A stretch of 64,000 bases of DNA, taken from NCBI RefSeq assembly GCF_000242435.1, contig NZ_JH591187.1, positions 594,291-658,290 on the forward strand. Direction: 5' to 3'. Position numbers and translations under genes: made by a program. Below the pieces are notes generated by a model, which made no database searches, was not told the origin of the DNA, and saw only the letters and a program-made list of their open reading frames with translations. Origin of the DNA: Dialister succinatiphilus YIT 11850. Its GTDB lineage: Bacteria; Bacillota; Negativicutes; Veillonellales; Dialisteraceae. Positions 1-64,000 of the stretch are shown here, one piece after another. Position 1 is the stretch's first letter. The number at the start of each line of letters is the position of its first letter.

Positions 1-83
1 ATGAAAACGTAGTTCACGCTTCCGATGCTCCGGAAACAGCAGCAAGAGAAATTGCTCTCTGGTTCCCTGAATTGAAGAAATAA
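1..83 (+). CDS. ndk: Nucleoside diphosphate kinase, C-terminal fragment (cut by window edge)
   Basis: An open frame enters from the left edge and stops at TAA 81-83. Its last 27 residues include VHASDAPETA followed by REIALWF, which is the characteristic C-terminal tail of nucleoside diphosphate kinase (the serine after the catalytic-His loop and the REI-x-LWF end). The enzyme transfers gamma-phosphate from ATP to other NDPs. Only the tail is visible, so completeness cannot be judged. The stop codon lies 10 bases before the next gene's ATG, which suggests co-transcription with the adenosyltransferase. Confidence 0.85.
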   Translation, partial: ENVVHASDAPETAAREIALWFPELKK

Positions 84-93
84 GGTGATTGTC

Positions 94-597
94 ATGGCAA
101 AGGTATATACACGTACAGGTGATAAGGGACAGACCAGCCTCTATACCAATCAGAGGGTATCGAAAGGCAGTCTTCGCGTTGAAGCTTATGGTACAGTGGA
201 CGAAGCGGACTCCGTTCTGGGAATGGCCCGCGCTTTTGCGGCTCATGACAATGTGAAGGAAACGATTTACAAGCTCCAGAAGGAACTGTGGCTTCTGATG
301 GCTGATGTGGCCAGCCTGGACCAGGAACCGAACATTACGCCGGAACATGTGACCAACCTGGAACACATCATCGACCAGTATACTGAATCCCTGGCACCTC
401 TGGACCATTTCCTGGTGCCCGGAGCTACAAAGGGTTCCAGTTTCCTGGATGTGGCCAGATCCGTGGTACGCCGCGCTGAAAGATGTATGTGGCGTCTGGC
501 AGAAGCAGAAGATGTACATGATGTGGATATCCGCTATCTGAACCGTCTCTCTGACCTCTGCTTCACTCTGGCCCGCTATGAAGCGGAAGTGAAATAA
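94..597 (+). CDS. PduO-type cob(I)alamin adenosyltransferase
   Basis: A 167-aa protein that transfers the adenosyl group of ATP to cob(I)alamin, making the coenzyme form of B12. The N-terminal TRTGDKG motif (residues 6-12) is the ATP-binding loop of the PduO family. DEADSVLG (about 38-45) and the arginine-rich RSVVRRAER helix near residue 125 are further family signatures. Length is normal for a stand-alone PduO enzyme. ATG 94 is chosen because AAGGTG (82-87) sits 6 bases before it; the in-frame GTG at 85 overlaps that ribosome-binding site. The gene implies B12-dependent metabolism in this organism, but no B12-dependent enzyme lies in the window. Confidence 0.93.
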   Translation: MAKVYTRTGDKGQTSLYTNQRVSKGSLRVEAYGTVDEADSVLGMARAFAAHDNVKETIYKLQKELWLLMADVASLDQEPNITPEHVTNLEHIIDQYTESLAPLDHFLVPGATKGSSFLDVARSVVRRAERCMWRLAEAEDVHDVDIRYLNRLSDLCFTLARYEAEVK

Positions 598-659
598 TCG
601 ATTCCTGATTTGGAAGGAGATATTCATGGCGTTGAATACCTCCTTCTTTTATTTTATAA

Positions 660-1512
660 TTTTATGGAAAGGACACACGAAGACGTCATTATGGACAAGC
701 CCTGTCTGGCTTGAGGGTTGACGGCCCGATGGGCCGAGGGTGGCTGGTGGCTGGGGAGCCACGCCTCCCACTCGTCATCCTGAGTGAAACGAAGGAACGT
801 CGGTCGACCAATTGAAAGGAAGGCCCTTTTATGGGCAGGCTCCTTCCTGCCTCCCACCGTCATCCGGGGTCGGTCAGCCGACAATAGGAAGGCCCTTTTA
901 TGGGCAGGCTAAGGGCCAACTTTGGCCGACTCGCGCATTCTATGCAGAATACGCGCAGTAAGAATAGTAAGTGAGAGGAGTGCCGGTAAATACCAGTCGG
1001 CGGGAAGTGTGCTTTCCTGTATTCCCACAGGGGCCTGCGCCTTATGGACAAGCCCTGTCGGGCTTGAGGGTTCAGGTGCCTTTCGGCGCCCCACTTGGAG
1101 GTCCTATGCAGGACCTCCACAGGGGCACTATAACCCGTGCTTACTGTAGGGCGAGGAAATGCACCCCTTTTGGTGGCTGGCGCCACCACCTTCCCCCCGG
1201 CGGGGGGACTTTATTCTTCGCTATGCGTTAGCTTTATTCTTCCCCCGCTTGCGGGGGAAGTCCGGCGTACCCGGATAAGGGGGAGGCGAGCGCAGCGAGC
1301 CAATCAGCAGAATGCTTATTACGTCCTATGACACAGAAAGGCAAATCTCGTAACGCTGACTTCATACTCATCGCCCGTAAGGGCGATACCATAACCCTCG
1401 GCCTGAAAGGCCGTCAAACTTAAGAACCCTTGGGCCGAAGGCCCATCCATCCTAAGAACCTTTCTCTCTGAACCAGCCTGCCGAAGGCCGGTCTAACTTA
1501 AGAACCCTTTTT
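660..1512. repeat. Composite intergenic repeat, copy A
   Basis: This gene-free stretch is built from modules that recur in other gaps. In order: two hairpins in the form GAC-stem-GAGGGTT (about 672-725); a CATCCTGAG-type module (774-805); a hairpin with a 4-base loop at 932-955; a piece shared with 19.1 and 28.5 kb (953-1017); a hairpin GGAGGTCCT/AGGACCTCC at 1097-1118; a GGTGGC/GCCACC hairpin near 1176; a block starting CCCCCGC near 1245; and a chain of hairpins at 1370-1387, 1399-1413 and 1431-1445 joined by CTTAAGAACC linkers. The chain ends about 20 bases before the start of the U32 gene, so it would form that gene's leader if transcribed. No convincing ORF was found. Confidence 0.8.
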
Positions 1513-1533
1513 ATCATACACAGGAGGAATACC

Positions 1534-3942
1534 ATGGAATTACTGGCACCGGCAGGATCGCCGGAACATTTGAGAGCAGCCCTGGATGCAGGGGCTGATG
1601 CGGTCTATCTGGGTGGCAAACTTTTCAGCGCCCGCCGGTTTGCCGGTAATTTTTCCAATGAGGAGCTGAAGGAGGCGGTACGGGAGGCCCATCTCCATGG
1701 GGCCTGTGTCTATGTGACGCTGAATACCCTCATTGGCGATGTGGAAATGAAGGATTTACGGGACTATCTTTCTTTCCTCGATACCATCAAGTTGGACGGG
1801 CTTCTGGTGCAGGATCTGGGAGTGGCGGCCCTGGCCCGCAGGCTGGCGCCTTCCATTCCTCTCCATGCTTCCACCCAGATGACTATTTCAAATCTGGATG
1901 GTGCCCTGTTCATGAAGTCCCTGGGATTCCAGAGGGTGGTGCTGTCCCGGGAGCTGTCCCTTCCGGAAATTAAAAACATTGTGGAAAAATCGGGCGTGGA
2001 AATCGAAGTTTTTGTTCACGGGGCGCTGTGCGTGTGCTATTCCGGCCAGTGTCTCATGAGCTCCTTTATGGGCGGCCGCAGCGGCAACCGCGGTGCCTGC
2101 GCCCAGCCCTGCCGCATGCCTTACCATCTGGTGGATGAAAAGGGTCAGGCGCTGAACCATAGGGGAAATTATATTTTAAGCCTGAAGGATATGCTGGGCA
2201 TGGAGCGGATTTCCGATTTCCTCTCCGCCGGCGTATCGTCCCTCAAGGTGGAAGGCCGTATGAAGAGCGTGGAGTATGTGTATAACACCGTATCCGCTTA
2301 CCGCCGGGCCATTGATGAGGCGGAGCGCGGGAGAAAGACGGATACGGCGCCTCTGGTGAATATATTGAAAGAGGAGTTCAACCGCGGCTATGCGTCTTCC
2401 TATCTGGATGACCACATCGGCAGTCATATGATGACAGCCCTGGCGCCGGGCAACCACGGCGTGGATGCCGGAAAGGCGGAGTCCATCAAAGGCAGCTTTT
2501 TCAGCTTCCGCAGCGGGGGAGACTTTTCCCGGGCTGTGGGGGTTTCCTATGAAACGAACCACCAGACCATGGCCTTTGTGCCGATGAAAGATGTACGGCA
2601 GGAGCGGGATGGCCGTTTCTCCGTCCGCTTTACGGAAAGACCGAGGGATGGGGGCCAGATGTACTTTGTGGTGGAAGGGGAAAAGCACTCCACCGCCATG
2701 AAGGATGTGAAGGGAAAGATACCTCTGTCTCTTTCCTTTAAAGCGGTTCCCGGCGAGCCCCTTGTCCTTACTGCATGGGACCAGGAGGACCACAAGGTGA
2801 GCCTTTCGTCTGACTATATTGCAGAAAAGGCCAATTCCCGGGTGACTGCAGAAGAGGACATAGAAAAGCAGCTGGGCCGTCTGGGAAATACCTGGTTCAC
2901 CCTGAAAGAAGCGTTTATCAGGAATAAGGGATGCATGGTGCCGAAGAGCCTTTTGAACCATATGAGGCAGGAGGCGGTGGAACAACTGTCCGTCCTGCGG
3001 GAAAAGGACCATGAAAGGGACATCCCAAAGCAGGGGAAGGTTACCTTTTCTCCCCTTATTTCTGCGCCCCTTCCCGAGGAAAAGCCCCATGCAGTGCTGC
3101 GCACCGTTTCCCTGGACCAGGTGGAGGAAGGGCTGGCCCTGGGTGTTTCCCATTTCATCTTCGGCGGAGAAACATACGACCATTCCTCTGTGAGGGTAGA
3201 GGAATATAAAAAAGCCCTGTCCCTGGTAAAGGAAAAGGGCGGCATCATGATTTTTGCCCTGCCCAGGGTGGTGCGGGAGAAGAACAGGGAGAAGGAAGAC
3301 CGTATGCTGACCCGTCTGGCCGCCCTTTCTCCTGACGCCATGATGGCGGAGTATTCCGGTGTTCTGAAGGTCTGGCAGGAAGAGGGATGGACGATTCCTC
3401 TTCTGGCAGGCACTTCCTTTAATCTTTTCAACGGGGAAGCGGTGAAAGAAATCGAAGGCTTTGGCATGAAGGGCGCCATGGTGTCGGAGGAGGCTACCAT
3501 GCCCCAGATCCGGGACATGGTGAAAATGGCGTCCATCCCTCTGGCTGCCCTTGTGTATGGGCGCACGGAAATGATGGTTTCCGAGTACTGCGTCATTAAC
3601 AGCGTTATGGGGGACAAAGACAAGAACCACTGCCCTCAGTACTGCAGGAAAGGCTCCTATTTCCTGGAAGACGGAAAGGGAGGCCGGTTCCCTGTGAAGA
3701 CCGATGAATGGTGCCATATGCATATCTTAAATTCCCATGTACTGGATATGGCGCCCTATTTAAATGAATTGAAGCGCACAGGCCTTACCGGCTTCGTGCT
3801 GGATATGAGAGCGGAAAAAGACCAGGCCCCTGTGATTTCCGAATATATGGATATTCTTGGCGGCGTAAGACAAGCACCCTCTCCCTCTTCCCAAAAGGAG
3901 AAGGAATTCACCCGGGGGCACTTTTTCAGAGGAGTATTATAA
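1534..3942 (+). CDS. Peptidase U32 family protein with C-terminal DUF3656-type domain (RlhA-like)
   Basis: An 802-aa protein starting with the U32 signature LLAPAGSPE and an early ADAVYLGG segment. The core motif FVHGALC is followed by cysteines at 166, 173, 189 and 193, which match the cluster-binding cysteines of U32 proteins. The long C-terminal half fits the collagenase-like DUF3656 extension. Despite the peptidase name, characterised members (RlhA, TrhP) hydroxylate RNA bases: cytidine 2501 of 23S rRNA or uridine 34 of tRNA. The length favours the RlhA-type subgroup, but the substrate is inferred. AGGAGG lies 5-6 bases before ATG 1534. The stop codon abuts the mutS2 start, so the two genes form an operon. 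Confidence 0.88.
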   Translation: MELLAPAGSPEHLRAALDAGADAVYLGGKLFSARRFAGNFSNEELKEAVREAHLHGACVYVTLNTLIGDVEMKDLRDYLSFLDTIKLDGLLVQDLGVAALARRLAPSIPLHASTQMTISNLDGALFMKSLGFQRVVLSRELSLPEIKNIVEKSGVEIEVFVHGALCVCYSGQCLMSSFMGGRSGNRGACAQPCRMPYHLVDEKGQALNHRGNYILSLKDMLGMERISDFLSAGVSSLKVEGRMKSVEYVYNTVSAYRRAIDEAERGRKTDTAPLVNILKEEFNRGYASSYLDDHIGSHMMTALAPGNHGVDAGKAESIKGSFFSFRSGGDFSRAVGVSYETNHQTMAFVPMKDVRQERDGRFSVRFTERPRDGGQMYFVVEGEKHSTAMKDVKGKIPLSLSFKAVPGEPLVLTAWDQEDHKVSLSSDYIAEKANSRVTAEEDIEKQLGRLGNTWFTLKEAFIRNKGCMVPKSLLNHMRQEAVEQLSVLREKDHERDIPKQGKVTFSPLISAPLPEEKPHAVLRTVSLDQVEEGLALGVSHFIFGGETYDHSSVRVEEYKKALSLVKEKGGIMIFALPRVVREKNREKEDRMLTRLAALSPDAMMAEYSGVLKVWQEEGWTIPLLAGTSFNLFNGEAVKEIEGFGMKGAMVSEEATMPQIRDMVKMASIPLAALVYGRTEMMVSEYCVINSVMGDKDKNHCPQYCRKGSYFLEDGKGGRFPVKTDEWCHMHILNSHVLDMAPYLNELKRTGLTGFVLDMRAEKDQAPVISEYMDILGGVRQAPSPSSQKEKEFTRGHFFRGVL

Positions 3943-6291
3943 ATGGAAAAAGACATACTGGAAATACTGGAATTTGATAAAATCAGGGACAGGCTTGCCG
4001 AGCTGGCACCATCGGTGCTGTCGAAGAAAAGGGCCCTTTCGCTCACTCCCTCCTATGTGCCGGAAGTGGTGGAGAAAAGCCTGCAGGAAACAGACGAAGC
4101 ATCGGTGCTTCTGGAAAAGGAAATCACCACGCCCCTGGGGGAAACCCATGATATTCCGGGCCTTTTGAAGAAAGCAGAAAAAGGCAGCATTCTCACGGCA
4201 AGAGAGTTCCTCGATCTGGCCAATTCCCTGGACACATACAAGAAAATGCATCACTATTTTGAAGGGGAACGCCATCTGCAGTACCCGGCGCTGGAAGAAA
4301 TTTCCTCCCTTATCGTGCCCCAGGAAAGCCTGATTTCCCATATTTACCGGGTCTTTGACGAGCACGGAGAGGTGAAGGACCAGGCCTCCTTGAAACTGTA
4401 CCGCATCCGCACCCAGAAGGAAACGGTGAAGTCAAGAATCCGCCGTTCCTTCCAGCATATCCTTCAGGATAAGGACATGGCGCCCTACCTGCAGGATGCC
4501 ATTATCACCCAGAGAAACGGCCGCTACGTGGTGCCGGTGAAGGAAGAATACCGCTATAAATTCAGCGGCATCGTCCACGACCGCTCCTCCACAGGCCAGA
4601 CCCTTTTCATGGAACCCATGGCTTCCGTGGAACTGAACAACGATCTGGCGGAAATGACGGCGGCGGAAAAGCAGGAAATCCAGGACATCCTGCAGAACCT
4701 GACAGACGAGGTGAAGAAGACGGTGGAAGTGACGGAAAATAACTGCCGCCTGGCTACGGATATGGAATTCATCTTCACCAGGGCCAGACTGGCTCTTTCC
4801 ATGAAAGCCGTCAAGGCCCGCCACTCCGAAGGAGTGCTGGACCTTCGTAAGGCCCGCCATCCTTTAATCCCTGATGATAAGGTGGTGCCTGTGTCCATGA
4901 CCCTGGGCAAAACATTCCGCATCCTCGTCATCACAGGCTCCAACGCCGGCGGCAAAACTATTGCTATCAAGACCGCGGGACTTCTATCCCTCATGAACCA
5001 GGCGGGCCTCTTCATTCCGGCGGAAGAAGGGTCCATGCTCCCCGTGTATGAACATATCTATGCCATCATCGGCGATGAACAGAGCATCCAGGATAACCTC
5101 TCCACCTTTTCCAGTTACATTACACAGCTCGTTTCCTTCCTTCCATCGGCAGGACCAAAGGATCTGGTGCTGCTGGACGAACTGGGCTCCGGCACAGATC
5201 CTGTGGAAGGCGCTGCCCTGGCCCAGTCCGTTACGGAATACCTCCAGATGGAAGGGGTACCGGCCATCATTACCTCCCATTTCAGTGAAATGAAGAAACT
5301 GGCCTATGAAACGAAGGGAATCGAAAATGCTTTCGTGGAATTCGACGAAAAGACCCTGGCTCCCACCTACCGCCTCATTATCGGGGTTGCAGGAAACAGC
5401 AACGCCTTCAACATCTGCCGCCGCTTCGGCATGCCCGATATGATTCTGGGAAGGGCCATCCAGCTCAAAAACGAATCGCCCCTCCATAACATGGAAGAAG
5501 TCATGGAACGCCTCAACCAGCAGAGTCGGGACCTGAACAAAGAAAAGGACCGGGTGGACAAAACCCTGCATCAGGCGGAAGAACTGAAAAACTCTCTGGA
5601 AGACGCCAGAGACGAATTTTACCGGCGGAAAGACTCCATCCTTGAAAAGGCAAGAGAAGAAGCGGAAAATATGAAACGGGACCTCCGGGTGCAGTCGGAA
5701 ACCATTATCAAAGATTTGAAGAAAAACGCCGCCGCTTTGAATAAAAACAAACTGGGCGACAAGATTTCCGACATCCGCGGCCGGATCGACGGCCTTGCTG
5801 TGCCGGGCAGAGAAAACAGGAGAGACCCCCTTCCCAAAGACAAGATCCGGAAAGGGACCTATGTGTACATCGACACCATAGACAGCGAAGGCACCATTGT
5901 TTCCGTCAGCAGAAACCAAGTATCTGTCCAGTGCGGCCTCATCCAGGTCAAAGTCACCCCGGAACACCTCTTCAAGGCTAAAAAGCCAAAGAAACAGGAG
6001 AAAATCCTGCCCTATGCCCATAAAAAGACACTGACCCGCTCCGTGGCCCAGGTGCATACAGAACTGAACATTATAGGGAAAACAGTGGACGAAGCCATCC
6101 CCGAAGTAGACCGCTTCCTCAACGACTGCTTCATGGCCGGCATCTCCCCGGTGCGCATCATCCACGGCAAAGGCACCGGAAGCCTTCGAAGAGGCGTGCA
6201 GGACTACCTCAGAACATTAAACTTCGTCACCGACTTCCACGAAGCTGACCCCACCAACGGAGGCGCCGGCGTGACGGAAGTGTACTTCTGA
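3943..6291 (+). CDS. mutS2: MutS2 family ATPase / ribosome-rescue factor
   Basis: A 782-aa protein with the MutS2 layout: helical core and clamp, ATPase with Walker A GSNAGGKT (332-339) and the LDELGSGTDP Walker B segment, a long coiled coil (about 500-630), and a C-terminal Smr domain. MutS2 suppresses recombination and, in Bacillus, splits collided ribosomes (RqcU activity). The Smr domain keeps HGKGTG (741-746), but the usual LDLR motif reads LNII at 708-711, so nuclease activity is doubtful. The start codon follows the U32 stop directly, with GAGG about 10 bases upstream. The later rqcH gene belongs to the same ribosome quality-control theme but is unlinked. Confidence 0.95.
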   Translation: MEKDILEILEFDKIRDRLAELAPSVLSKKRALSLTPSYVPEVVEKSLQETDEASVLLEKEITTPLGETHDIPGLLKKAEKGSILTAREFLDLANSLDTYKKMHHYFEGERHLQYPALEEISSLIVPQESLISHIYRVFDEHGEVKDQASLKLYRIRTQKETVKSRIRRSFQHILQDKDMAPYLQDAIITQRNGRYVVPVKEEYRYKFSGIVHDRSSTGQTLFMEPMASVELNNDLAEMTAAEKQEIQDILQNLTDEVKKTVEVTENNCRLATDMEFIFTRARLALSMKAVKARHSEGVLDLRKARHPLIPDDKVVPVSMTLGKTFRILVITGSNAGGKTIAIKTAGLLSLMNQAGLFIPAEEGSMLPVYEHIYAIIGDEQSIQDNLSTFSSYITQLVSFLPSAGPKDLVLLDELGSGTDPVEGAALAQSVTEYLQMEGVPAIITSHFSEMKKLAYETKGIENAFVEFDEKTLAPTYRLIIGVAGNSNAFNICRRFGMPDMILGRAIQLKNESPLHNMEEVMERLNQQSRDLNKEKDRVDKTLHQAEELKNSLEDARDEFYRRKDSILEKAREEAENMKRDLRVQSETIIKDLKKNAAALNKNKLGDKISDIRGRIDGLAVPGRENRRDPLPKDKIRKGTYVYIDTIDSEGTIVSVSRNQVSVQCGLIQVKVTPEHLFKAKKPKKQEKILPYAHKKTLTRSVAQVHTELNIIGKTVDEAIPEVDRFLNDCFMAGISPVRIIHGKGTGSLRRGVQDYLRTLNFVTDFHEADPTNGGAGVTEVYF

Positions 6292-6295
6292 GAGT

Positions 6296-6835
6296 TTGGA
6301 CAAGCCCCTTTTGGGGCTTGAGGGTTCAAAAGGTCCAGAGTGTTCAAAGGGGAGGCGAGAAGAAATTAAGGCAACATCGGTCGTTGGATGGCCCCTTGAC
6401 TCCTGTCATTCTGAACGCAGTGAAGAATCTCGGTACGTGGCAAATATGAAGCCATAGGAATTCATGCAGGGGCCTGGTACCTGGAGGACACTTCCTGCCG
6501 ACTGGTATTTACCGGCATTCCTCTCACTTACTATTCTTACCAAGATCCTTCGCTTCGCTCAGGCTGACGGTGGGAGGCGGGAAGAAATCGAGGCAGCACC
6601 GGTCATGGGATGGCCCCTTGACTCCTGTCATTCTGAACGCAGGGAAGAATCTCGGTGCGTGGCAAATATGAAGCCATAGGAATTCATGCAGGGGCCTGGT
6701 ACCTGAAGCACACTTCCCGCCGACTGGTATTTAGCAGCGTTTCCCCTACTTACTGTTCTTACCGAGATCCTTCGTTTCACTCAGGATGACGAGTGGGAGG
6801 CGGGAAGGAGCCTGCCCACAAAAGGTCTTTCCTAT
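6296..6835. repeat. Composite intergenic repeat, copy B (two tandem module sets)
   Basis: Directly after mutS2 comes a hairpin with arms CAAGCCCC/GGGGCTTG and the GAGGGTT tail. It is followed by two roughly 235-bp units in tandem (about 6400-6630 and 6630-6830). Each holds a CATTCTGAACGCAG module, a GCAGGGGCCTGGTACCTG block, a CCGACTGGTATTTA block and an inverted GATCCTTCGCTT module. The same blocks occur in the opposite orientation at 19.08-19.31 kb. The first hairpin lacks a U-run but could still act as the mutS2 transcript end. Confidence 0.8.
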
Positions 6836-7728
6836 TCATTTTGAGAGCGTTGAGATTGGCGCTATGCAGGAACAGGGCGGACCCTGGATTACAGCGGCAT
6901 GGCCTTATCATAGCAGCTTGAAGCCTCATTATACTTTTTCATCTGCTTTGAATAAAAGTCTCCCAGTGACAGCAAGCATACGGGGTGGTCCGGACGCTCG
7001 TTCAACGCTGTGGGAGAGGAAACTACGCTTCCATAACTTGCCTCCCACTGCCTGTAAGGGAAGCGATAATCATCGGACTATCATATTTTTTCAAAAAATT
7101 TTTCTAAGCGGGGGTCTAGAGATGGAACTTTCAACGATATTAATAATAGAGGGATGAAAAGACCTCATGAGATGATGAATCTGATTTCCAAACGGCCATC
7201 CTCCATATCCGCGGTAAGGAGAAGGGCAGGGGAGAGAAGAGACATCAGGGAATTCCACTTTTTATCCCTCTGCTTCTGGAAACCCGGCCGGGAATCAGAA
7301 GGAAATGTAAGAAAAATGAAGACAGAAAAGCAATAAGGAAGAGCGATCGCAGGACTTTCCTCTCTCTGACGACATGATCCGAGCAGCACCCACGGAAGTG
7401 GGAGGGCCAAGGCGCGGACGCCTGATTCATTGGTTGAACTTACCTGGATACTCCCCTGATAGGCTTTTCTGTCTTTTTATTGCCTGATTTCATTTGGTTT
7501 CAAAAACCTGTCAAGTCCGCTGTTTTATTTTTTAGCGCCCATTTGCTCCGATTTTATCGGAGCTTTTTAGCTTGTTAAAGAAATTGAATGTTTTTATCCT
7601 TTCAAGATGCAGGAAAGAGTGAAAACATAGTTTCGGATTTTGTGAAAGAGTGAAATTTATCCTTCAGGAAGTTCGAAGCGATTTTTATGAGTAAAAAATG
7701 AGAAAAATACGACCATAAGTCGAAAAAA
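6836..7728. other. Gene-free stretch without recognised genes
   Basis: No open frame here has both a ribosome-binding site and recognisable protein character. A short frame at 7121-7156 and a 60-codon frame at 7154-7336 were considered and not accepted. Around 7392-7405 there is a CCCAC/GTGGG hairpin, and the stretch leads to the terminator-like hairpin at 7545. That leaves open a small non-coding RNA ending there, but no known RNA family was recognised. Confidence 0.4.
7545..7568 (+). terminator. Intrinsic terminator with no assigned gene
   Basis: Arms GCTCCGA (7545-7551) and TCGGAGC (7557-7563) pair perfectly around a 5-base loop and are followed by five T. No coding gene ends just upstream, so it may terminate an unrecognised transcript from 7.1-7.5 kb. 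Confidence 0.6.
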
Positions 7729-7767
7729 GCCATGCTATAGTATGGCCAGCCGGTAAATACATACCGG
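7729..7767. promoter_or_regulatory. Two adjacent inverted repeats before the sigma-like gene
   Basis: GCCATGCTATAGTATGGC (7729-7746) is an imperfect 18-bp palindrome with a TATAGT that could serve as a -10 element. It is followed at 7750-7767 by CCGGTA/TACCGG around a 6-base spacer. They lie 29-67 bases before the start codon at 7796, where an operator or a leader hairpin would be expected. Function is inferred from position only. Confidence 0.4.
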
Positions 7768-7795
7768 AGCGCGCTTCGGAGAAAGTAGATTTCTC

Positions 7796-8401
7796 ATGAA
7801 AATTGCATATGAACACGACTATATTGATTCTCTTGTTTTGAAAGCACGGCAGGGCGATGACAGGGCGAAGGAGGATTTGTGCAAATGCTTCCGTCCTCTG
7901 GTATACAAGCTTACAAAAACCGCTTATGAGACCATTGAGTACGAAGACATGGCCCAGGACCTGTGGGTGGTATTTCTGGAAAAACTTTCTCTCTATGATG
8001 CAGGAAGGGGGCTTCCTTTCCCGGCCTATATGAAGAGACATCTCACCTATGCCGCCTTGAATTACATGCGGCAGCATGAAATGCTCCTGAAGCACAGCGG
8101 CATCAAAGATGGGAAAACGAAGGAGCTTCTCCTTTCCGGGGAAATCCGGCTGGATGGGGTTCGGCAGAACTGGTATGAAATAGGGGAGCCGTCCCTTTCC
8201 GAAAAGGAAGTGAACGCACTGATTCACGGATTCCATCTCACAAAGAGGCAGGAGGAGGTGCTCCGCCTCCGCATGGAGGGATACTCCTGGCTTACCATCG
8301 GTGAAATTTGTCACATTTCCTATAAGAATGTGTACAAGCACAAACGGAAAATCCAGGCCCTGGCCAGAAATGATGAAAATTTCAAAAAATATTTTGCCTG
8401 A
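7796..8401 (+). CDS. RNA polymerase sigma-70 family factor (small, ECF/SigO-like)
   Basis: A 201-aa protein. Residues about 10-100 resemble sigma region 2 (LVLKARQGDDRAKEDL, then EDMAQDLWVVFLE). The C-terminal part LTKRQEEVLRLRMEGYSW and the following helix look like a region 4 helix-turn-helix. Region 3 is absent, as in alternative sigma factors. GGAGAAAG at 7778-7785 serves as the ribosome-binding site with a long 10-base gap. The neighbours are DUF2922 and DUF1659 proteins; the three together recur in Bacillota near YvrI/SigO-type factors. Target promoters are unknown. The small YvrJ protein that often accompanies such sets was not found. Confidence 0.75.
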   Translation: MKIAYEHDYIDSLVLKARQGDDRAKEDLCKCFRPLVYKLTKTAYETIEYEDMAQDLWVVFLEKLSLYDAGRGLPFPAYMKRHLTYAALNYMRQHEMLLKHSGIKDGKTKELLLSGEIRLDGVRQNWYEIGEPSLSEKEVNALIHGFHLTKRQEEVLRLRMEGYSWLTIGEICHISYKNVYKHKRKIQALARNDENFKKYFA

Positions 8402-8525
8402 GGGGGTCTAGAAAAGGAAGTTACCCCGATTGTAGTACCAGAAGGGAGAAATGAGAAACAGAACAACCCCGGCGGCCGAGGGGTTGAAAAATCTGTAAGT
8501 GGTTCCCTTCGGAAAGGGGAGCGAA

Positions 8526-8732
8526 ATGAAAACGCTCAATCTTGTATTCAGAACATCCGGTAAGTCCACAATGACTGTCACTTTGACCAATCCCAAGGAC
8601 AGCCTCACCAGGGAAGAAGTGAACGCGGCAGCGGCCAAACTGATTCCCATTCTTATCACCCGCAGCGGGGCGGAAGTGACGGAGCTTGAAAAAGTCACCA
8701 TTTCCACCACCACCACGGAAGAGTTGGCATAA
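8526..8732 (+). CDS. DUF2922 family small protein
   Basis: A 68-aa protein beginning MKTLNLVFRTSGKS with an LTNPKDSLTREEV segment, which matches the general pattern of DUF2922. No function is established for the family. ATG 8526 is preceded by AAAGGGGA with good spacing; an in-frame GTG at 8499 would add nine residues but lacks a site. It lies 14 bases before the DUF1659 gene and downstream of the sigma-like factor, so all three are probably one transcript ending at the 8986 terminator. Confidence 0.8.
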   Translation: MKTLNLVFRTSGKSTMTVTLTNPKDSLTREEVNAAAAKLIPILITRSGAEVTELEKVTISTTTTEELA

Positions 8733-8746
8733 GGAGGTGATCTATC

Positions 8747-8974
8747 ATGGCTGCAACAAAAAACATGACTGATATCAAGCTGCAGGTCATCGTTGAAAAT
8801 GGTACCACCGCAAGCGGCAAGAAAGCCACCAAAAACATTTCCTTCAACCAGATCAAGCTCAGCGCCACAGACGACGAGCTCCTGGATGCAGGAAAAGCAG
8901 TGGCAGGCCTTCTCTCCACCAGTCTCGCCGGCATGCGCCTGGTCAATACCTATGACCTCACCGATGCAGGATAA
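8747..8974 (+). CDS. DUF1659 family small protein
   Basis: A 75-aa protein with TKNISFNQIKLSATDDEL in its middle, matching the DUF1659 pattern. Its function is unknown. AAGGAGGTGA precedes the ATG at ideal spacing, one of the strongest ribosome-binding sites in the window, so strong expression is likely. Its length and N-terminal half resemble the DUF2922 neighbour (both have a threonine-rich strand followed by an acidic helix), so the pair could form a complex; that is inference. Confidence 0.8.
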   Translation: MAATKNMTDIKLQVIVENGTTASGKKATKNISFNQIKLSATDDELLDAGKAVAGLLSTSLAGMRLVNTYDLTDAG

Positions 8975-8985
8975 GACATGAAAAA

Positions 8986-9016
8986 ATCCCCGCTCTCCAT
9001 GGGCGGGGATTTTTTT
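8986..9016 (+). terminator. Intrinsic terminator after the DUF1659 gene
   Basis: Arms ATCCCCGC (8986-8993) and GCGGGGAT (9003-9010) with a 9-base loop and a seven-T run. It starts 12 bases after the stop codon and closes the sigma/DUF2922/DUF1659 unit. Confidence 0.9.
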
Positions 9017-9815
9017 ATGTCTGCAGGAAATAAGGCTGATTAGATTCACATCATTTTATATATTACAAAAGAGTAGGTAAATGAAAGAGAAACGATAAAA
9101 ACAAGAGCAAAGTAATAAATATCGAAATGAATCTGCCATTTTATCAGGATATTATAAATTCTTATATTTATTAATAAAAAACTTTCATAGTTATTCACAC
9201 CAGAACAATCCTTCTTTTTCGAAACTGTGAATAACTGTATATTTAACCATTTTGATTAACTCTAAAAGAATATTCTTCATTTCCTATGTTTCAAAGAAAT
9301 TTTTCCAAACTGGCAGTATATAGCGGTTTGCAGCGTAATGGATAATGCCAGCTAATGAAAAAACTGCAAGTTCCGATAATTTCAGCGGAAATAAAACTAG
9401 AAAGCCTCCATGCGGTAAATGAAAAATTATACAAAACTCACGCATAATATTAGAGAGTTCTATACCCCCGATACCGTGATATATACCCTATAAATACAGT
9501 ATATTTGACAGTTGTACCTTGCGTTTGGTCCTTTACATTTTTTTACAAATCAAGTATGCTATTGTTAACGAATAAAGCCACTGTATTATATGGGGATATT
9601 AATACAGACTTTATCACTTTCGGATAAGAAATATTTCCACTTCCAGGGAAGTTTGGGTATATGGTGCCCTCCTCCAGCGCGGCTGTTTTTCCTGCAGTAT
9701 ACACTGTGCTTTGCCTGAAATGAAATATTTCCGAACAGGCGTTACAGTTTTCCTCTCGGTAGAAAGGAATCGGGTCGACGAGGGAAGGGAGTCCCTCACA
9801 ATAGGAGGAGCAGGA
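9017..9815. other. AT-rich gene-free stretch
   Basis: About 800 bases, clearly richer in A and T than the flanks, with no supported gene. Visible elements are: an 11-bp inverted repeat (9189-9199 and 9226-9236) whose arms contain TTATTCACA, which matches the DnaA-box consensus; a promoter candidate at 9532-9560; two copies of the palindrome GAAATATTTC (9628-9637 and 9722-9731); and a GAGGGA/TCCCTC hairpin near 9780-9797 just before the small ORF. The composition suggests acquired DNA. Confidence 0.5.
9532..9560 (+). promoter_or_regulatory. Candidate sigma-A promoter for the 9.8-11.0 kb unit
   Basis: TTTACA (9532-9537) and TATGCT (9555-9560) are separated by 17 bases. They match 5 of 6 and 4 of 6 consensus bases. 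The promoter would give a leader of about 250 bases before the small ORF at 9816. Confidence 0.45.
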
Positions 9816-9941
9816 ATGATATGTGTAATTGTCAGAAAAGTGAGATGGTTTATCAAAAAAAGCAATGACATGATGAATAGGGGGGACTTGTTCGATTTTA
9901 TCATCATTGTTTATTTTTTAAGAGGTCTAAATAATGAATAA
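9816..9941 (+). CDS. Small hypothetical protein, 41 aa, with hydrophobic C-terminal segment
   Basis: Not recognised. A basic N-terminal half (VRKVRWFIKKS) is followed by a hydrophobic stretch FDFIIIVYFL. AGGAGG at 9803-9808 lies 7 bases before the ATG, which is the main support for translation. The frame overlaps the start of the 363-aa gene by 8 bases, so the two are likely translationally coupled. It could be a small membrane-associated protein or merely a leader peptide. An upstream in-frame ATG at 9711 has no ribosome-binding site. Confidence 0.45.
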   Translation: MICVIVRKVRWFIKKSNDMMNRGDLFDFIIIVYFLRGLNNE

Positions 9942-11025
9942 TAATATCAGAAAACTGCGATGTGTCATTCCGGACCGCACCGCAGGCAAATATCCAAGGT
10001 TACTTTCTTTATTTGACAATAATGAGGCCATGACACCGGAGTATAGCTCCATGACAACCTTTTTGAATCATCTCATCGGTGACATGGAATCACAGGGAAT
10101 TTCAGTGGAGCGTTTTTCTCTGTTCAATACAAGCCGCGGCATTGCATATAAATTCTCGGATGGCCTCCTGCTGGTGCCCGTTCCTGTATACCAGAAAGGC
10201 GGAACAGGACTCTTTTCTTTCCATGATATTGAATCCGTTTTCAAAGACGTGGATGGCTGCGGCACCATCCAGCTCTATCAGCTGCAGGGGCAGAAGAAGC
10301 CTATGCTGATTCACACCGCCTGTAGTAGGGACGCTATTATGAAGCGGCTTGACTGTGCACTTGAAATTGCAGGCAACAGAAGCCCCGTGCATGCATGGGT
10401 TTATAATCCTGATGTGCAGGCCATGACAGATCGTCTTTCCACGGAAACCTATGGAGAGCCTCTTTGTGTATATTCCCCGGAAGCGGAAATTTCAGCAGAG
10501 GATATAGCCCGTAACCTTTCTGGAAAACCAAAGGCAGAACAGGCCAGAATCCTTGCAAATGTAATCCAGTCTCTGGGGTGGAATGCGCTGCAGTCTGATG
10601 AACGGAAACAATTTGTTCGTATGGTTGTGGATAAGGCCTTCCATGTGACAGCTGCGGCGGACATGGCAGCTATCGCATCACAGATTGATGAGGACTCTGC
10701 AGGAGATAAGAAAGAGGCTGAAAAGAGTTCCCATTCGCCAGAGCAGAAGAACGTATCTCTGCCGGAGTGGGAGAATCGGCTTATTTGGCAGCGGGATACA
10801 GAGACAGGACGGTCCTGCTCTCTTGAAAAAGCACGGGACTCTATGGAAAGGGATGATAGTGCATTTCGTTCCTGTTGGAGAAACATTATCTCCTACTTGA
10901 AGGGTAATGTGGTTGAAACCACGGAGGATACTTTCATTTCATCTGAGTACCATTATAAGATACCCTTATTCAGAAAAGATACGATTTCATCCGATGACGA
11001 CGCAGTTTCATCGGATGACAAATAA
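9934..11025 (+). CDS. Hypothetical protein, 363 aa, family not recognised
   Basis: No known domain was identified. The N-terminal two thirds (residues 1-210) look like a folded alpha/beta protein with strands such as GLLLVPVPVY. Residues 160-225 are helical (ISAEDIARNL, then KAEQARILANVIQSLGW). About 235-270 is Lys/Glu/Ser-rich and probably disordered, and the C-terminus ends in two SSDDDA/SSDDK-like acidic repeats. There is no signal peptide or membrane segment. AGAGGT lies about 8 bases before the ATG. A strong terminator follows 12 bases after the stop. The gene sits between a sigma-factor unit and a BrxL-like gene in a region with defence remnants, so a role in a mobile or defence module is possible but unproven. 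Confidence 0.7.
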   Translation: MNNNIRKLRCVIPDRTAGKYPRLLSLFDNNEAMTPEYSSMTTFLNHLIGDMESQGISVERFSLFNTSRGIAYKFSDGLLLVPVPVYQKGGTGLFSFHDIESVFKDVDGCGTIQLYQLQGQKKPMLIHTACSRDAIMKRLDCALEIAGNRSPVHAWVYNPDVQAMTDRLSTETYGEPLCVYSPEAEISAEDIARNLSGKPKAEQARILANVIQSLGWNALQSDERKQFVRMVVDKAFHVTAAADMAAIASQIDEDSAGDKKEAEKSSHSPEQKNVSLPEWENRLIWQRDTETGRSCSLEKARDSMERDDSAFRSCWRNIISYLKGNVVETTEDTFISSEYHYKIPLFRKDTISSDDDAVSSDDK

Positions 11026-11037
11026 GGAAGTTATTGA

Positions 11038-11064
11038 GGCTCTGCCGAAAGGCAGGGCCTTTTT
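11038..11064 (+). terminator. Intrinsic terminator after the 363-aa gene
   Basis: Arms GGCTCTGCC and GGCAGGGCC around a GAAA loop, then five T. It separates this gene from the BrxL-like gene. Confidence 0.88.
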
Positions 11065-11208
11065 AGCTGTAGAAACAGCTTCTCTTAATACCATGGCGAC
11101 TACAGTGAAGAGGGGTAATTTTCCGGATGAAAGCAGCCGACGGCTGCTTTACAAGAAAAGGTGGAATGTAAATTTTAGATGTAAAATGAAAGGGGACGCC
11201 TTGAAAAT

Positions 11209-12684
11209 GTGGCAGGCGTAGAAACCTGTTCACAGGATGCCAAAGCCCGCTTAAGGGAACGGGAGCTTCTCCTTTGCCGCATGGTGCCGCTGGTGGAAAA
11301 CAATTTCAACTACTGTGAGCTGGGCCCCCGGAGTACAGGAAAATCCCATCTCAATAAGGAAGTGTCGCCGAACAGTATCCTTGTATCCGGCGGTCAGACC
11401 ACGGTGGCGAATCTTTTCTATAATATGGCCAGTAAGCAGATAGGCCTGGTGGGCCTGTGGGACTGCGTGGCCTTCGATGAGGTGGCGGGCATCCATTTCA
11501 AGGACCACGATGGCATTCAGATCATGAAGGACTATATGGCCTCCGGTTCCTTCTCCCGGGGCAAGGAGGAAAAGTCTGCCTCGGCGTCCATGGTTTTCGT
11601 AGGGAATATCAACCAGAGCGTGGAGTCCCTGCTAAAGACGTCCAGCCTTTTTGCCCCCTTCCCTCCGGAAATGGGGGAGGACACAGCCTTTCTGGACCGT
11701 ATGCACTGCTATGTGCCGGGTTGGGAAATATCCAAATTTCGGCCAGAACATTTCACCGACAGTTACGGCTTCATCACCGACTACCTGGCGGAGGTGATGC
11801 GGGAGCTTCGGAAAGTGGAACTGGGCGATGAAATGGACCGGTATTTTCACCTTGGCAGCAACCTGAACCAGCGCGACACTATCGCTGTAAGAAAGATGGT
11901 GGACGGCCTCATGAAGCTCATGTATCCCGACGGCCGTTTCACAAAGGATGAAGTGGAGAATATACTGAAACTATCTCTGGAAATGCGGCGCCGCGTCAAG
12001 GAACAGCTGAAGAAAATCGGGGGCATGGAATTCTACGATGTAAATTTCTCTTACATTGACAACGACAGCTTTGAAGAAAAGTACGTCAGCGTGCCGGAGC
12101 AGGGGAGCGGCAGCCTCATCCCCGACGGTATAGTAAGCCCCGGACAGGTCTACACCATCGGCACCTCCGCCGACGGCCGCATAGGCTGCTACCGTCTGGA
12201 ATCCCAGATACTTGAGGGAAACGGGAAATTTGAAAAGACAGGCCTTGGCAGCGGCCACGAAGCCAAAGAAGCGGCCAATACCGCCTTCAACTACCTCAAA
12301 GCTAATGGAAAGCGTATCAGCGGTGCCATTTCCACGGACACCAAAAACTTTATCATCAATTACCAGGACCTGAACGGCATAGGCATGACCAGCACCCTGA
12401 CCCTGCCCACACTGATTTCCCTTTCCTCCATCGCTTTGGGAAAACCGGTCATCAGCTCCGCCGCCGTCATAGGCGAAATCAGCATAGGCGGCTCCATCAC
12501 CCGCCCCGAAAACCTGGCGGACATGCTGCAGGTGGCTTTAAACAGCGGCGCCAGAAAAATCATCCTCCCCATTACCAGCGCCGCCGATCTTTCCACGGTA
12601 CCGCCGGAACTTATAGGCAGTTTCTCCCTGGTGTTTTATAAGACAGCGGAAGACGCGGTGTATAAAGCACTGGGCGTGGAATAG
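11209..12684 (+). CDS. BrxL-like AAA+ protein with Lon-type C-terminal domain, N-terminally truncated
   Basis: A 491-aa protein that matches the BREX protein BrxL from about residue 12 onward: RMVPLVENNFNYCELGPRS, Walker A GPRSTGKS (39-46), Walker B with VAFDEV, the FVGNINQS segment, and a C-terminal Lon-like domain (about 340-491) containing GEISIGGSI and ILPITSAADL. Full-length BrxL is close to 690 aa, so about 200 N-terminal residues are missing. GTG 11209 has no convincing ribosome-binding site, and a stop lies in frame at 11182. By eye, the Lon catalytic lysine position is not occupied, which agrees with reports that BrxL acts on DNA rather than as a protease. No other BREX gene is present, so this is probably a decaying orphan; a functional solo protein is the alternative. 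Confidence 0.8.
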   Translation: MAGVETCSQDAKARLRERELLLCRMVPLVENNFNYCELGPRSTGKSHLNKEVSPNSILVSGGQTTVANLFYNMASKQIGLVGLWDCVAFDEVAGIHFKDHDGIQIMKDYMASGSFSRGKEEKSASASMVFVGNINQSVESLLKTSSLFAPFPPEMGEDTAFLDRMHCYVPGWEISKFRPEHFTDSYGFITDYLAEVMRELRKVELGDEMDRYFHLGSNLNQRDTIAVRKMVDGLMKLMYPDGRFTKDEVENILKLSLEMRRRVKEQLKKIGGMEFYDVNFSYIDNDSFEEKYVSVPEQGSGSLIPDGIVSPGQVYTIGTSADGRIGCYRLESQILEGNGKFEKTGLGSGHEAKEAANTAFNYLKANGKRISGAISTDTKNFIINYQDLNGIGMTSTLTLPTLISLSSIALGKPVISSAAVIGEISIGGSITRPENLADMLQVALNSGARKIILPITSAADLSTVPPELIGSFSLVFYKTAEDAVYKALGVE

Positions 12685-12704
12685 GGAAGTGGAAAGGGGA
12701 TAAG

Positions 12705-12750
12705 AAAAAGGCAGTGAGGAAATAGAAAATCATTTCCTCATTGCCTTTTT
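12705..12750 (+). terminator. Intrinsic terminator after the BrxL-like gene
   Basis: A long hairpin: GGCAGTGAGGAAAT (12710-12723) pairs with ATTTCCTCATTGCC (12732-12745), flanked by an A-run and a T-run, so it could work on both strands. Confidence 0.9.
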
Positions 12751-12844
12751 GAGTTGTTCACAGGAAGTGGTCAATGGGGGAGTATCGGGAGGCTGCTTAG
12801 TAAATCATATTTCATTCCTTTCAGCTGCCCTGATGTCATTTTCA

Positions 12845-13253
12845 TTATAGAAGTACCTCCAGATATTGACGGATGAATGTGTCCACATGGAAAAGGGGAG
12901 CGTAGGTCATGAGCCGGTTCAGGTCCTTGTCGGGGCGGGATATGTAATTTTTAAGGGCGGCCTGTAAATCCTGAATTTCAAAGGAGCTGCGGCTTCTGAC
13001 CAGGTCGCAGATGGTTCTTTCAAGGTCGTAAACAGGTATGAGGTGGTTAAGGAAGCACTGATTAATTTATAGAGCTTTCTTTTATAAGAATTTTTATGCA
13101 CTGTTTCGTCATGAGCTTCCTTAAATAGCTCGCTATTCGCGTCAGCCCATTCCTCGCATTGCATAAAAATTCAAGAATAAAAGCAAACAATGATTTAATC
13201 AGCGCTTCCTTAAAGGAGTTCCTGTATTCCATGCGTCCCAGGGATAGGAGGTC
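12845..13253 (-). pseudogene. AbiEi-family antitoxin remnant, interrupted by a MITE
   Basis: Read on the minus strand, the part ending at 12845 gives VYDLERTICDLVRSRSSF and finishes with IRQYLEVLL, the typical C-terminus of AbiEi-type antitoxins (type IV toxin-antitoxin systems, phage-abortive infection). A 159-bp MITE (13051-13209) splits the frame. Removing the MITE and one TTAA copy restores a continuous reading MEYRNSFNHLIPVYDLERT, which shows that the insertion was into this gene. Upstream of 13253 the frame is closed by a stop, and the DNA-binding N-terminal domain is missing, so the gene was already or is now broken. No AbiEii toxin gene follows; the stretch 12751-12844 has no frame of note. 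Confidence 0.7.
13051..13209. mobile_element. 159-bp MITE with TTAA target duplication
   Basis: The ends are inverted: GGAAGCACTGATTAA at the left and its near-complement TTAATCAGCGCTTCC at the right. A second paired block occurs further in (ATTTTTATGCA near 13090 and TGCATAAAAAT near 13160). TTAA is duplicated directly at both borders (13047-13050 and 13210-13213). The element is too short to encode a transposase, so it needs one in trans. The TIR start and the 4-base target recall IS5-type elements, but that is a guess. No second copy was seen in the window. Confidence 0.8.
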
Positions 13254-13273
13254 CTAGCGCAAGGAGGTCCTAG
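13242..13273. repeat. 16-bp direct duplication
   Basis: AGGAGGTCCTAGCGCA occurs twice in tandem just beyond the broken AbiEi remnant. This is probably a slippage or repair scar at the point where the remnant's frame closes. Confidence 0.65.
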
Positions 13274-13539
13274 CGCAAAAGATAGAAATTTATTTATAAG
13301 TTTTACTTGCAATCCGGATGGCAGGCGTTTATAAAATAGATAAAGAAAGACGTCAGAACCTTCGCCCGTTTCGGTGGGGGGCTGGCGCCTTTTCTTTTTT
13401 TATAGAGCTTTTCTATTGGGAAAAAAACGTAGTTTCCATCGGGCCCGATGATTACGCACCGGCGGAGAGGGAATAGCGTAAGGATTAGTATCTTGTAGCC
13501 GGTAGCTTGCAGCTAGTTGCTGGGAGTGCCTTACGGCGC

Positions 13540-13783
13540 GATCGAGACCGGGACCGGGGCGCCTGGCAGCGGACTACCTCACTGTCATTTCGACCGTAAC
13601 GCAGTGGAGTGGAGAAATCTCACTGCAAATTGGTGCAGGCCGCATTACGGTGGGAGATCTCTCAGCTCAGAGTATCAATGGAGCTCTGATACTTTTTTCC
13701 TCATACCGGTTCAGAGCTCCGCTCGAGATGACGTGTGAGGCGGCGCGGCCGGGATCGGAATCGGGATCGGGACCGGAACCGGG
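13540..13783. repeat. Intergenic repeat block with inverted CATTTCGACC-type modules and a hexamer array
   Basis: A module starting GTCATTTCGACC (13583 on) and containing GCAGTGGAGTGGAGAAATCTC is followed by a partly inverted relative ending near 13735 (GAGCTCCGCTCGAGATGAC). GGGATC/GGGACC-type hexamers repeat five times at 13751-13783, and a related GGGACC run occurs at about 13549. Similar GGGATC runs stand at 21.61 and 25.43 kb. No gene was seen. Confidence 0.65.
13671..13698 (+). terminator. Terminator-like hairpin inside the repeat block
   Basis: AGTATCA (13671-13677) pairs with TGATACT (13687-13693) and is followed by a run of six T. No gene ends nearby, so its role is unclear. Confidence 0.4.
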
Positions 13784-13849
13784 CTTTCCCTTGAAGCGGT
13801 GGAAAAGATGAAGGAGAGCATGGAATAAAAACTGTAAGCTGCATAGATA

Positions 13850-13894
13850 AAAAGAGCTGTGAGGAAATGTCATTTATTTCTTCACAGCTCTTTT
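13850..13894. terminator. Bidirectional terminator downstream of the XRE gene
   Basis: AGAGCTGTGAGGAAAT pairs with ATTTCTTCACAGCTCT, with A- and T-runs outside. It lies 42 bases past the stop of the minus-strand antitoxin gene and would end that operon. Confidence 0.85.
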
Positions 13895-13935
13895 GTGGTC
13901 ATCCAGGACTAAGGGGCCGGGATGTTTTTTGCATG

Positions 13936-14211
13936 TCATGCAGTGGCGACTGTCAATTTTAAATCAAGGACCTGCATTAGTTTGATGAGGGTGTCCAGCT
14001 TAGGCGTTGTTTTGAGGGCCTCAATGCGGGCCACGGAGGACTGGGGGATGCCGCAGCGCTCAGCCAGAGCGCGCTGGCTCATTCCAAGTTCCTGTCTCCT
14101 TCCAATGATGGAGGAAACGATAGCACTGACTTCTTCGATTTCTTCCATGTTTCTCTTTTCATCTTTGCTGATGGACTTGACATGGTTTTTATAATCTTCC
14201 CAGGTTCTCAT
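13936..14211 (-). CDS. XRE/HigA-type helix-turn-helix antitoxin
   Basis: A 91-aa protein with a C-terminal Cro/C1-type helix-turn-helix: IGRRQELGMSQRALAERCGI, then PQSSVARIEALKTTPKLDTL. The N-terminal 35 residues are charged and helical (EDYKNHVKSISKDEK). This layout is typical of HigA-like antitoxins that bind the toxin and repress the operon. The start is set at 14211 because AGGAGGAAG lies about 4-6 bases before that ATG; a longer frame from 14235 begins inside the ribosome-binding site. The putative toxin gene is upstream, 41 bases away, in the same transcript. Confidence 0.85.
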   Translation of the reverse strand: MRTWEDYKNHVKSISKDEKRNMEEIEEVSAIVSSIIGRRQELGMSQRALAERCGIPQSSVARIEALKTTPKLDTLIKLMQVLDLKLTVATA

Positions 14212-14252
14212 GACTCTTCCTCCTTTTGGCATCATCGGCCACTTTGCGCAGG

Positions 14253-14522
14253 TTAAGCATTTCTCAACCGTACCTCCTTTATGTCTTTCAAAAATGTGTC
14301 GGGGGAAATATATAAGTCTTTGAGGATAGGAATCAGGTCAATATATTCCTCTTCACTTTCTTTATTATGCCTGTACTTGGCCATGACTACCAGGTAACCA
14401 TGGTCCCATTCTTTGATGGAAGTATAGCGTTCCAGTGAGTAGGGGGCTTTGAAACGGATCGTGTAGGGACCGTATTTGAATATGGTATAGTTCTTATCGT
14501 TACTTAAGTAAGCACATTCCAT
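14253..14522 (-). CDS. Putative toxin partner of the XRE antitoxin
   Basis: An 89-aa protein starting MECAYLSNDKNYTIFKYGPY, with a beta-rich N-terminal half and a helical C-terminus (IDLIPILKDLYISPDTF). I do not recognise a named toxin fold; the sequence lacks obvious RelE/HigB catalytic residues. Toxin identity is inferred from size, from its place before an XRE antitoxin, and from the shared promoter. GGGAGGTG precedes ATG 14522 by about 7 bases, so the frame's earlier ATG at 14546 was rejected. It may be one of the uncharacterised families that travel with short XRE proteins. Confidence 0.65.
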   Translation of the reverse strand: MECAYLSNDKNYTIFKYGPYTIRFKAPYSLERYTSIKEWDHGYLVVMAKYRHNKESEEEYIDLIPILKDLYISPDTFLKDIKEVRLRNA

Positions 14523-14559
14523 TTTTGGCACCTCCCTTGGAAACATCGTCTTTGGCTAT

Positions 14560-14589
14560 ATTATACAAAATTACAGGGGATGTTGGGAA
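14560..14589 (-). promoter_or_regulatory. Promoter of the toxin-antitoxin operon
   Basis: On the minus strand, TTCCCA (14584-14589) and a perfect TATAAT (14560-14565) are 18 bases apart, with the start codon about 40 bases downstream. Confidence 0.6.
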
Positions 14590-14599
14590 TAGTAAGAAG

Positions 14600-15290
14600 A
14601 AACTGGATGGACACGCCCTGCGGGCGTGAGGGTTGACGGCCCGCTGGGCCGAGGGTTGCTAGTGGCTAGTGGCTGGTGGCTGGGAAAATCAGCCACGGTG
14701 CAAACCTTCCCGCTGACTGGTATTTAGTAGCGTTTCCCCTACTTACTGTTCTTACCAAGATCCTTCGCTTTGTGGAGACCCTGCAGAGGGTCTCCAAGTC
14801 AGCCGAAGTTGGCCCGAGAAGAACGATGGTGAGTTTCATTGGTATGTTTACCCTCGTACACCCTTTTGCCACTACGTGGCATTTCCCCTCAAGGGGAAAC
14901 GAGAAATTCAGAGGGGCCTTCCGATTGTCGGCTGACCGACCCTAGATGAGGATGAGGGCGGGAAGGTAGTCCCGTAACGCTGACTTTATAAGCATTGCCG
15001 CAGAGCGGCAATCCGCAACCCTCGGGGCCAAAGGCCCCGTCAAACTTAAGAACCCTTGGGCCCGAAAGGGCCCATCAATCCTAAGAACCTTTTTCCACAA
15101 CCCTTCTACACAACCTGCCGACGTAGTCGGCCCCAACCAGCGGCGCCGGCCGCGCCCCCTTTATACTGCGGCGAAGCCGCCACCACAACCTTCAGCCCGA
15201 AGGGCTGTCAAACTTAAGAACCTTCCGGCCACAGCCGGTCAATCTTAAGAACCTTCCCCGCCGAACCCTTCCGCTCCCGCAGGCCGTGTC
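14600..15290. repeat. Composite intergenic repeat, copy C, with long hairpin chain
   Basis: This begins with hairpins ACGCCC/GGGCGT and CGGCCC/GGGCCG in the GAC-stem-GAGGGTT form. A heptamer run of GCTAGTG/GCTGGTG units (14647-14675), a CTGACTGGTATTTAG module and a 9-bp stem hairpin GGAGACCCT/AGGGTCTCC (14774-14795) follow. The second half is a hairpin chain: ATTGCCGC/GCGGCAAT (14994-15012), CGGGGCC/GGCCCCG (15023-15039), TGGGCCC/GGGCCCA (15057-15074), GCCGAC/GTCGGC, GCGGC/GCCGC, AGCCC/GGGCT and CCGGC/GCCGG. Several are joined by GTCAAACTTAAGAACC-like linkers. The chain ends just before the M24 peptidase promoter. No ORF is supported. Confidence 0.8.
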
Positions 15291-15298
15291 AAAAAATC

Positions 15299-15327
15299 TA
15301 GACAAAAGGCCCAAGATACTGTATGAT
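15299..15327 (+). promoter_or_regulatory. Promoter for the M24 peptidase / efp cluster
   Basis: TAGACA (15299-15304), a 17-base spacer and TATGAT (15322-15327). Each element matches 5 of 6 consensus bases. It lies immediately after hairpin chain C. Confidence 0.65.
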
Positions 15328-15346
15328 TATAGGGTAATGGAAGAGA

Positions 15347-16411
15347 GTGATCTTTTTGATTGATAAACAAATGATTTCCAAATCCCTGTCCAAATGGGGC
15401 GTAGACGGCCTGTTTGTACAGAAGGATGAGAATTTACGGTACATCAGTGGATTCACCGGTTCTGACAGTTATCTTTTTGTGACGCCGGAGTCTTTTTATC
15501 TTCTGACTGATTCCCGGTATGTGGAGCAGGCGAAGGAGGAAGCGAAGGGGTTCACTGTGGTGGATTACAGGGGGAAGCTGGCGGAGACGCTGGCCCGTCT
15601 CTCCAGTTCCCACCATGTGAAGCGTCTGGGCATTGAGTCGGTTTTGTCTTACAGGATGTATCTTTCTTTTGATGAGACCATGCCGGATGTGGATTTTGAG
15701 TTCTGCCCGGTAGATGATGTGCGGCGCATCAAGTCGGATGAGGAGCTTTCTCTTTTGAAGAGGGCCTGTGAAATTTCCGATGAGGGATTTAAAAATACGA
15801 TTCCTTATATCCGCGCCGGTGTGACAGAACGGTATCTGCAGGCGGTGCTGGAGTGCGAGATGCTGAAGGCGGGGTCTGAGGGAAAGTCCTTTGATACCAT
15901 CGTGGCATCCGGCGAGCGGGGGGCTTATCCCCACGGCACGGCTACAGAGAAGGTCATCGAGAATGGGGACCTCATTACCTTTGATTTCGGCGCCATTTAT
16001 AAGGGATATCATTCCGATATTACAAGGACCGTGGCAGTGGGAGATATTTCCAGCCGCCAGCGTTTCCTTTACGATAAGGTTCTTGGCTGCAACGAGCATG
16101 TGGAAGGCCTTCTGAAGGCAGGCATCAGGGCCGATGAGGCCGATACGGCAGCCAGGGAGTATTTTAAGAAATGGGATCTGGATGCTTATTTCACCCATGC
16201 CCTGGGTCACAGTGTGGGCCTTGAGATTCATGAAGCCCCTGTGCTGGCCCAGAGGGACCATTCAGTTCTGGAAGTGAATATGACGGAAACTGTTGAACCG
16301 GGGGTCTATATCCCCGGCACCGGTGGAGTCCGTATCGAAGATACGGTTGTTATAAAGCAGGATGGCATTTCCATTCTGACTCAATTTCCCAAAAAATTTT
16401 TGCAAGTGTAG
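15347..16411 (+). CDS. M24 family metallopeptidase (Xaa-Pro aminopeptidase/dipeptidase type)
   Basis: A creatinase N-domain (residues 1-125, including ENLRYISGFTGSD) precedes a pita-bread catalytic domain. Metal ligands are visible in order: DFG and the following HSDITRT (two Asp), HALGHSVGLEIHE (His), ETVEPGVYIPG (Glu) and GGVRIEDT (Glu). It removes N-terminal residues next to proline in peptides in the cytoplasm. The start is uncertain: GTG 15347, TTG 15356 (best spaced from GGAAGAG at 15339) and ATG 15371 are all possible; the family alignment favours the last two. It lies 16 bases before efp, a common pairing in Bacillota. Confidence 0.9.
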   Translation: MIFLIDKQMISKSLSKWGVDGLFVQKDENLRYISGFTGSDSYLFVTPESFYLLTDSRYVEQAKEEAKGFTVVDYRGKLAETLARLSSSHHVKRLGIESVLSYRMYLSFDETMPDVDFEFCPVDDVRRIKSDEELSLLKRACEISDEGFKNTIPYIRAGVTERYLQAVLECEMLKAGSEGKSFDTIVASGERGAYPHGTATEKVIENGDLITFDFGAIYKGYHSDITRTVAVGDISSRQRFLYDKVLGCNEHVEGLLKAGIRADEADTAAREYFKKWDLDAYFTHALGHSVGLEIHEAPVLAQRDHSVLEVNMTETVEPGVYIPGTGGVRIEDTVVIKQDGISILTQFPKKFLQV

Positions 16412-16427
16412 CAGGAGGAAGATTTAA

Positions 16428-16988
16428 ATGATTTCTAGTAATGATTTACGTCCCGGTATTACCGTTGAACTGGATGGCCAGGTTTGGCAGTGCGTTGAAT
16501 TTCTGCATGTAAAACCGGGCAAAGGGGCCGCTTTCGTACGTGCCAAGCTGAAAAACCTGCAGAATGGTTCCGTAGTGGAACGTAAATTCAATGCAGGCAT
16601 TAAGCTGCAGCCCGCAACAGTAGAACGCAAACCTATGCAGTATCTTTACGAAGCTGATGGCTCCTACTGCTTTATGGATACAGAAACTTATGAACAGATC
16701 ATGCTTAACAAGGAACAGCTGGGTGACAAGATCAACTTCCTGAAGGAAGAAATGGAATGCACCGTCATGTTCTTCAACGGCAACATCATCGGCGTAGATA
16801 TTCCGAATTCCGTAGAACTGAAGGTCGTTGAAACTGAACCCGGCATCCGCGGCGATACAGCAACCGGCGGCTCCAAACCGGCTAAACTGGAAACAGGCTA
16901 TACCGTTTCTGTTCCGCTGTTCATTAACGAAGGAGAAGTTCTCCGCATCGATACCCGTACCGGCGCATACATTGAACGTGTAAAATAA
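16428..16988 (+). CDS. efp: Translation elongation factor P
   Basis: A 186-aa protein of normal EF-P length with three beta-barrel domains. It relieves ribosome stalling at polyproline. The domain I loop reads KPGKGAAF, with Lys32 at the tip where EF-P is modified in many bacteria. The C-terminus has the conserved GDTATGG block and the closing [22 protein letters not shown] stands 8 bases before the ATG. It shares a transcript with the upstream M24 peptidase and the downstream Asp23-type genes. Confidence 0.97.
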
Positions 16989-17000
16989 TCCGGTCATCCT

Positions 17001-17366
17001 ATGGAAACGGTATCTCAGGAAAATGATCTGGGAAAGGTGCGCCTGACGGACCGGGTGATTGCGATCACCGCCAGGGCGGCAGCGCTGACCGTTCCGGGCA
17101 TTGCAGGCATGGGGGAAACTTTTCTCCAGAGCCTTTCTTCCGTAATGTCCGACAAGGATACCGATGGCGTCCATGTAGGATTCAAGGACGGCGCTGTGGA
17201 GGTAGATCTCTATGTCTGCGTTCGTCACGGGATGCGGATTCCTGCGGTGGCTTTGAAGCTGCAGGAAACGGTGAAAGAAGCGTTGTCTGACTCTCTGGGT
17301 ATCCGGGTATCTGCGGTGAATGTGAATGTGTCCCAGGTTATTTTTGATAAGGATAAAGCAAAATGA
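17001..17366 (+). CDS. Asp23/Gls24 family envelope-stress protein
   Basis: A 121-aa protein with the Asp23/Gls24 (DUF322) pattern: RVIAITARAAALTVPGIAGM near the N-terminus, GVHVGFKDGAVEVDLYV in the middle and VNVNVSQVIF at the end. It is a cytoplasmic protein associated with membrane or envelope stress in Gram-positives. It overlaps the next gene by 4 bases and sits between efp and nusB, where this family is usually found in Bacillota. The ATG lies 12 bases after the efp stop, with only a weak ribosome-binding site. Confidence 0.88.
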   Translation: METVSQENDLGKVRLTDRVIAITARAAALTVPGIAGMGETFLQSLSSVMSDKDTDGVHVGFKDGAVEVDLYVCVRHGMRIPAVALKLQETVKEALSDSLGIRVSAVNVNVSQVIFDKDKAK

Positions 17367-17710
17367 GTCAGGATGAATCCGTTACCATCGTGCCGGAAGA
17401 GGAAGTGTATGAGAAAATCGAGAAGGCCGTACTGGCTCTTCCCGAGGTTTCTCATTTTACTGCCGACGGTTATCAGGAGATGATTTCCGGTATTTCCCAG
17501 GCCTTTGGCTTTCGTGGCCATAAGGGGCTTCTGCTGCGCCGCAGCAGAAAGAAGGGAATCAAGGTCTATATGTCCCTGGCCCTCCATAAAGGGTGCCGGG
17601 TCAATGAAACGGCCCGCTATATACAGATGGTAGTGAGAAATCTTCTCCTTTCCCTTACCGATGAAACCATTTATGGAATCGATGTAACCATTACTGATAT
17701 TGTGGATTGA
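17363..17710 (+). CDS. Divergent Asp23/Gls24-like protein
   Basis: A 115-aa protein that starts within the stop of the previous gene (ATGA overlap). It keeps the family pattern more weakly: EKIEKAVLALPEVSHF, KGIKVYMSLALHKGCRVNET and VRNLLLSL, ending IDVTITDIVD. I read it as a second, diverged Asp23-type subunit that may pair with its neighbour. No enzyme motifs or membrane segments are present. The family assignment is inferred from pattern and position. Confidence 0.65.
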   Translation: MSQDESVTIVPEEEVYEKIEKAVLALPEVSHFTADGYQEMISGISQAFGFRGHKGLLLRRSRKKGIKVYMSLALHKGCRVNETARYIQMVVRNLLLSLTDETIYGIDVTITDIVD

Positions 17711-17721
17711 AAGAGGTCATC

Positions 17722-18108
17722 ATGAGCAGAAGAAATGCAAGAGAATATGCTCTCAAGGTTTTATATTCCCGGGAGCTGAATCCGGATACGGAAACGATTG
17801 ATTCCGACGGATTGGAGTTATCCGAAAAGGACAGGGATTTTGCAGATGCTCTGGTGAAGGCGGTATCTGACCATGGAGAAATCGATGATATGATTTCTGC
17901 TCATGTGACGAACTGGTCTCTTTCCCAGCTGAATGTGGTGGATAAGAATATCCTTCGCCTGGCGCTGGCTGAATTCCATTTCATGGGTGATGAGGCGGAA
18001 GACAGGAAGCTGATTATCAATGAAGCTGTGGAAATGGCCAAAGTCTACGGCGGTGAATCCTCTTACCGCTTTATTAACGGCGTTTTAGATAAGGCAATGA
18101 AAGGATAA
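17722..18108 (+). CDS. nusB: Transcription antitermination protein NusB
   Basis: A 128-aa helical RNA-binding protein that begins with the NusB signature SRRNAREYALKVLYSREL. It ends with the conserved IINEAVEMAKVYGGESSYRF and INGVLDK. NusB binds boxA RNA with S10 in rRNA antitermination. AGAGGT lies 5 bases before ATG 17722; a TTG at 17707 would overlap the previous stop and is not needed. The next gene begins 2 bases after the stop. Confidence 0.95.
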   Translation: MSRRNAREYALKVLYSRELNPDTETIDSDGLELSEKDRDFADALVKAVSDHGEIDDMISAHVTNWSLSQLNVVDKNILRLALAEFHFMGDEAEDRKLIINEAVEMAKVYGGESSYRFINGVLDKAMKG

Positions 18109-18110
18109 TT

Positions 18111-19049
18111 ATGGCCAGGTTTCTTGGAATAGATACCAGCTGCTACACTACATCGGCCGCTGTTTATGACTCTTCCGGGGAGCTGGCAGGGGAAGAAAGG
18201 ATCGTGCTGTCTGTGAAGGAGGGAAACCGGGGACTTTCCCAGTCCCAGATGGTTTTCCAGCACACGAAAAATCTTCCTGTCATTCTGCAGAAATTATCTC
18301 CTTTACTGCAGGATATCAAAGGAATAGGAGTATCTTCTTTTCCACGGAGGCGGGCAGATTCCTACATGCCCGCTTTTCTTGTTGGCAAAGGAGCTGCCTT
18401 TTCCCTTGCTGCTGTGCTTCATGTACCGGTATTTGAATTCAGCCATCAGGAAAATCATGCGATGGCTGCCTTGAGAAAAGAACCTTCCCTGTGGGGGAAG
18501 CCTTTTTATATGATGCATATGTCCGGCGGCACGCAGGATGTGCTTTCCTGCACCTGGGAAGGGGAATTCATGGAAATTAAAACCCTTATGGACTCCCGTG
18601 ACATTACGGCCGGCCAGTTCATTGACCGGATCGGGGTAGCGCTGGGTCTTCACTTTCCCTGCGGTAAAGAATTGGAAAAACTGGCTCTTGATGGACGCCA
18701 TATTTACCATATTCCCCGTTCTTCGGTGAAAGGTTCCTTTTCTTTCTCCGGTCCGGAAACGAAAGTACAGAGGGACATCGCATCGGGACAGTACAATAAA
18801 GAGGATATAGCGGAAGGGGTGCTGGAGCATATTGGGAAAGCACTGGATAAAGAGCTCACCGCCTATCCTTTCAAAAATGACCGTCCCTTCATTGCCGTAG
18901 GCGGTGTCATGTCTAATCGGTACCTTAGAAACAGGGTAGAAGAAATTCTCGGAAAAAAGGGGATCAAAGCCTACTTTGCCGATATCACTGCCAGCAGCGA
19001 TAATGCCACGGGGAATGCCTTCGGGGCGTATATGCTGGCTGAGGCTTGA
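18111..19049 (+). CDS. Kae1/TsaD-like (peptidase M22 family) ATPase paralogue
   Basis: A 312-aa protein of the ASKHA fold with N-terminal LGIDTSCYTTSAAVYD, the metal-binding HxxxH motif as H112-QEN-H116, and the C-terminal VGGVMSNRYLR and NATGNAFGAY segments. TsaD makes the t6A modification of tRNA. This protein is shorter and more divergent, and lies in the nusB-xseA neighbourhood where Clostridia and Negativicutes carry a second Kae1-type protein. It is therefore probably a paralogue rather than TsaD itself; the true role is unknown. It is tightly coupled to nusB. Confidence 0.78.
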   Translation: MARFLGIDTSCYTTSAAVYDSSGELAGEERIVLSVKEGNRGLSQSQMVFQHTKNLPVILQKLSPLLQDIKGIGVSSFPRRRADSYMPAFLVGKGAAFSLAAVLHVPVFEFSHQENHAMAALRKEPSLWGKPFYMMHMSGGTQDVLSCTWEGEFMEIKTLMDSRDITAGQFIDRIGVALGLHFPCGKELEKLALDGRHIYHIPRSSVKGSFSFSGPETKVQRDIASGQYNKEDIAEGVLEHIGKALDKELTAYPFKNDRPFIAVGGVMSNRYLRNRVEEILGKKGIKAYFADITASSDNATGNAFGAYMLAEA

Positions 19050-19428
19050 GGGTTGCTGGCGGCTAGTGGCTGGGGAGCCCCGCCTCCCACTCGTCATCCT
19101 GAGCAAAGCGAAGGATCTCGGTAAGAATAGTAAGTGAGAGGAGTACCGGTAAATACCAGTCGGCGGGAAGTGTGCTTCAGGTACCAGGCCCCTGCATGAA
19201 TTCCAATGACGTCATCCTCGCCACGCACCGAGATTCTTCACTGCGTTCAGAATGACAGGAGTCAAGGGGCCATCCCATGACCGGTGCTTGCTCAATTTCT
19301 TCCCGCCTCCCACCTTCCCCTTGAGCGAAGCACACAACCCTTCTACACAACCCGCCGCCGTCAGGCGGCCATAACCTTCGGCCCGTAGGGCCGTCCACCC
19401 TCACGCCCAAAGGGCGTGTCATAAAACT
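19050..19428. repeat. Composite intergenic repeat, copy D
   Basis: The gap between the Kae1-like gene and xseA consists of a GGCTAGTGGCTGGGG run, a CATCCTGAGCAAAGCGAAGG module (19094 on), a TACCGGTAAATACCAGTCGG block, an inverted CATTCTGAACGC-type module (about 19235) and a hairpin chain. The chain has GCCGCC/GGCGGC, CGGCCC/GGGCCG and ACGCCC/GGGCGT. The last hairpin ends about 9 bases before the xseA ATG and occupies the place of a ribosome-binding site. Confidence 0.8.
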
Positions 19429-20493
19429 ATGAAAATCTACAGCGTAAATGAATGCACCCGCCTTCTGGCAGGGCGCATGAAGAAAGATTATATTTTCAGC
19501 CATGTGGCTGTACGGGGGACCATTTCTTCCGTTCATACCCACTTTTCCGGCGTCACCTATTTCACTCTTCTTGGTGAGGAGTCCCGGCTTTTCTGCGTCA
19601 TCGGCCGCATGGGCAGTTCTTTTCTCACCCGGAACCTTATGAGCGGCATGGAGGCTACGGTAATCGGGGATATCCGGTTCAATACTCTTTCCGGCTGGCC
19701 CAGTCTTTTCGTGGAACGGGTCATGGATATTCATAAAAGCCGGAACCAGGAAGAGAAAGAAGATATGGTGAAGGAACTGGAAAGAGAAGGCTACTTTGAT
19801 CCTTTACGAAAGAAAGGGCTTCCTCCTTTTCCTTTTCATATCGGCATCATTTCCTCTGAAAGTGGCGCCGTGGTCCATGATATTGTGAAAACGGCGGGGC
19901 TTCGGAATCCCTGCGTCCGGTTTACCCTTTACAGTACATCGGTGCAGGGGGAAGAAGCAGCCCGGGACATGGCGGATAGGATTCGTGAAGCCTGCAGGGC
20001 GGAGGACAAACCGGATATACTGATACTGGCCCGCGGCGGCGGGGCAGAGGATGATCTTGGCCCTTTCAATGAAAGAATCCTTTTGGATGCAATTCATGAA
20101 AGTACTATTCCTTTAATTTCCGCTGTAGGTCATGAAACGGATACCACTCTATCGGACCTTACGGCAGACCGGAGGGCATCTACGCCCACCCAGGCCGCAG
20201 AAATAGCCATACCGGAAAGGACAGTGTGGCTCTCCCTTCTAAGGGACAGGATCAGGGAGCTGGAAGAGGGGCGAAAATCCTGTTTCCTTTCTAAAAAACA
20301 GGAAATTGCAGATATGCTGATTTCCATGAAGGAACACACTTCACCAAAGGGTCTGCAGGATCTTCGCCGGGAGATTCAATCGCAGGTTCTGCTTTTGGAC
20401 CAGCAAAAGGAAATGCAGCTCAAATCCCGTTATCGGAGTGTGCTGGAATCGCTCATGAGCCTGCAGAAATGGAGTAGCGGACATGGAAACTAA
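19429..20493 (+). CDS. xseA: Exodeoxyribonuclease VII large subunit
   Basis: A 354-aa protein with an OB-fold N-terminal domain (residues 3-95; YSVNECTRLL, then HVAVRGTISSVHTHFSGVTY). The catalytic domain follows, with GIISSESGAVVHDI, ILARGGGAEDDLGPFNE, SAVGHETDTTLSDLTADRRA and STPTQAAE. ExoVII degrades single-stranded DNA. At 354 aa it is shorter than usual (400-450), owing to a shortened C-terminal coiled coil, and may form a smaller complex with XseB. No Shine-Dalgarno is visible before ATG 19429; the site is occupied by a repeat hairpin. It overlaps xseB by 11 bases. Confidence 0.93.
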   Translation: MKIYSVNECTRLLAGRMKKDYIFSHVAVRGTISSVHTHFSGVTYFTLLGEESRLFCVIGRMGSSFLTRNLMSGMEATVIGDIRFNTLSGWPSLFVERVMDIHKSRNQEEKEDMVKELEREGYFDPLRKKGLPPFPFHIGIISSESGAVVHDIVKTAGLRNPCVRFTLYSTSVQGEEAARDMADRIREACRAEDKPDILILARGGGAEDDLGPFNERILLDAIHESTIPLISAVGHETDTTLSDLTADRRASTPTQAAEIAIPERTVWLSLLRDRIRELEEGRKSCFLSKKQEIADMLISMKEHTSPKGLQDLRREIQSQVLLLDQQKEMQLKSRYRSVLESLMSLQKWSSGHGN

Positions 20494-20746
20494 GTCAATG
20501 ACTTTTGAAAAAAGTATGGAAACCTTAAAAGAAGCTGCCCGCCGGATTTCTTCCGGAGAAATCAGTATCGATGAAATGGCTGCTGTTTATAAAAAGGGTA
20601 TGGAAGCGGCTGACCGCTGTTTGTCCATCTTAAATGAAGTGGATGGAGAGCTGGCAGTGATTTCACAAAAGACAGAAGATTTACTGACAAAGGAGATGGA
20701 GTCCCATGATTCAGGAAATACTGAAAGAAAAGCAGAAACTCATTAA
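20483..20746 (+). CDS. xseB: Exodeoxyribonuclease VII small subunit
   Basis: An 87-aa helical protein with the XseB pattern TFEKSMETLKEAARRISSGE followed by SIDEMAAVYKKGMEA. It binds the coiled-coil arm of XseA. Its start lies inside the xseA end, and its own C-terminus overlaps the following ispA gene by 41 bases, an unusually long overlap. The C-terminal tail beyond residue 70 (KEMESHDSGNTERKAE) is encoded in that overlap and is probably dispensable. Confidence 0.92.
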   Translation: METKSMTFEKSMETLKEAARRISSGEISIDEMAAVYKKGMEAADRCLSILNEVDGELAVISQKTEDLLTKEMESHDSGNTERKAETH

Positions 20747-21584
20747 TCACAGGCTGGCCCTTCTTTTAAAGGCGGACCGGGTGGAACATGAGACTCTTTA
20801 CAGCGCCATGAATTACAGTCTGCTGGCGGGAGGCAAGCGGATCCGGCCTTTCCTTTTTCTCACGGTACTGGATATACTTGGCGTGGACAGCGGTCTTTAT
20901 ATAGATGCTGCCTGCGCTTTGGAATGCGTGCATACCTATTCCCTGATTCATGATGATCTGCCTGCCATGGATAATGATGATTACCGCCGCGGCCGGCTGA
21001 CAAACCACAAGGTTTACGGCGCCGGCATGGCTACGCAGGCAGGGGACGGCCTTTTGACCTTTGCATTCCAGCTTCTCTCGGAGCAGAAACAGATAGCTTC
21101 TGATATCCGTGTAGAACTGATTTCCCTCCTGGCCCGCGCTGCCGGTCCGGAGGGCATGGTGGGGGGACAGGCTCATGATATAGAGGCGGAAGGAAAGCAT
21201 CTCACTCTTTCTGAACTTAAAATTCTGGATGCCTGCAAAACGGGCTGCCTTCTTTCTGCTCCCGTATCCATGGCCTGCGCTGTGGCAGGAACGGCGCTGA
21301 AAGACAGGGTGCTTCTTGAGAACTTCGCTGCCCATCTGGGCCTCCTTTTCCAGATCACCGACGACCTTCTGGATGAAAAAGGAAATCTGGAGGATATGGG
21401 CAAAATGCCTGGACAGGACGAAAAGGACCATAAATCCACCTTCGTTACCATTCTTGGCGTGGAAGAAGCAGAGAAATACGCAGAAGAAGAAGGGGCCCTG
21501 GCAAAAGAAGCATTGGCAAAACTTCCTTTTGATAGTACAATTCTCTATGAACTCACCGATCTGCTGCTGCATAGAAAGAAATAA
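20706..21584 (+). CDS. ispA: Farnesyl/geranyl diphosphate synthase (polyprenyl synthetase)
   Basis: A 292-aa class I prenyl transferase that condenses IPP with DMAPP or GPP to make farnesyl diphosphate. The first Asp-rich motif DDLPAMDND is at about 82-90, with GGKRIRP before it. The second motif DDLLDE is at about 219. GGQAHDIEAEG and the KTGCL segment are also conserved. GGAGATGGAGTCCC lies before ATG 20706, which is inside xseB. The order xseA-xseB-ispA is standard in Bacillota. Chain length (C15) is inferred from family resemblance. Confidence 0.93.
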   Translation: MIQEILKEKQKLINHRLALLLKADRVEHETLYSAMNYSLLAGGKRIRPFLFLTVLDILGVDSGLYIDAACALECVHTYSLIHDDLPAMDNDDYRRGRLTNHKVYGAGMATQAGDGLLTFAFQLLSEQKQIASDIRVELISLLARAAGPEGMVGGQAHDIEAEGKHLTLSELKILDACKTGCLLSAPVSMACAVAGTALKDRVLLENFAAHLGLLFQITDDLLDEKGNLEDMGKMPGQDEKDHKSTFVTILGVEEAEKYAEEEGALAKEALAKLPFDSTILYELTDLLLHRKK

Positions 21585-21587
21585 TGG

Positions 21588-22438
21588 ACAAGCGCCTTAT
21601 GGCGCGGTCGGGACCGGGATCGGTGCGGTGCTTGCCGGTATTCCCGTAGGTTGACGCGGCTTCGCCGCGAGGGTTGATGGCGCCGCCGGGCCTTTGGCCC
21701 TGGGCGCCAAGGGTTCTGTCCGGGACTGGCTGACGCCTTCCGGACGGGTTGAGGGCTCCCGCCCTAGGGAGTTATATAGTACTGTGGAGGTCCTGCATAG
21801 GATCTCCAAGTCAGCCAAAGTAGGCCCTTAGCCTGCCCATTAAAGGGCTTACCTATTGGTTGGCTGACCGTGCCCGCTGGCGAGGTACGGCGCCTTCGGC
21901 GCCATTTCTTATGCCGCCTTTGGCGGCTAAAACCATACAACCGCCCTGCGGGCGTTGGAAATGCATCCCCCTTTGGTGGCTGGCGCCACCACCTTCCCCC
22001 CACTTCGTGGTGGGACTATGGGTACTTAGCCATGGAGCCATGTCTCTACAGGAAAGCATAGAAATCTATTCTGCCCCCTGAATAGGGGTGGCAAGGGAAC
22101 ACGATTCGTAAGGAAGCGAAGCGACCTGAGAATCGTGTGACACGCTTTCCCGTGGAGAAGTCCGGCGCAGCCCGGAAAGGGGGTGGCGAGCCAGTCAGCA
22201 GAATGTTTTTCATGCTATATGACTCATAAAGCCAATTCCGTAACGCTGGCTTTATACTCATCGCCCGATAGGGCGATACCACAACCCTCGGCCTGAAAGG
22301 CCGTCAAATTTAAGAACCCTTGGGCCTGAAAGGGCCCATCAATCCTAAGAACCTTTCCCTTCACAACCCGCCGCCGTGAGGCGGCCACAACCCTCGGGCG
22401 AAAGGCCCGTCAACCCTCACACCGCAGGTGTGTTAATT
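21588..22438. repeat. Composite intergenic repeat, copy E
   Basis: An 850-bp gap filled by repeat modules in the same order as copy G, with one addition. They are: a GGGACC/GGGATC run, hairpin CGCGGC/GCCGCG, GGCGCC-type hairpin, CTGTCCGGGACTGGCTGACG block, hairpin GGAGGTCCT/AGGATCTCC (21786-21807), GGCGCCTTCGGCGCC, GGTGGC/GCCACC hairpin, CAGGAAAGCATAGA block, and arms ACACGATTC/GAATCGTGT 22 bases apart (22099-22138). It ends in a hairpin chain: ATCGCCC/GGGCGAT, CGGCCT/AGGCCG, TGGGCC/GGCCCA, GCCGCC/GGCGGC and ACACC/GGTGT. The chain leads directly into tlyA. No gene was found. Confidence 0.8.
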
Positions 22439-22457
22439 TTCAAAAAGAGGTTTCACA

Positions 22458-23279
22458 TTGGCTAACCAGAAAGTAAAAAAAGAACGGCTTGACGTGCTCC
22501 TGGTGGAGCAGGGATTTTTTGAAAGCCGGGAGAATGCAAAACGTCATATTATGGAAGGCATTATTCTTGTAAATGATGTGCCTGTAGATAAAGCGGGAAC
22601 GAAGGTGCCGGTGGACGCCAGGCTCCGCATCAAAGGCCATGTTATGCCTTATGTGGGCCGCGGCGGTTTCAAGCTGGAAAAGGCGCTGAAAACATTTTCC
22701 ATTGATCTTAAAGGGAAAGTGATGGCCGATATCGGCGCTTCCACCGGCGGTTTCACGGACTGCGCCCTGCAGAACGGGGCGGCAAAGGTATTTGCCATTG
22801 ATGTGGGTACCAACCAGTTGGACTGGAAGCTTCGTTCCAATCCGCAGGTGGTGAACATGGAGAAAACCAATATCAAGGTGGTGACGAAGGACCTTCTGGG
22901 AGAAATGGTGGATTTCATTTCTACGGACGTTTCCTTTATTTCCGTTACGAAAATCATTCCTGCCGTACACTCCATTCTGAAGGAAGAGGGATCTCTGGTT
23001 ATCCTTATTAAACCCCAGTTCGAGGCAGGCCGTGAAAAGGTAGGGAAGGGTGGAATTATCAAGGACCCCAAGGTACATGCCGAAGTAATTGAAGATACGC
23101 TTCAGGCTTTTAAGGAAGAGCATCTTTACTGCCATGGCCTTACCTATTCGCCCATTAAGGGGGGCTCCGGAAATATTGAATTTCTTGCCTGGCTGAAGCA
23201 GACGCCGCCGGAAAAGGAAATAAGGGCAGCGGATATGGTGAAAGTGGTGGAGGAAGCCCACAGCGGGTTGAAAGGATAA
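22458..23279 (+). CDS. tlyA: TlyA family rRNA 2'-O-methyltransferase / hemolysin-like protein
   Basis: A 273-aa protein with an N-terminal S4 RNA-binding domain (ERLDVLLVEQGFFESRENAK, residues 8-65) and an FtsJ-like methyltransferase domain. The domain has GRGGFKLEKAL, the SAM-binding DIGASTGGFTDCAL, and IKPQFEAG near 190. TlyA methylates rRNA riboses; hemolysin activity is historical naming. The start is TTG 22458, with AGAGG about 8 bases upstream; no in-frame ATG fits the S4 start. It is followed 3 bases later by nadK, a usual pairing. Confidence 0.93.
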   Translation: MANQKVKKERLDVLLVEQGFFESRENAKRHIMEGIILVNDVPVDKAGTKVPVDARLRIKGHVMPYVGRGGFKLEKALKTFSIDLKGKVMADIGASTGGFTDCALQNGAAKVFAIDVGTNQLDWKLRSNPQVVNMEKTNIKVVTKDLLGEMVDFISTDVSFISVTKIIPAVHSILKEEGSLVILIKPQFEAGREKVGKGGIIKDPKVHAEVIEDTLQAFKEEHLYCHGLTYSPIKGGSGNIEFLAWLKQTPPEKEIRAADMVKVVEEAHSGLKG

Positions 23280-23282
23280 GAA

Positions 23283-24161
23283 ATGAAATTTGGCATTTAC
23301 CCGAACCTCGGGAAAAAGGATTTAAAAATGGCTCTGGAAAGGCTGACCGCTCTTTTGAGAGATAAGAATATAGATTACAGCCTGCCTCTTTCCATGAAAA
23401 AAGGCCTGATGGACATGGGTTTTACAGAGGATACCTATGAAACCGATGAATCCATGGGAAAAAGGGATTTTATCCTGTCCGTGGGAGGTGACGGTTCCTT
23501 TCTCGGCGCTGCCCGCGCATTCAGGGATTATCCTGTTCTCATGGCGGGGCTCCATCTGGGAGATTTAGGCTTTTTAAATTCCATGACCTTAAGGGATATG
23601 GAAAAAAGGGTGGACCAGATTCTGTCGGGAGATTATCAGGAAGAGCATCGCCTCTATCTTTCCGCTGCTTTGATTCATGGGGATGGGAGAAAAGAGAAAC
23701 TGCCCACCGTGCTGAATGATGTGGTCATCGGCCATGCCTCCATCGGCCAGCTGGCAAGGATCCGTCTTTTCATTAATGACAGCTTCATTCAGGAATATGC
23801 GGCCGACGGGCTTATCATTTCATCGCCCACCGGTTCCACCGGCTATTCCCTTTCCTGCGGAGGCCCCGTGCTTGGGCCTTCTGATGACCGGATCATCATC
23901 GTCCCTATCTGCGCCCACACGCTGCAGCGTTTTGCCATGGTTCTTTCCAGGGATGATGTGGTTAAAATCACTGTACCGGAAAGAGAAAAGGAACTCTGTC
24001 TTTCTCTTGATGGAGCCTGCACCTTCCGTTTTAACAAAACGGACACTTTACTGGTCAGAAGCATAGAAAAACCGATCCGTTTCCTTCGTTTCAGGGACCA
24101 GGATTTCTTTGGAAGTATAACAAGGAAATTGGTAAGGAAAGTGGCGGACTGCGGGAAGTAG
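23283..24161 (+). CDS. nadK: NAD kinase
   Basis: A 292-aa enzyme that phosphorylates NAD to NADP. It has the signature GGDGSFLGAAR, the LNDVVIG segment, and DGLIISSPTGSTGYSLSCGG, the core substrate-binding loop. Length is normal. The sequence AAAGGATAAGAA before the ATG provides the ribosome-binding site within the end of tlyA. A GGACAGGCC/GGCTTGTCC-type hairpin right after the stop belongs to the repeat family and may also end the transcript. Confidence 0.95.
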   Translation: MKFGIYPNLGKKDLKMALERLTALLRDKNIDYSLPLSMKKGLMDMGFTEDTYETDESMGKRDFILSVGGDGSFLGAARAFRDYPVLMAGLHLGDLGFLNSMTLRDMEKRVDQILSGDYQEEHRLYLSAALIHGDGRKEKLPTVLNDVVIGHASIGQLARIRLFINDSFIQEYAADGLIISSPTGSTGYSLSCGGPVLGPSDDRIIIVPICAHTLQRFAMVLSRDDVVKITVPEREKELCLSLDGACTFRFNKTDTLLVRSIEKPIRFLRFRDQDFFGSITRKLVRKVADCGK

Positions 24162-24162
24162 G

Positions 24163-24255
24163 ACAGGCCCCTTTGAGGCTTGTCCATCATGGCGCCAGTT
24201 TGTATAAAACCGTACCATCGGACTTTCGGCCGTGGGAAAACAGGCAGACTGACGC
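24163..24255. repeat. Repeat fragment, copy F
   Basis: A short hairpin with a CTTGTCC arm is followed by GCGCCAGTTTGTATAAAACC and GGGAAAACAGGCA. The same two blocks, with a different hairpin between them, occur at about 33.16-33.23 kb. Both copies have a CTTTCG loop. Confidence 0.6.
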
Positions 24256-24307
24256 AAGGCCCGGTGGCAGGGATTTTCTCCGCTGCGTCTGGAAATCAAA
24301 ATTTCTA

Positions 24308-24336
24308 TTGACATTCCCTTTTTCTTTTTGTATAAT
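24308..24336 (+). promoter_or_regulatory. Consensus sigma-A promoter of rplU
   Basis: TTGACA (24308-24313), a 17-base spacer and TATAAT (24331-24336): a perfect match to the consensus. It drives the rplU-prp-rpmA operon. Confidence 0.92.
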
Positions 24337-24342
24337 AATCAA

Positions 24343-24436
24343 GTCATTGTACATAGGTGCCATGACGCAACCGCACGAATAAGGCTTTGAAAATGCAGAA
24401 ATGCTGCCTGCATCGGCGAGTATAGTAAAGAGGAGG
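24343..24436 (+). promoter_or_regulatory. Putative L21-type ribosomal leader
   Basis: The roughly 95-base leader between the promoter and rplU contains GGTGCCATGACGCAACC and AAGGCTTTGAAAATGC. This recalls the L21 leader of Bacillota, in which the ribosomal protein represses its own operon. The match is from memory and by eye; the structure was not computed. Confidence 0.5.
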
Positions 24437-24443
24437 TGCACAA

Positions 24444-24752
24444 ATGTACGCAATTATCAAAACCGGTGGAAAACAGTACGTTGTTGAAGAAGGCAAGGTT
24501 ATTTCCATCGAAAAACTGGACGTTGAAGAAGGCGCTGAAGTAACTTTTGATGAAGTTCTTCTGGTTTCCGGAGATGACGTCAAGATTGGCCAGCCCAACG
24601 TAGCAGGTGCCAAGGTAACAGGCAAGGTTCTTGAACAGGGTAAGGAACGCAAGATCCGTATCTTCAAGTACAAGGCTAAGTCCAACTACCGCCGCCGCCA
24701 GGGCCATCGTCAGCCTTTCACAAAGGTAAAGATTGAAAAAATCGAAGCATAA
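24444..24752 (+). CDS. rplU: 50S ribosomal protein L21
   Basis: A 102-aa protein with the L21 pattern [20 protein letters not shown], and the C-terminal [20 protein letters not shown] that binds 23S rRNA. GAGGAGGTG lies 6-7 bases before the ATG. It is first in the rplU-prp-rpmA operon; the prp start codon shares the last base of its stop codon. Confidence 0.98.
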
Positions 24753-25078
24753 TGATCACTGTAAAAATGCTTCATGATGGGAAAGGGCTGTACAGAGGCT
24801 TTTCCATCCATGGACACGCAGATGGTTATGAAAAGGATGGGGAATATGATCTCATCTGTGCCGCGGTCAGTGCCATTACATTGACAACTGCCGGCGGCCT
24901 GGAAGATGTGCTTCATAGAGAAGGAACCTATGATTCCGACTTCGGTTTCATGCATGTGGAGATTTCCACACCGGAGGATGAAAAAAGCCAGGTTCTTTTT
25001 CAAACCATGGTTCACGGTCTTCGAGCTGTAGAAACCCGGTACCCCCGCCATTTAAAGATTCTAGACATAAAGGGGTGA
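24752..25078 (+). CDS. prp: Ribosomal-processing cysteine protease Prp
   Basis: A 108-aa YsxB/Prp protein. The catalytic pair is His22 (in IHGHADG) and Cys36 (in [11 protein letters not shown]), at the family positions. Prp removes the N-terminal extension of L27 in Bacillota and related groups. The next gene indeed encodes an L27 with such an extension. It overlaps rplU by 1 base; its stop lies 6 bases before the rpmA ATG. Confidence 0.95.
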
Positions 25079-25083
25079 ATTTC

Positions 25084-25368
25084 ATGTTACTTTTTGATCT
25101 TCAGTTATTCGCTCATCATAAAGGTGCTTCCAGCACAAGCAACGGCCGCGATTCCAACGCGCAGCGCCTTGGCACAAAGATGCACGCAGGACAGATTGCT
25201 AAACCGGGCAACATCATCGTTCGCCAGAGAGGCACTCATCTCCATCCCGGCCTGAACGTTAAGATCGGCAAGGATGACACACTCTTTGCTACTGCAGAAG
25301 GCAGAATTGCTTTCGAACGTCTTGGCAGAGACAAGAGACAGGTCAGCGTATATCCTGTTGAAGACTAA
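25084..25368 (+). CDS. rpmA: 50S ribosomal protein L27 with Prp-cleavable N-terminus
   Basis: A 94-aa precursor. The first nine residues MLLFDLQLF followed by AHHKGAS match the Prp cleavage motif, with cutting expected after LQLF. The body has the L27 signature [20 protein letters not shown], and the N-terminal part of the mature protein reaches the peptidyl-transferase centre. ATG 25084 is preferred, with GGGGTG about 7 bases upstream; a GTG at 25075 overlaps the prp end. Confidence 0.97.
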
Positions 25369-25376
25369 GAGCAGAA

Positions 25377-25406
25377 AGAGCTGCAGGAAACTGCGGCTCT
25401 TTTTTT
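25377..25406 (+). terminator. Intrinsic terminator of rplU-prp-rpmA
   Basis: Arms AGAGCTGCAG and CTGCGGCTCT (one G-U pair) around GAAA, then seven T, starting 9 bases after the rpmA stop. Confidence 0.93.
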
Positions 25407-25407
25407 G

Positions 25408-26460
25408 TGCTCTGCGGAGGGCCTAGGTCGGGATCGGGACGGTGCTTTCCAGTATTCCCGAAGGTTGATGTGCACATCCTGCATAGGATGTGCAAGTCGG
25501 CCGACCGTGGTCTTTCGCCGCGAGGGTTGATGGCGCCGCCGGGCCTCAGGCCCTGGGCGCCAAGGGTTCTGTCCGGGACTGGCTGACGCCTCCCGGACGG
25601 GCTCCGGGCTCCCGCCCTCGGGAGTTATATAGTATCGCTGCGCTGGCGAGGTACGGCGCCTTCGGCGCCATTTCTTATGCCGCCTTTGGCGGCGAAAACC
25701 TTTACAACCGCCCTGTCGGGCGTCGGAAATGCAATCCCCCTTTGGTGGCTGGCGCCACCACCTTTCCCCCGCAGTTCGGTGGGGCGGCAAAAGGAAAGCG
25801 TCTTAATGGGCAGGCTAGGCGCCTTACTTCGCCCCACTTGTAGGTCCTATGCAGGACCTCCACAGGGGCACTATGGATGCTTAGCAATGGAGCCATGTCT
25901 CTACAGGAAAGCATAGAGCGATTTATTCTGTCCCCCGGATGGGGTGGCAAGGGAACACGATTCGTAAGGGAGCAAAGCGACCTGAGAATCGTGTGACACG
26001 CTTTCCCGTGGAGAAAGTCCGGCGCAGCCGGATAAGGGGGAGCCGCGTAGCGGCTAATCACCAGAATGCCAATCAAGCCATATGACACTGAAAGTAAATC
26101 CCGTAACGTTCTTGCGTCCCCTTTAGGGGAAGAGGGCCACGAAGTGGCGAAGGGTGTGCAAGCGAACTGGATTCATAGGGGAGCCCCGCGACCCGCGAAT
26201 CCAGTGAGACGCCATCCAGCGAAGTCGGTATGTGCGAGGGTAAGAATGATTATGATACTCGATGTGGACGTGACCGCCGAAAGGCGGCATTATAATACTT
26301 ATCGCCCGATAGGGCGATACCTCAACCCTCAGCGCCGCAGGCGCTGTCGCCCCCTGAGCGAAGCGAACACAACCCTTCTACACAACCTGCGGCGCCAGCC
26401 GCCATCACCACCCTTTGAACCCTCTGAACCTTTTGAACCCTCTGAACCCGGGCCGCTCTG
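25408..26460. repeat. Composite intergenic repeat, copy G (longest)
   Basis: A gap of about 1.05 kb between the rpmA terminator and the dapB leader. It is colinear with copy E: GGGATC run, hairpin GCACATCCT/AGGATGTGC (25472-25493), GGCGCC hairpin, CTGTCCGGGACTGGCTGACG block, GGCGCCTTCGGCGCC, GGTGGC/GCCACC hairpin, hairpin AGGTCCT/AGGACCT (25842-25859), CAGGAAAGCATAGA block, and arms ACACGATTC/GAATCGTGT (25955-25994). A second version of the last unit has arms ACTGGATTC/GAATCCAGT (26166-26205). Hairpins ATCGCCC/GGGCGAT and AGCGCC/GGCGCT and a nonamer array end it. No gene is supported. Confidence 0.8.
26411..26446. repeat. Nonanucleotide tandem array
   Basis: Four consecutive 9-mers CCCTTTGAA, CCCTCTGAA, CCTTTTGAA, CCCTCTGAA. 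A related inverted TTCAAAAGG/TTCAAAGG pair occurs at 6.33 kb after mutS2. Confidence 0.8.
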
Positions 26461-26518
26461 GCGTGTCCATAGGGTGTCCCAAATCTTTTCCATATATAAA
26501 AAATATATTTTTCCTGTA

Positions 26519-26534
26519 TTGACGTTATTGTCAA
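26519..26534. promoter_or_regulatory. Inverted repeat upstream of dapB
   Basis: TTGAC (26519-26523) and GTCAA (26530-26534) with a 6-base gap, in an AT-rich stretch about 80 bases before dapB. TTGACG could also act as a -35 element with TACCAT 17 bases later. Operator function is inferred. Confidence 0.35.
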
Positions 26535-26614
26535 TTTATACTACCATAGATTCAAACTAACAAATGCCTTATAGGGAATTTTTGCCTATAGAGCCATAGA
26601 AGGAGGAGTTACGC

Positions 26615-27406
26615 ATGATTGAAGTTTTAGTAAACGGCGCATCCGGACGCATGGGCAGTGAAGTGGTCCGTTCCGTAATGGCTGAAGAGGGACTCGCCAT
26701 TGCCGGCGCAGTGGATCCTGCTGCTGCAGGAAAAGATCTGGGTGAGGTAGTGGGCATCGGCCACAATGGCATCACCATTTCCCCTAATCTTGAGGAAGCC
26801 TTTAAGGTAAAGAAGCCGGATGTGGTCGTCGATTTCACAAGCCCGAAGGTGATTTATGAAAATGCGAAGTTCGTCCTTTCTCATGGAGTGAATATGGTCA
26901 TCGGTACAACCGGCCTCACCGCTGACCAGAGAAAAGAACTGTCTGAAATTGCCAACAAATCCGGTGCCAATGGACTGGTGGCTCCTAATTTCTCCCTGGG
27001 GGCTGTCCTTCTCATGAAGGTTTCGGCTGAGATTTCCAAATACATGCCCAATGCAGAAATCATTGAGCTCCATCATAACCATAAATATGATGCTCCTTCC
27101 GGTACGGCCAAGCTCACTGCGGAAAAGATGGCAGCCGCAAGAACAAAGGCTCCGGAACCGGATGAAACAAAGGAAAGCCTCCCTGGTGTAAGGGGCGGCA
27201 AGTATGAAGGGATTACCATCCATTCTGTCCGCCTTCCCGGCTACGTAGCTCATCAGGAAGTGCTCTTTGGCGGTTATGGTGAAATCCTTACTCTCCGTCA
27301 TGACTCTTTGGATCGCAAGTCTTTCATGCCCGGTGTCATGCTGGCCTGCAAAAAATGCATGACTGTCAAGGGCTTTGTTTATGGTTTGGAAAATTATCTG
27401 GAATGA
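26615..27406 (+). CDS. dapB: 4-hydroxy-tetrahydrodipicolinate reductase
   Basis: A 263-aa NAD(P)H-dependent reductase of the lysine/diaminopimelate pathway. The Rossmann motif GASGRMGSEV is at residues 6-15. VIGTTGLT and the catalytic/substrate segment ELHHNHKYDAPSGTA near 150 are conserved, and the C-terminal GVMLACK is as in the family. AAGGAGGAG lies before ATG 26615. It is followed 9 bases later by asd, so the two are co-transcribed. No lysine riboswitch was seen in the leader. Confidence 0.96.
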   Translation: MIEVLVNGASGRMGSEVVRSVMAEEGLAIAGAVDPAAAGKDLGEVVGIGHNGITISPNLEEAFKVKKPDVVVDFTSPKVIYENAKFVLSHGVNMVIGTTGLTADQRKELSEIANKSGANGLVAPNFSLGAVLLMKVSAEISKYMPNAEIIELHHNHKYDAPSGTAKLTAEKMAAARTKAPEPDETKESLPGVRGGKYEGITIHSVRLPGYVAHQEVLFGGYGEILTLRHDSLDRKSFMPGVMLACKKCMTVKGFVYGLENYLE

Positions 27407-27415
27407 GGTGTTTCT

Positions 27416-28450
27416 ATGAGTAAACTTCCGCGAGTGGCAGTCCTTGGTGCTACCGGCGCTGTGGGACAGGAATTCATCCGCCTTTTTGAAGAAAGGGATT
27501 TTCAGTTTGCTTCCCTGAAACTCTTGGCATCGAAACGGTCTGCAGGGAAAAAGATGATGGTCAAAGGGAAAGAATACACCGTAGAAGAAGCAAAGCCGGA
27601 ATCTTTTGAAAATATCGACATTGCACTTTTTGCAGGCGGCAGCATCAGCAAGACCCTGGCTCCGGAGGCTGCTAAACGGGGAGCCGTAGTCATTGATAAT
27701 TCTTCCACCTTCCGTATGGATCCGGAGGTGCCGCTGGTCATTCCGGAAATCAATCCGGAAGATATCGCCAAACATAAGGGCATCATTGCCAATCCGAACT
27801 GCTCTACCATTATTATGCTTATGGCATTAAAGCCTATTTATGATATTTCCAGAATTAAGAGAATCATCGTAAGCACCTATCAGGCTGTTTCCGGTGCAGG
27901 TAAGGATGGCATTGATGAGCTTTTGGATGAAGCGTCAGCCATTGCGAAGGGGGAGACCTATGAACCGAAGATCCTTCCTTCTGCCAGCCTGCCTAAGCAT
28001 TATCAGATTGCTTACAATGTGATACCTCAGATCGACGTTTTCCTTGACAATGAATATACCAAGGAAGAAATGAAGATGGTGAATGAAACCCATAAGATTT
28101 TCCATGATGACACCATCGCCATTACGCCGACGGCGGTGAGGGTGCCTGTTATCAGAAGCCATGCAGAATCCATCTATATTGAAACAGAAAGGCCCCTTTC
28201 CACCGATGAGGTGAAGAAGGCTGTTCAGGGCTTCAAAGGCGCTGTTCTTGTGGATGATATCAAGAATATGGTTTATCCCATGCCTCTTGACACTTCCAAT
28301 AAGACCGATGTGGCTGTAGGCCGCATCAGAAAGGATCTGTACTGCAAAAACGGCATCAATCTCTGGGTATGCGGTGATCAGATCCGCAAAGGGGCAGCCC
28401 TCAATGCACTGCAGATTGCAGAGTACATGATGAATCATGATATGATTTAA
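27416..28450 (+). CDS. asd: Aspartate-semialdehyde dehydrogenase
   Basis: A 344-aa enzyme reducing aspartyl phosphate to the semialdehyde, the branch compound for lysine, threonine and methionine. The NADP loop GATGAVGQEF is at 11-20, the catalytic Cys129 is in NPNCSTI, and QAVSGAGKDG is conserved. SHAESIYIETERP carries the phosphate-binding residues. The ribosome-binding site AATGAGGTG overlaps the dapB stop region. Between asd and dapA a repeat module is inserted. Confidence 0.96.
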   Translation: MSKLPRVAVLGATGAVGQEFIRLFEERDFQFASLKLLASKRSAGKKMMVKGKEYTVEEAKPESFENIDIALFAGGSISKTLAPEAAKRGAVVIDNSSTFRMDPEVPLVIPEINPEDIAKHKGIIANPNCSTIIMLMALKPIYDISRIKRIIVSTYQAVSGAGKDGIDELLDEASAIAKGETYEPKILPSASLPKHYQIAYNVIPQIDVFLDNEYTKEEMKMVNETHKIFHDDTIAITPTAVRVPVIRSHAESIYIETERPLSTDEVKKAVQGFKGAVLVDDIKNMVYPMPLDTSNKTDVAVGRIRKDLYCKNGINLWVCGDQIRKGAALNALQIAEYMMNHDMI

Positions 28451-28479
28451 TATTGGATCTTATTGCAGAGGGGAAAGGT

Positions 28480-28640
28480 TCTTAAGATTGACAGGCTGCC
28501 TCCCACCGTCATCCTGAGCGAAGCGAAGGATCTCGGTAAGAATAGTATGTAGGAGAAACGCTACTAAATACCAGTGGGCGGGAAGGTTTGCTAGTGGCTG
28601 ATTTTCCCCAGCTGCCAGCTCACTAGCCCACCAGCTTACT
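28480..28640. repeat. Composite intergenic repeat, copy H
   Basis: Between asd and dapA lies a CATCCTGAGCGAAGCGAAGG module (28508 on), a TACTAAATACCAGTGGGCGG block and a short CACTAGCC/CACCAGCT octamer run (28617-28632). This is the simplest repeat copy and it sits inside what would otherwise be a tight biosynthetic operon. Confidence 0.75.
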
Positions 28641-28667
28641 AACATATATCAAAGGAGATACTAAAAA

Positions 28668-29579
28668 ATGGCAACAGCAAAATTTGGACGGGTCATTACC
28701 GCCATGATTACTCCATTTCTTGAAGATGGTTCCGTAGACTATGAAGGAGCGGCTGCACTGGCCAGGCACCTGGTAGCCCACGGTTCCGAAGGCATTCTGG
28801 TAGGCGGCACCACCGGTGAAGGCGCCACCATGACCACGGAAGAAAAACTGAAACTTTATAAAACCATTGTGGATGCTGTAGGCAGGAATGCACCGGGTAA
28901 AAAAGTTCCCGTTATGGGAAATATCGGCACTATCAGCACAAGGGATACCATTTTGTTCGGCCGGGAAGCAAAGAAAACGGGCATTGACTGCGCTCTTGCC
29001 ATTGTTCCTTTCTATGTGAAACCGAACCAGGAAGGTATGTACCAGCATTTCCGCGCTATTGCCAAACATGTGGATCTGCCCATTGTGCTCTACAATGTTC
29101 CGGGGCGCACCGGTGTATCCATCCAGCCGGAAACCATCAAGCGGATTGTGGATGAATGCCCCAATGTGGTAGGTATTAAAGACGCCACCGGCAACTGGGA
29201 CCAGGTAACGAAGGAAAAGACTCTGCTGCCCGATGATTTCATGATTTACAGCGGCGACGACGCATTCACCCTGCCTATTCTGGCAGGAGGCGGCGTAGGG
29301 GTCATTTCTGTTGCCAGCCATGTGATTGGTGATGATCTTCTGGCTATGGTGGATGCTTTTGAAAAGGGAGATCTGGAAAAGGCAAGAGCCCTTCATCTGA
29401 AAATGTATCCTATTATGAAAGGTATGTTCTTCGTTGCCAGCCCGATTCCTGTCAAGACGGCAGTCAACCTCATCGGTCAGCCTGGCGGCCATTTCCGTCT
29501 TCCCATTGTAGAACCGTCGGAAGAAGAAAAGAACCATGTGTACCAGATGCTGAAAGATTATGGCGGATTAGTCAAATAA
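28668..29579 (+). CDS. dapA: 4-hydroxy-tetrahydrodipicolinate synthase
   Basis: A 303-aa TIM-barrel aldolase condensing pyruvate with aspartate semialdehyde. Conserved elements are GGTTGEGATMT near the N-terminus, the tyrosine in LYNVPGRTG, and the Schiff-base Lys171 in GIKDATGNW. AAGGAG lies about 10 bases before ATG 28668. It completes a dapB-asd-dapA gene set; the terminator directly after separates it from the phosphatase gene. Confidence 0.96.
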   Translation: MATAKFGRVITAMITPFLEDGSVDYEGAAALARHLVAHGSEGILVGGTTGEGATMTTEEKLKLYKTIVDAVGRNAPGKKVPVMGNIGTISTRDTILFGREAKKTGIDCALAIVPFYVKPNQEGMYQHFRAIAKHVDLPIVLYNVPGRTGVSIQPETIKRIVDECPNVVGIKDATGNWDQVTKEKTLLPDDFMIYSGDDAFTLPILAGGGVGVISVASHVIGDDLLAMVDAFEKGDLEKARALHLKMYPIMKGMFFVASPIPVKTAVNLIGQPGGHFRLPIVEPSEEEKNHVYQMLKDYGGLVK

Positions 29580-29589
29580 AGAATGATAG

Positions 29590-29617
29590 AAAAGGCTTCC
29601 TCCGTGAAGCCTTTTTT
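29590..29617 (+). terminator. Intrinsic terminator after dapA
   Basis: Arms AAAGGCTTC (29591-29599) and GAAGCCTTT (29606-29614), ending in six T. The position rules out an earlier in-frame start of the phosphatase at 29583. Confidence 0.92.
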
Positions 29618-29654
29618 ACTGAAATGCATCATTCAGTCTATGGAAGGAGGAAAT

Positions 29655-30953
29655 ATGTTTATTTCCAGATGGATTCGATCGTTTGGCTCCTGTAAAAAAT
29701 CGGCGGGACTTATGATTTCCGCCCTTGCCCTTTCACTGGCGCTTGTGCCTGATTTTCCTGCAGAAGCCAGGGTAGGACTTCACCAGAACTATGAACTTCA
29801 GAAAGTTGTTATTTTCAGCCGCCATAATCTGCGTTCTCCCATGGCAACGGACAGCGAAAAAAGGAAGAATCTGACGCCTCACCAGTGGCAGGATTCCCAA
29901 ATTCCTCCGGGATATCTGTCCAACCGGGGCGGCCTTGTAGAAACGATGATGGGGGAGTCGGTGAAAGATGAACTGACTCGGGAAAATTTCATGATGTCAC
30001 CGAAGGACTGGGAAGGGAAGGCTTCCTATTTTTACGCCGATTCGGACCAGCGCACCATTGCCACCGCCCGTTATTTTGCTGCCGGCGCCGCTCCAGAAGC
30101 CAATATCAGGGTACATCACAAGATGGAAGGGACGAAAGATCCCGCCTTTGATACAAAGCTGCCGGATACGCTGGACAGGAATACTCTTTCTGCTGTCCGC
30201 GAGGGGGAAGATATCTGGATTCGTTCTTTCCTTTCTGCCAATAAAGAAGAAATGAACAGTGATTTCCGGGAATTGGAAAAGATACTGGATATATATTCTT
30301 CACCGGACGCCCAAAAGGGAGATTTCAAAGGATTTGTACCGGAAGACCTTCAGATCACCATGAAGAGCGGCGAGAAGCCGAAGATGAAGGGATCCCTGAA
30401 AACGGCCCATTCCCTGGCAGACTCCCTTTTAATCCGCTATTATGAAACGGAAGATGACAGGGAAGCTGCTTTTGGCCACACCACGACCTTTGAAGATTGG
30501 AAAAAAATCGGCCGCATTAAAGATGATTTTGGAATTCTCCTCTATGGGGAGCCCCAGGCCGCCCGTTACATGGCGATGCCTCTGGTCCGTATGATGGAGA
30601 GGGAAATGAAAAACAGCCGGAAATTTTCCTTCATCTGCGGCCATGACTCCAATATGACGGCTATTCTTTCCGCATTGGGCACCTATCCCTATGAGCTGCC
30701 CAAGTCTTTGGAAGGAAGGGTTCCCTTCGGCGTGAAACTGGTGATTGAAAAATGGAGGGGAACTGACGGAATTCTTTATGGATCCGCCTGCCTCCTTTAT
30801 CCTGCTTCCCGGGATATCCGTCATATCACCGTACCTCGGGAAGATGTGACGCCTCTTAGGTATCCTTTAACTTTTCACGGGATTTCGCAAAATGAAGACG
30901 GCATGATGAAATGGGCTGACCTGGAAAAACTGTTCCATCAGGCAATCCTTTGA
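29655..30953 (+). CDS. Secreted histidine-type acid phosphatase (phytase/glucose-1-phosphatase family)
   Basis: A 432-aa histidine phosphatase of clade 2. The N-terminus has a signal peptide: basic SRWIRSFGSCKKS, a hydrophobic LMISALALSLALV, and a likely cut after AEA near residue 37. The catalytic motif is R56-H57-N58-L59-R60, and the proton donor lies in GHDSNM (His330-Asp331). Such enzymes release phosphate from phytate or sugar phosphates in the periplasm or outside. The exact substrate is not deducible. AAGGAGGAAAT precedes ATG 29655. It stands alone between two terminators, with no relation to its lysine and purine neighbours. Confidence 0.9.
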   Translation: MFISRWIRSFGSCKKSAGLMISALALSLALVPDFPAEARVGLHQNYELQKVVIFSRHNLRSPMATDSEKRKNLTPHQWQDSQIPPGYLSNRGGLVETMMGESVKDELTRENFMMSPKDWEGKASYFYADSDQRTIATARYFAAGAAPEANIRVHHKMEGTKDPAFDTKLPDTLDRNTLSAVREGEDIWIRSFLSANKEEMNSDFRELEKILDIYSSPDAQKGDFKGFVPEDLQITMKSGEKPKMKGSLKTAHSLADSLLIRYYETEDDREAAFGHTTTFEDWKKIGRIKDDFGILLYGEPQAARYMAMPLVRMMEREMKNSRKFSFICGHDSNMTAILSALGTYPYELPKSLEGRVPFGVKLVIEKWRGTDGILYGSACLLYPASRDIRHITVPREDVTPLRYPLTFHGISQNEDGMMKWADLEKLFHQAIL

Positions 30954-30965
30954 CAGTATCCGGAA

Positions 30966-31011
30966 AAAATCAGGAACTATGGTTGAAAACTCCATAGTTC
31001 CTGATTTTTTT
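30966..31011 (+). terminator. Intrinsic terminator after the phosphatase gene
   Basis: A 17-bp perfect stem (AATCAGGAACTATGG and its complement) with a T-run, 13 bases after the stop. Confidence 0.95.
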
Positions 31012-31038
31012 GCATTGATTTGCCTGCCATGATACAAT
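31010..31038 (+). promoter_or_regulatory. Extended -10 promoter of xpt
   Basis: TGATACAAT (31030-31038) is an extended -10. A weak -35, TTGCAT (31010-31015), is 17 bases upstream. It overlaps the end of the preceding terminator T-run. No purine riboswitch was seen in the 45-base leader. Confidence 0.55.
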
Positions 31039-31084
31039 AAGTTAATACTATCTTTATATTTTGGGTATGAGAAAGGGAGCAGAA

Positions 31085-31675
31085 ATGATGGCATCCGAAT
31101 TAAATCTGTTACAGAAGAAGATACTGACCGATGGAGTGATTAAACCGGGAAACGTACTGAAAGTGGACAGTTTCCTTAATCATCAGATCGATGTGCCTTT
31201 TATCAGTGAGCTGGGGAAAGAATTTAAAAATATATTTGCCCATAAGAAAATAGATAAGATTCTGACCATCGAAGCTTCCGGCATCGGTATTGCCTGCCTG
31301 ACAGCCGTATATTTCGGCGTGCCCGTGGTATTTGCCAAAAAGTCGGCCGGTTCCAATATGGATACCGAAGTATATACAACGGAAGTGAAGTCTTTTACCC
31401 ATAATAAAGTGAACCATGTGGTCGTTTCCAAAAAATACCTGAATCAGGGTGAACATATCCTCATTATGGATGATTTCCTTGCCAACGGCTGCGCCGTAGA
31501 AGGGCTGATGGACCTGGTTTCCCAGGCAGGCGGTATCGTAGAGGGCGTAGGCATCTGTATTGAAAAGGGCTTCCAGGGAGGCGGTGATGCCCTGCGTGCC
31601 AAAGGAGTGGATGTCAGGTCCCTGGCTATCATTGACAAGATGGATGCTGCTACCGGCACCATTACATTCCGGTGA
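31085..31675 (+). CDS. xpt: Xanthine phosphoribosyltransferase
   Basis: A 196-aa enzyme converting xanthine and PRPP to XMP for purine salvage. It shows the Xpt opening [20 protein letters not shown] followed by [11 protein letters not shown], the EASGIGIA loop, and the PRPP-binding [23 protein letters not shown] lies about 8 bases before the ATG pair at 31085/31088; either may be used. The permease gene follows 11 bases later, the classic xpt-pbuX pairing. Confidence 0.94.
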
Positions 31676-31686
31676 GGTTTCTGACC

Positions 31687-33018
31687 ATGAAAACAAATGA
31701 CCCCATTTACCAGCTGAAGGGTGAAATTTCTGTCCGCAAGGCAGTGCCCTTCGGCCTGCAGCATGTGCTGGCCATGTTTGTGGCCAACATTGCGCCTATC
31801 CTTATCGTAGCAGGAGCCGTGAAAATGTCGCCGGAAGAGTCCGGTGCCCTGGTGCAGTCCGCCATGATTGTGGCAGGCCTGGGCTCTCTTCTGCAGATGT
31901 TTCCGCTGTGGCGGCTTGGGAGCGGCCTTCCCATCATTATGGGTATCAGCTTCACCTTCGTATCGGTGGCCTGCGTCATTGGTACAAAGTACGGCTACGG
32001 CGCCGTACTGGGGGCAGCCCTTATCGGCGGTGTGCTGGAAGGGATTCTTGGCCTTGGAGCCACCTGGTGGAAAAGATTTGTGCCGCCTATTGTATCTGCT
32101 TCCGTAGTGACGGCCATCGGGTTTTCCCTTCTTCCCATTGGGGCCAATTCCTTTGGCGGCGGCTTTGGCGCTCCCGATTTCGGCGATGCGAAATATCTCA
32201 TTGTAGGTTCCATTACCCTGGTTTCCTGCCTGATTTTTAACGTGAAGGCCCATTCTTTCTATAAGCAGCTCTCCGTTCTTTTTGGTCTGGTAGTAGGTTA
32301 TGCAGCTGCCTATTTCTACGGCATGGTGGATTTGTCCCGTATCAGCCAGGTATCTATTATTTCCGTTCCCTCCATTCTTCCGGTTCCCCTGGAATTTCAT
32401 GCTGATGCGATTTTTTCGATTTTCCTTATTTTTCTTGTTTCTGCCACCGAGACCCTGGGTGATACCAGTGCCCTGGCAGCCATGGGTTTTGGCAGGACAC
32501 CCACCAACAGGGAAGTCTCCGGCTCCATTGCAGTGGATGGCTTCATTTCAAGCCTGTCATCCCTTTTCGGCTGCATGCCTATTACTTCCTTCAGCCAGAA
32601 CGTAGGCCTCATTGCCATGACTCACGTGGTAAACCGTAAAGCTATCGGCTGTGGTGCGGTTATCATGATTCTTGCAGGCCTCATTCCCGCTCTTGGCGTC
32701 ATTCTGGCTTCCCTGCCCAATGCGGTGCTGGGCGGCTGCACCCTCATGATGTTTGGTTCTATTGTGGTGAGCGGTGTCCGTATGCTGGGGGACTGCGGTT
32801 ATTCCCAGAGAAATATGAGCATTGCCGCCCTTTCCCTTTCCATCGGCTTGGGATTTACCCAGACACCCCAGATTTTCCACATTTTCCCCGATCTTTTCCG
32901 CAGTGTATTCGCTGACAACTGTGTGGCTGTAGTCTTCATTGTGGCCATGGTATTGAATCTGGTATTCCCGAAAGATAAGGAAAAAGATGAGGGAGATAAG
33001 CCGGAAATCGTGGAGTAG
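31687..33018 (+). CDS. pbuX: Xanthine/uracil permease (NCS2 family)
   Basis: A 443-aa membrane protein with about 12-14 hydrophobic segments. The NAT/NCS2 signature is present as QNVGLIAMTH near residue 310, and the family segment ATETLGDTSA lies before it. The position after xpt points to xanthine, imported by proton symport, as the substrate. ATG 31687 is preferred with GAGG about 9 bases upstream; an in-frame start at 31672 overlaps the xpt stop. The C-terminus is short and charged (KDKEKDEGDKPEIVE). Confidence 0.92.
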   Translation: MKTNDPIYQLKGEISVRKAVPFGLQHVLAMFVANIAPILIVAGAVKMSPEESGALVQSAMIVAGLGSLLQMFPLWRLGSGLPIIMGISFTFVSVACVIGTKYGYGAVLGAALIGGVLEGILGLGATWWKRFVPPIVSASVVTAIGFSLLPIGANSFGGGFGAPDFGDAKYLIVGSITLVSCLIFNVKAHSFYKQLSVLFGLVVGYAAAYFYGMVDLSRISQVSIISVPSILPVPLEFHADAIFSIFLIFLVSATETLGDTSALAAMGFGRTPTNREVSGSIAVDGFISSLSSLFGCMPITSFSQNVGLIAMTHVVNRKAIGCGAVIMILAGLIPALGVILASLPNAVLGGCTLMMFGSIVVSGVRMLGDCGYSQRNMSIAALSLSIGLGFTQTPQIFHIFPDLFRSVFADNCVAVVFIVAMVLNLVFPKDKEKDEGDKPEIVE

Positions 33019-33024
33019 GACTTT

Positions 33025-33240
33025 TGCTGACACGCCCTTTCGGGCGTGAGGGTTGACGGCCCTTCGGGCCGAAGTTTGGCGCGCCTATGGCGCGAGGGTT
33101 CTTGGGTTTGACAGCGGCTCCGCCGCTGAGGGTTCTGGTAGGTGCCCTTCAAAAGAAGGGGCGCCAGTTTGGAATAAACCTTTATAACCGGGCTTTCGCC
33201 CGGGGAAAACAGGCAAACCGCCCTGCGGGCGAAGGGGAAG
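33025..33240. repeat. Composite intergenic repeat, copy I (hairpin chain)
   Basis: Four hairpins follow the permease stop in the GAC-stem-GAGGGTT form: ACGCCC/GGGCGT, CGGCCC/GGGCCG, GCGCGCC/GGCGCG and CAGCGGC/GCCGCTG. The block GCGCCAGTTTGGAATAAACC and GGGAAAACAGGCA shared with copy F follows. The remainder to 33360 holds no recognised gene or repeat. Confidence 0.78.
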
Positions 33241-33370
33241 CCCCCTTTGGCGGCTGATTCACCGTAATACTGCCCTCGCTGATGAATCCAAAGTTATGAT
33301 TTTTGCCCGCTGCCCTCCATGTCAAGGCAGCTTCGAACCGCCATAGGTTTTATTAAAAAATTTCTCATCA

Positions 33371-33415
33371 AAAAACAGCTGTGAAAAATGTTTCATCATT
33401 TTCACAGCTGTTTTT
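33371..33415. terminator. Bidirectional terminator between pbuX and the P-type ATPase
   Basis: AACAGCTGTGAAAAATG pairs with CATTTTCACAGCTGTT (one bulge), flanked by A5 and T5. It serves the minus-strand ATPase gene and possibly also the plus-strand pbuX transcript. Confidence 0.88.
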
Positions 33416-33427
33416 ATTTGACTATTT

Positions 33428-33511
33428 TACCAGCTCACTAGTCCACTAGCCCACTAGTCCACCAGCTCACTAGCTCACTAGTCAACCAGCTCACTAGTCC
33501 ACCAGCTCACT
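33428..33511. repeat. Octanucleotide tandem array
   Basis: Ten consecutive 8-mers with consensus CACTAGTC or CACCAGCT. It ends 5 bases past the stop codon of the ATPase gene. Related runs occur at 28617-28632 and, on the other strand with period 7, at 14647-14675. Confidence 0.88.
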
Positions 33512-33516
33512 GCCAT

Positions 33517-36309
33517 TCATAGTTTCATCCGAAGGAGACGTACGGAGTAGAGGATGCAGAGGAGGGTGACGCCGGTGTCTGCAAACACGGCTACCCACAT
33601 ATTGGCATAGCCCAGAAGGCCCATAATCATAACGGCGATTTTGACGAAGAGGGCGAAGGCCACGTTCTGCCAGGCCGTGGAAATGACTTTTCGGGACAGT
33701 TTGATGGCCTGGGGGATGGCATGGACGTCGGAATTGAGGAAAACCACATCGGCTGCTTCAATGGCGGCGTCAGCGCCGCTTCCCATGGCGGCCCCTGCAT
33801 CAGCACCGGCAAGAACAGGGGCATCATTGATACCGTCTCCTACGAAGAGCACGGATCCTTCCTTCCTGCGCAGGTCTTTCATAATGGAAAGTTTATCCTG
33901 AGGAAGAAGGCCGGCATATACTTTAGAAATGCCTGCTTTTTCTGCCACGGCTTCTGCGCTTTTCCGGTTATCACCGGTCAGCATAATTGGCGTAACGCCC
34001 AATTTTTTGATTTCGCTGATGGAAGAAAAGGCATCTTCCTTCAGTGCATCAGATATGGTGATACATCCCAGAAGGCTTCCTTCCTTTGCCATATACACCA
34101 CGGTGCCTTCTCCATGAAGCGCATCCAGTTCCTGTTCGGAAATGCCGGCCTTTGCCATGAGGCTTCTGTTTCCGGCATAAACGGATTTCCCATCCACCAT
34201 GCCTTCCACACCAAGGCCAGCCGTTTCATGAAGATTTTCTACATGACACAGGGGGAGATCCTTTGCATGGGCAGCTTCAACAATGGATTTTCCAATGGGG
34301 TGGGTGGAGTAGATTTCACAGGAAGCGGCCAGGGAAAGAATGTCTTCTTTCTTATATTTCCCATAGGGAATGATGGAGCGGACTTTGAATTTTCCTTCTG
34401 TAATGGTGCCTGTTTTATCCATGACAGCTGCTTTGATTTTGGCAATCACTTCCATCACTGTGTCGCCCTTAAAGAGAATGCCATCTTTGGAAGCTCTTCC
34501 TATGCCTGCAAAGAAAGCCAGAGGAACGGAAATGACAAGGGCGCAGGGGCAGGAAATAACCAGGAAGGTGAGGGCAGTATAAATCCATTTTTCCCAGTCA
34601 GCGCCAAAGAAAAGGGGAGGGACCACAGCCGTCAGCAGGGCGGCTGCTACGACGGCGGGCGTATAAATTCTGGAAAAACGGGTAATGAAGCGGTCAATCT
34701 TCGGCTTACTGGCCACTGCATTTTCCATGGAATCCAGAATACGGCTGACCATGGATTCGGAAAGAATCTTCATGACCTGGATTTTAATGGTACCGGTCAT
34801 ATTCACGCAGCCCGAGTCTACATGGCTGCCTTCTTTGGCAGTTACTGGTTTCGGCTCGCCGGTAATAGCAGATGTATCGATTTCCGTACTTCCTTCCACA
34901 ATCAGTCCGTCCAGGGGGATACGGTCGCCGGGGCGGACCAGAAGGATATCGCCCACTCTGGCATCTTCCGCCGGAAGTGTTTCCATCTTATCCCCGGTTA
35001 TGCGGTGAACCACCTCGGGACGAAGGTCTACAGCCGCCATAATCTGGCTGCGGCTTCTGTCGCTGGCCAGGTCCTGCAGATATTCACCGATGCGGTAGAA
35101 GAACATGACGCCCACAGCTTCAGGATATTCCTGTATGCCGAAGGCTCCCAGGGTGGCAATGGTCATGAGGAAAGTTTCATCGAAGAATTCCCCATGGGTC
35201 ACATTTTTCAGGGCTGTCCATACAATGGGGCCGCCTAGAATAAGGTAGGAAATAAAGAACAGCATGTTTCCGTACAGTTCCGGCATAGCCAAAGCCTCGA
35301 CAGGATGATAGTGGAACAGCATGCCCAGAACGAAGAAAAAGCCGCCAATCCAAAGCTGTCCTTCTTCTGTGAATATTTTTTTGTAAAAAGGAATATCCTC
35401 TGTCTTTGGAGAAATTGATGTTTTTGGGGGACGTACTTTCTTTTTGATTTCCGTAGGCGATTCCACTTCATTGCACTTTTCTGTAAGCTCCGGAATCAGG
35501 CTGTCCGGATCCTCTGCGGTGAGTTTCATGGTTTTGGTGGCATAGGAAATGGAAGCGGAGAGAACACCGGGCTGGCGGTTAATCAGCTTTTCCAGCTTCA
35601 ATGCGCAGGCGGCGCAGTCCAGAGTAGGAATCTCATAAGTTTCCGTCCGGTAATTGGACTTATCTTTTGGCGGAACGATACCGACCGATTCATCTACGCT
35701 CCGGCATACAGCAAGGACTTCCTTCAAAAGGGTATCGGGGTCCTCTTTGGAAATGATGCGCAGTTCCTTATTGCGGAAGGAAATGGCCGCAAAGAAAACA
35801 GAAGGCATTTCCCGAATCTTCCCTTCCATTTTAGCGGCGCATTCCATGCAGTCCAGATGCTCCATATGGTAAAGGGAGCGGTGGTAGGTTTTTCCAAGGA
35901 AATCACAGCGGCAGCTGTCAAGGCTTTTCCCACAGATGTCGCAGTCCTCTTCCTCTACACAGGCAGAACAGTGGCAGTTCGGCATGTGGCCTTTTTGATG
36001 ATGGATTCCTTTATCATGGAAATGGCCGAAGGCCCGCCGTTCGTCGGCATCAATGGCCTTCTCGTCTTCCATAATATCTTTTTCGTTCGCTTTATACCTG
36101 GCCATTTCAGGATCATGGGAATGGTCGTGATGAAGGGGCTCTTCTTCATGGTGGTGGTCATGACCGCAGCAGCCATGATGATGGCTCTCCTCTCCTTCAT
36201 TCTCACTTCCGGAATCATCTTCATGAACATGACTTTCTTCGTGATGCTGGTGATGGCAGTGGCAGCAGCCGCAGTTATGGGCATGCACTGTTTCTTCTTT
36301 TTTATTCAT
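33517..36309 (-). CDS. Heavy-metal P1B-type ATPase with long His/Cys-rich N-terminus (Zn/Cd/Pb type)
   Basis: A 930-aa metal exporter, far longer than a typical ZntA/CadA (700-750). Residues 1-70 hold dozens of histidines with CGCCHCHH and HHHGCCGHDHHH runs. Residues about 110-133 are a Cys-rich cluster (CHCSACVEEEDCDICG). Two heavy-metal-associated domains have C154-C157 and C232-C235. The membrane core has C587-P-C589, the phosphorylated Asp631 in DKTGT and GDGINDAP. CPC with these domains indicates Zn, Cd or Pb export. AAGGAGGAAA precedes ATG. A single-gene transcript is likely. Confidence 0.95.
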   Translation of the reverse strand: MNKKEETVHAHNCGCCHCHHQHHEESHVHEDDSGSENEGEESHHHGCCGHDHHHEEEPLHHDHSHDPEMARYKANEKDIMEDEKAIDADERRAFGHFHDKGIHHQKGHMPNCHCSACVEEEDCDICGKSLDSCRCDFLGKTYHRSLYHMEHLDCMECAAKMEGKIREMPSVFFAAISFRNKELRIISKEDPDTLLKEVLAVCRSVDESVGIVPPKDKSNYRTETYEIPTLDCAACALKLEKLINRQPGVLSASISYATKTMKLTAEDPDSLIPELTEKCNEVESPTEIKKKVRPPKTSISPKTEDIPFYKKIFTEEGQLWIGGFFFVLGMLFHYHPVEALAMPELYGNMLFFISYLILGGPIVWTALKNVTHGEFFDETFLMTIATLGAFGIQEYPEAVGVMFFYRIGEYLQDLASDRSRSQIMAAVDLRPEVVHRITGDKMETLPAEDARVGDILLVRPGDRIPLDGLIVEGSTEIDTSAITGEPKPVTAKEGSHVDSGCVNMTGTIKIQVMKILSESMVSRILDSMENAVASKPKIDRFITRFSRIYTPAVVAAALLTAVVPPLFFGADWEKWIYTALTFLVISCPCALVISVPLAFFAGIGRASKDGILFKGDTVMEVIAKIKAAVMDKTGTITEGKFKVRSIIPYGKYKKEDILSLAASCEIYSTHPIGKSIVEAAHAKDLPLCHVENLHETAGLGVEGMVDGKSVYAGNRSLMAKAGISEQELDALHGEGTVVYMAKEGSLLGCITISDALKEDAFSSISEIKKLGVTPIMLTGDNRKSAEAVAEKAGISKVYAGLLPQDKLSIMKDLRRKEGSVLFVGDGINDAPVLAGADAGAAMGSGADAAIEAADVVFLNSDVHAIPQAIKLSRKVISTAWQNVAFALFVKIAVMIMGLLGYANMWVAVFADTGVTLLCILYSVRLLRMKL

Positions 36310-36357
36310 AGGGTTTCCTCCTTACAGATATAGGATACAGGGTTCTTTCTTTATCTG

Positions 36358-36386
36358 ATTTTAGCATCGCCGCAATATAGAGTAAA
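36358..36386 (-). promoter_or_regulatory. Promoter of the metal ATPase gene
   Basis: On the minus strand TTTACT (36381-36386), a 17-base spacer and TAAAAT (36358-36363) preceded by TGC, an extended -10. It lies about 50 bases before the start codon. No regulator gene adjoins it. Confidence 0.55.
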
Positions 36387-36435
36387 CCGTTCATGAAAAA
36401 CACTTTAAAAATTCAAGTGATAAGCAGGACCATAT

Positions 36436-36473
36436 AAAAGCAGCGCCCTTGAAAGAAAAAGAGCGCTGCTTTT
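36436..36473. terminator. Terminator after rqcH
   Basis: AAAAGCAGCGC (36436-36446) pairs with GCGCTGCTTTT (36463-36473). It lies 80 bases past the rqcH stop on the minus strand and upstream of the ATPase promoter. Confidence 0.75.
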
Positions 36474-36552
36474 GTATTCCATCCCAGGTCATTGAGAACA
36501 CCGCCGCATTGGTGCCTTTAGGCAGGGGGACTCAAAAAATTTTCTGTATTTT

Positions 36553-38292
36553 TTATTCATTTTCCTTCACATTTTCCGGTACTACGGTCAGTGTTTTCTG
36601 GTGGGTATAGTTCACCAGCCCCGGCGGGCCTCCGGGAATTTTCTTCACATAGCGGATAAGGGTATAGTCCACATCCACCTTACCGGAATCTCTTCCTTTG
36701 CTGTTCCAGGCGGCCAGGGCGGCAGCCTTCACCAGGGTGTCTTCAGGAATGGTATCACCGGATGCTTCAATCACTACATGGGAACCGGGAATGGCTTTGG
36801 CATGGAGCCATACATCGGTTTTTGCCGCCTTATGCAGGGTGAGATATTCATTCTTTGTATTACTGGTGCCAAACCATACCCGAAAACCGTCAATCATACG
36901 GTTTTCTATCTGGGGGGCCTGGGATTTTTTATTCGATTTCCCAGATTTTTTCCTTTGTCCCTGCTTTCTATCAATACCCAGATTCTTCAGCTCTTCCTTT
37001 AATGCTTCCAGTTCCTGTTTGGTGGTAACCTGTTCGGCAAAGTAAAGAGTATCATTCAGATAGGTAAGTCGTTTATCGCATTCGTCCAGCTTTTCCTTTC
37101 CGATGGCAGTCCTTGTTTTCATTTTATTGTATTTCTTGAAATACATCTGGCTGTTGGCGGAAACGGAAAGAAGGGGGTTCACCGGTATGGTCTCATCTTC
37201 CGGCGGATCTTTGAACAGATTGGAAAGGGTAAGGGAAGTCCGGTGGTTGATTTTTTCATAGGCATAGATGGAAAGGAGGGTGCCCCAGAGCTTGTACTGG
37301 TCCATACGGGACGTTTCTTCCATTTCTTCTCCTATTTTTCTTTTCTTTCTTTCTTCTCTTTTAATAAGAGTATGAAGCTGCTTTTTGTAGTCCTGTACAG
37401 CCTGACTGATGGAACCGGCTCCGCTTTCCGCCTCTTTTTCTATAAAGGGGAGGACATCTGCTTTTTCCGGCTCCTGCTTCATCATGTGAAGAGGAACGGG
37501 GCTGGCAGATTTCTTTCCTTTTTCATTCTTATATATATATAGGACATCGGATTTGGCAATGGCCGAGGAAAGAGCACACAGGGCGGTGACTACACGATTT
37601 TCTTCCTCTTCGGTCATGGAAGAAAGAGAGAGGTCGGCAGGCACCCTGCTTTCATGGGCCAGTTCGTCTGCTAGGTAACGGGAAAAACCGTTAAACTTGG
37701 AAAAGAGCCAGCTGTCTAAAGGGATGTCTTCATTTTTGGAAAAATCCAGAATGTTTTTTATTTCTGCTTTGTTAAATTTCATGAAATCCATGCGGGCAGA
37801 GCGTCCCGGAAGACTGTAGGTCTCTCCAGGCACCAGGAGACGGTCCAGCTTTTTGCCCCGGAGACAGGCATCTATGATTGTATTTCCTTCCGTAAGAACT
37901 ATGTTGGGGGAAGCAGGGAGAAGTTCCACCCAGAGGGTGCGGGTCACGATTTCACTGCCTGCTTCGATACGGTCAAAGGAAAGAGATACGACCCGGTCCA
38001 TATCTGCCTGTTCGATTCTGGACAGGCGGCTCCCTTCCAGATATTTTCTGAGGGTCATACAGAAGGTCTGGGAAGGGGAGTACTGCTTCCTGTTTTTTGC
38101 CCTGCCCGTAAGGTAAAGAAGAGGCGGATTATAGGTGTTGATGATAAGACTTACAATATCTCCGTCCTGGCAGAAAAGCTCTAAATCCATAATGCGGTTA
38201 TCTATCTGGTGCACCTGCCGTACCTGACAGGAATCCAGCTTTTCTTTGAGTTTTTTTACAATCATATATAATACAGCGCTGTCTATCTGCAT
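36553..38292 (-). CDS. rqcH: Rqc2/RqcH family ribosome quality-control factor (NFACT)
   Basis: A 579-aa NFACT protein. The N-terminal domain starts MQIDSAVLYMIVKKLKEKLD. A Lys/Glu-rich coiled-coil middle (about 290-430) follows. The C-terminal NFACT-R domain has DVWLHAKAIPGSHVVIEASG and VDYTLIRYVKKIPGGPPGLV. RqcH binds stalled 50S-peptidyl-tRNA and adds alanine tails; older names call it fibronectin-binding FbpA. AGGAGGAAATC stands before ATG 38292, so the longer frame to 38307 is not used. It is a single-gene unit on the minus strand. Confidence 0.94.
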   Translation of the reverse strand: MQIDSAVLYMIVKKLKEKLDSCQVRQVHQIDNRIMDLELFCQDGDIVSLIINTYNPPLLYLTGRAKNRKQYSPSQTFCMTLRKYLEGSRLSRIEQADMDRVVSLSFDRIEAGSEIVTRTLWVELLPASPNIVLTEGNTIIDACLRGKKLDRLLVPGETYSLPGRSARMDFMKFNKAEIKNILDFSKNEDIPLDSWLFSKFNGFSRYLADELAHESRVPADLSLSSMTEEEENRVVTALCALSSAIAKSDVLYIYKNEKGKKSASPVPLHMMKQEPEKADVLPFIEKEAESGAGSISQAVQDYKKQLHTLIKREERKKRKIGEEMEETSRMDQYKLWGTLLSIYAYEKINHRTSLTLSNLFKDPPEDETIPVNPLLSVSANSQMYFKKYNKMKTRTAIGKEKLDECDKRLTYLNDTLYFAEQVTTKQELEALKEELKNLGIDRKQGQRKKSGKSNKKSQAPQIENRMIDGFRVWFGTSNTKNEYLTLHKAAKTDVWLHAKAIPGSHVVIEASGDTIPEDTLVKAAALAAWNSKGRDSGKVDVDYTLIRYVKKIPGGPPGLVNYTHQKTLTVVPENVKENE

Positions 38293-38477
38293 GATTTCCT
38301 CCTGCATAAGCGTTTAAAGATAAATAGTTATGGTTTAAGTATATCATACTTGAAGGGTCCTGGTGCGGCAGGAACAGGGGATTTCAGCTCTGCCCTTTTA
38401 GGGCAGGTATAGGCGCTGCCTTTGGAAGAAAATACCGGGCGTTCCCTGTATAAACAGGAACAGGCTGATTCCTGTGG

Positions 38478-38507
38478 TTGATAGAGACGTGACAGGAATG
38501 GTAAAAT
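38478..38507 (+). promoter_or_regulatory. Promoter of dapF
   Basis: TTGATA (38478-38483), an 18-base spacer and TAAAAT (38502-38507), about 57 bases before the dapF start. Confidence 0.6.
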
Positions 38508-38563
38508 ATAGATTCAGAATCAGAAAATCTTCATTCATATACAGCTATAAGCAAGGAGGAATT

Positions 38564-39397
38564 ATGCATTTTGTAAAATGGCAGGCCTTGGGCAATGATT
38601 TTGTTTTTGTCAATGGCTTTAAGGAAAAACTGGAAGAAGTCACAAAGCATACAAAAGAAATCTGCGATCGTCACTTCGGCATCGGCGCTGATGGTATTAT
38701 ATTTGTTCTCCCTTCTGATAAGGCCGATTTAAAGATGCGGATTTTTAATTCCGACGGTTCAGAAGCAGAAATGTGCGGCAATGGTATCCGCGCTTTTGCC
38801 AAGTGGGCCCACGAACTGGGACTGGTGAAGGAAAAACGGATTTCCGTGGAAACCGGTGCCGGTATCCTTTATCCGGAAATACTGGATAATGGCATGGTAC
38901 GGGTAGACATGGGGTGCCCCCATTTGGATGCTAAAGAAATTCCGGCAGAAGGTTTCGGCGAAGGTCCTATTATAAATCAAACGCTGGCCAATGAGAAAAA
39001 TGGAAAATCCTACCAGGTTACCTGCGTGTCCATGGGGAATCCCCATTGTGTTATTTTTGTTGATGATGCAGAAGCTGTTCCGGTCACGGAGGAAGGCCCC
39101 AACCTGGAAACAGACCCTCATTTCCCAAAGAAGACCAATGTAGAATTTGTAGAACAGCTTTCTCCAAACCATCTCAGGATGCGGGTGTGGGAAAGAGGCG
39201 CCGGCGTGACTCTGGCCTGCGGCACCGGTACCTGTGCCACTGTGGCAGCCGCTATTTTAAACGGCCGGGTTTCCGGCGGTGCTGACGTAACCCTGGATGG
39301 CGGACAGCTTCATATCGAATGGGACGGAAATCCCAAAGACCATATCTTTATGACTGGTCCTGCAGAAAAAGTATTTGAAGGAGACTATCTGCTGTAA
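38564..39397 (+). CDS. dapF: Diaminopimelate epimerase
   Basis: A 277-aa PLP-independent epimerase making meso-diaminopimelate for lysine and peptidoglycan. The two catalytic cysteines are Cys71 in EMCGNGIRAFAK and Cys219 in LACGTGTCATVAAA, at normal spacing. The opening is WQALGNDFVFV. AAGGAGGAATT immediately precedes ATG 38564, so the longer frame from 38474, which lies in the promoter, is rejected. It is separate from the dapB-asd-dapA cluster and heads a run of genes on the same strand. Confidence 0.96.
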   Translation: MHFVKWQALGNDFVFVNGFKEKLEEVTKHTKEICDRHFGIGADGIIFVLPSDKADLKMRIFNSDGSEAEMCGNGIRAFAKWAHELGLVKEKRISVETGAGILYPEILDNGMVRVDMGCPHLDAKEIPAEGFGEGPIINQTLANEKNGKSYQVTCVSMGNPHCVIFVDDAEAVPVTEEGPNLETDPHFPKKTNVEFVEQLSPNHLRMRVWERGAGVTLACGTGTCATVAAAILNGRVSGGADVTLDGGQLHIEWDGNPKDHIFMTGPAEKVFEGDYLL

Positions 39398-39422
39398 TTC
39401 ATCATAAATGGAGGCATTGCAT

Positions 39423-40313
39423 ATGAACAGCATGACCGGCTACGGACGAGGCAGCGCAGAAAATGGACGGGGCATCGTGACAGCAGAGCTGAAATCGGTG
39501 AACAGCCGTTTTTTGGAAATTAATATGAGAAGCGACCATTTCTCTGCTTTCCTGGAAGACAGGGCATCCCGGAAAATCAAAGAAGCCCTGCATCGTGGTA
39601 AAGTGACCGTTTACCTTTCTTTCCAGCCTTCTGCAGAAGGAAGAAATCTGAAGGTAGTACTGGACAGGAATCTTCTGGAAGCCTATGCAGCCGCTTTAAC
39701 GGAAGGCCGGCGTATGAAGGGACTGAAAAACAGAAAACCTTCTATTTCCGATCTTCTAACCCTGCCGGAACCTTTTCTCCATGTAGAAAAAGAAGTCCTG
39801 TCCGATGAAGAGCTGGCGCCTCTGGTGGACGAAGCCATGGAGAAGGCGCTGACTGAACTCACAGGCATGCGGGCAAGGGAAGGGGCCAACTTGAAGAAGG
39901 ACCTGGAAAAACGAATTTCTTTCCTTAAAGAAAAGAGAGAATTCCTTTTATCCCGGCAGGATGATGCGGCCCGGGCCTATGAGGAAAGGCTGAAAGAGAG
40001 AATCAATAAAATCCTTGAAGACAGGAACCTTTCCATAGATGAGGGGAGAGTACTGGAAGAGGTGGCTCTTTTTTCAGAGAAGGCTGACTATACGGAAGAA
40101 GTTGTGCGTTTTGGAAGCCACCTGGACCAGTTCAGTCATATCCTTGAAAGCAATGAGCCTTCAGGCAGAAAACTTGATTTTCTCCTCCAGGAAATCAACA
40201 GGGAAGTCAATACAACCGCTTCAAAAGCCAGTGACACCGAAGTGGTTGACTGTGTTATAATAATCAAGACAGAACTCGAAAAAATACGCGAGCAAGTCCA
40301 AAATATTGAATAA
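39423..40313 (+). CDS. YicC/YloC family endoribonuclease
   Basis: A 296-aa protein with the YicC opening [13 protein letters not shown], the [15 protein letters not shown] segment and the C-terminal DUF1732 part. The latter has [20 protein letters not shown] and [18 protein letters not shown]. Characterised members are RNases that trim or degrade specific RNAs. GGAGG lies 8 bases before ATG 39423. Gene order yicC-remA-gmk-rpoZ-coaBC-priA is standard in Bacillota; here priA is displaced behind hcp and metK. Confidence 0.92.
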
Positions 40314-40326
40314 GGAGCTATCAAAA

Positions 40327-40599
40327 GTGGGTTTTTCTTTAATTAATATCGGTTTTGGCAATATGGCGGCGGCAGCCAGGGTTATGGCTATCATCAGTCC
40401 GGAATCAGCACCGGTTAAACGTATGATCCAGGACTGCCGGGACAGAGGCGAACTGATCGATGCCACCTATGGCAGAAAAACAAGGGCTGTTCTCATTATG
40501 GACAGCGGACAGATTATCCTTTCTGCCGTACAGCCTGAAACCATTTCTCACAGATTGACCAATAAGGATACAGTCATTAACGAAGGATCGGACGATTAA
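40327..40599 (+). CDS. remA: RemA family regulator (DUF370)
   Basis: A 90-aa protein with the RemA pattern [57 protein letters not shown] and [13 protein letters not shown]. In Bacillus, RemA binds DNA and activates matrix and osmoprotection genes. The start is GTG 40327, with AAGGAG 9 bases upstream. A TTG at 40306 overlapping yicC is possible but extends beyond the family N-terminus. It is 2 bases from gmk. Confidence 0.93.
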
Positions 40600-40601
40600 T
40601 C

Positions 40602-41249
40602 ATGGATACAAAGAAGAAAGATGAGGGAATTCTGCTGGTGGTGTCAGGCCCCAGCGGTGCCGGGAAGGGAACCATCTGCAGTGCCATTCGTTCCATTTAT
40701 CCCAATCTCCATTATTCTGTTTCTATGACCACCAGAGAGCCCCGTAAGGGAGAGGTGGAAGGGGAAAGCTACTATTTCCGGACCAATGAGCAGTTTGAAG
40801 AACTCATCAAGGAAGATGCTTTTCTGGAATATGCCAGGGTTTATGACCATTACTACGGCACGCCGAAAAAATATGCCCTGGATTTGATTAATGAGGGGAA
40901 ATCGGTACTTCTTGAAATCGATATCCAGGGAGCCATGCAGGTGAAGAAGCGCTATCCCAAGGGCGTTTTCATCTATATCGTCCCGCCGTCCCTTAAAATT
41001 CTCTCCGGCCGTCTCCATGATCGCGGAACCGATTCGGAGGAAGTCATCCAAAAACGTCTCTCCCAGATTACCAGCGAACTGGCCATGGCCCATCAGTATG
41101 ATTACATCGTGGTGAATGATATACTGAAAGATGCGGTGCATAAGACCTGCTCCATTCTGGAAGCGGAGAAATGTAAACTGTCCCGCAATGAAGGACAGAT
41201 TGAAACCATTTTCAAACAATATATCAATAAGGAGGTACCTTTAAAATGA
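40602..41249 (+). CDS. gmk: Guanylate kinase
   Basis: A 215-aa enzyme phosphorylating GMP to GDP. The P-loop is [10 protein letters not shown] at about 15-24, followed by the GMP-binding [16 protein letters not shown] and the YYGTPK motif. Its end overlaps rpoZ by 4 bases (ATGA). The AAGGAGG for rpoZ lies within its last codons, so translation is coupled. Confidence 0.96.
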
Positions 41250-41446
41250 TGTGTTTTCCATCCATTGACAGCCTTGTGAAGAAAGTAGATTCCAAGTATA
41301 CCTTGGTTACCCTGGCAGCGGACAGGGCCCGTGAGCTGACCGATGGCCAGCCTCCGCTGATTCCTGATGCAAAGAACAAGAAACCGGTGACTGTGGCACT
41401 GGAAGAAATTTACAAGGATAAGATTACCTACAGCTTTGATAAATAA
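41246..41446 (+). CDS. rpoZ: RNA polymerase omega subunit
   Basis: A 66-aa protein with the omega pattern [30 protein letters not shown] and [17 protein letters not shown]. It helps fold and assemble the beta-prime subunit. AAGGAGGTACC precedes the ATG at 41246 (a second ATG follows directly). It lies 40 bases before coaBC. Confidence 0.93.
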
Positions 41447-41486
41447 CAGACTTTGAGGAAACAGGATTTCCGGGAAGGATTTGTAA

Positions 41487-42689
41487 ATGTTTGAAAATAA
41501 ACATATTGTGGTAGGCGTCTGCGGCGGCATTGCTGCCTATAAAGCAGCCGGCCTGGTCAGCCATTTAAGACAGGCCGGTGCCGACGTGCACTGCATTATG
41601 ACCGCCAATGCGGCCAAGCTGGTTACCCCCATTACCTTTGGCGAACTGTCCGGCAACGATGTGACGGTTGATATGTTTGCCAATATCTATAAATGGGATG
41701 TGGAGCATATTGCATTGGCCCGCATGGCTGATGTATTCGTCATTGCTCCGGCCACTGCCGATATCATCGGTAAAGTGGCAAACGGTATTGCAGACGACAT
41801 GCTTTCTACCACCGTCATGGCCACGAAGGCCAAAGTGATTTTCGTGCCGTCCATGAATACCAATATGTATGAAAATCCCATTGTACAGGAAAACATGGCT
41901 AAACTCCGTGCTCACGGCTATCTCTTCGTAGAACCGGAATCAGGACATCTGGCCTGCAACACCAATGGAAAAGGCCGTTTCCCTAAACTGGAATCCATTA
42001 TGGATGCTGTAGAAAAGGCACTCTTCGGCAAAGGCCTCCTGAAGGGTAAAAAGATAATCGTCAGTGCCGGCGGCACTCAGGAAGCCATCGATCCTGTCAG
42101 GTACATCAGCAATCGTTCCAGCGGACGCATGGGCTATGCCATTGCCCGGGCAGCTGCCATGGAGGACGCTGATGTGACTCTGGTAAGCTGCACTACGGCA
42201 CTTCCTGTTCCTTCAGGTGTTAAGATAGAATACGTCCGTGATGCCCGGGAACTCTGCCGTGCCATGAATTCCCATTTTGATGACTGCGATGCCGCCATCA
42301 TGGCAGCAGCTGTGTCCGATTATCGCCCCAAGGTGCAGGCCACCCAGAAAATCAAAAAAGAGTCCCATGATGTTCTGAACATTGAGCTGACCCAAAACCC
42401 TGATATTCTTTATGGTCTGGGGCAGAAAAAGAAAGGCCAGTTCCTTGTAGGCTTTGCTGCAGAAACGAATGATGTCATAGAGCACGGCAAAGAAAAGCTG
42501 AAAAGGAAAAATCTGGATATGCTGGTGGCCAATGATGTGGCCATGCCTGGCGCCGGTTTCAATGTACCCACCAATATTGCTTCCCTTCTTTATAAAGACG
42601 GTACCATGGAACAGTATCCGAAAATGACAAAGGATGAACTGGGTCACATTATCGTTGAAAAAATTTCTGAAGGCTTGAAACAGCAGTAA
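41487..42689 (+). CDS. coaBC: Bifunctional phosphopantothenoylcysteine decarboxylase/synthase
   Basis: A 400-aa fusion that makes 4'-phosphopantetheine precursors in CoA synthesis. The CoaC half (1-180) has VVGVCGGIAAYKAAGL, the active-site histidine region VEHIALARMADVFVIAPAT, and MNTNMYENP. The CoaB half starts at SAGGTQEAIDPVRYISNRSS, followed by GRMG. Both halves look complete. The terminator at 42705 ends the dapF-to-coaBC series. Confidence 0.95.
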   Translation: MFENKHIVVGVCGGIAAYKAAGLVSHLRQAGADVHCIMTANAAKLVTPITFGELSGNDVTVDMFANIYKWDVEHIALARMADVFVIAPATADIIGKVANGIADDMLSTTVMATKAKVIFVPSMNTNMYENPIVQENMAKLRAHGYLFVEPESGHLACNTNGKGRFPKLESIMDAVEKALFGKGLLKGKKIIVSAGGTQEAIDPVRYISNRSSGRMGYAIARAAAMEDADVTLVSCTTALPVPSGVKIEYVRDARELCRAMNSHFDDCDAAIMAAAVSDYRPKVQATQKIKKESHDVLNIELTQNPDILYGLGQKKKGQFLVGFAAETNDVIEHGKEKLKRKNLDMLVANDVAMPGAGFNVPTNIASLLYKDGTMEQYPKMTKDELGHIIVEKISEGLKQQ

Positions 42690-42704
42690 TAACTGAAAAA
42701 AGTG

Positions 42705-42735
42705 AAAAAAGCGCCGTTTTCTGCGGCGTTTTTTT
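42705..42735 (+). terminator. Intrinsic terminator after coaBC
   Basis: CGCCG/CGGCG stem extended by A-T pairs, with six A before and seven T after. It is also usable on the minus strand for the Crp/Fnr gene. Confidence 0.9.
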
Positions 42736-42791
42736 CGTGGATAGAATAGAGGCAATAGGGCTATGGGAAATGCAGGCGGAAATTTTTTCTT

Positions 42792-43445
42792 CTATTTTTG
42801 AAGGATATGGCATTTTCTTCCCTGCAGGGTAATTAAACCGTCTTTTTCCATGGCCCTTAATTCCCGGGAAAGAGCGCTTCGGTTGGCACAGATATATTCA
42901 GCCATGTCCTCCCTGGAAAAAGGAATGGTGAAATCACAGCTTCCTGCTTTTTCCGCTTCCATGGAAAGAAAGCACTGGATTTTTGCTCTGAGGGATTTTC
43001 TGGAAATCACATTGATTTTCCTCATGAGTTCCTGGCTTTTGGAAGTCATCATGGCTATGAGATTTTTAATAAACACAAGCACATCTCCATCTCCCGCATG
43101 ACGGAGGAGACGGTCATAGGGGATAAAAAGCACTTCCGCTTCCTCCTGGGCATAAAAAGTGACAGAAGAAGCAGGATGAGGAGAACAGGCAAAATTTTCT
43201 CCAAACAGTTCTCCTCGGCCCATGCGTACCAGAATATCCTTTTCTCCCCACAGGTCTTCCCTGATCATATATACATGACCGGAAAGGATAAGGCCTATGC
43301 TGCGGATGATTTCATTCTCTTCATAAATATAATTGCCTTTTTTGAAATTCCTGATATAGCAGCCGGCAGTGAGAAGTATTTCCCGAATACGGCTTTCTTC
43401 CATATCCCTGAAAAGGGGAAGCCCTTCATAATTTTTATGATTCAT
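42792..43445 (-). CDS. Crp/Fnr family transcription regulator (probable HcpR-type)
   Basis: A 217-aa protein. The cyclic-nucleotide-type beta-barrel spans residues 10-120 (GNYIYEENEIIRSIGLILSG, GELFGENFAC). A dimer helix follows, then a winged helix (DFTIPFSREDMAEYICANRS, ALSRELRAMEKDGLI). No CxxC-type iron-sulfur ligands are evident, so a haem or other ligand is possible. It is divergent from hcp, the usual place of HcpR/NO-responsive Crp/Fnr regulators. AAGGAGGCTGCC precedes the ATG. A palindrome between the two genes is the likely operator. Confidence 0.88.
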   Translation of the reverse strand: MNHKNYEGLPLFRDMEESRIREILLTAGCYIRNFKKGNYIYEENEIIRSIGLILSGHVYMIREDLWGEKDILVRMGRGELFGENFACSPHPASSVTFYAQEEAEVLFIPYDRLLRHAGDGDVLVFIKNLIAMMTSKSQELMRKINVISRKSLRAKIQCFLSMEAEKAGSCDFTIPFSREDMAEYICANRSALSRELRAMEKDGLITLQGRKCHILQK

Positions 43446-43479
43446 GGCAGCCTCCTTAAAAAATATTCTTTTTTTATCA

Positions 43480-43508
43480 TTATATCTATTTTATGTTGCG
43501 GCGGCAAC
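43480..43508 (-). promoter_or_regulatory. Promoter of the Crp/Fnr gene
   Basis: On the minus strand TTGCCG (43503-43508), a 17-base spacer and TATAAT (43480-43485). The -35 lies inside the palindrome, so binding there would block the regulator's own promoter. Confidence 0.6.
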
Positions 43509-43510
43509 AA
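43495..43510. promoter_or_regulatory. Crp/Fnr-type operator palindrome
   Basis: TGTTGC and GCAACA are perfect 6-bp arms around GGCG. The centre (43502.5) lies 41.5 bases before the inferred hcp start point, the classic class II activator position. It also covers the divergent promoter's -35. Confidence 0.7.
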
Positions 43511-43531
43511 TATAGCTTATAGGTATTTCGT

Positions 43532-43537
43532 ATAATA
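43532..43537 (+). promoter_or_regulatory. hcp -10 element without a -35
   Basis: A perfect TATAAT. The hexamer 17 bases upstream (CAATAT) does not resemble a -35, as expected for an activator-dependent promoter. The inferred start is near 43544. Confidence 0.6.
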
Positions 43538-43575
43538 AAAGTATCAATTCTTTATTTTACATGAGGAGGAAATCA

Positions 43576-45204
43576 ATGGAAAATCAGATGTTTTGCTATC
43601 AGTGCCAGGAAACCGCAGGCGGCAGGGGATGCACCATTCAGGGGATGTGCGGAAAATCGGCCCGTACCGCCCATCTGCAGGATGTACTTATTTATGTGAC
43701 CAAAGGCCTTTCCGAAGTCTCCTCCGCATGCCGGCGGAAAGGGACTACGGTGCCTGACCATGTGGCCCATCTGATTGAAGATAATCTCTTCGTCACCATT
43801 ACCAATGCCAACTTTGATGATACCATGATTGAAGAAAGAATACAGAAAACAGCAGCGGTGAAGGAGGAGCTTCTCCGTTTACTGCCGGATCAGTCCTCTC
43901 TTTCTGATGCTGCTCTCTGGAAGCCTTCTGATGGTTCCTATGACAATCCGGAAATTGGCGTACTTTCCGAAAAAGACGAAAATATCCGGTCTCTTCGTGA
44001 GCTCATTACCTATGGCTTGAAAGGTCTTTCCGCTTACCTGCGCCATGCAAGGGTTCTTCATAAGGAATCTAGGGAAATCAATGATTTTCTTGAAGATACA
44101 CTGGCCCGTCTTTTGGATAAGCACCTTTCCGTAGATGACCTTTTCGCCCTGACCATGAAAACCGGCGAATACGGCGTTAAGGGCATGGCTCTTCTGGATG
44201 AGGCCAATACGTCAGCCTATGGACAGCCGGAAATCACAAAGGTGGATATCGGTGTACGCAGCAATCCGGGCATTCTCATTTCCGGTCATGACCTGAAAGA
44301 TTTAGAGATGCTTCTGGAACAGACTGAGGGGACCGGTGTAGACGTGTATACTCATGGGGAAATGCTCCCTGCCCATTACTATCCTTTCTTTAAAAAATAC
44401 AGCCATTTTGCCGGAAACTACGGCAATGCATGGTGGAAACAGAGGGAGGAATTCGAATCCTTTAACGGTCCTATCCTCATGACCACCAACTGCGTGGTGC
44501 CTCCTAAGGACAGCTATAAAGGAAGACTTTGGACCACCGGTGTGGTTTCCTTCCCCGGCGCCGGCCATATTGATGAGAAAGACGGCAAAAAGGATTTCAC
44601 TCCTATTATCCGTCAGGCCCTTTCCTGCAAGGGGCCGAAGGAAATCGAAAAAGGCTTTATTACCGGCGGTTTCGCCCATAACCAGGTGCTTGCTCTGGCA
44701 GATACGGTGGTGGAGGCAGTAAAGTCCGGCGCTATTAAGAAATTCATTGTCATGGCCGGCTGTGATGGAAGAGCAAGGAGCAGGGAATACTACCGTCAAT
44801 TTGCAAAAGCTCTTCCTGCGGATACAGTGATTCTGACTGCCGGCTGTGCCAAGTATAAATATAACAAGCTGAATCTGGGAACCATCGGCGGCATTCCCCG
44901 GGTGCTGGATGCGGGGCAGTGCAATGATTCCTACAGTCTGGCCCTCATTGCCCTGAAGCTGAAGGAAGTTTTCAACCTTGACGATGTGAATGAACTCCCC
45001 ATTGTTTATAATATTGCCTGGTATGAACAGAAGGCGGTCATCGTCCTTCTTGCCCTCCTTTCCCTGGGCGTAAAGAACATTCATCTGGGACCCACACTTC
45101 CGGCATTCCTTTCGCCGGCAGTGGTAAACGTACTGGTGGATAAATTCGGTATTGCCGGTATCACTACGGTGGAAGAAGATATGAAGATTTTCTTTGGAAA
45201 ATAG
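43576..45204 (+). CDS. hcp: Hydroxylamine reductase / hybrid cluster protein (class I)
   Basis: A 542-aa hybrid cluster protein. N-terminal cysteines 7, 10, 19 and 25 (C-x2-C-x8-C-x5-C) match the [4Fe-4S]-type class I Hcp. Later motifs include [39 protein letters not shown] and the C-terminal VVEEDM-like end. Hcp reduces NO or hydroxylamine in anaerobes under nitrosative stress. GAGGAGGAAATC precedes ATG 43576. The divergent Crp/Fnr regulator probably controls it. No separate Hcr reductase is present. Confidence 0.95.
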
Positions 45205-45319
45205 GAAATAGCCAGGGAAAAGCAAAAGGAATGCAGGCTGCCTTCTGGGCCACCTCGGAAAAAGCACTGAAATTTTCAGTTTCCTTCGTTAACTCCTATG
45301 ACCAAATAACAGTTAACTA

Positions 45320-45348
45320 TTGCTAAAATAAAGAAATAACGGTATAAT
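45320..45348 (+). promoter_or_regulatory. Promoter of metK
   Basis: TTGCTA (45320-45325), a 17-base spacer and TATAAT (45343-45348), about 20 bases upstream of the SAM riboswitch. Confidence 0.75.
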
Positions 45349-45368
45349 AGTACTCAAGTGAATAAAGA

Positions 45369-45470
45369 CTCATCAAGAGCAGCTGAGGGATTTGGCCCGG
45401 GGACGCTGCAGCAACCATTCCTGAAAAAGGAACCGGTGCTAATTCCATCAGCATATTGCTGGCAGATGAG
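45369..45470 (+). promoter_or_regulatory. SAM-I (S-box) riboswitch
   Basis: P1 arms CTCATC (45369-45374) and GATGAG (45465-45470) enclose the conserved core: AAGAGCAGCTGAGGGA near the 5' side, GCAGCAACC in the middle, and GGTGCTAATTCCATCAGC near the 3' side. SAM binding favours the terminator at 45477 and lowers metK expression. Confidence 0.95.
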
Positions 45471-45476
45471 AGGATA

Positions 45477-45503
45477 GGCTCTCCCTGCGGAGAGCCGTTT
45501 TTT
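45477..45503 (+). terminator. Riboswitch-controlled terminator before metK
   Basis: Arms GGCTCTCC and GGAGAGCC around CTGC, then a G and six T. Confidence 0.93.
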
Positions 45504-45538
45504 ATTATATTTTCACATTTCAAGTGAGGAGGACTTAT

Positions 45539-46723
45539 ATGTCTAAGAAAGTATTATTTACATCAGAATCCGTTACGGAAGGTCATCCTGATAAAATTGC
45601 CGATCAGATTTCTGATGCTATTCTTGATGCCATCCTGGCCCAGGATCCCAATGGCCGTGTGGCCTGCGAGACCATTGTAACCACCGGTCAGGTCCATGTA
45701 TTTGGTGAAATTACCACCACCGCCTATGTACCTATTCCCCAGGTTATCAGAAAGACCATTAACGATATAGGATACACCGATGCCCGTTATGGCTTTGACG
45801 GCGAAAGCGTCGGCATTAACGTGGCCATTGACGAACAGTCTCCCGATATTGCCATGGGCGTCAACCAGTCTCTGGAAGCCAAGGAAAAGAAAGCTGATAA
45901 ATATGATATCGGTGCCGGCGACCAGGGCATGATGTTCGGCTACGCATCCAATGAAACGCCGGAATACCTGCCCATGCCGATTGCTCTGGCCCATCGGCTG
46001 GCACGGCGTCTGGCTGAAGTAAGAAAGAACGGAGACGTTCCTTATCTCCGTCCTGATGGAAAGACCCAGGTTACCGTGGAATATGACGATGGCAAACCGG
46101 TCCGCGTGGATACCGTAGTCATTTCCGCCCAGCATAACCCTGATGTTACTCATGAACAGATCGAGGAAGACATGATTAACAAGGTCATCAAGGCCACCAT
46201 TCCTGCCAGGTTCCTTGATGAAAATACAAAATACCTTATCAACCCCACCGGCCGCTTTGTTATCGGCGGTCCCCAGGGCGATGCCGGCCTGACAGGCCGT
46301 AAGATCATTGTAGATACCTACGGCGGCATGGCTCGTCATGGCGGCGGCTGCTTCTCCGGCAAGGATCCCACAAAGGTAGACCGCAGTGCTGCCTACGCTG
46401 CCCGTTATGTGGCTAAGAACATTGTGGCAGCCGGCATTGCAGATAAATGTGAAATCGAACTGGCTTATGCCATCGGCGTAGCGGAACCGGTTTCCATCTT
46501 CGTTGATACCTTCGGCACCGGAAAAATTGATGATGAAAAAATCGTGGACCTTATCCGCCGGAACTTCGAACTTCGTCCTGCAGGCATTATCGATATGCTG
46601 AATCTCCGCCGTCCTATCTATAAGCAGACTGCTGCTTATGGCCATTTCGGAAGGACAGACATTGATCTTCCCTGGGAACACACTGACAAAGCAGATGTGC
46701 TCAGGAAAGAAGCAGGCCTCTGA
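45539..46723 (+). CDS. metK: S-adenosylmethionine synthetase
   Basis: A 394-aa enzyme making SAM from methionine and ATP. It has [32 protein letters not shown], the loop [20 protein letters not shown], and [28 protein letters not shown] lies 6-7 bases before ATG 45539. It is under the SAM-I riboswitch and its own terminator follows, so it is monocistronic. Its product feeds the MTA/SAH salvage genes at 58-63 kb. Confidence 0.98.
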
Positions 46724-46753
46724 TTTCTTAAACAGCCAAAAATATGATAAAAT

Positions 46754-46783
46754 AATGGATAGCCTTCGGGCTGTCCATTTTTT
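46754..46783 (+). terminator. Intrinsic terminator after metK
   Basis: AATGGATAGCC and GGCTGTCCATT (one G-U pair) around a TTCG tetraloop, with a T-run. It lies 30 bases past the metK stop. Confidence 0.9.
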
Positions 46784-46801
46784 ATTGGGAAGGAGCATCC
46801 T

Positions 46802-49180
46802 ATGCAGGAAACCATTGCAGAAGTTCTGATTAACAGACCTTCCAAGCATCTGAATCGAACCTTTTCCTATCGTATTCCTGAAACCATGAAAGGGGCAGGT
46901 GTGGGCTGGCGCTGCGTAGTGAATTTTGCCAGACGGAAGGAAGAGGGAATTATTCTTTCCGTTCATGAAGAAGATACATCTCAGTTATCCTATAAACTTC
47001 TGGATATTCTGTCTCTGGTAGATTCCTTTCCCTGGTTTACTGATGAAATGATACGGACTGCCCTTTGGATTTCCTCCTATTATATGTGTACGCTCATCGA
47101 TGCCCTCCGTCTCTTCTATATCGATAAGAAAGCAGTCAAAACTAAAATTACCTATACTGTGAACTGGGAAAAAATAGAGAAGGAACCGGTGGAGGACATA
47201 GAAGGACTGGTAGACCGGTCCGTGGACAGTCTGGATGATAAATCGGCGGCCCTCCTTTTTGGGGACAGGCTGATGGAATACGTGAAACAGAATTTTCTCA
47301 TCAAAAAGGAAACCCTGGCAGCCGCTCATAAAATACCTCTGGAAAAATGGATTGTGCCGGACAGGGAGCTCACGGATAAAGAAAAGGGAAGGAGCCGAAA
47401 GCAGGCAGAACTTTCTGAATTTCTGAAGGCCCATGGTTCCCAGCCGGTGAGCAGGTTGAAGGAAAAGGGATTTTCCACTGCCCTTATTCATGCATTTCTT
47501 TTGAATGAATACGGCCATGCGGTCTATCATAGAAAGGAAACCTATTCTCTGATTACCCGGGAAGGGGAAAAGAAGGAAAAGACACTGACCGAAGAACAGG
47601 AGAAGGCAGTCAAAGCCCTGTGCGATTCCATAGATCGAAAGGCCTATGAAGGGTTTCTTCTAAAAGGGGTGACTGGGAGCGGGAAGACCGAGGTTTATCT
47701 CCAGGCTGCCCGTCACGCTCTGGAAGAAGGGGGATCCGCCCTCATTCTTGTGCCGGAAATCGCCCTCACCAGCCAGATGACTTCTTATTTTGCCTCCATC
47801 TTTGGAGATAAAGTAGTATTTATGCACAGCGGCCTCAGCAAAGGGGAGCGGTATAACAACCGTATGCGTATCATGAGCGGAGAGAGTCCCATTGTCATCG
47901 GCTCCCGATCCGCCATTTTCATGCCCTTCAAGAATCTAAGGCTCATTGTGGTGGATGAAGAATATGATACCTCCTATAAGCAGGGGGAAACTCCAAGGTA
48001 TAACGGCCGGGACGCGGCTAAAGTCATGGCGGTCATTTATCACTGCCCTATTGTACTTGGCGCCGCCACTCCTTCCATAACCACCTATTATGCGGCCTGC
48101 CAGGGGAAAATCAGTCTCCTCACCATGAAGGAAAGGGTGTTCAAAACGCCGCTTCCTCAGATTCATGTATGTGATTTGAAGGAGAACCCGCCGATTGACA
48201 GAAGCGGTCTTATTTCTGCACCTTTAATCTCCCTTCTCCAGAAGACGATCCTTGAAAAGAATAAAGCCATTCTCCTTTTGAACCGGCGTGGATTTGCCAC
48301 CACCCTTATGTGCTCTTCCTGCGGCCATGTGTTCAAATGTCCCAACTGCGATGTATCTCTGGTGTACCATAAGGAAATGAACCGGCTGGAGTGCCATTAC
48401 TGCGAAACAGTGCACCCCCTTCCCGGAGAATGTCCTGTATGTCATGGCACCCGTATCCTCTACCTGGGGGCGGGTACGGAACGAATAGAAGAAGAGCTGG
48501 CTGATTTCCTGCCTGAGGCCAGAGTCAGAAGGTTTGACCTGGACAGTACCAGAAGGAAGAACAGTGCCAGGGAAATTCTGGATGATTTCAGACAGGGGAA
48601 ATTTGATATACTTTTCGGCACCCAGATGGTGGCTAAAGGCCATGATATTCCCGGTGTGCAGACGGTAGGCATTCTTTCTGCCGACAGCATTCTGAATATT
48701 CCTTCCTATCTGGCGGCGGAACAGACTTTCAACCTCATTACACAATGTGCCGGAAGGGCCGGTCGGAGCAGGAAACAGGGAGAAGTGATTCTGCAGACCT
48801 ATAACCCTTCCCACTATGTCATCCAATGCGCTGCGCGGCAGGATTATGAAAGCTTTTACAAACAGGAGCTTCGATATCGGAAACTTTTGGAATATCCGCC
48901 TTTTGCGAGACTTATGAAGATTACCTGCTTTAATGAAGATGAAAAAAAAGCAGACTCCCAGGCCGCCAGGATTCACAGCTGGCTTCAAAGCGTCATTCCC
49001 CGGCTTTCGGGAAATGTAAAGTGCACGGCCCCTTTCAGTGAACCTATCAAGCGTGTTCGAAATCTCTACTACATATCTATTCTTGTCAAGGGCAAAAGTC
49101 TTACCTCTTTAAAAAACGCCATGCGCGGGACGCCCCTGTTTGAGGAAAATGATATAATTATAGATGTAGATCCTTTATAA
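46802..49180 (+). CDS. priA: Primosomal protein N' (PriA helicase)
   Basis: A 792-aa 3'-5' DNA helicase that restarts stalled replication. The N-terminal DNA-binding domain precedes a helicase core with Walker A GVTGSGKTEVYLQ (about 288-300), VDEEYDTSYKQ (DEEH-like) and a zinc region with paired cysteines (CSSCGHVFKCPNC, CHYCE, CPVCHG). The C-terminal helicase lobe has AGRAGRS. AAGGAGC is the ribosome-binding site. In most relatives it follows coaBC; here hcp and metK intervene. The zinc binding set is intact. Confidence 0.95.
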   Translation: MQETIAEVLINRPSKHLNRTFSYRIPETMKGAGVGWRCVVNFARRKEEGIILSVHEEDTSQLSYKLLDILSLVDSFPWFTDEMIRTALWISSYYMCTLIDALRLFYIDKKAVKTKITYTVNWEKIEKEPVEDIEGLVDRSVDSLDDKSAALLFGDRLMEYVKQNFLIKKETLAAAHKIPLEKWIVPDRELTDKEKGRSRKQAELSEFLKAHGSQPVSRLKEKGFSTALIHAFLLNEYGHAVYHRKETYSLITREGEKKEKTLTEEQEKAVKALCDSIDRKAYEGFLLKGVTGSGKTEVYLQAARHALEEGGSALILVPEIALTSQMTSYFASIFGDKVVFMHSGLSKGERYNNRMRIMSGESPIVIGSRSAIFMPFKNLRLIVVDEEYDTSYKQGETPRYNGRDAAKVMAVIYHCPIVLGAATPSITTYYAACQGKISLLTMKERVFKTPLPQIHVCDLKENPPIDRSGLISAPLISLLQKTILEKNKAILLLNRRGFATTLMCSSCGHVFKCPNCDVSLVYHKEMNRLECHYCETVHPLPGECPVCHGTRILYLGAGTERIEEELADFLPEARVRRFDLDSTRRKNSAREILDDFRQGKFDILFGTQMVAKGHDIPGVQTVGILSADSILNIPSYLAAEQTFNLITQCAGRAGRSRKQGEVILQTYNPSHYVIQCAARQDYESFYKQELRYRKLLEYPPFARLMKITCFNEDEKKADSQAARIHSWLQSVIPRLSGNVKCTAPFSEPIKRVRNLYYISILVKGKSLTSLKNAMRGTPLFEENDIIIDVDPL

Positions 49181-49219
49181 AAGGACTCATAATAACCATA
49201 AAAGAAAGAAGGAAATGAA

Positions 49220-49687
49220 TTGAGTACCATTATTACTGCCGGCAACCCCATTTTAAAAATGAAGGCACAGCCGGTTGAAAAATTTGATAAAAGTTTGAAA
49301 TTCCTTGTGAATGATATGAAGAAGACTCTCTATGAAGCAAACGGTGTTGGCCTGGCTGCACCGCAGATCGCTGTTTCCAAAAGAATTTTCGTAGCCGATG
49401 ACGGAGTATCGGGATTCGAAGCCTACATAAATCCGGAATGGAAGCCCGATGGCGATGAAATGAACACAGATACGGAAGGCTGCCTTTCCGTTCCTGAATT
49501 CTTTGGTGAAGTGACCCGTTATTCCAATGTCATCATCCGCTATCAGGATATTCACGGGAAAAAGAAAACAAAAAAAGCCTCCGGCCTTCTTGCCCGCTGC
49601 ATTCAGCACGAAACAGATCACCTGAACGGTATTCTCTTCATTGAAAAGGCCATTTCTCTTCATAAAGGACCGAAAACAAATGAATAA
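49220..49687 (+). CDS. def: Peptide deformylase
   Basis: A 155-aa metalloenzyme removing formyl from N-terminal methionine. Three motifs are intact: GVGLAAPQIAVS, EGCLSVPEF and QHETDHLNG. The start is TTG 49220 with AAGGAAATG about 5-10 bases upstream; no suitable ATG exists near the family N-terminus (STIITAGNPILK). It overlaps fmt by 8 bases, placing the formylation and deformylation enzymes in one unit. Confidence 0.95.
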   Translation: MSTIITAGNPILKMKAQPVEKFDKSLKFLVNDMKKTLYEANGVGLAAPQIAVSKRIFVADDGVSGFEAYINPEWKPDGDEMNTDTEGCLSVPEFFGEVTRYSNVIIRYQDIHGKKKTKKASGLLARCIQHETDHLNGILFIEKAISLHKGPKTNE

Positions 49688-50621
49688 GTATCGTATCGTC
49701 TTTATGGGAACTCCCGATTTTGGCGTTCCTGCACTGGAAGCCATGACTCTCCATGGTTATCAGCCGGTGGCGATTTACTGCCAGCCGGACCGGATTAACG
49801 GGCGGGGCAGAAAGATTAATTATTCCCCGGTGAAATCCTTTGGTCTCTCTCATGATATCCCGGTTTACCAGCCGGACAGTTTGAAGAATCCGAAAGAGCA
49901 GGAGAAACTGAAAGCTTTATCTCCGGATCTTCTTGTGGTTATCGCCTATGGAAAGATTCTCCCCAAAGCAGTCCTTGATATTCCCACCTATGGAGCTATC
50001 AATGTCCATGCGTCTCTTCTTCCGAAATACAGGGGCGCTGCCCCCATCCAGCGGGTCATTATAGATGGAGAAAAGGAAACCGGTGTGACCATTATGCAGC
50101 TGGATGAAGGCATGGATACAGGAAATATCATTTCCGCCGTGAAAATGGCCATTCCTTCCCACATGAATGCAGGAGAACTTTTTGACCAGCTGGGAAGCCT
50201 GGGGGCCAGAGAGCTCATTCACGTACTGGATGACCTTCCCGAAAAACTCAAGCATTCTGTTCCCCAGAATCAGGAAGAAGCTTCCTATGCTGAAAAAATC
50301 ACAAAAGACATGGGCCATTTGGATTGGAATCTTCCGGCGGATAAGATTGACTGCCTGATTCGAGGCATGAATCCAAACCCCGGTACCTACAGCTTCTATC
50401 GAGGAAAAAGAGTAAAAATCCATAAAGCAGCGCCTGAAGCTGTAAAGCACTCCGCCCAGCCCGGCACCATCCTGTCCCTTGCAGAGAACCGGATTCATGT
50501 GGCCTGCGGCAGTGGTGCCCTTGTTATTTCAGAAATCCAGCCGGAAAACCATAAAAAGATGGATGCTTCCGACTTTATTCATGGATACCAGGTGAAAGTG
50601 AATGATACATTCGACCGCTAA
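49680..50621 (+). CDS. fmt: Methionyl-tRNA formyltransferase
   Basis: A 313-aa enzyme formylating initiator Met-tRNA. Present are VFMGTPDFGVPALEAM, the formyl-donor site INVHASLLPKYRGAAPIQ, and DEGMDTG. The C-terminal domain for tRNA (NPGTYSFYRGKRVKI) is intact. ATG 49680 is used because it is preceded by AAAGGA; an earlier in-frame ATG lies deep inside def. It overlaps rsmB by 20 bases. Confidence 0.95.
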   Translation: MNKYRIVFMGTPDFGVPALEAMTLHGYQPVAIYCQPDRINGRGRKINYSPVKSFGLSHDIPVYQPDSLKNPKEQEKLKALSPDLLVVIAYGKILPKAVLDIPTYGAINVHASLLPKYRGAAPIQRVIIDGEKETGVTIMQLDEGMDTGNIISAVKMAIPSHMNAGELFDQLGSLGARELIHVLDDLPEKLKHSVPQNQEEASYAEKITKDMGHLDWNLPADKIDCLIRGMNPNPGTYSFYRGKRVKIHKAAPEAVKHSAQPGTILSLAENRIHVACGSGALVISEIQPENHKKMDASDFIHGYQVKVNDTFDR

Positions 50622-51948
50622 GCCCCTGCCTTCTGCCCGGAAGCTTGCTTATCAGGCTTTATACGACATTCTGGAGAAAAAGGCCTATGCCAATCTTACC
50701 CTCCAGCATGTGCTGAAGGAATATCCATTAAATGGACCGGAAAGCCGGCTTTTAACGGAACTGGTGTATGGAGTGCTTAGGAAATATAATTACCTTCTCT
50801 GGATTATTTCCCGCCTCAGCACCTATTCTTTAAAAAAAATCCATCCATCTGTAAAAATCCTTCTCTGTCTCGGTCTTTATCAGCTTCTTTACCTGTCAAG
50901 AATTCCTGCTTCTGCCGCAGTCAATGAAACGGTAAAAATAGCAAAGAAAATCACCCATAAAGGAAATGTGGGTTTTATCAATGCCGTCCTCCGGGGATAT
51001 ATCCGTAAAAAGAAGGAACTTGCTTTATTTCCCAGAAATGACAATCCGCTGCTTTACGATTCCCTTTACTGGAATGAACCGGAATGGCTGGTGAAATGGT
51101 GGCAGTCCCATTACAGCAGGGAAGCAGCGTCCATTTTAGAGGCTTTCAATGAAACGCCGAAGCTGGCTGTAAGAGTCAATACATTAAAGACAAACCGGGA
51201 TGCCCTTCAAAAAATGATGGCGGAAAAAGGCATCAAAACAGAGGCCGTCCCCTGGGATAACAATGCCCTCATCCTTTTGGAAGGAGCCCATGCATTCTGG
51301 CCTCTGGCAGAAGAGGGTCTTGCTTATGTACAGTCCCTTTCCTCCATGATTCCGGCTGCCATTCTTTCTCCGAAGGAAGGGGACAGGGTGCTTGATATGT
51401 GTGCTGCCCCCGGCAGCAAGACCACCCAGATGGCAGAAATGATGAAGAATAACGGAACCATTGATGCCTGGGACCTGTATCCCCATAAGATTTCACTCAT
51501 AAAAAATAATGCAAAGAAACTGGGGATTTCCATCATCCATGCAGGAGCTAGGGATTCAGGAAAACCTTTCCCTGCTCTCTTTGGGAGATACGATAAGGTT
51601 CTTCTGGATGCTCCCTGTTCCGGCCTGGGCGTTCTTTCCCATAAACCGGAAATCCGCTGGCACCGGAAGGAAGAGGACCTGAAAGAATTCCCGCCTCTCC
51701 AGGAGAAACTTCTTTCCTGCGCTGCTTCCTATGTAAAAGAAGGCGGCCTTCTGGTATACAGCACCTGCACCTTGAATCCTGCAGAAAATGAAGACAGAGT
51801 CCGTCAGTTCTTGAAAGAACACCAGGAATTCACTCCCCTTGAATTTTCGCTGGGAGATCAAAAGAAATCGGCCGATGGTATGATGACCATCCTGCCCTAT
51901 GAACTTCAAAGCGACGGTTTCTTTATTGCCAAACTGCTGAAAAAATAA
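50602..51948 (+). CDS. rsmB: 16S rRNA (cytosine-967-C5)-methyltransferase
   Basis: A 448-aa protein with an N-terminal NusB-like RNA-binding domain (residues 10-140; ARKLAYQALYDILEKKAYAN) and a methyltransferase domain. The latter has VLDMCAAPGSKTTQMAEMM, LLDAPCSGLGVL and LVYSTCTLNPAENED, the two catalytic cysteines. It methylates C967 of 16S rRNA. AGGTGAAAG in the fmt end precedes its ATG. It is followed 21 bases later by rlmN. Confidence 0.94.
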   Translation: MIHSTAKPLPSARKLAYQALYDILEKKAYANLTLQHVLKEYPLNGPESRLLTELVYGVLRKYNYLLWIISRLSTYSLKKIHPSVKILLCLGLYQLLYLSRIPASAAVNETVKIAKKITHKGNVGFINAVLRGYIRKKKELALFPRNDNPLLYDSLYWNEPEWLVKWWQSHYSREAASILEAFNETPKLAVRVNTLKTNRDALQKMMAEKGIKTEAVPWDNNALILLEGAHAFWPLAEEGLAYVQSLSSMIPAAILSPKEGDRVLDMCAAPGSKTTQMAEMMKNNGTIDAWDLYPHKISLIKNNAKKLGISIIHAGARDSGKPFPALFGRYDKVLLDAPCSGLGVLSHKPEIRWHRKEEDLKEFPPLQEKLLSCAASYVKEGGLLVYSTCTLNPAENEDRVRQFLKEHQEFTPLEFSLGDQKKSADGMMTILPYELQSDGFFIAKLLKK

Positions 51949-51969
51949 TTCTTTATAGAAGGAGCCATT

Positions 51970-53004
51970 ATGCCTTTTAATATCTGGGGACACACCCTGC
52001 CAGAAATGGAAGAATGGGTGGTGTCAAAGGGATTTCCCAAGTTTCGAGCCAAGCAGCTGCAGGACTACCTGTACCGCCGCTATATCTATGATTTCTCTGA
52101 AATGAAGCAGCTTCCTGCTTCCATGCGGGATATGCTCAAAGAAGAAGCCCTGCTCAATAAACCGGAAATCATGAGCACCCTTGCCTCCAATGACGGGGAT
52201 ACCACGAAAATCCTCCTGAAGCTTTCCGACGCCTCCCTGATTGAGACAGTATGCATGCATCATACCTATGGAAATTCCATCTGTATATCCACGCAGGTGG
52301 GCTGTGCCATGGGATGCGTCTTCTGTGCATCCACCAGAAAGGGGCTGGAACGAAACCTTAACGCATCGGAAATGCTGGCCCAGGTGTATGCGTTCAAAGA
52401 AAAACTGGATGCGCCTATCCATTCCATCGTCCTCATGGGTTCCGGCGAACCGCTCACCAACTATGAGGAAGTTCTCCGTTTCATCCGACTGGCCAATGAT
52501 CCGGGTCTGCTGAATATCAGCCTTCGAAATATCACCCTTTCCACCTGCGGCATTGTGCCCCAGATTTACCGATTGGCCGAGGAGCACCTGCCTATTACCC
52601 TGGCTATTTCCCTCCATGCCCCTAATGATGAAATCAGAAACCGGATTCTTCCGGTGAGCCGCAATTTCAAAATCGAGGATGTAGTAAAGGCGTCCCGTTA
52701 TTATTTCAAAACCACGGGGCGGAGAGTGACCTTTGAATACATACTCATTAAGGATATCAATGCCTCTCCGGAAAATGCCGAAGAGCTCTGCCGTCTGACC
52801 GGAAAGATGAACTGCCATTTCAATCTTATCCCCATTAATGGTACGGAACATATCCAGCTCTATCCGCCGGATATGAATGAAATCCGGAAGTTCGTTTCTA
52901 TTTTGGAAAAGCACGGGAAAAGTGTGACTGTCAGAAGACAGATGGGTGATGAAATCCAGGCTGCCTGCGGACAGCTGAAGCGCCGTTTCCTCTCTGACAA
53001 GTAA
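51970..53004 (+). CDS. rlmN: Dual-specificity rRNA/tRNA adenine-C2 methyltransferase RlmN
   Basis: A 344-aa radical SAM enzyme. The cluster cysteines are C112-x3-C116-x2-C119 (CAMGCVFC). The reactive C-terminal cysteine lies in QAACGQLKRR near 335. The N-terminal helical domain and the MGSGEPLTNYEEV motif are typical. It methylates A2503 of 23S rRNA and A37 of some tRNAs. AAGGAGCC precedes ATG 51970. It ends the def-fmt-rsmB-rlmN series; no strong terminator was seen after it. Confidence 0.95.
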   Translation: MPFNIWGHTLPEMEEWVVSKGFPKFRAKQLQDYLYRRYIYDFSEMKQLPASMRDMLKEEALLNKPEIMSTLASNDGDTTKILLKLSDASLIETVCMHHTYGNSICISTQVGCAMGCVFCASTRKGLERNLNASEMLAQVYAFKEKLDAPIHSIVLMGSGEPLTNYEEVLRFIRLANDPGLLNISLRNITLSTCGIVPQIYRLAEEHLPITLAISLHAPNDEIRNRILPVSRNFKIEDVVKASRYYFKTTGRRVTFEYILIKDINASPENAEELCRLTGKMNCHFNLIPINGTEHIQLYPPDMNEIRKFVSILEKHGKSVTVRRQMGDEIQAACGQLKRRFLSDK

Positions 53005-53146
53005 GGGCGCGGTATCTGTTTCTATGATTTTCCATTTTACTCTGTTTTTTCCTGTCATTTTGGGGACTGCCCGCAGAATCACCCCTGTTTCATGAAAGAA
53101 ATTCCCACTTTTTACTCAAAAAGAGCCTCTCAAAGGGAACAGAAAA

Positions 53147-53175
53147 TTGACTATCCCTGCTGATGATGTTAGTAT
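53147..53175 (+). promoter_or_regulatory. Promoter of the stp-prkC unit
   Basis: TTGACT (53147-53152), a 17-base spacer and TAGTAT (53170-53175). A CCCGGCA/TGCCGGG hairpin lies in the leader at about 53208-53230, before stp. Confidence 0.55.
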
Positions 53176-53262
53176 TAAATTAATTGGATAAGTTAAGGTT
53201 TATCAGTCCCGGCAAATGAACATGCCGGGCGTGGGGTTGCTTCTTGATAGGAAAAGACTTAG

Positions 53263-53988
53263 ATGATACTAACTTATGGAGAATCGGAAAAAGGCCTTGT
53301 AAGAAAGGTCAATGAGGACGCCATCAATCTGTCTGTGAATAACCTGTACCTTCTGGCTGACGGTATGGGCGGCTATGATGGCGGCCAAATTGCCAGCAGC
53401 CTGGCAGTACAGAGTGCCGGCCGTTTCCTTGGCAGCGTACCTGCTTTTTCAGAGCAGCTGCTGAAGGAATCCTTTTATGCTGCCAACAGGGCTATCCTCA
53501 ATGAAAAAAAGGATAATCCCGAGCTTCGGTCCATGGGTACGACCATGGTAGCTGCAGCAGAAGTGGGGGATAAGCTGGTTTGGGCCCATGTAGGAGACAG
53601 CCGGCTCTACCGATTTCAGCAGGGAAAGCTGGAACAGATTACCGTAGACCATTCTTTCGTTATGGAACTGGTGAACGAAGGGAAGCTGTCCCGGGCGGAA
53701 ATGAGGGTTCATCCTAGAAAAAATGAGATTACCCGTGCCGTGGGCATTGAAGATGAGCTGAAAGTGGATACCGGTTCCTTTGCATTGGAAAATGGAACCT
53801 TCATCCTTCTCTGTACTGACGGCGTTTCGGGCATGGTAGAAGACAGGGATTTGGAAAGTCTGATTGCGTCCAGCCCCAGAAAGACAAAAGAAGACCTGAA
53901 AGAACTGGGCCGCCTGATCATGGAAAAAGTCTATGAAGCAGGGGCCAGAGACAATGCCTCCTTTATATTGATTCAATTTTGGAACTGA
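53263..53988 (+). CDS. stp: PP2C-type serine/threonine phosphatase
   Basis: A 241-aa PPM-family phosphatase. Metal-binding aspartates lie in LLADGMGGYDGGQ and in the closing ARDNASFILIQF. VRKVNEDAINLSV, VWAHVGDSRLYR and LLCTDGVSGMV complete the motif set. It reverses phosphorylation by the PASTA kinase encoded 12 bases downstream. AGGAAA lies about 8 bases before the ATG. Length is normal. Confidence 0.95.
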   Translation: MILTYGESEKGLVRKVNEDAINLSVNNLYLLADGMGGYDGGQIASSLAVQSAGRFLGSVPAFSEQLLKESFYAANRAILNEKKDNPELRSMGTTMVAAAEVGDKLVWAHVGDSRLYRFQQGKLEQITVDHSFVMELVNEGKLSRAEMRVHPRKNEITRAVGIEDELKVDTGSFALENGTFILLCTDGVSGMVEDRDLESLIASSPRKTKEDLKELGRLIMEKVYEAGARDNASFILIQFWN

Positions 53989-54000
53989 GTGGAGTAAAAT

Positions 54001-55857
54001 ATGACTGGTAAAATTCTTGATGAACGTTATGAACTGATTGAAAAAATCGGTTCAGGCGGTATGGCTGATGTGTACAAAGCCAAAGATATCCTTCTTGACA
54101 GGATTGTGGCAGTCAAAATTCTGCACAGCAGCTTTGCAGAAGACAATGATTTTATCGTGCGGTTCCGCCATGAAGCCCAGTCTGCAGGGAAGCTGTCCCA
54201 TCCAAATATTGTGGGTATTTACGATGTAGGCTGCGACGGTGACGTCCATTACATCGTCATGGAATACGTGGAAGGGGAAACGCTGAAGCAGTATATCCAG
54301 AACCACCCCAATATCCCCATTGATACGGCTGTCCGCATTGCTATTGAAATCGGCTATGCCCTGGAAGAAGCTCATGCCAACGGCATTATCCACTGTGATA
54401 TCAAACCGCATAACGTACTTCTCACAAGGACAGGCAAAGTGAAGGTGACGGACTTCGGTATTGCCCGCGCCATTAACTCTTCTACTGTTCTTGACAAACA
54501 GTCCATCCTGGGCTCGGTCCATTACCTTTCGCCAGAACAGGCAGCAGGAGATAAAATAACTGCCAAGACCGATATCTATTCCCTGGGTATCGTTCTTTAT
54601 GAAATGCTGACACACCACCTTCCTTTTGAAGGAGAAACGGCTGTGAGCATTGCTCTCCAGCACATGCAGGGCGACATTCCGCGGCCCACTAAATACAATC
54701 CTGCCATTTCTCCCATGCTGGAGGAATGTCTTCTAACGGCACTCCAGAAAGATCCGGATAAAAGATACGATACGGTATCCGATTTTATTTCTGAACTGAA
54801 AATCGCCCAGGGATTTACGACTACCATATACAAGCCCGCCTCTCATGACTTTACAGCCATGACAAGGCCTATCCCCAAGAAAGAAGTACGGACTCACAAA
54901 GTACAGAGAGAAACAAAACTGACCAGATTCATTACAAATCTGCCGCAGAAGTACATCTGGATCGGCATGGCTGTCCTTTTCATCATCTGTTTTGCCTGGG
55001 CCTTTTTCAGCTTTGGCAATTTCTGGAGCTCTGAAAATATCACCGTTCCCAACGTGGTAGGTAAGCCGGTGGAAGTGGCTGAAACTACGCTGAAGAAACT
55101 GGATCTGAAAGTATCGGTGGATGAAATAGCCAGTGACGACGTACCGGCAGGACAGGTTATTTCTCAGACCCCTGCCGCCGGAACTAACGTAAAAGCCCGG
55201 CGTATTATCCACCTCACTGTCAGCAAAGGCGGATCTGCCATGCTGATTCCTGACCTTAAGGGACTGACCTTGGAACAGGCCAAGGAAAGGCTGGATAAAA
55301 TGGGACTCACTCTGGGAGCTGTGGAAAACGGGAATGATCCCGATAAACCATCGGATGTCATCATTTCCCAGAGCCCTGAATCCGGCGCTAAAGCCACCAA
55401 GGGAACCAGAGTGAATATTGTCATTAATATGAAACAAAAGGTCCATGTACCCAATGTAGTGGGCATGACACTGGCTGATGCCAGAAATACACTGCTTTCC
55501 ATGAAGCTTTCCGTTGGTACCATCAATGCTTCTGACGGTACCTCTACCGATGACAGCAACGCCATCATTATTTCCCAGGACCCGGCAGGCGGTGAATCCA
55601 CCTCTTCCAATGTGGTCAATCTGACTGTTGGAAAGAAGAAATCCCAGACTAAGACCGGCACTGTGAATATCTCCATTCCTAAAGGCGGCAATGCACGGCA
55701 GGTAGAAATCTATGTCACTGATGACAGTGGGAAGCATACTGCCTATAGCGGCAAAGCGGCTCCAGGAAGCACAGTGAGCAAGGATGTTTCCGGCAGCGGA
55801 AACGTACATGTACAGGTAGTCATTGACGGCTCTGTAGTTCAGGATCGGGAGCTTTGA
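54001..55857 (+). CDS. prkC: PASTA-domain serine/threonine kinase
   Basis: A 618-aa membrane kinase. The cytoplasmic kinase domain (10-270) has GSGGMADVYKAK, Lys39 in VAVKIL, HCDIKPHNV (131-139), DFGIA and LSPEQAAGD. A single membrane helix lies at about 317-339 (YIWIGMAVLFIICFAW). Outside are three PASTA domains (about 345-415, 416-480, 481-550) that sense muropeptides, then a small beta-rich tail. The catalytic loop has HCD instead of the usual HRD, which makes it a non-RD kinase. It overlaps the rsgA start by 1 base. Confidence 0.95.
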   Translation: MTGKILDERYELIEKIGSGGMADVYKAKDILLDRIVAVKILHSSFAEDNDFIVRFRHEAQSAGKLSHPNIVGIYDVGCDGDVHYIVMEYVEGETLKQYIQNHPNIPIDTAVRIAIEIGYALEEAHANGIIHCDIKPHNVLLTRTGKVKVTDFGIARAINSSTVLDKQSILGSVHYLSPEQAAGDKITAKTDIYSLGIVLYEMLTHHLPFEGETAVSIALQHMQGDIPRPTKYNPAISPMLEECLLTALQKDPDKRYDTVSDFISELKIAQGFTTTIYKPASHDFTAMTRPIPKKEVRTHKVQRETKLTRFITNLPQKYIWIGMAVLFIICFAWAFFSFGNFWSSENITVPNVVGKPVEVAETTLKKLDLKVSVDEIASDDVPAGQVISQTPAAGTNVKARRIIHLTVSKGGSAMLIPDLKGLTLEQAKERLDKMGLTLGAVENGNDPDKPSDVIISQSPESGAKATKGTRVNIVINMKQKVHVPNVVGMTLADARNTLLSMKLSVGTINASDGTSTDDSNAIIISQDPAGGESTSSNVVNLTVGKKKSQTKTGTVNISIPKGGNARQVEIYVTDDSGKHTAYSGKAAPGSTVSKDVSGSGNVHVQVVIDGSVVQDREL

Positions 55858-56723
55858 TGATGAAGGGACTGATTCTGAAAAATCAGAATGGCTATTTTAC
55901 CATATACGGCAGTGAAGGAGCCCTGTCTCTCTGCCGCTCCCGGGGCAGGCTGAAACGGCGTACCGATATCCTGGTAGGGGACTATGTGGACTTTGAAACG
56001 GGAAATAGCGGGGAGACGGTCATTACTCATGTGTATCCACGGAAAACCGTGCTCTACCGTCCTCCTTCCGCTAATATAGACCAGCTTGTACTTGTATCAG
56101 CCGTCCGTACCCCGGACTTGAATCTCTTCCTTATGGACAAGATGGTGGTGATGGCTGAAGAGGCCGGCGTTGAACCACTGATTGTGATTAATAAAGCTGA
56201 TCTAGACGAAGCAGGGGCTGAAAAGGCTGTTACCTACTACAGAAAAGCCGGATATTCCGCCTTTTCCCTTTCTCTTCTTCACGATGAGGGGCTTGAAGAA
56301 CTCACCAGTGCCCTCAAAGGACCAATCATAGCTTTTTCCGGACCCTCCGGAGTGGGGAAATCGACTCTTCTGAACAGGATACTTGGAAAATCCCATTTCC
56401 TTTCCGGTGAAGTGAGCCGCCATACAGGCAGGGGAAAGAATACTACCCGCCATGCGGAACTGATTCAATGGAAAGACCGGCGATTCCTTATGGATACACC
56501 GGGCTATACCTATCTTGATATTGACCGGATCGAAGGGAATCATCTTTCCTATTTATTCCGTGATTTCCGACCTTTCCTGGGGAAATGCCGATTCAATGAC
56601 TGTATCCACAGCAAAGAACCGGACTGCGCTGTAAGGCAGGCGGTGGACGAAGGACTGATTCAGCAGCGGCGATATCAGTCATATCTTGAAATACTGGATG
56701 AAATAAGGAATCCAAGGAGGTAA
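55857..56723 (+). CDS. rsgA: Ribosome small-subunit GTPase RsgA
   Basis: A 288-aa circularly permuted GTPase acting late in 30S maturation. An OB-fold (1-60) precedes NKADLDE (G4), GPSGVGKSTLLN (G1) and DTPGY (G3), in the permuted order. A C-terminal zinc knuckle CRFNDCIH...C is present. GGGAG lies before the ATG pair at 55857/55860. The order stp-prkC-rsgA-rpe is standard for Bacillota. Confidence 0.95.
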   Translation: MMKGLILKNQNGYFTIYGSEGALSLCRSRGRLKRRTDILVGDYVDFETGNSGETVITHVYPRKTVLYRPPSANIDQLVLVSAVRTPDLNLFLMDKMVVMAEEAGVEPLIVINKADLDEAGAEKAVTYYRKAGYSAFSLSLLHDEGLEELTSALKGPIIAFSGPSGVGKSTLLNRILGKSHFLSGEVSRHTGRGKNTTRHAELIQWKDRRFLMDTPGYTYLDIDRIEGNHLSYLFRDFRPFLGKCRFNDCIHSKEPDCAVRQAVDEGLIQQRRYQSYLEILDEIRNPRR

Positions 56724-56726
56724 ATT

Positions 56727-57368
56727 ATGAAAATTGCTCCCTCTATACTGGCTTCAGATTTTTCCCGTCTGGCAGATGAGCTCAAGGATATTGAAAAAGG
56801 CGGCGCTGACTACGTCCATCTGGATGTTATGGATGGCCGCTTTGTACCTAATCTTACTTTTGGCGTACCAGTCATTCAATCCTTAAGGCCCTGTACAAAA
56901 CTTCCTTTTGATGTTCACCTTATGACTTATCATCCCGAAGCCTATCTGGAAGGCCTTGAGGCAGCAGGAGCTCACATGGTATCCTTCCATGTAGAAGCAG
57001 TGCCGCACCTGGACCGCATGATTCATAACATTAAAGACAGGGGAATCAAGGCCGGTATTGCTCTGAATCCGGGCACACCCCTCGCTTCCATAGAACAGGT
57101 CCTGTCTCTTCTTGATTTTGTCCTCATCATGTCCGTGAATCCCGGTTTTGGCGGGCAGAAATTCATTCCCTATACCCTTGATAAAATTGCCGCCCTTTCC
57201 GCCATGATTAAAGAAAAAGGACTTTCCCTTTCCATCGAAGTGGATGGCGGCGTGAACAGGGATAATGCACCGCTTCTCAAAAAAGCGGGCGCTCAAATTC
57301 TGGTCGCCGGTTCTTCGGTCTTTGGAAAAGAAGACAGGGCGCAGGCCATCAGGGATTTGAAAGTATAA
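56727..57368 (+). CDS. rpe: Ribulose-phosphate 3-epimerase
   Basis: A 213-aa TIM-barrel enzyme of the pentose phosphate pathway. Motifs: APSILASDFSRL, HLDVMDGRFVPNLTFG, VHLM, MSVNPGFGGQKFI and EVDGGVNRDNA, with the catalytic aspartates and metal-binding histidines. CCAAGGAGGTAAATT from the rsgA end supplies its ribosome-binding site. The terminator after it closes the stp-prkC-rsgA-rpe unit. Confidence 0.97.
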   Translation: MKIAPSILASDFSRLADELKDIEKGGADYVHLDVMDGRFVPNLTFGVPVIQSLRPCTKLPFDVHLMTYHPEAYLEGLEAAGAHMVSFHVEAVPHLDRMIHNIKDRGIKAGIALNPGTPLASIEQVLSLLDFVLIMSVNPGFGGQKFIPYTLDKIAALSAMIKEKGLSLSIEVDGGVNRDNAPLLKKAGAQILVAGSSVFGKEDRAQAIRDLKV

Positions 57369-57375
57369 TAACCGA

Positions 57376-57402
57376 AAAGCGGCAGGACTTGCCGCTTTTT
57401 TA
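57376..57402 (+). terminator. Intrinsic terminator after rpe
   Basis: AAAAGCGGCA and TGCCGCTTTT around a 5-base loop, with six T, 8 bases past the stop. Confidence 0.93.
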
Positions 57403-57582
57403 GTGGTAAGGAATACGGGAAGATTCCAAAAGGGAAATGAAATCTTGCCTTCTGTCTATAGTGACAGGCAGGAGGAAAAAGAGCGGTAAAATCCGCCATC
57501 CTTTAAAGATTGTCAAGCACTGGCCTCTTTTTAGTGTTACAATAATAGAGTAATTATTTATATTTTAACAGGAGTCATACCT

Positions 57583-58452
57583 ATGAGTGAAATGAATCGG
57601 ATTGACCATTACTTGAGCACCGACGGCATTCGTATCACTGTAGCCGATGTTACGGATGCAGCCCGCAGGGCCCAGGAAATTCATCATCTTCCTTCTCTTT
57701 CTGCGGTCATTTTGGGAAAGGTCTTAAATGCAGCCGCCATCCTGGCCATGGATTTTAAAAATCATGAAGGAGTCTCCCTGAAATGGGTGACTAATTCGCC
57801 TTTAGGGACTATCCATGCCGATGCCTACGAAGGAAGGTATGTGCGGGGATTTATCGAAAATCCCGATGACGGCACCATTCCCTACACCTCCGCTGAGGAA
57901 GCGAAATGGGTGAGCCGCAGGGGAAAACTCTTCGTTACCCGTTATTCCCTTTTGAAAATGCCCTATGTATCGGCAGTGAACCTCTCTGACGGAGATACGG
58001 CTTCCTGTGTATCTGACTATATCAATTCTTCTGACCAGACCCTGTCTCACGTAGAAATCGAAGCCCTGACAGACAAAGAGGGGAAGATCATCCGCATGGC
58101 CGGCTTTATCGCCCAGCTCATGCCGGAAGGAGATAAAAAACTTTTTGGAGAGCTCTTTGCGAAAGACCGAAAGTGGGATCTTTTTGATGAGAGTGGAAAA
58201 GAAGCGTCTCTATCCACCCTTCTCCATAAAGAAAATTATGTCCTTCTGGGAAGCGCTCCTGTTTCCTTCCGCTGCACCTGCGGAGAGGATCGGATCAAGC
58301 ATTCTCTGCAGGGCCTGCCCCTGGTTGAACAGCAGGGCCTTCTGGACGATGACCATATAGAAATCGAATGCCACTATTGTGGAAAAAAATATGAAATTTC
58401 CAGAGAAACTCTTGTGAAATGGTTTAATGAAAAGGGAGGAAATGTACAATGA
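57583..58452 (+). CDS. hslO: Redox-regulated chaperone Hsp33
   Basis: A 289-aa chaperone activated by oxidation. The zinc-binding cysteines are C231-x-C233 and C263-x2-C266 at the C-terminus. The N-terminal domain has the family start DHYLSTDGIRITVADVTDAA and GLPL-type linker elements. It protects proteins during oxidative stress. ACAGGAG precedes the ATG. An extended -10 element TGTTACAAT (about 57534-57542) may be its promoter. It overlaps mtnP by 4 bases, so it heads the salvage operon. Confidence 0.95.
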   Translation: MSEMNRIDHYLSTDGIRITVADVTDAARRAQEIHHLPSLSAVILGKVLNAAAILAMDFKNHEGVSLKWVTNSPLGTIHADAYEGRYVRGFIENPDDGTIPYTSAEEAKWVSRRGKLFVTRYSLLKMPYVSAVNLSDGDTASCVSDYINSSDQTLSHVEIEALTDKEGKIIRMAGFIAQLMPEGDKKLFGELFAKDRKWDLFDESGKEASLSTLLHKENYVLLGSAPVSFRCTCGEDRIKHSLQGLPLVEQQGLLDDDHIEIECHYCGKKYEISRETLVKWFNEKGGNVQ

Positions 58453-59246
58453 GCAAACTGGCTTTTATTGGCGGTACCGGCGTATATGATCCCGGCATCC
58501 TGACCGATCTTCATTCAGAAATCATCGATACACCCTATGGAAAGGCAAGCTATGAATCCGGCAGATTCGGAGATAAGGAAATCATCTTCCTGGCCCGTCA
58601 TGGCGTGCATCACACGATTCCGCCTCATAAAATCAATTACAGAGCCAATATTTACGCCCTGAAAATGCTGGATGTAAAGGCCGTAGTTTCCACCACCGCC
58701 GTGGGTTCTCTGAATCCCGACTATAAGGCAGGGGAACTGGTTTTAGTCGATCAGTTCATCGACATGACAAAATCCAGGGAAGGGACTTTCTATGACGGAG
58801 AGCATTATGGCGTGGCCCATCTGGATATGACCCATCCTTACTGCGAAACTCTTCGCCAGGCCATCATCAGGGCGGCAGAAGAAGAGCATATTACTCTTCA
58901 TCCCCATGGAACCTATATCTGCACCGAAGGCCCCCGTTTTGAAACACCGGCTGAAATCAAGGCTTACCGTCAATGGGGAGCTGATGTGGTGGGCATGACA
59001 AATCTGCCGGAATGTGTCCTGGCCAGAGAGGCGGAAATCTGCTATTCTACCATTTCCATGGTAACAAATTTTGCCGCCGGTATTTCTGATACCCCCCTTT
59101 CCCACAGGGAAGTGGTGGACTGCATGAACCATAACCTGGAAAGCTTCAAGAAAATCATTACCATCCTTTCCAGAACCTATGACCCTGATACGGAATGCAG
59201 CTGTCACCATGCAGCAAAAGATTTTGGAGGATTCCATCTTTTATGA
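58449..59246 (+). CDS. mtnP: S-methyl-5'-thioadenosine phosphorylase
   Basis: A 265-aa enzyme splitting methylthioadenosine into adenine and methylthioribose-1-phosphate. It has the PNP-family phosphate site GGTGVYDPG and RHGVHHTIPPHKINYRANI, and the substrate loop EGPRFETPAEIKAYRQWGAD followed by VVGMTNLPE. The C-terminus carries a CSC pair, as in some thermostable members. AAAGGGAGGAAATGTACA precedes the start, which overlaps the hslO stop. It overlaps mtnA by 4 bases. Confidence 0.93.
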   Translation: MSKLAFIGGTGVYDPGILTDLHSEIIDTPYGKASYESGRFGDKEIIFLARHGVHHTIPPHKINYRANIYALKMLDVKAVVSTTAVGSLNPDYKAGELVLVDQFIDMTKSREGTFYDGEHYGVAHLDMTHPYCETLRQAIIRAAEEEHITLHPHGTYICTEGPRFETPAEIKAYRQWGADVVGMTNLPECVLAREAEICYSTISMVTNFAAGISDTPLSHREVVDCMNHNLESFKKIITILSRTYDPDTECSCHHAAKDFGGFHLL

Positions 59247-60301
59247 GTGAAGCACTTTGGTCCCTGAAATGGGAAAAGGGAGAACTGGTACTGCTTGATC
59301 AGACAAAACTGCCAGGAAATATTTCCTATATCCACTGCAGAGAAAGCAGGGAAGTGGGAGAGGCCATTTCCCGCCTGTCTGTCCGCGGTGCTCCGGCCAT
59401 CGGGGTGGCGGCGGCCTACGGCATGGTACTGGCCTTTAAGGAAATCAAAAAAGAAGGGCTTTCCGGCCCTTCTTTAAAGGATGCATTCCACAGGGCGGCC
59501 AGGGAGCTTGCTGCTGCTCGTCCTACGGCAGTGAACCTGTCCTGGGCTGTCAGGGAAATGGTTCATACCTTTGATACTCTTCCGGAAGAGGAAGCCCTGG
59601 CAGGGCTTATAGAAAGGGCAGAGGCCATTGAAAGAGAAGACAAGGCCCTCTGCAGCGCCATGGCAGACCATGGGGCAGACCTCTTTAAAGGGAGGAAAAA
59701 TCTCCGCATCCTGACCCACTGCAATACAGGTGCCCTGGCCACCGCCGGCATAGGTACTGCCTTTGGTGTTATTTACCGCCTGTATGAAAGAGGGCAGATT
59801 GAAAGAGTGTATGCCGATGAAACAAGGCCCCTTCTCCAGGGAGCCCGGTTGACCGGTACGGAACTTATGGAAAATGGAATTCCTGCCACTCTGATTACTG
59901 ACAGCATGGCCGGATGGGTCATGAAGGAAAAGAAAATTGATGCGGTCATCGTAGGCGCCGACCGCATTGCAGCCAATGGCGACGCAGCGAATAAAGTAGG
60001 TACCTACGGCCTTTCCGTACTCTGCGCTTACCATCATATTCCTTTTTATATTACCGCTCCTTTCTCCACCTTTGATTTCTCTATTTCCAGCGGAGACGAA
60101 ATCTCCATAGAAGAGAGAAATCCGGAAGAAGTGCGGCAGATAAGGGGCATATATACGGCACCGAAAGATATGCCTGTCTTTAATCCTGCCTTTGATGTGG
60201 CGCCTCATACATTGATTACCGGCATCATCACAGAAAAAGGAGTCCTGACTCCACCCTATGATGTAACCATAAAGAACTATGAAAGGAGTTTACAATTATG
60301 A
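59243..60301 (+). CDS. mtnA: Methylthioribose-1-phosphate isomerase
   Basis: A 352-aa enzyme of the eIF2B-like family, converting the aldose-1-phosphate to methylthioribulose-1-phosphate. The catalytic pair Cys160 (THCNTGALATAG) and Asp240 (VGADRIAANGD) stand at the expected positions, and SVRGAPAIGVAAAYG is conserved. GGAGG lies before ATG 59243; a frame beginning at 59195 runs through mtnP and is rejected. It overlaps ahcY by 4 bases. Confidence 0.95.
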   Translation: MSEALWSLKWEKGELVLLDQTKLPGNISYIHCRESREVGEAISRLSVRGAPAIGVAAAYGMVLAFKEIKKEGLSGPSLKDAFHRAARELAAARPTAVNLSWAVREMVHTFDTLPEEEALAGLIERAEAIEREDKALCSAMADHGADLFKGRKNLRILTHCNTGALATAGIGTAFGVIYRLYERGQIERVYADETRPLLQGARLTGTELMENGIPATLITDSMAGWVMKEKKIDAVIVGADRIAANGDAANKVGTYGLSVLCAYHHIPFYITAPFSTFDFSISSGDEISIEERNPEEVRQIRGIYTAPKDMPVFNPAFDVAPHTLITGIITEKGVLTPPYDVTIKNYERSLQL

Positions 60302-61542
60302 GTGATTCTATGATTCGTGATATTTCACTGTCTGACAATGGGGAACAGCGTATCCGCTGGGTAGCCAAATTCATGCCTGCCCTGAATGCACTTCGGGAAG
60401 AATTTATCAAAGATCAGACCTTTAAAGGCAAAACCATCGTCATGTCCATCCATCTGGAAGCAAAAACAGCTTACCTGGCCCTTACGCTGAATGCTGCCGG
60501 TGCCAATGTCATCTGTACAGGAAGCAATCCGCTGTCCACCCAGGATCCCATTGCAGCAGCTCTGGTGAAAAACGGAATTACTGTGTATGCATGGCATGGC
60601 TGCACCGATGATGAATATACCATGTTCCTGAACAAAGCCCTGGACCATATGCCTGATATCATTATTGATGACGGCGGAGACCTGGTACACCTTCTCCATA
60701 CCACCAGAGCAGATGCCAGGAAGAACCTGATCGGCGGCTCCGAAGAAACAACCACCGGTGTATACCGCTTGAAGATTCTGGAAAAGAATCATGAACTGAA
60801 ATTCCCAATGATTGCAGTTAATGATTCCTATTGCAAATACCTCTTTGATAACCGCTACGGTACTGGCCAGTCTGCATGGGACGGCATTATCCGCAGCACA
60901 AATCTTACCGTCACCGGTAAAACCGTAGTCATTGCAGGCTACGGCTGGTGCGGCAAGGGTGTTTCCATGCGCGCCAAAGGCCTGGGTGCCCATGTGATCG
61001 TTACCGAAGTGGATCCCATCAAAGCCATTGAAGCCGTTATGGACGGCTTTGAAGTGATGCCTATGGACGAAGCAGCCAAACTGGGGGACTACTTCCTCAC
61101 CGTCACCGGTGATATCGACATCATCACAGAACGCCATTTCATGGAAATGAAAGACGGCGCCATCTGTGCCAATGCCGGCCACTTTGACTGCGAAGTCAGC
61201 AGAAAAGATCTGGAAAGAATCTGCACAAGGAAATTTGAAGCCCGCAAAAATATTGAAGGCTACGTCCTGCCAAACGGCAAGACCGTGTTCCTCATGGCCG
61301 AAGGCCGTCTGGTTAACCTGGCTGCCGGTGACGGACATCCGGCAGAAATCATGGACCTCTCCTTCGCTATGCAGACCCTGGCTGCCCGGTATCTCCTTCA
61401 GCACGGCAGCGAAATGGAAGCGAAGGTATACACACTGCCCCATGAACTGGATACCAAAGTAGCTTCCATCAAACTGGCTTCCATGGGCTACAAGATCGAT
61501 ACCCTCACTGAAGCCCAGAGAAAATACCTGGGACTTGACTGA
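60298..61542 (+). CDS. ahcY: Adenosylhomocysteinase
   Basis: A 414-aa NAD-dependent enzyme hydrolysing S-adenosylhomocysteine to homocysteine and adenosine. It has SIHLEAKTAYLALTLN, the GSNPLSTQDPIAAAL segment, NDSYCKYLFDNRYGTGQSAW, and the NAD site GYGWCGKGVSMRAKG. The C-terminal LGLD-type ending is short. At 414 aa it belongs to the shorter archaeal/bacterial subgroup. AAAGGAG is placed 9 bases before the ATG within mtnA. Confidence 0.96.
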   Translation: MSDSMIRDISLSDNGEQRIRWVAKFMPALNALREEFIKDQTFKGKTIVMSIHLEAKTAYLALTLNAAGANVICTGSNPLSTQDPIAAALVKNGITVYAWHGCTDDEYTMFLNKALDHMPDIIIDDGGDLVHLLHTTRADARKNLIGGSEETTTGVYRLKILEKNHELKFPMIAVNDSYCKYLFDNRYGTGQSAWDGIIRSTNLTVTGKTVVIAGYGWCGKGVSMRAKGLGAHVIVTEVDPIKAIEAVMDGFEVMPMDEAAKLGDYFLTVTGDIDIITERHFMEMKDGAICANAGHFDCEVSRKDLERICTRKFEARKNIEGYVLPNGKTVFLMAEGRLVNLAAGDGHPAEIMDLSFAMQTLAARYLLQHGSEMEAKVYTLPHELDTKVASIKLASMGYKIDTLTEAQRKYLGLD

Positions 61543-61553
61543 AGGAGGCTGTC

Positions 61554-62840
61554 ATGAAAATTCTCATTAAAAATATCGGCCTTATGCAGGACGGAAAAGT
61601 CACCGAACACAAGAATATAGCTGTAGAAGACAAATATATCAAAGAATTCCCGGAGAACCCAAAAGAAGAAGAGTACGATGAAATCATCGAAGGCCATGAC
61701 ATGCTGGCCATGCCGGGACTTGTGAATACCCATACCCATGTGGCCATGACCCTTTTCAGAAGCTATGCTGATGATATGGCCCTCATGGACTGGCTGCAGA
61801 ATAAAATCTGGCCGGCAGAAGACCACCTGGATGACGACATCGTCTACTGGGGCAGTACACTGGCCTTTGCTGAAATGATCCGCGGCGGTACCACATCCTT
61901 CTGCGATATGTACATGTTCATGGACGCCTGTGCCAGGGCTGCTGATAAAGCGGGCATCCGTGGCAATCTGGCCAGAGGCCTTGCCGGTATCGGTCCCAAT
62001 GGACAGAAAGGTATCGATGAAAACGTAGAACTCTACAAGAACTGGAACGGGGCAGGGGACGGCCGCTTCAAAGTCATGATGGGACCTCATGCTCCCTACA
62101 CCTGTCCGCCTGACTATATCAGAAAAGTACGGGACGTGGCAGAAAAATACGATATGCCCATTCACATCCACCTTTCTGAGACAAAGGGGGAAGTGGAAAA
62201 CTGCGAAAAGGAATACCACATGACCCCCATTGCCCTCATGGACTCCCTGGGCCTCTTTGAAAGGCCTACACTGGCTGCTCACTGTGTCCATGTAACGGAT
62301 GACGACATTCGCATCATGAAAGAAAAGCATGTATGTGCAGCCCATAATCCCGCGTCCAATCTGAAACTGGCCAGCGGCATTGCTCCTGTTCCCAAAATGA
62401 GAAAAGCAGGTATTACTGTAGGTATCGGCACCGACGGCGCCTCCTCCAACAACAAGCTTGATATGTTTGCAGAAATGCGTCTCACCGCCCTTATCCACAA
62501 GGCGGCCAACTATGATCCCTTCGCCATTACCGCCAAAGAAGCAGTAGACATGGCCACCAAGGATGGCGCCAAATGCCTTGGTTATGACAATCTTGGTGAA
62601 TTAAAGGAAGGCTTCCTGGCTGATATCATCCTGGTAGACAGAACCGGATTCCACTGGAAACCAAGATTTGACAGCGTCTCCCTGGCCGTTTACGCCGGTA
62701 ACTCCATGGATGTGGATACCGTCATCATCAACGGCAGGCCGGTGATGGAACATAAAGAACTCCTCACCATAGATACGGAAAAAATGGATGCAGAAGTCAA
62801 AAGAGTTACCGAAAAACTCTATGCCTTCACAAAGAAATAA
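61554..62840 (+). CDS. mtaD: 5-methylthioadenosine/S-adenosylhomocysteine deaminase
   Basis: A 428-aa amidohydrolase. Metal-binding residues: NTHTHVAMTLFR (His pair), the HIHLSET histidine, AHCVH and GIGTDGASSNN. The family deaminates SAH or MTA to the inosyl forms. With mtnP and ahcY in the same operon, the cell has two routes for each by-product of SAM use. AAGGAGG precedes the ATG, 11 bases after ahcY. A strong terminator follows. Confidence 0.94.
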   Translation: MKILIKNIGLMQDGKVTEHKNIAVEDKYIKEFPENPKEEEYDEIIEGHDMLAMPGLVNTHTHVAMTLFRSYADDMALMDWLQNKIWPAEDHLDDDIVYWGSTLAFAEMIRGGTTSFCDMYMFMDACARAADKAGIRGNLARGLAGIGPNGQKGIDENVELYKNWNGAGDGRFKVMMGPHAPYTCPPDYIRKVRDVAEKYDMPIHIHLSETKGEVENCEKEYHMTPIALMDSLGLFERPTLAAHCVHVTDDDIRIMKEKHVCAAHNPASNLKLASGIAPVPKMRKAGITVGIGTDGASSNNKLDMFAEMRLTALIHKAANYDPFAITAKEAVDMATKDGAKCLGYDNLGELKEGFLADIILVDRTGFHWKPRFDSVSLAVYAGNSMDVDTVIINGRPVMEHKELLTIDTEKMDAEVKRVTEKLYAFTKK

Positions 62841-62857
62841 AAATATCCGGTATGAAT

Positions 62858-62907
62858 AAAAAGCTGCGAATGTCGATGTACTAGAAATCGATATTCGCAG
62901 CTTTTTT
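62858..62907 (+). terminator. Intrinsic terminator of the salvage operon
   Basis: AAAAGCTGCGAAT and ATTCGCAGCTTTT pair, with an inner TCGAT/ATCGA extension, followed by a T-run. Confidence 0.93.
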
Positions 62908-63948
62908 GCATGAAAACAGCAGGCAAAGCAGCACAAAAACACGGATGGACATCCGTGCCGGTCAGTATTGCGGGCCTCTCAGAATCAGGCGTCAACGCTG
63001 GACTGCAGGAAGGAGATTTCCTGCAGCAGCCCTGAACTTGTCGTCCGGGAATGCGGGCTCATGCTGGATGAGATGATATCCGTGCTTTTGCTTGATTGTC
63101 ATGGTTTTAACGTATTCTGCAGAATCCGTTCTGCCCTCAAGGCGCCCTGGGAGCAGGAGAGGGGAAAGCGGGAAATCTGTATACAGAGATTCATTGATTC
63201 CTCTCTGCCAAAGCTGCATTCCGGCCGGAATATTCGCGATATACAAGGCAGATAAGGAAATAGAATCCTTCCATGGAGAGCTTCCTGATTTCCCTCTCCA
63301 TACATTTATATTGCATAAGCACCCTCTTTTAACAACCTCCCTTTTAAAAACATATCAATCATTGATGAGAAAGCCCCGTGCTCACCAATAGGTGGTAAGT
63401 AATAAACATAATTATGAAATTATCATTAGAATTTTGTCCATCATGTTCACATAAAGGACATTTCTCCTATTTATATAGTAGAAGGATGTAAAAGACCTGC
63501 AGCATGGAAAAAAGTTATCCATAAATCCCCGAGATGGCCATAGGAGATGTAAGTATGGAAAGCAGACGTCCATGGGTTAACCTCTTTTCATCCCTCCCTG
63601 ATCAGGTAAAAAAACATCACAGGAAAATCCGAAAATCTCACCTTTTGCAGAAATGACGGGAGACTCATGTATGGCGCGCGCCGTCATACCATGTACAGCA
63701 GCGGCCGTAGACCATGCAGACACCGAACTCATTGGGCAAACAAAGACACCGGATTTCCTTGTGGTGTTTTTAATTGGGCTGTTCATCAGGAAATATGAAA
63801 AGATACCAGCCATTTCTCTTTATACGCTTATCTTTGGACTCAATAGCGAAACAGGGAGAAGGTAAGAATAAAGTCTTGATAAAAACAGGTAAGATGTAAT
63901 AATATTGAGTAAAGGGAAAAATAGGAATAATAAGAAAGATTGATGGAT
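62908..63948. other. Gene-free kilobase at the end of the window
   Basis: Several short frames on both strands (for instance 62968-63255 and 63653-63865 on plus, 63577-63813 on minus) have neither a good ribosome-binding site nor protein-like composition. CACGGAT/ATCCGTG (62941-62958) and CTGCAGGAA/TTCCTGCAG (about 63003-63026) hairpins are present. The repeat modules of the first half are absent. The stretch may be decayed DNA or carry an unrecognised RNA. Confidence 0.4.
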
Positions 63949-63992
63949 AAATAGGTTCCGATAATTTAATGTTATCGGAACCTATTTATTTT
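63949..63992. terminator. Bidirectional terminator at right edge
   Basis: A perfect 16-bp stem AAATAGGTTCCGATAA with its complement around a 7-base loop. As no plus-strand gene ends nearby, it probably serves a minus-strand gene lying beyond the window. Confidence 0.85.
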
Positions 63993-64000
63993 CGTGGAAC

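Follow-up and report, generated by a model that had tools for sequence, protein, structure and literature searches.

The window analysed here is the whole 64,000-nucleotide stretch at positions 594291-658290 of contig 1 (C1) in the 2.50-Mb assembly of Dialister succinatiphilus YIT 11850, hereafter the host genome. An earlier note had placed runs of short hairpins in six of its intergenic gaps, and re-reading of the sequence found all six chains at those positions with the stems, loops and linkers described. The six gaps hold 69 perfect hairpins (stem of at least 5 bp, loop of 3-5), as against a mean of 5.9 and a maximum of 12 in 50 mononucleotide shuffles, and the DNA fold of 14988-15260 gave a z of -8.2 on the plus strand and -6.5 on the other strand. 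Since the chains proved to be the right-hand ends of larger mosaics, whose left-hand ends carry inverted units as well, the window contains more than six such sites. The features are as follows, in window coordinates:

689-1503: mosaic 1, from its left inverted units to chain 1
689..736, minus strand: left inverted units of mosaic 1, TGGACA-hairpin-GAGGGTTGAC-CGGCCC/GGGCCG-AGGGT (repeat families D11 and D17)
1349..1367 (approximate), plus strand: single-copy polarity module CGTAACGCTGACTTCATA, preceding chain 1; orientation follows replication 59:2
1370..1503, plus strand: chain 1, four hairpin units, the last at 1471-1503
1370-1387, plus strand: chain 1 hairpin ATCGCCC/GGGCGAT
1399-1413, plus strand: chain 1 hairpin CGGCCT-gaa-AGGCCG
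1431-1445, plus strand: chain 1 hairpin TGGGCC/GGCCCA
14604-15260: mosaic ending in the chain from which this analysis started
14604..14657, minus strand: left inverted units of this mosaic, CACGCCC/GGGCGTG and CGGCCC/GGGCCG
14994..15012, plus strand: hairpin position A, ATTGCCGC-aga-GCGGCAAT
15017..15051, plus strand: unit B, AACCCT + CGGGGCC-aaa-GGCCCCG (15023-15039) + TCAAACTTAAGA; model R1, 45.2 bits
15051..15087, plus strand: unit C, AACCCT + TGGGCCC-gaaa-GGGCCCA + TCAATCCTAAGA
15117..15180, plus strand: hairpins between the chain halves, GCCGAC/GTCGGC, GCGGC/GCCGC and GCGGC/GCCGC
15187..15253, plus strand: second unit run, CAGCCC-gaa-GGGCTG and CCGGC-caca-GCCGG, TCAA.CTTAAGAACC after each
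15187-15219, plus strand: unit of the second run, covariance model 52.5 bits
19354..19418, plus strand: chain, GCCGCC/GGCGGC, CGGCCC/GGGCCG and CACGCCC/GGGCGTG
21589..22432, plus strand: complete mosaic (whole extent 21589-22442) with 14 hairpins; its chain units occupy 22260-22342 and 22370-22432
22260-22277, plus strand: hairpin of the ATCGCCC type
22289-22303, plus strand: hairpin CGGCCT-gaa-AGGCCG
25425-26470, plus strand: mosaic of 17 hairpins, chain at 26300-26402, ATCGCCC-type hairpin at 26300-26319
33026..33256, minus strand: inverse-form units in a gap between convergent genes (inverse form of the chain at 33031-33128), stems CACGCCC/GGGCGTG, CGGCCC/GGGCCG, CGCGCC/GGCGCG and CAGCGGC/GCCGCTG

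The window also contains an open frame for BrxL (BREX Lon-like; 11209-12684, 491 aa), whose match to its family is limited to the C-terminal two thirds and which is possibly the remnant of a BREX defence system, and a SAM riboswitch (RF00162, 82.7 bits) at 45367-45472, upstream of the gene at 45524. The gap after mutS2 (6350-6791) holds two 220-nt direct repeats that are 89% alike and contain the CTTCCCGCCGACTGGTATTTACC module of other mosaics. A CGTCATCCTGAGCGAAGCGAAGGATCT-type repeat, a motif of many unrelated bacteria, is embedded in mosaics at 929-1007, 19092-19170 and 28507-28585. A separate palindromic repeat, TTAAGGAAGCACTGATTAA ... TTAATCAGCGCTTCCTTAA, lies at 13047-13218, has ~30 BLAST matches in the sequence read and is also inserted inside hairpin chains of the relative Dialister sp. 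UBA1703. Tandem 8-mers with two variable positions (ACTAGTCC/ACCAGCTC/ACTAGCTC) occur at 33413-33524 and 28615-28645 and recur elsewhere in the genome.

The repeat unit consists of AACCCT, a perfect, G+C-rich hairpin of 5-8 bp with a loop of 3-4 bases (mostly GNA or GNNA), and GTCAA(ACTTAAG). Units are strung in chains, which combine with other palindromic modules to form intergenic mosaics of 300-1000 bp; these have a fixed polarity and inverted ends, the chains forming one end and inverted units the other. Read in its own polarity, a mosaic comprises inverted units (TTGAC-hairpin-GAGGGTT), other palindromic modules, the single-copy module CGTAACGCTGACTTTATA, hairpin A (ATCGCCC/GGGCGAT or ATTGCC../..GGCAAT), unit B (AACCCT-hairpin-GTCAAACTTAAG), unit C (AACCCT-hairpin-ATC(A/C)ATC(T/C)TAAG), further units and a tail of GAACCCTCT repeats. 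Since the left and right linkers are mutually reverse complementary, a mosaic as a whole forms an imperfect inverted repeat bearing side hairpins; mosaics also nest within one another. The conserved linkers described previously are present, with CTTAAG confined to two chain positions and the other units flanked by AACCCT/GTCAA or by other sequences.

The repeats are abundant in two genomes. Allowing at most one mismatch, the 16-base linker GTCAAACTTAAGAACC has 384 copies in the host genome (0 for the reversed control), 142 in Dialister sp. UBA1703 (G005), and 0 or 1 in each of 58 other relatives, the same-genus relatives including UBA1703 and UBA7295 (G003). Exact 16-mer matches in other phyla and in viral contigs had no hairpin context and were about as numerous as expected by chance. 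A covariance model of the unit, with which the earlier note had suggested searching related genomes, recovered units in bulk: at least 109 in the host genome, at least 78 in UBA1703 and at least 3 in one further relative (G004), these counts being lower bounds since 118 candidates were scored per genome, and none among the candidates scored in 57 other relatives. For gap statistics, ~1.2 of the 2.5 Mb of the host genome was read, with genes called from codon usage by a simple script, whose calls include at least one error within the window (16446-17228 was assigned to the minus strand, across elongation factor P). In this sequence all motif copies fall outside called genes, linker-bearing gaps account for 127 kb (~11%), and 123 such gaps contain 1518 hairpins versus 137 after an approximately dinucleotide-preserving shuffle. 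Our literature search found no description of Dialister intergenic repeats.

With more copies aligned, the compensated stem changes on which the earlier note had rested its case are statistically real. In an alignment of 43 distinct 33-nt units, 96.1% of the cells for the six stem pairs were standard (78.2% when shuffled), and the covariation score was 0.505 compared with 0.196 +/- 0.021 for shuffled alignments, none of 500 scoring as high; slid controls reached at most 0.088. Changes on both sides were seen in five of the six stem pairs, and intermediates exist, as in the stepwise series CCGGCCC/GGGCCGG, CCGGTCC/GGGCCGG, CCGGTCC/GGACCGG. Distinct perfect stems numbered 21 in the host genome and 16 in the part of UBA1703 read, and few stem types make up most copies. 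Since stem types and flanks move together (AGCATTG..CAATCCGC versus CTCATCG..CGATACCAC), many copies share one event, and ATCG/CGAT and ATTG/CAAT, likewise linked to flanks, are subfamilies rather than independent events. Moreover, we found arm chimeras joining two stem types (CGGGGC/AGGCCG and CGGGCCC/GGCCCCG) and a fusion of hairpins A and B at C1:441,619.

These observations do not sustain the claim that paired changes reflect selection on structure rather than simple copying. Since template switching can create and maintain hairpins, including compensated arms, without selection (PMC8794818), covariation alone does not prove selection, and part of the compensation is the descent of few stem types together with arm swapping or template switching. 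That stem pairing is kept by template-switch errors and arm swapping with no structural selection, the repeats spreading by whatever means, is a serious possibility to which we give somewhat less than even weight. The arm chimeras, the A/B fusion, the linkage of stem types to flanks and the demonstrated capacity of template switching speak for it, but it leaves the conserved linkers, the copy number and the replication polarity unexplained. It accounts for pairing only and can be combined with an explanation by mobile repeats. The natural series of perfect, mismatched, chimeric and compensated stems offers a means of testing selection against template-switch copying of complementarity.

The polarity of the mosaics follows replication, not gene orientation. 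When the leading strand was assigned to each gap from GC skew and position, counting assignable gaps only, the CTTAAG linker was leading-sense in 95 of 97 gaps. This held for every gene arrangement (leading:other, 51:2 in co-oriented, 14:0 in head-on, 18:0 in divergent and 12:0 in convergent gaps), and the independent single-copy module was leading-sense in 59 cases and not in 2. Among the model hits listed for contig 1, orientation was plus up to ~596 kb, minus from 753 kb to 1,203,795 and, with few exceptions, plus again from 1,217,481, on the other side of dnaA at 1,212,658; the sign of the GC skew changes at the same places. At ~650 kb of C1, the GC skew, the strand of the genes and the polarity of the repeats reverse together, which, with dnaA at 1.21 Mb, would make the replichores very unequal if this were the terminus; the order of the assembly or an inversion may play a part.

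Polarity that is near-absolute and flips at dnaA might be expected of a signal of chromosome polarity (KOPS-, Chi- or SMC-loading-like) maintained by selection. The repeats, however, scarcely occur in other Dialister or in any of the sampled relatives, their density along the host chromosome is very uneven, and their presence or absence differs between close species. Known polar signals, moreover, are 8-mers and are located in genes as well. We therefore consider such a signal highly improbable.

The same data bear on whether RNA or single-stranded DNA folds, both of which the earlier note had allowed. A structured RNA element (3' UTR, attenuator or small RNA) selected for base pairing would agree with the significant covariation, the T-G intermediates and the GNRA-like loops of part of the copies. 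Against it, polarity is independent of transcription, all 14 head-on and all 18 divergent gaps following replication, and divergent gaps are occupied as often (23%) as convergent (25%) and unidirectional (20%) ones. Single mismatches in distinct stems, a test of low power, comprised 10 G-T and 8 A-C with no wobble bias to one strand. Selection on RNA is unlikely, given that the repeats show no avoidance of divergent gaps and their mismatches no excess of G-U. In the finding's own region, an intrinsic-terminator test (hairpin plus T run) gave one site, on the minus strand, where shuffles give 1.5, and none on the plus strand of the chain; a promoter-like site (15299-15327) lies downstream of the chain, and an Rfam search of the window matched the SAM riboswitch and none of the repeats. 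We consider an RNA element highly improbable, and single-stranded DNA fits. Loops of the form C(GNA)G and C(GNNA)G have exceptional stability when made of DNA, which may be a lead; on the AACCCT..GTCAA side 219 of 322 hairpins have GNA or GNNA loops and 5 the complement. Since loop polarity follows flank orientation and not the fork, the loops alone do not prove which strand folds.

Comparison of aligned parts of the host genome and UBA1703 revealed 16 blocks with the motif in only one species, of which 15 had the predicted polarity; the sixteenth, a lone linker-regex match inside a 3.2-kb gene-bearing insertion, is probably due to chance. Polarity is therefore also a property of recent gains. 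UBA1703 is a draft (180 contigs, 94% complete), so that absence of a block there is weak evidence. Gaps of 27-60 bp in one species had counterparts of 460-810 bp in the other. At least three blocks had taken the place of the final codons and stop of the gene upstream; REPs likewise supply stop codons to genes (PMC3733652). Where an element was present in both species, modules had been exchanged in blocks, and one shared block was identical in surroundings that were not (orthologous pair L090). Occupied gaps looked rewritten along their whole length, and no clean empty site with a defined target or a target duplication was found between the two species.

The explanation that we favour, giving it about an even chance, is that the mosaics belong to a Dialister-specific, REP/REPIN-like family of non-autonomous mobile DNA, whose mobile unit may be the hairpin, the chain or the whole mosaic and which inserts via single-stranded DNA at the lagging-strand template. 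The combination of hairpin units with inverted ends, confinement to intergenic gaps and fork polarity is the pattern expected of hairpin recognition on that template. IS200/IS605 transposases use both hairpins and the lagging-strand template (PMC6006769), and recognition of single-stranded DNA hairpins has been inferred for REPINs (PMC3116915). A hairpin-recognising system acting there would yield fork-polar intergenic insertions regardless of genes, and chains would grow, shrink and swap stems by recombination in shared linkers and stems; the single-stranded intermediate, the acting enzyme and this route of stem diversification are what we infer. Since gene and replication orientation are separable and polarity follows the fork with very few exceptions in two species, spread on the lagging-strand template is directly testable. 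The failure to find a clean empty site, the lack of Y1/RAYT and TnpB matches in both genomes and the inverted block ends count against this explanation, and inverted ends would also suit an ordinary MITE.

A search for the enzyme detected no Y1/RAYT transposase (PF01797), with five control genomes positive, and no TnpB (PF07282) in the host genome or UBA1703, and no integron integrase (TIGR02249) over the cut-off in six genomes. Either a RAYT once present has disappeared, a loss described for some E. coli strains (PMC3733652), or another enzyme acts. The host genome has reverse transcriptase (PF00078) matches, three in identical copies of a group II intron and a fourth, weak one; none was found in UBA1703, and reverse transcriptase was rejected as a common mobiliser. 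At C1 476-477 kb and 548-549 kb (L202, L203), identical copies of this intron (RF02001, RT of 469 aa) abut a mosaic hairpin on its 3' side, e.g., AAGTCCGGCGCAGCCGGAT|intron. Mosaic hairpins seem to serve as targets for the intron, an independent hint that the hairpins form.

Alternatively, the mosaics could be MITEs of a conventional (DDE) transposon with replication-dependent insertion orientation, the hairpins being by-products of palindromic ends and nested insertion. Inverted mosaic ends and nesting are in keeping with this, as are the lack of matches to single-strand transposases (PF01797, PF07282) in the host genome and UBA1703 and the presence in the host of IS elements, read from the sequence as ISLre2-like and numbering six genes. 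The ISLre2-like transposase was rejected as the source, since its ends do not resemble the mosaic; no target duplication was seen, and a 33-nt unit with many alternative perfect stems is atypical of MITEs. We regard this origin as unlikely.

In a bolder reading, we suggest tentatively, and against the balance of our own expectation, that the family may represent a RAYT-independent class of single-stranded-DNA repeat with near-absolute fork polarity, in which a non-RAYT enzyme would recognise linkers and loops rather than stems.

REP-like repeats have been known for decades. The earlier note knew of no named bacterial family of this kind, which is half right: the REP/BIME/REPIN class (PMC3733652, PMC3116915), with its alternative complementary stems, is of this kind, but tags and transposase do not match. 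Other systems resemble the mosaics in part. Miniature elements derived from IS200/IS605 share the hairpins and a lagging-strand-template polarity (PMC6006769), comparable to the 95:2 and 59:2 ratios and the flip at dnaA in Dialister, but neither TnpA nor TnpB was found in the host, nor were defined ends or a target tetranucleotide. Integron attC arrays likewise consist of variable-sequence hairpins of the folded strand, arrayed with a single polarity, whereas no integrase over the cut-off (TIGR02249) was found in the six genomes searched, and the mosaics have no gene cassettes.

CGTC REPs, which have a CGTC/TGTC/CCTC tag, a stem of 8-9 bp starting with AT, a loop of 4-5 bases and a CCA tail (PMC3733652), are palindromes of the REP type that have no transposase of their own, as in alphaproteobacteria, Neisseria (dRS3) and Rickettsia (RPE-4/6). 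Hairpin A (ATCGCCC..GGGCGAT-ACCA) is reminiscent of them, a partial match in its AT start and ACCA. The Dialister flanks, however, are AACCCT..GTCAA or ACTC/AAGC and not CGTC, and stems (5-8 bp) and loops (3-4 bases) are shorter.

GTAG REPs, BIMEs and REPINs come closest, being short intergenic palindromes with hundreds of copies and alternative complementary stems (PMC3733652, PMC3116915), with inverted pairing, clusters, stop codons supplied to genes and inferred single-stranded DNA hairpin recognition; the mosaics have inverted ends, as a mobile inverted pair of the REPIN kind would, but no excision products were seen. In contrast, the Dialister flanks are AACCCT/GTCAA (TTGAC/AGGGTT on the other strand) with no GTAG (GTRG) 5' foot, no RAYT was detected in either Dialister host, and the chains run head-to-tail with fixed linkers of 15-19 nt and a polarity locked to replication. 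Classical REPs favour unidirectional and convergent gaps (PMC3733652), whereas the Dialister repeats do not avoid divergent ones. The family thus behaves like REPs, yet it does not carry their tag and no RAYT was detected with it; it is a real, species-group-specific, REP-like repeat family with an unusually strict replication polarity.
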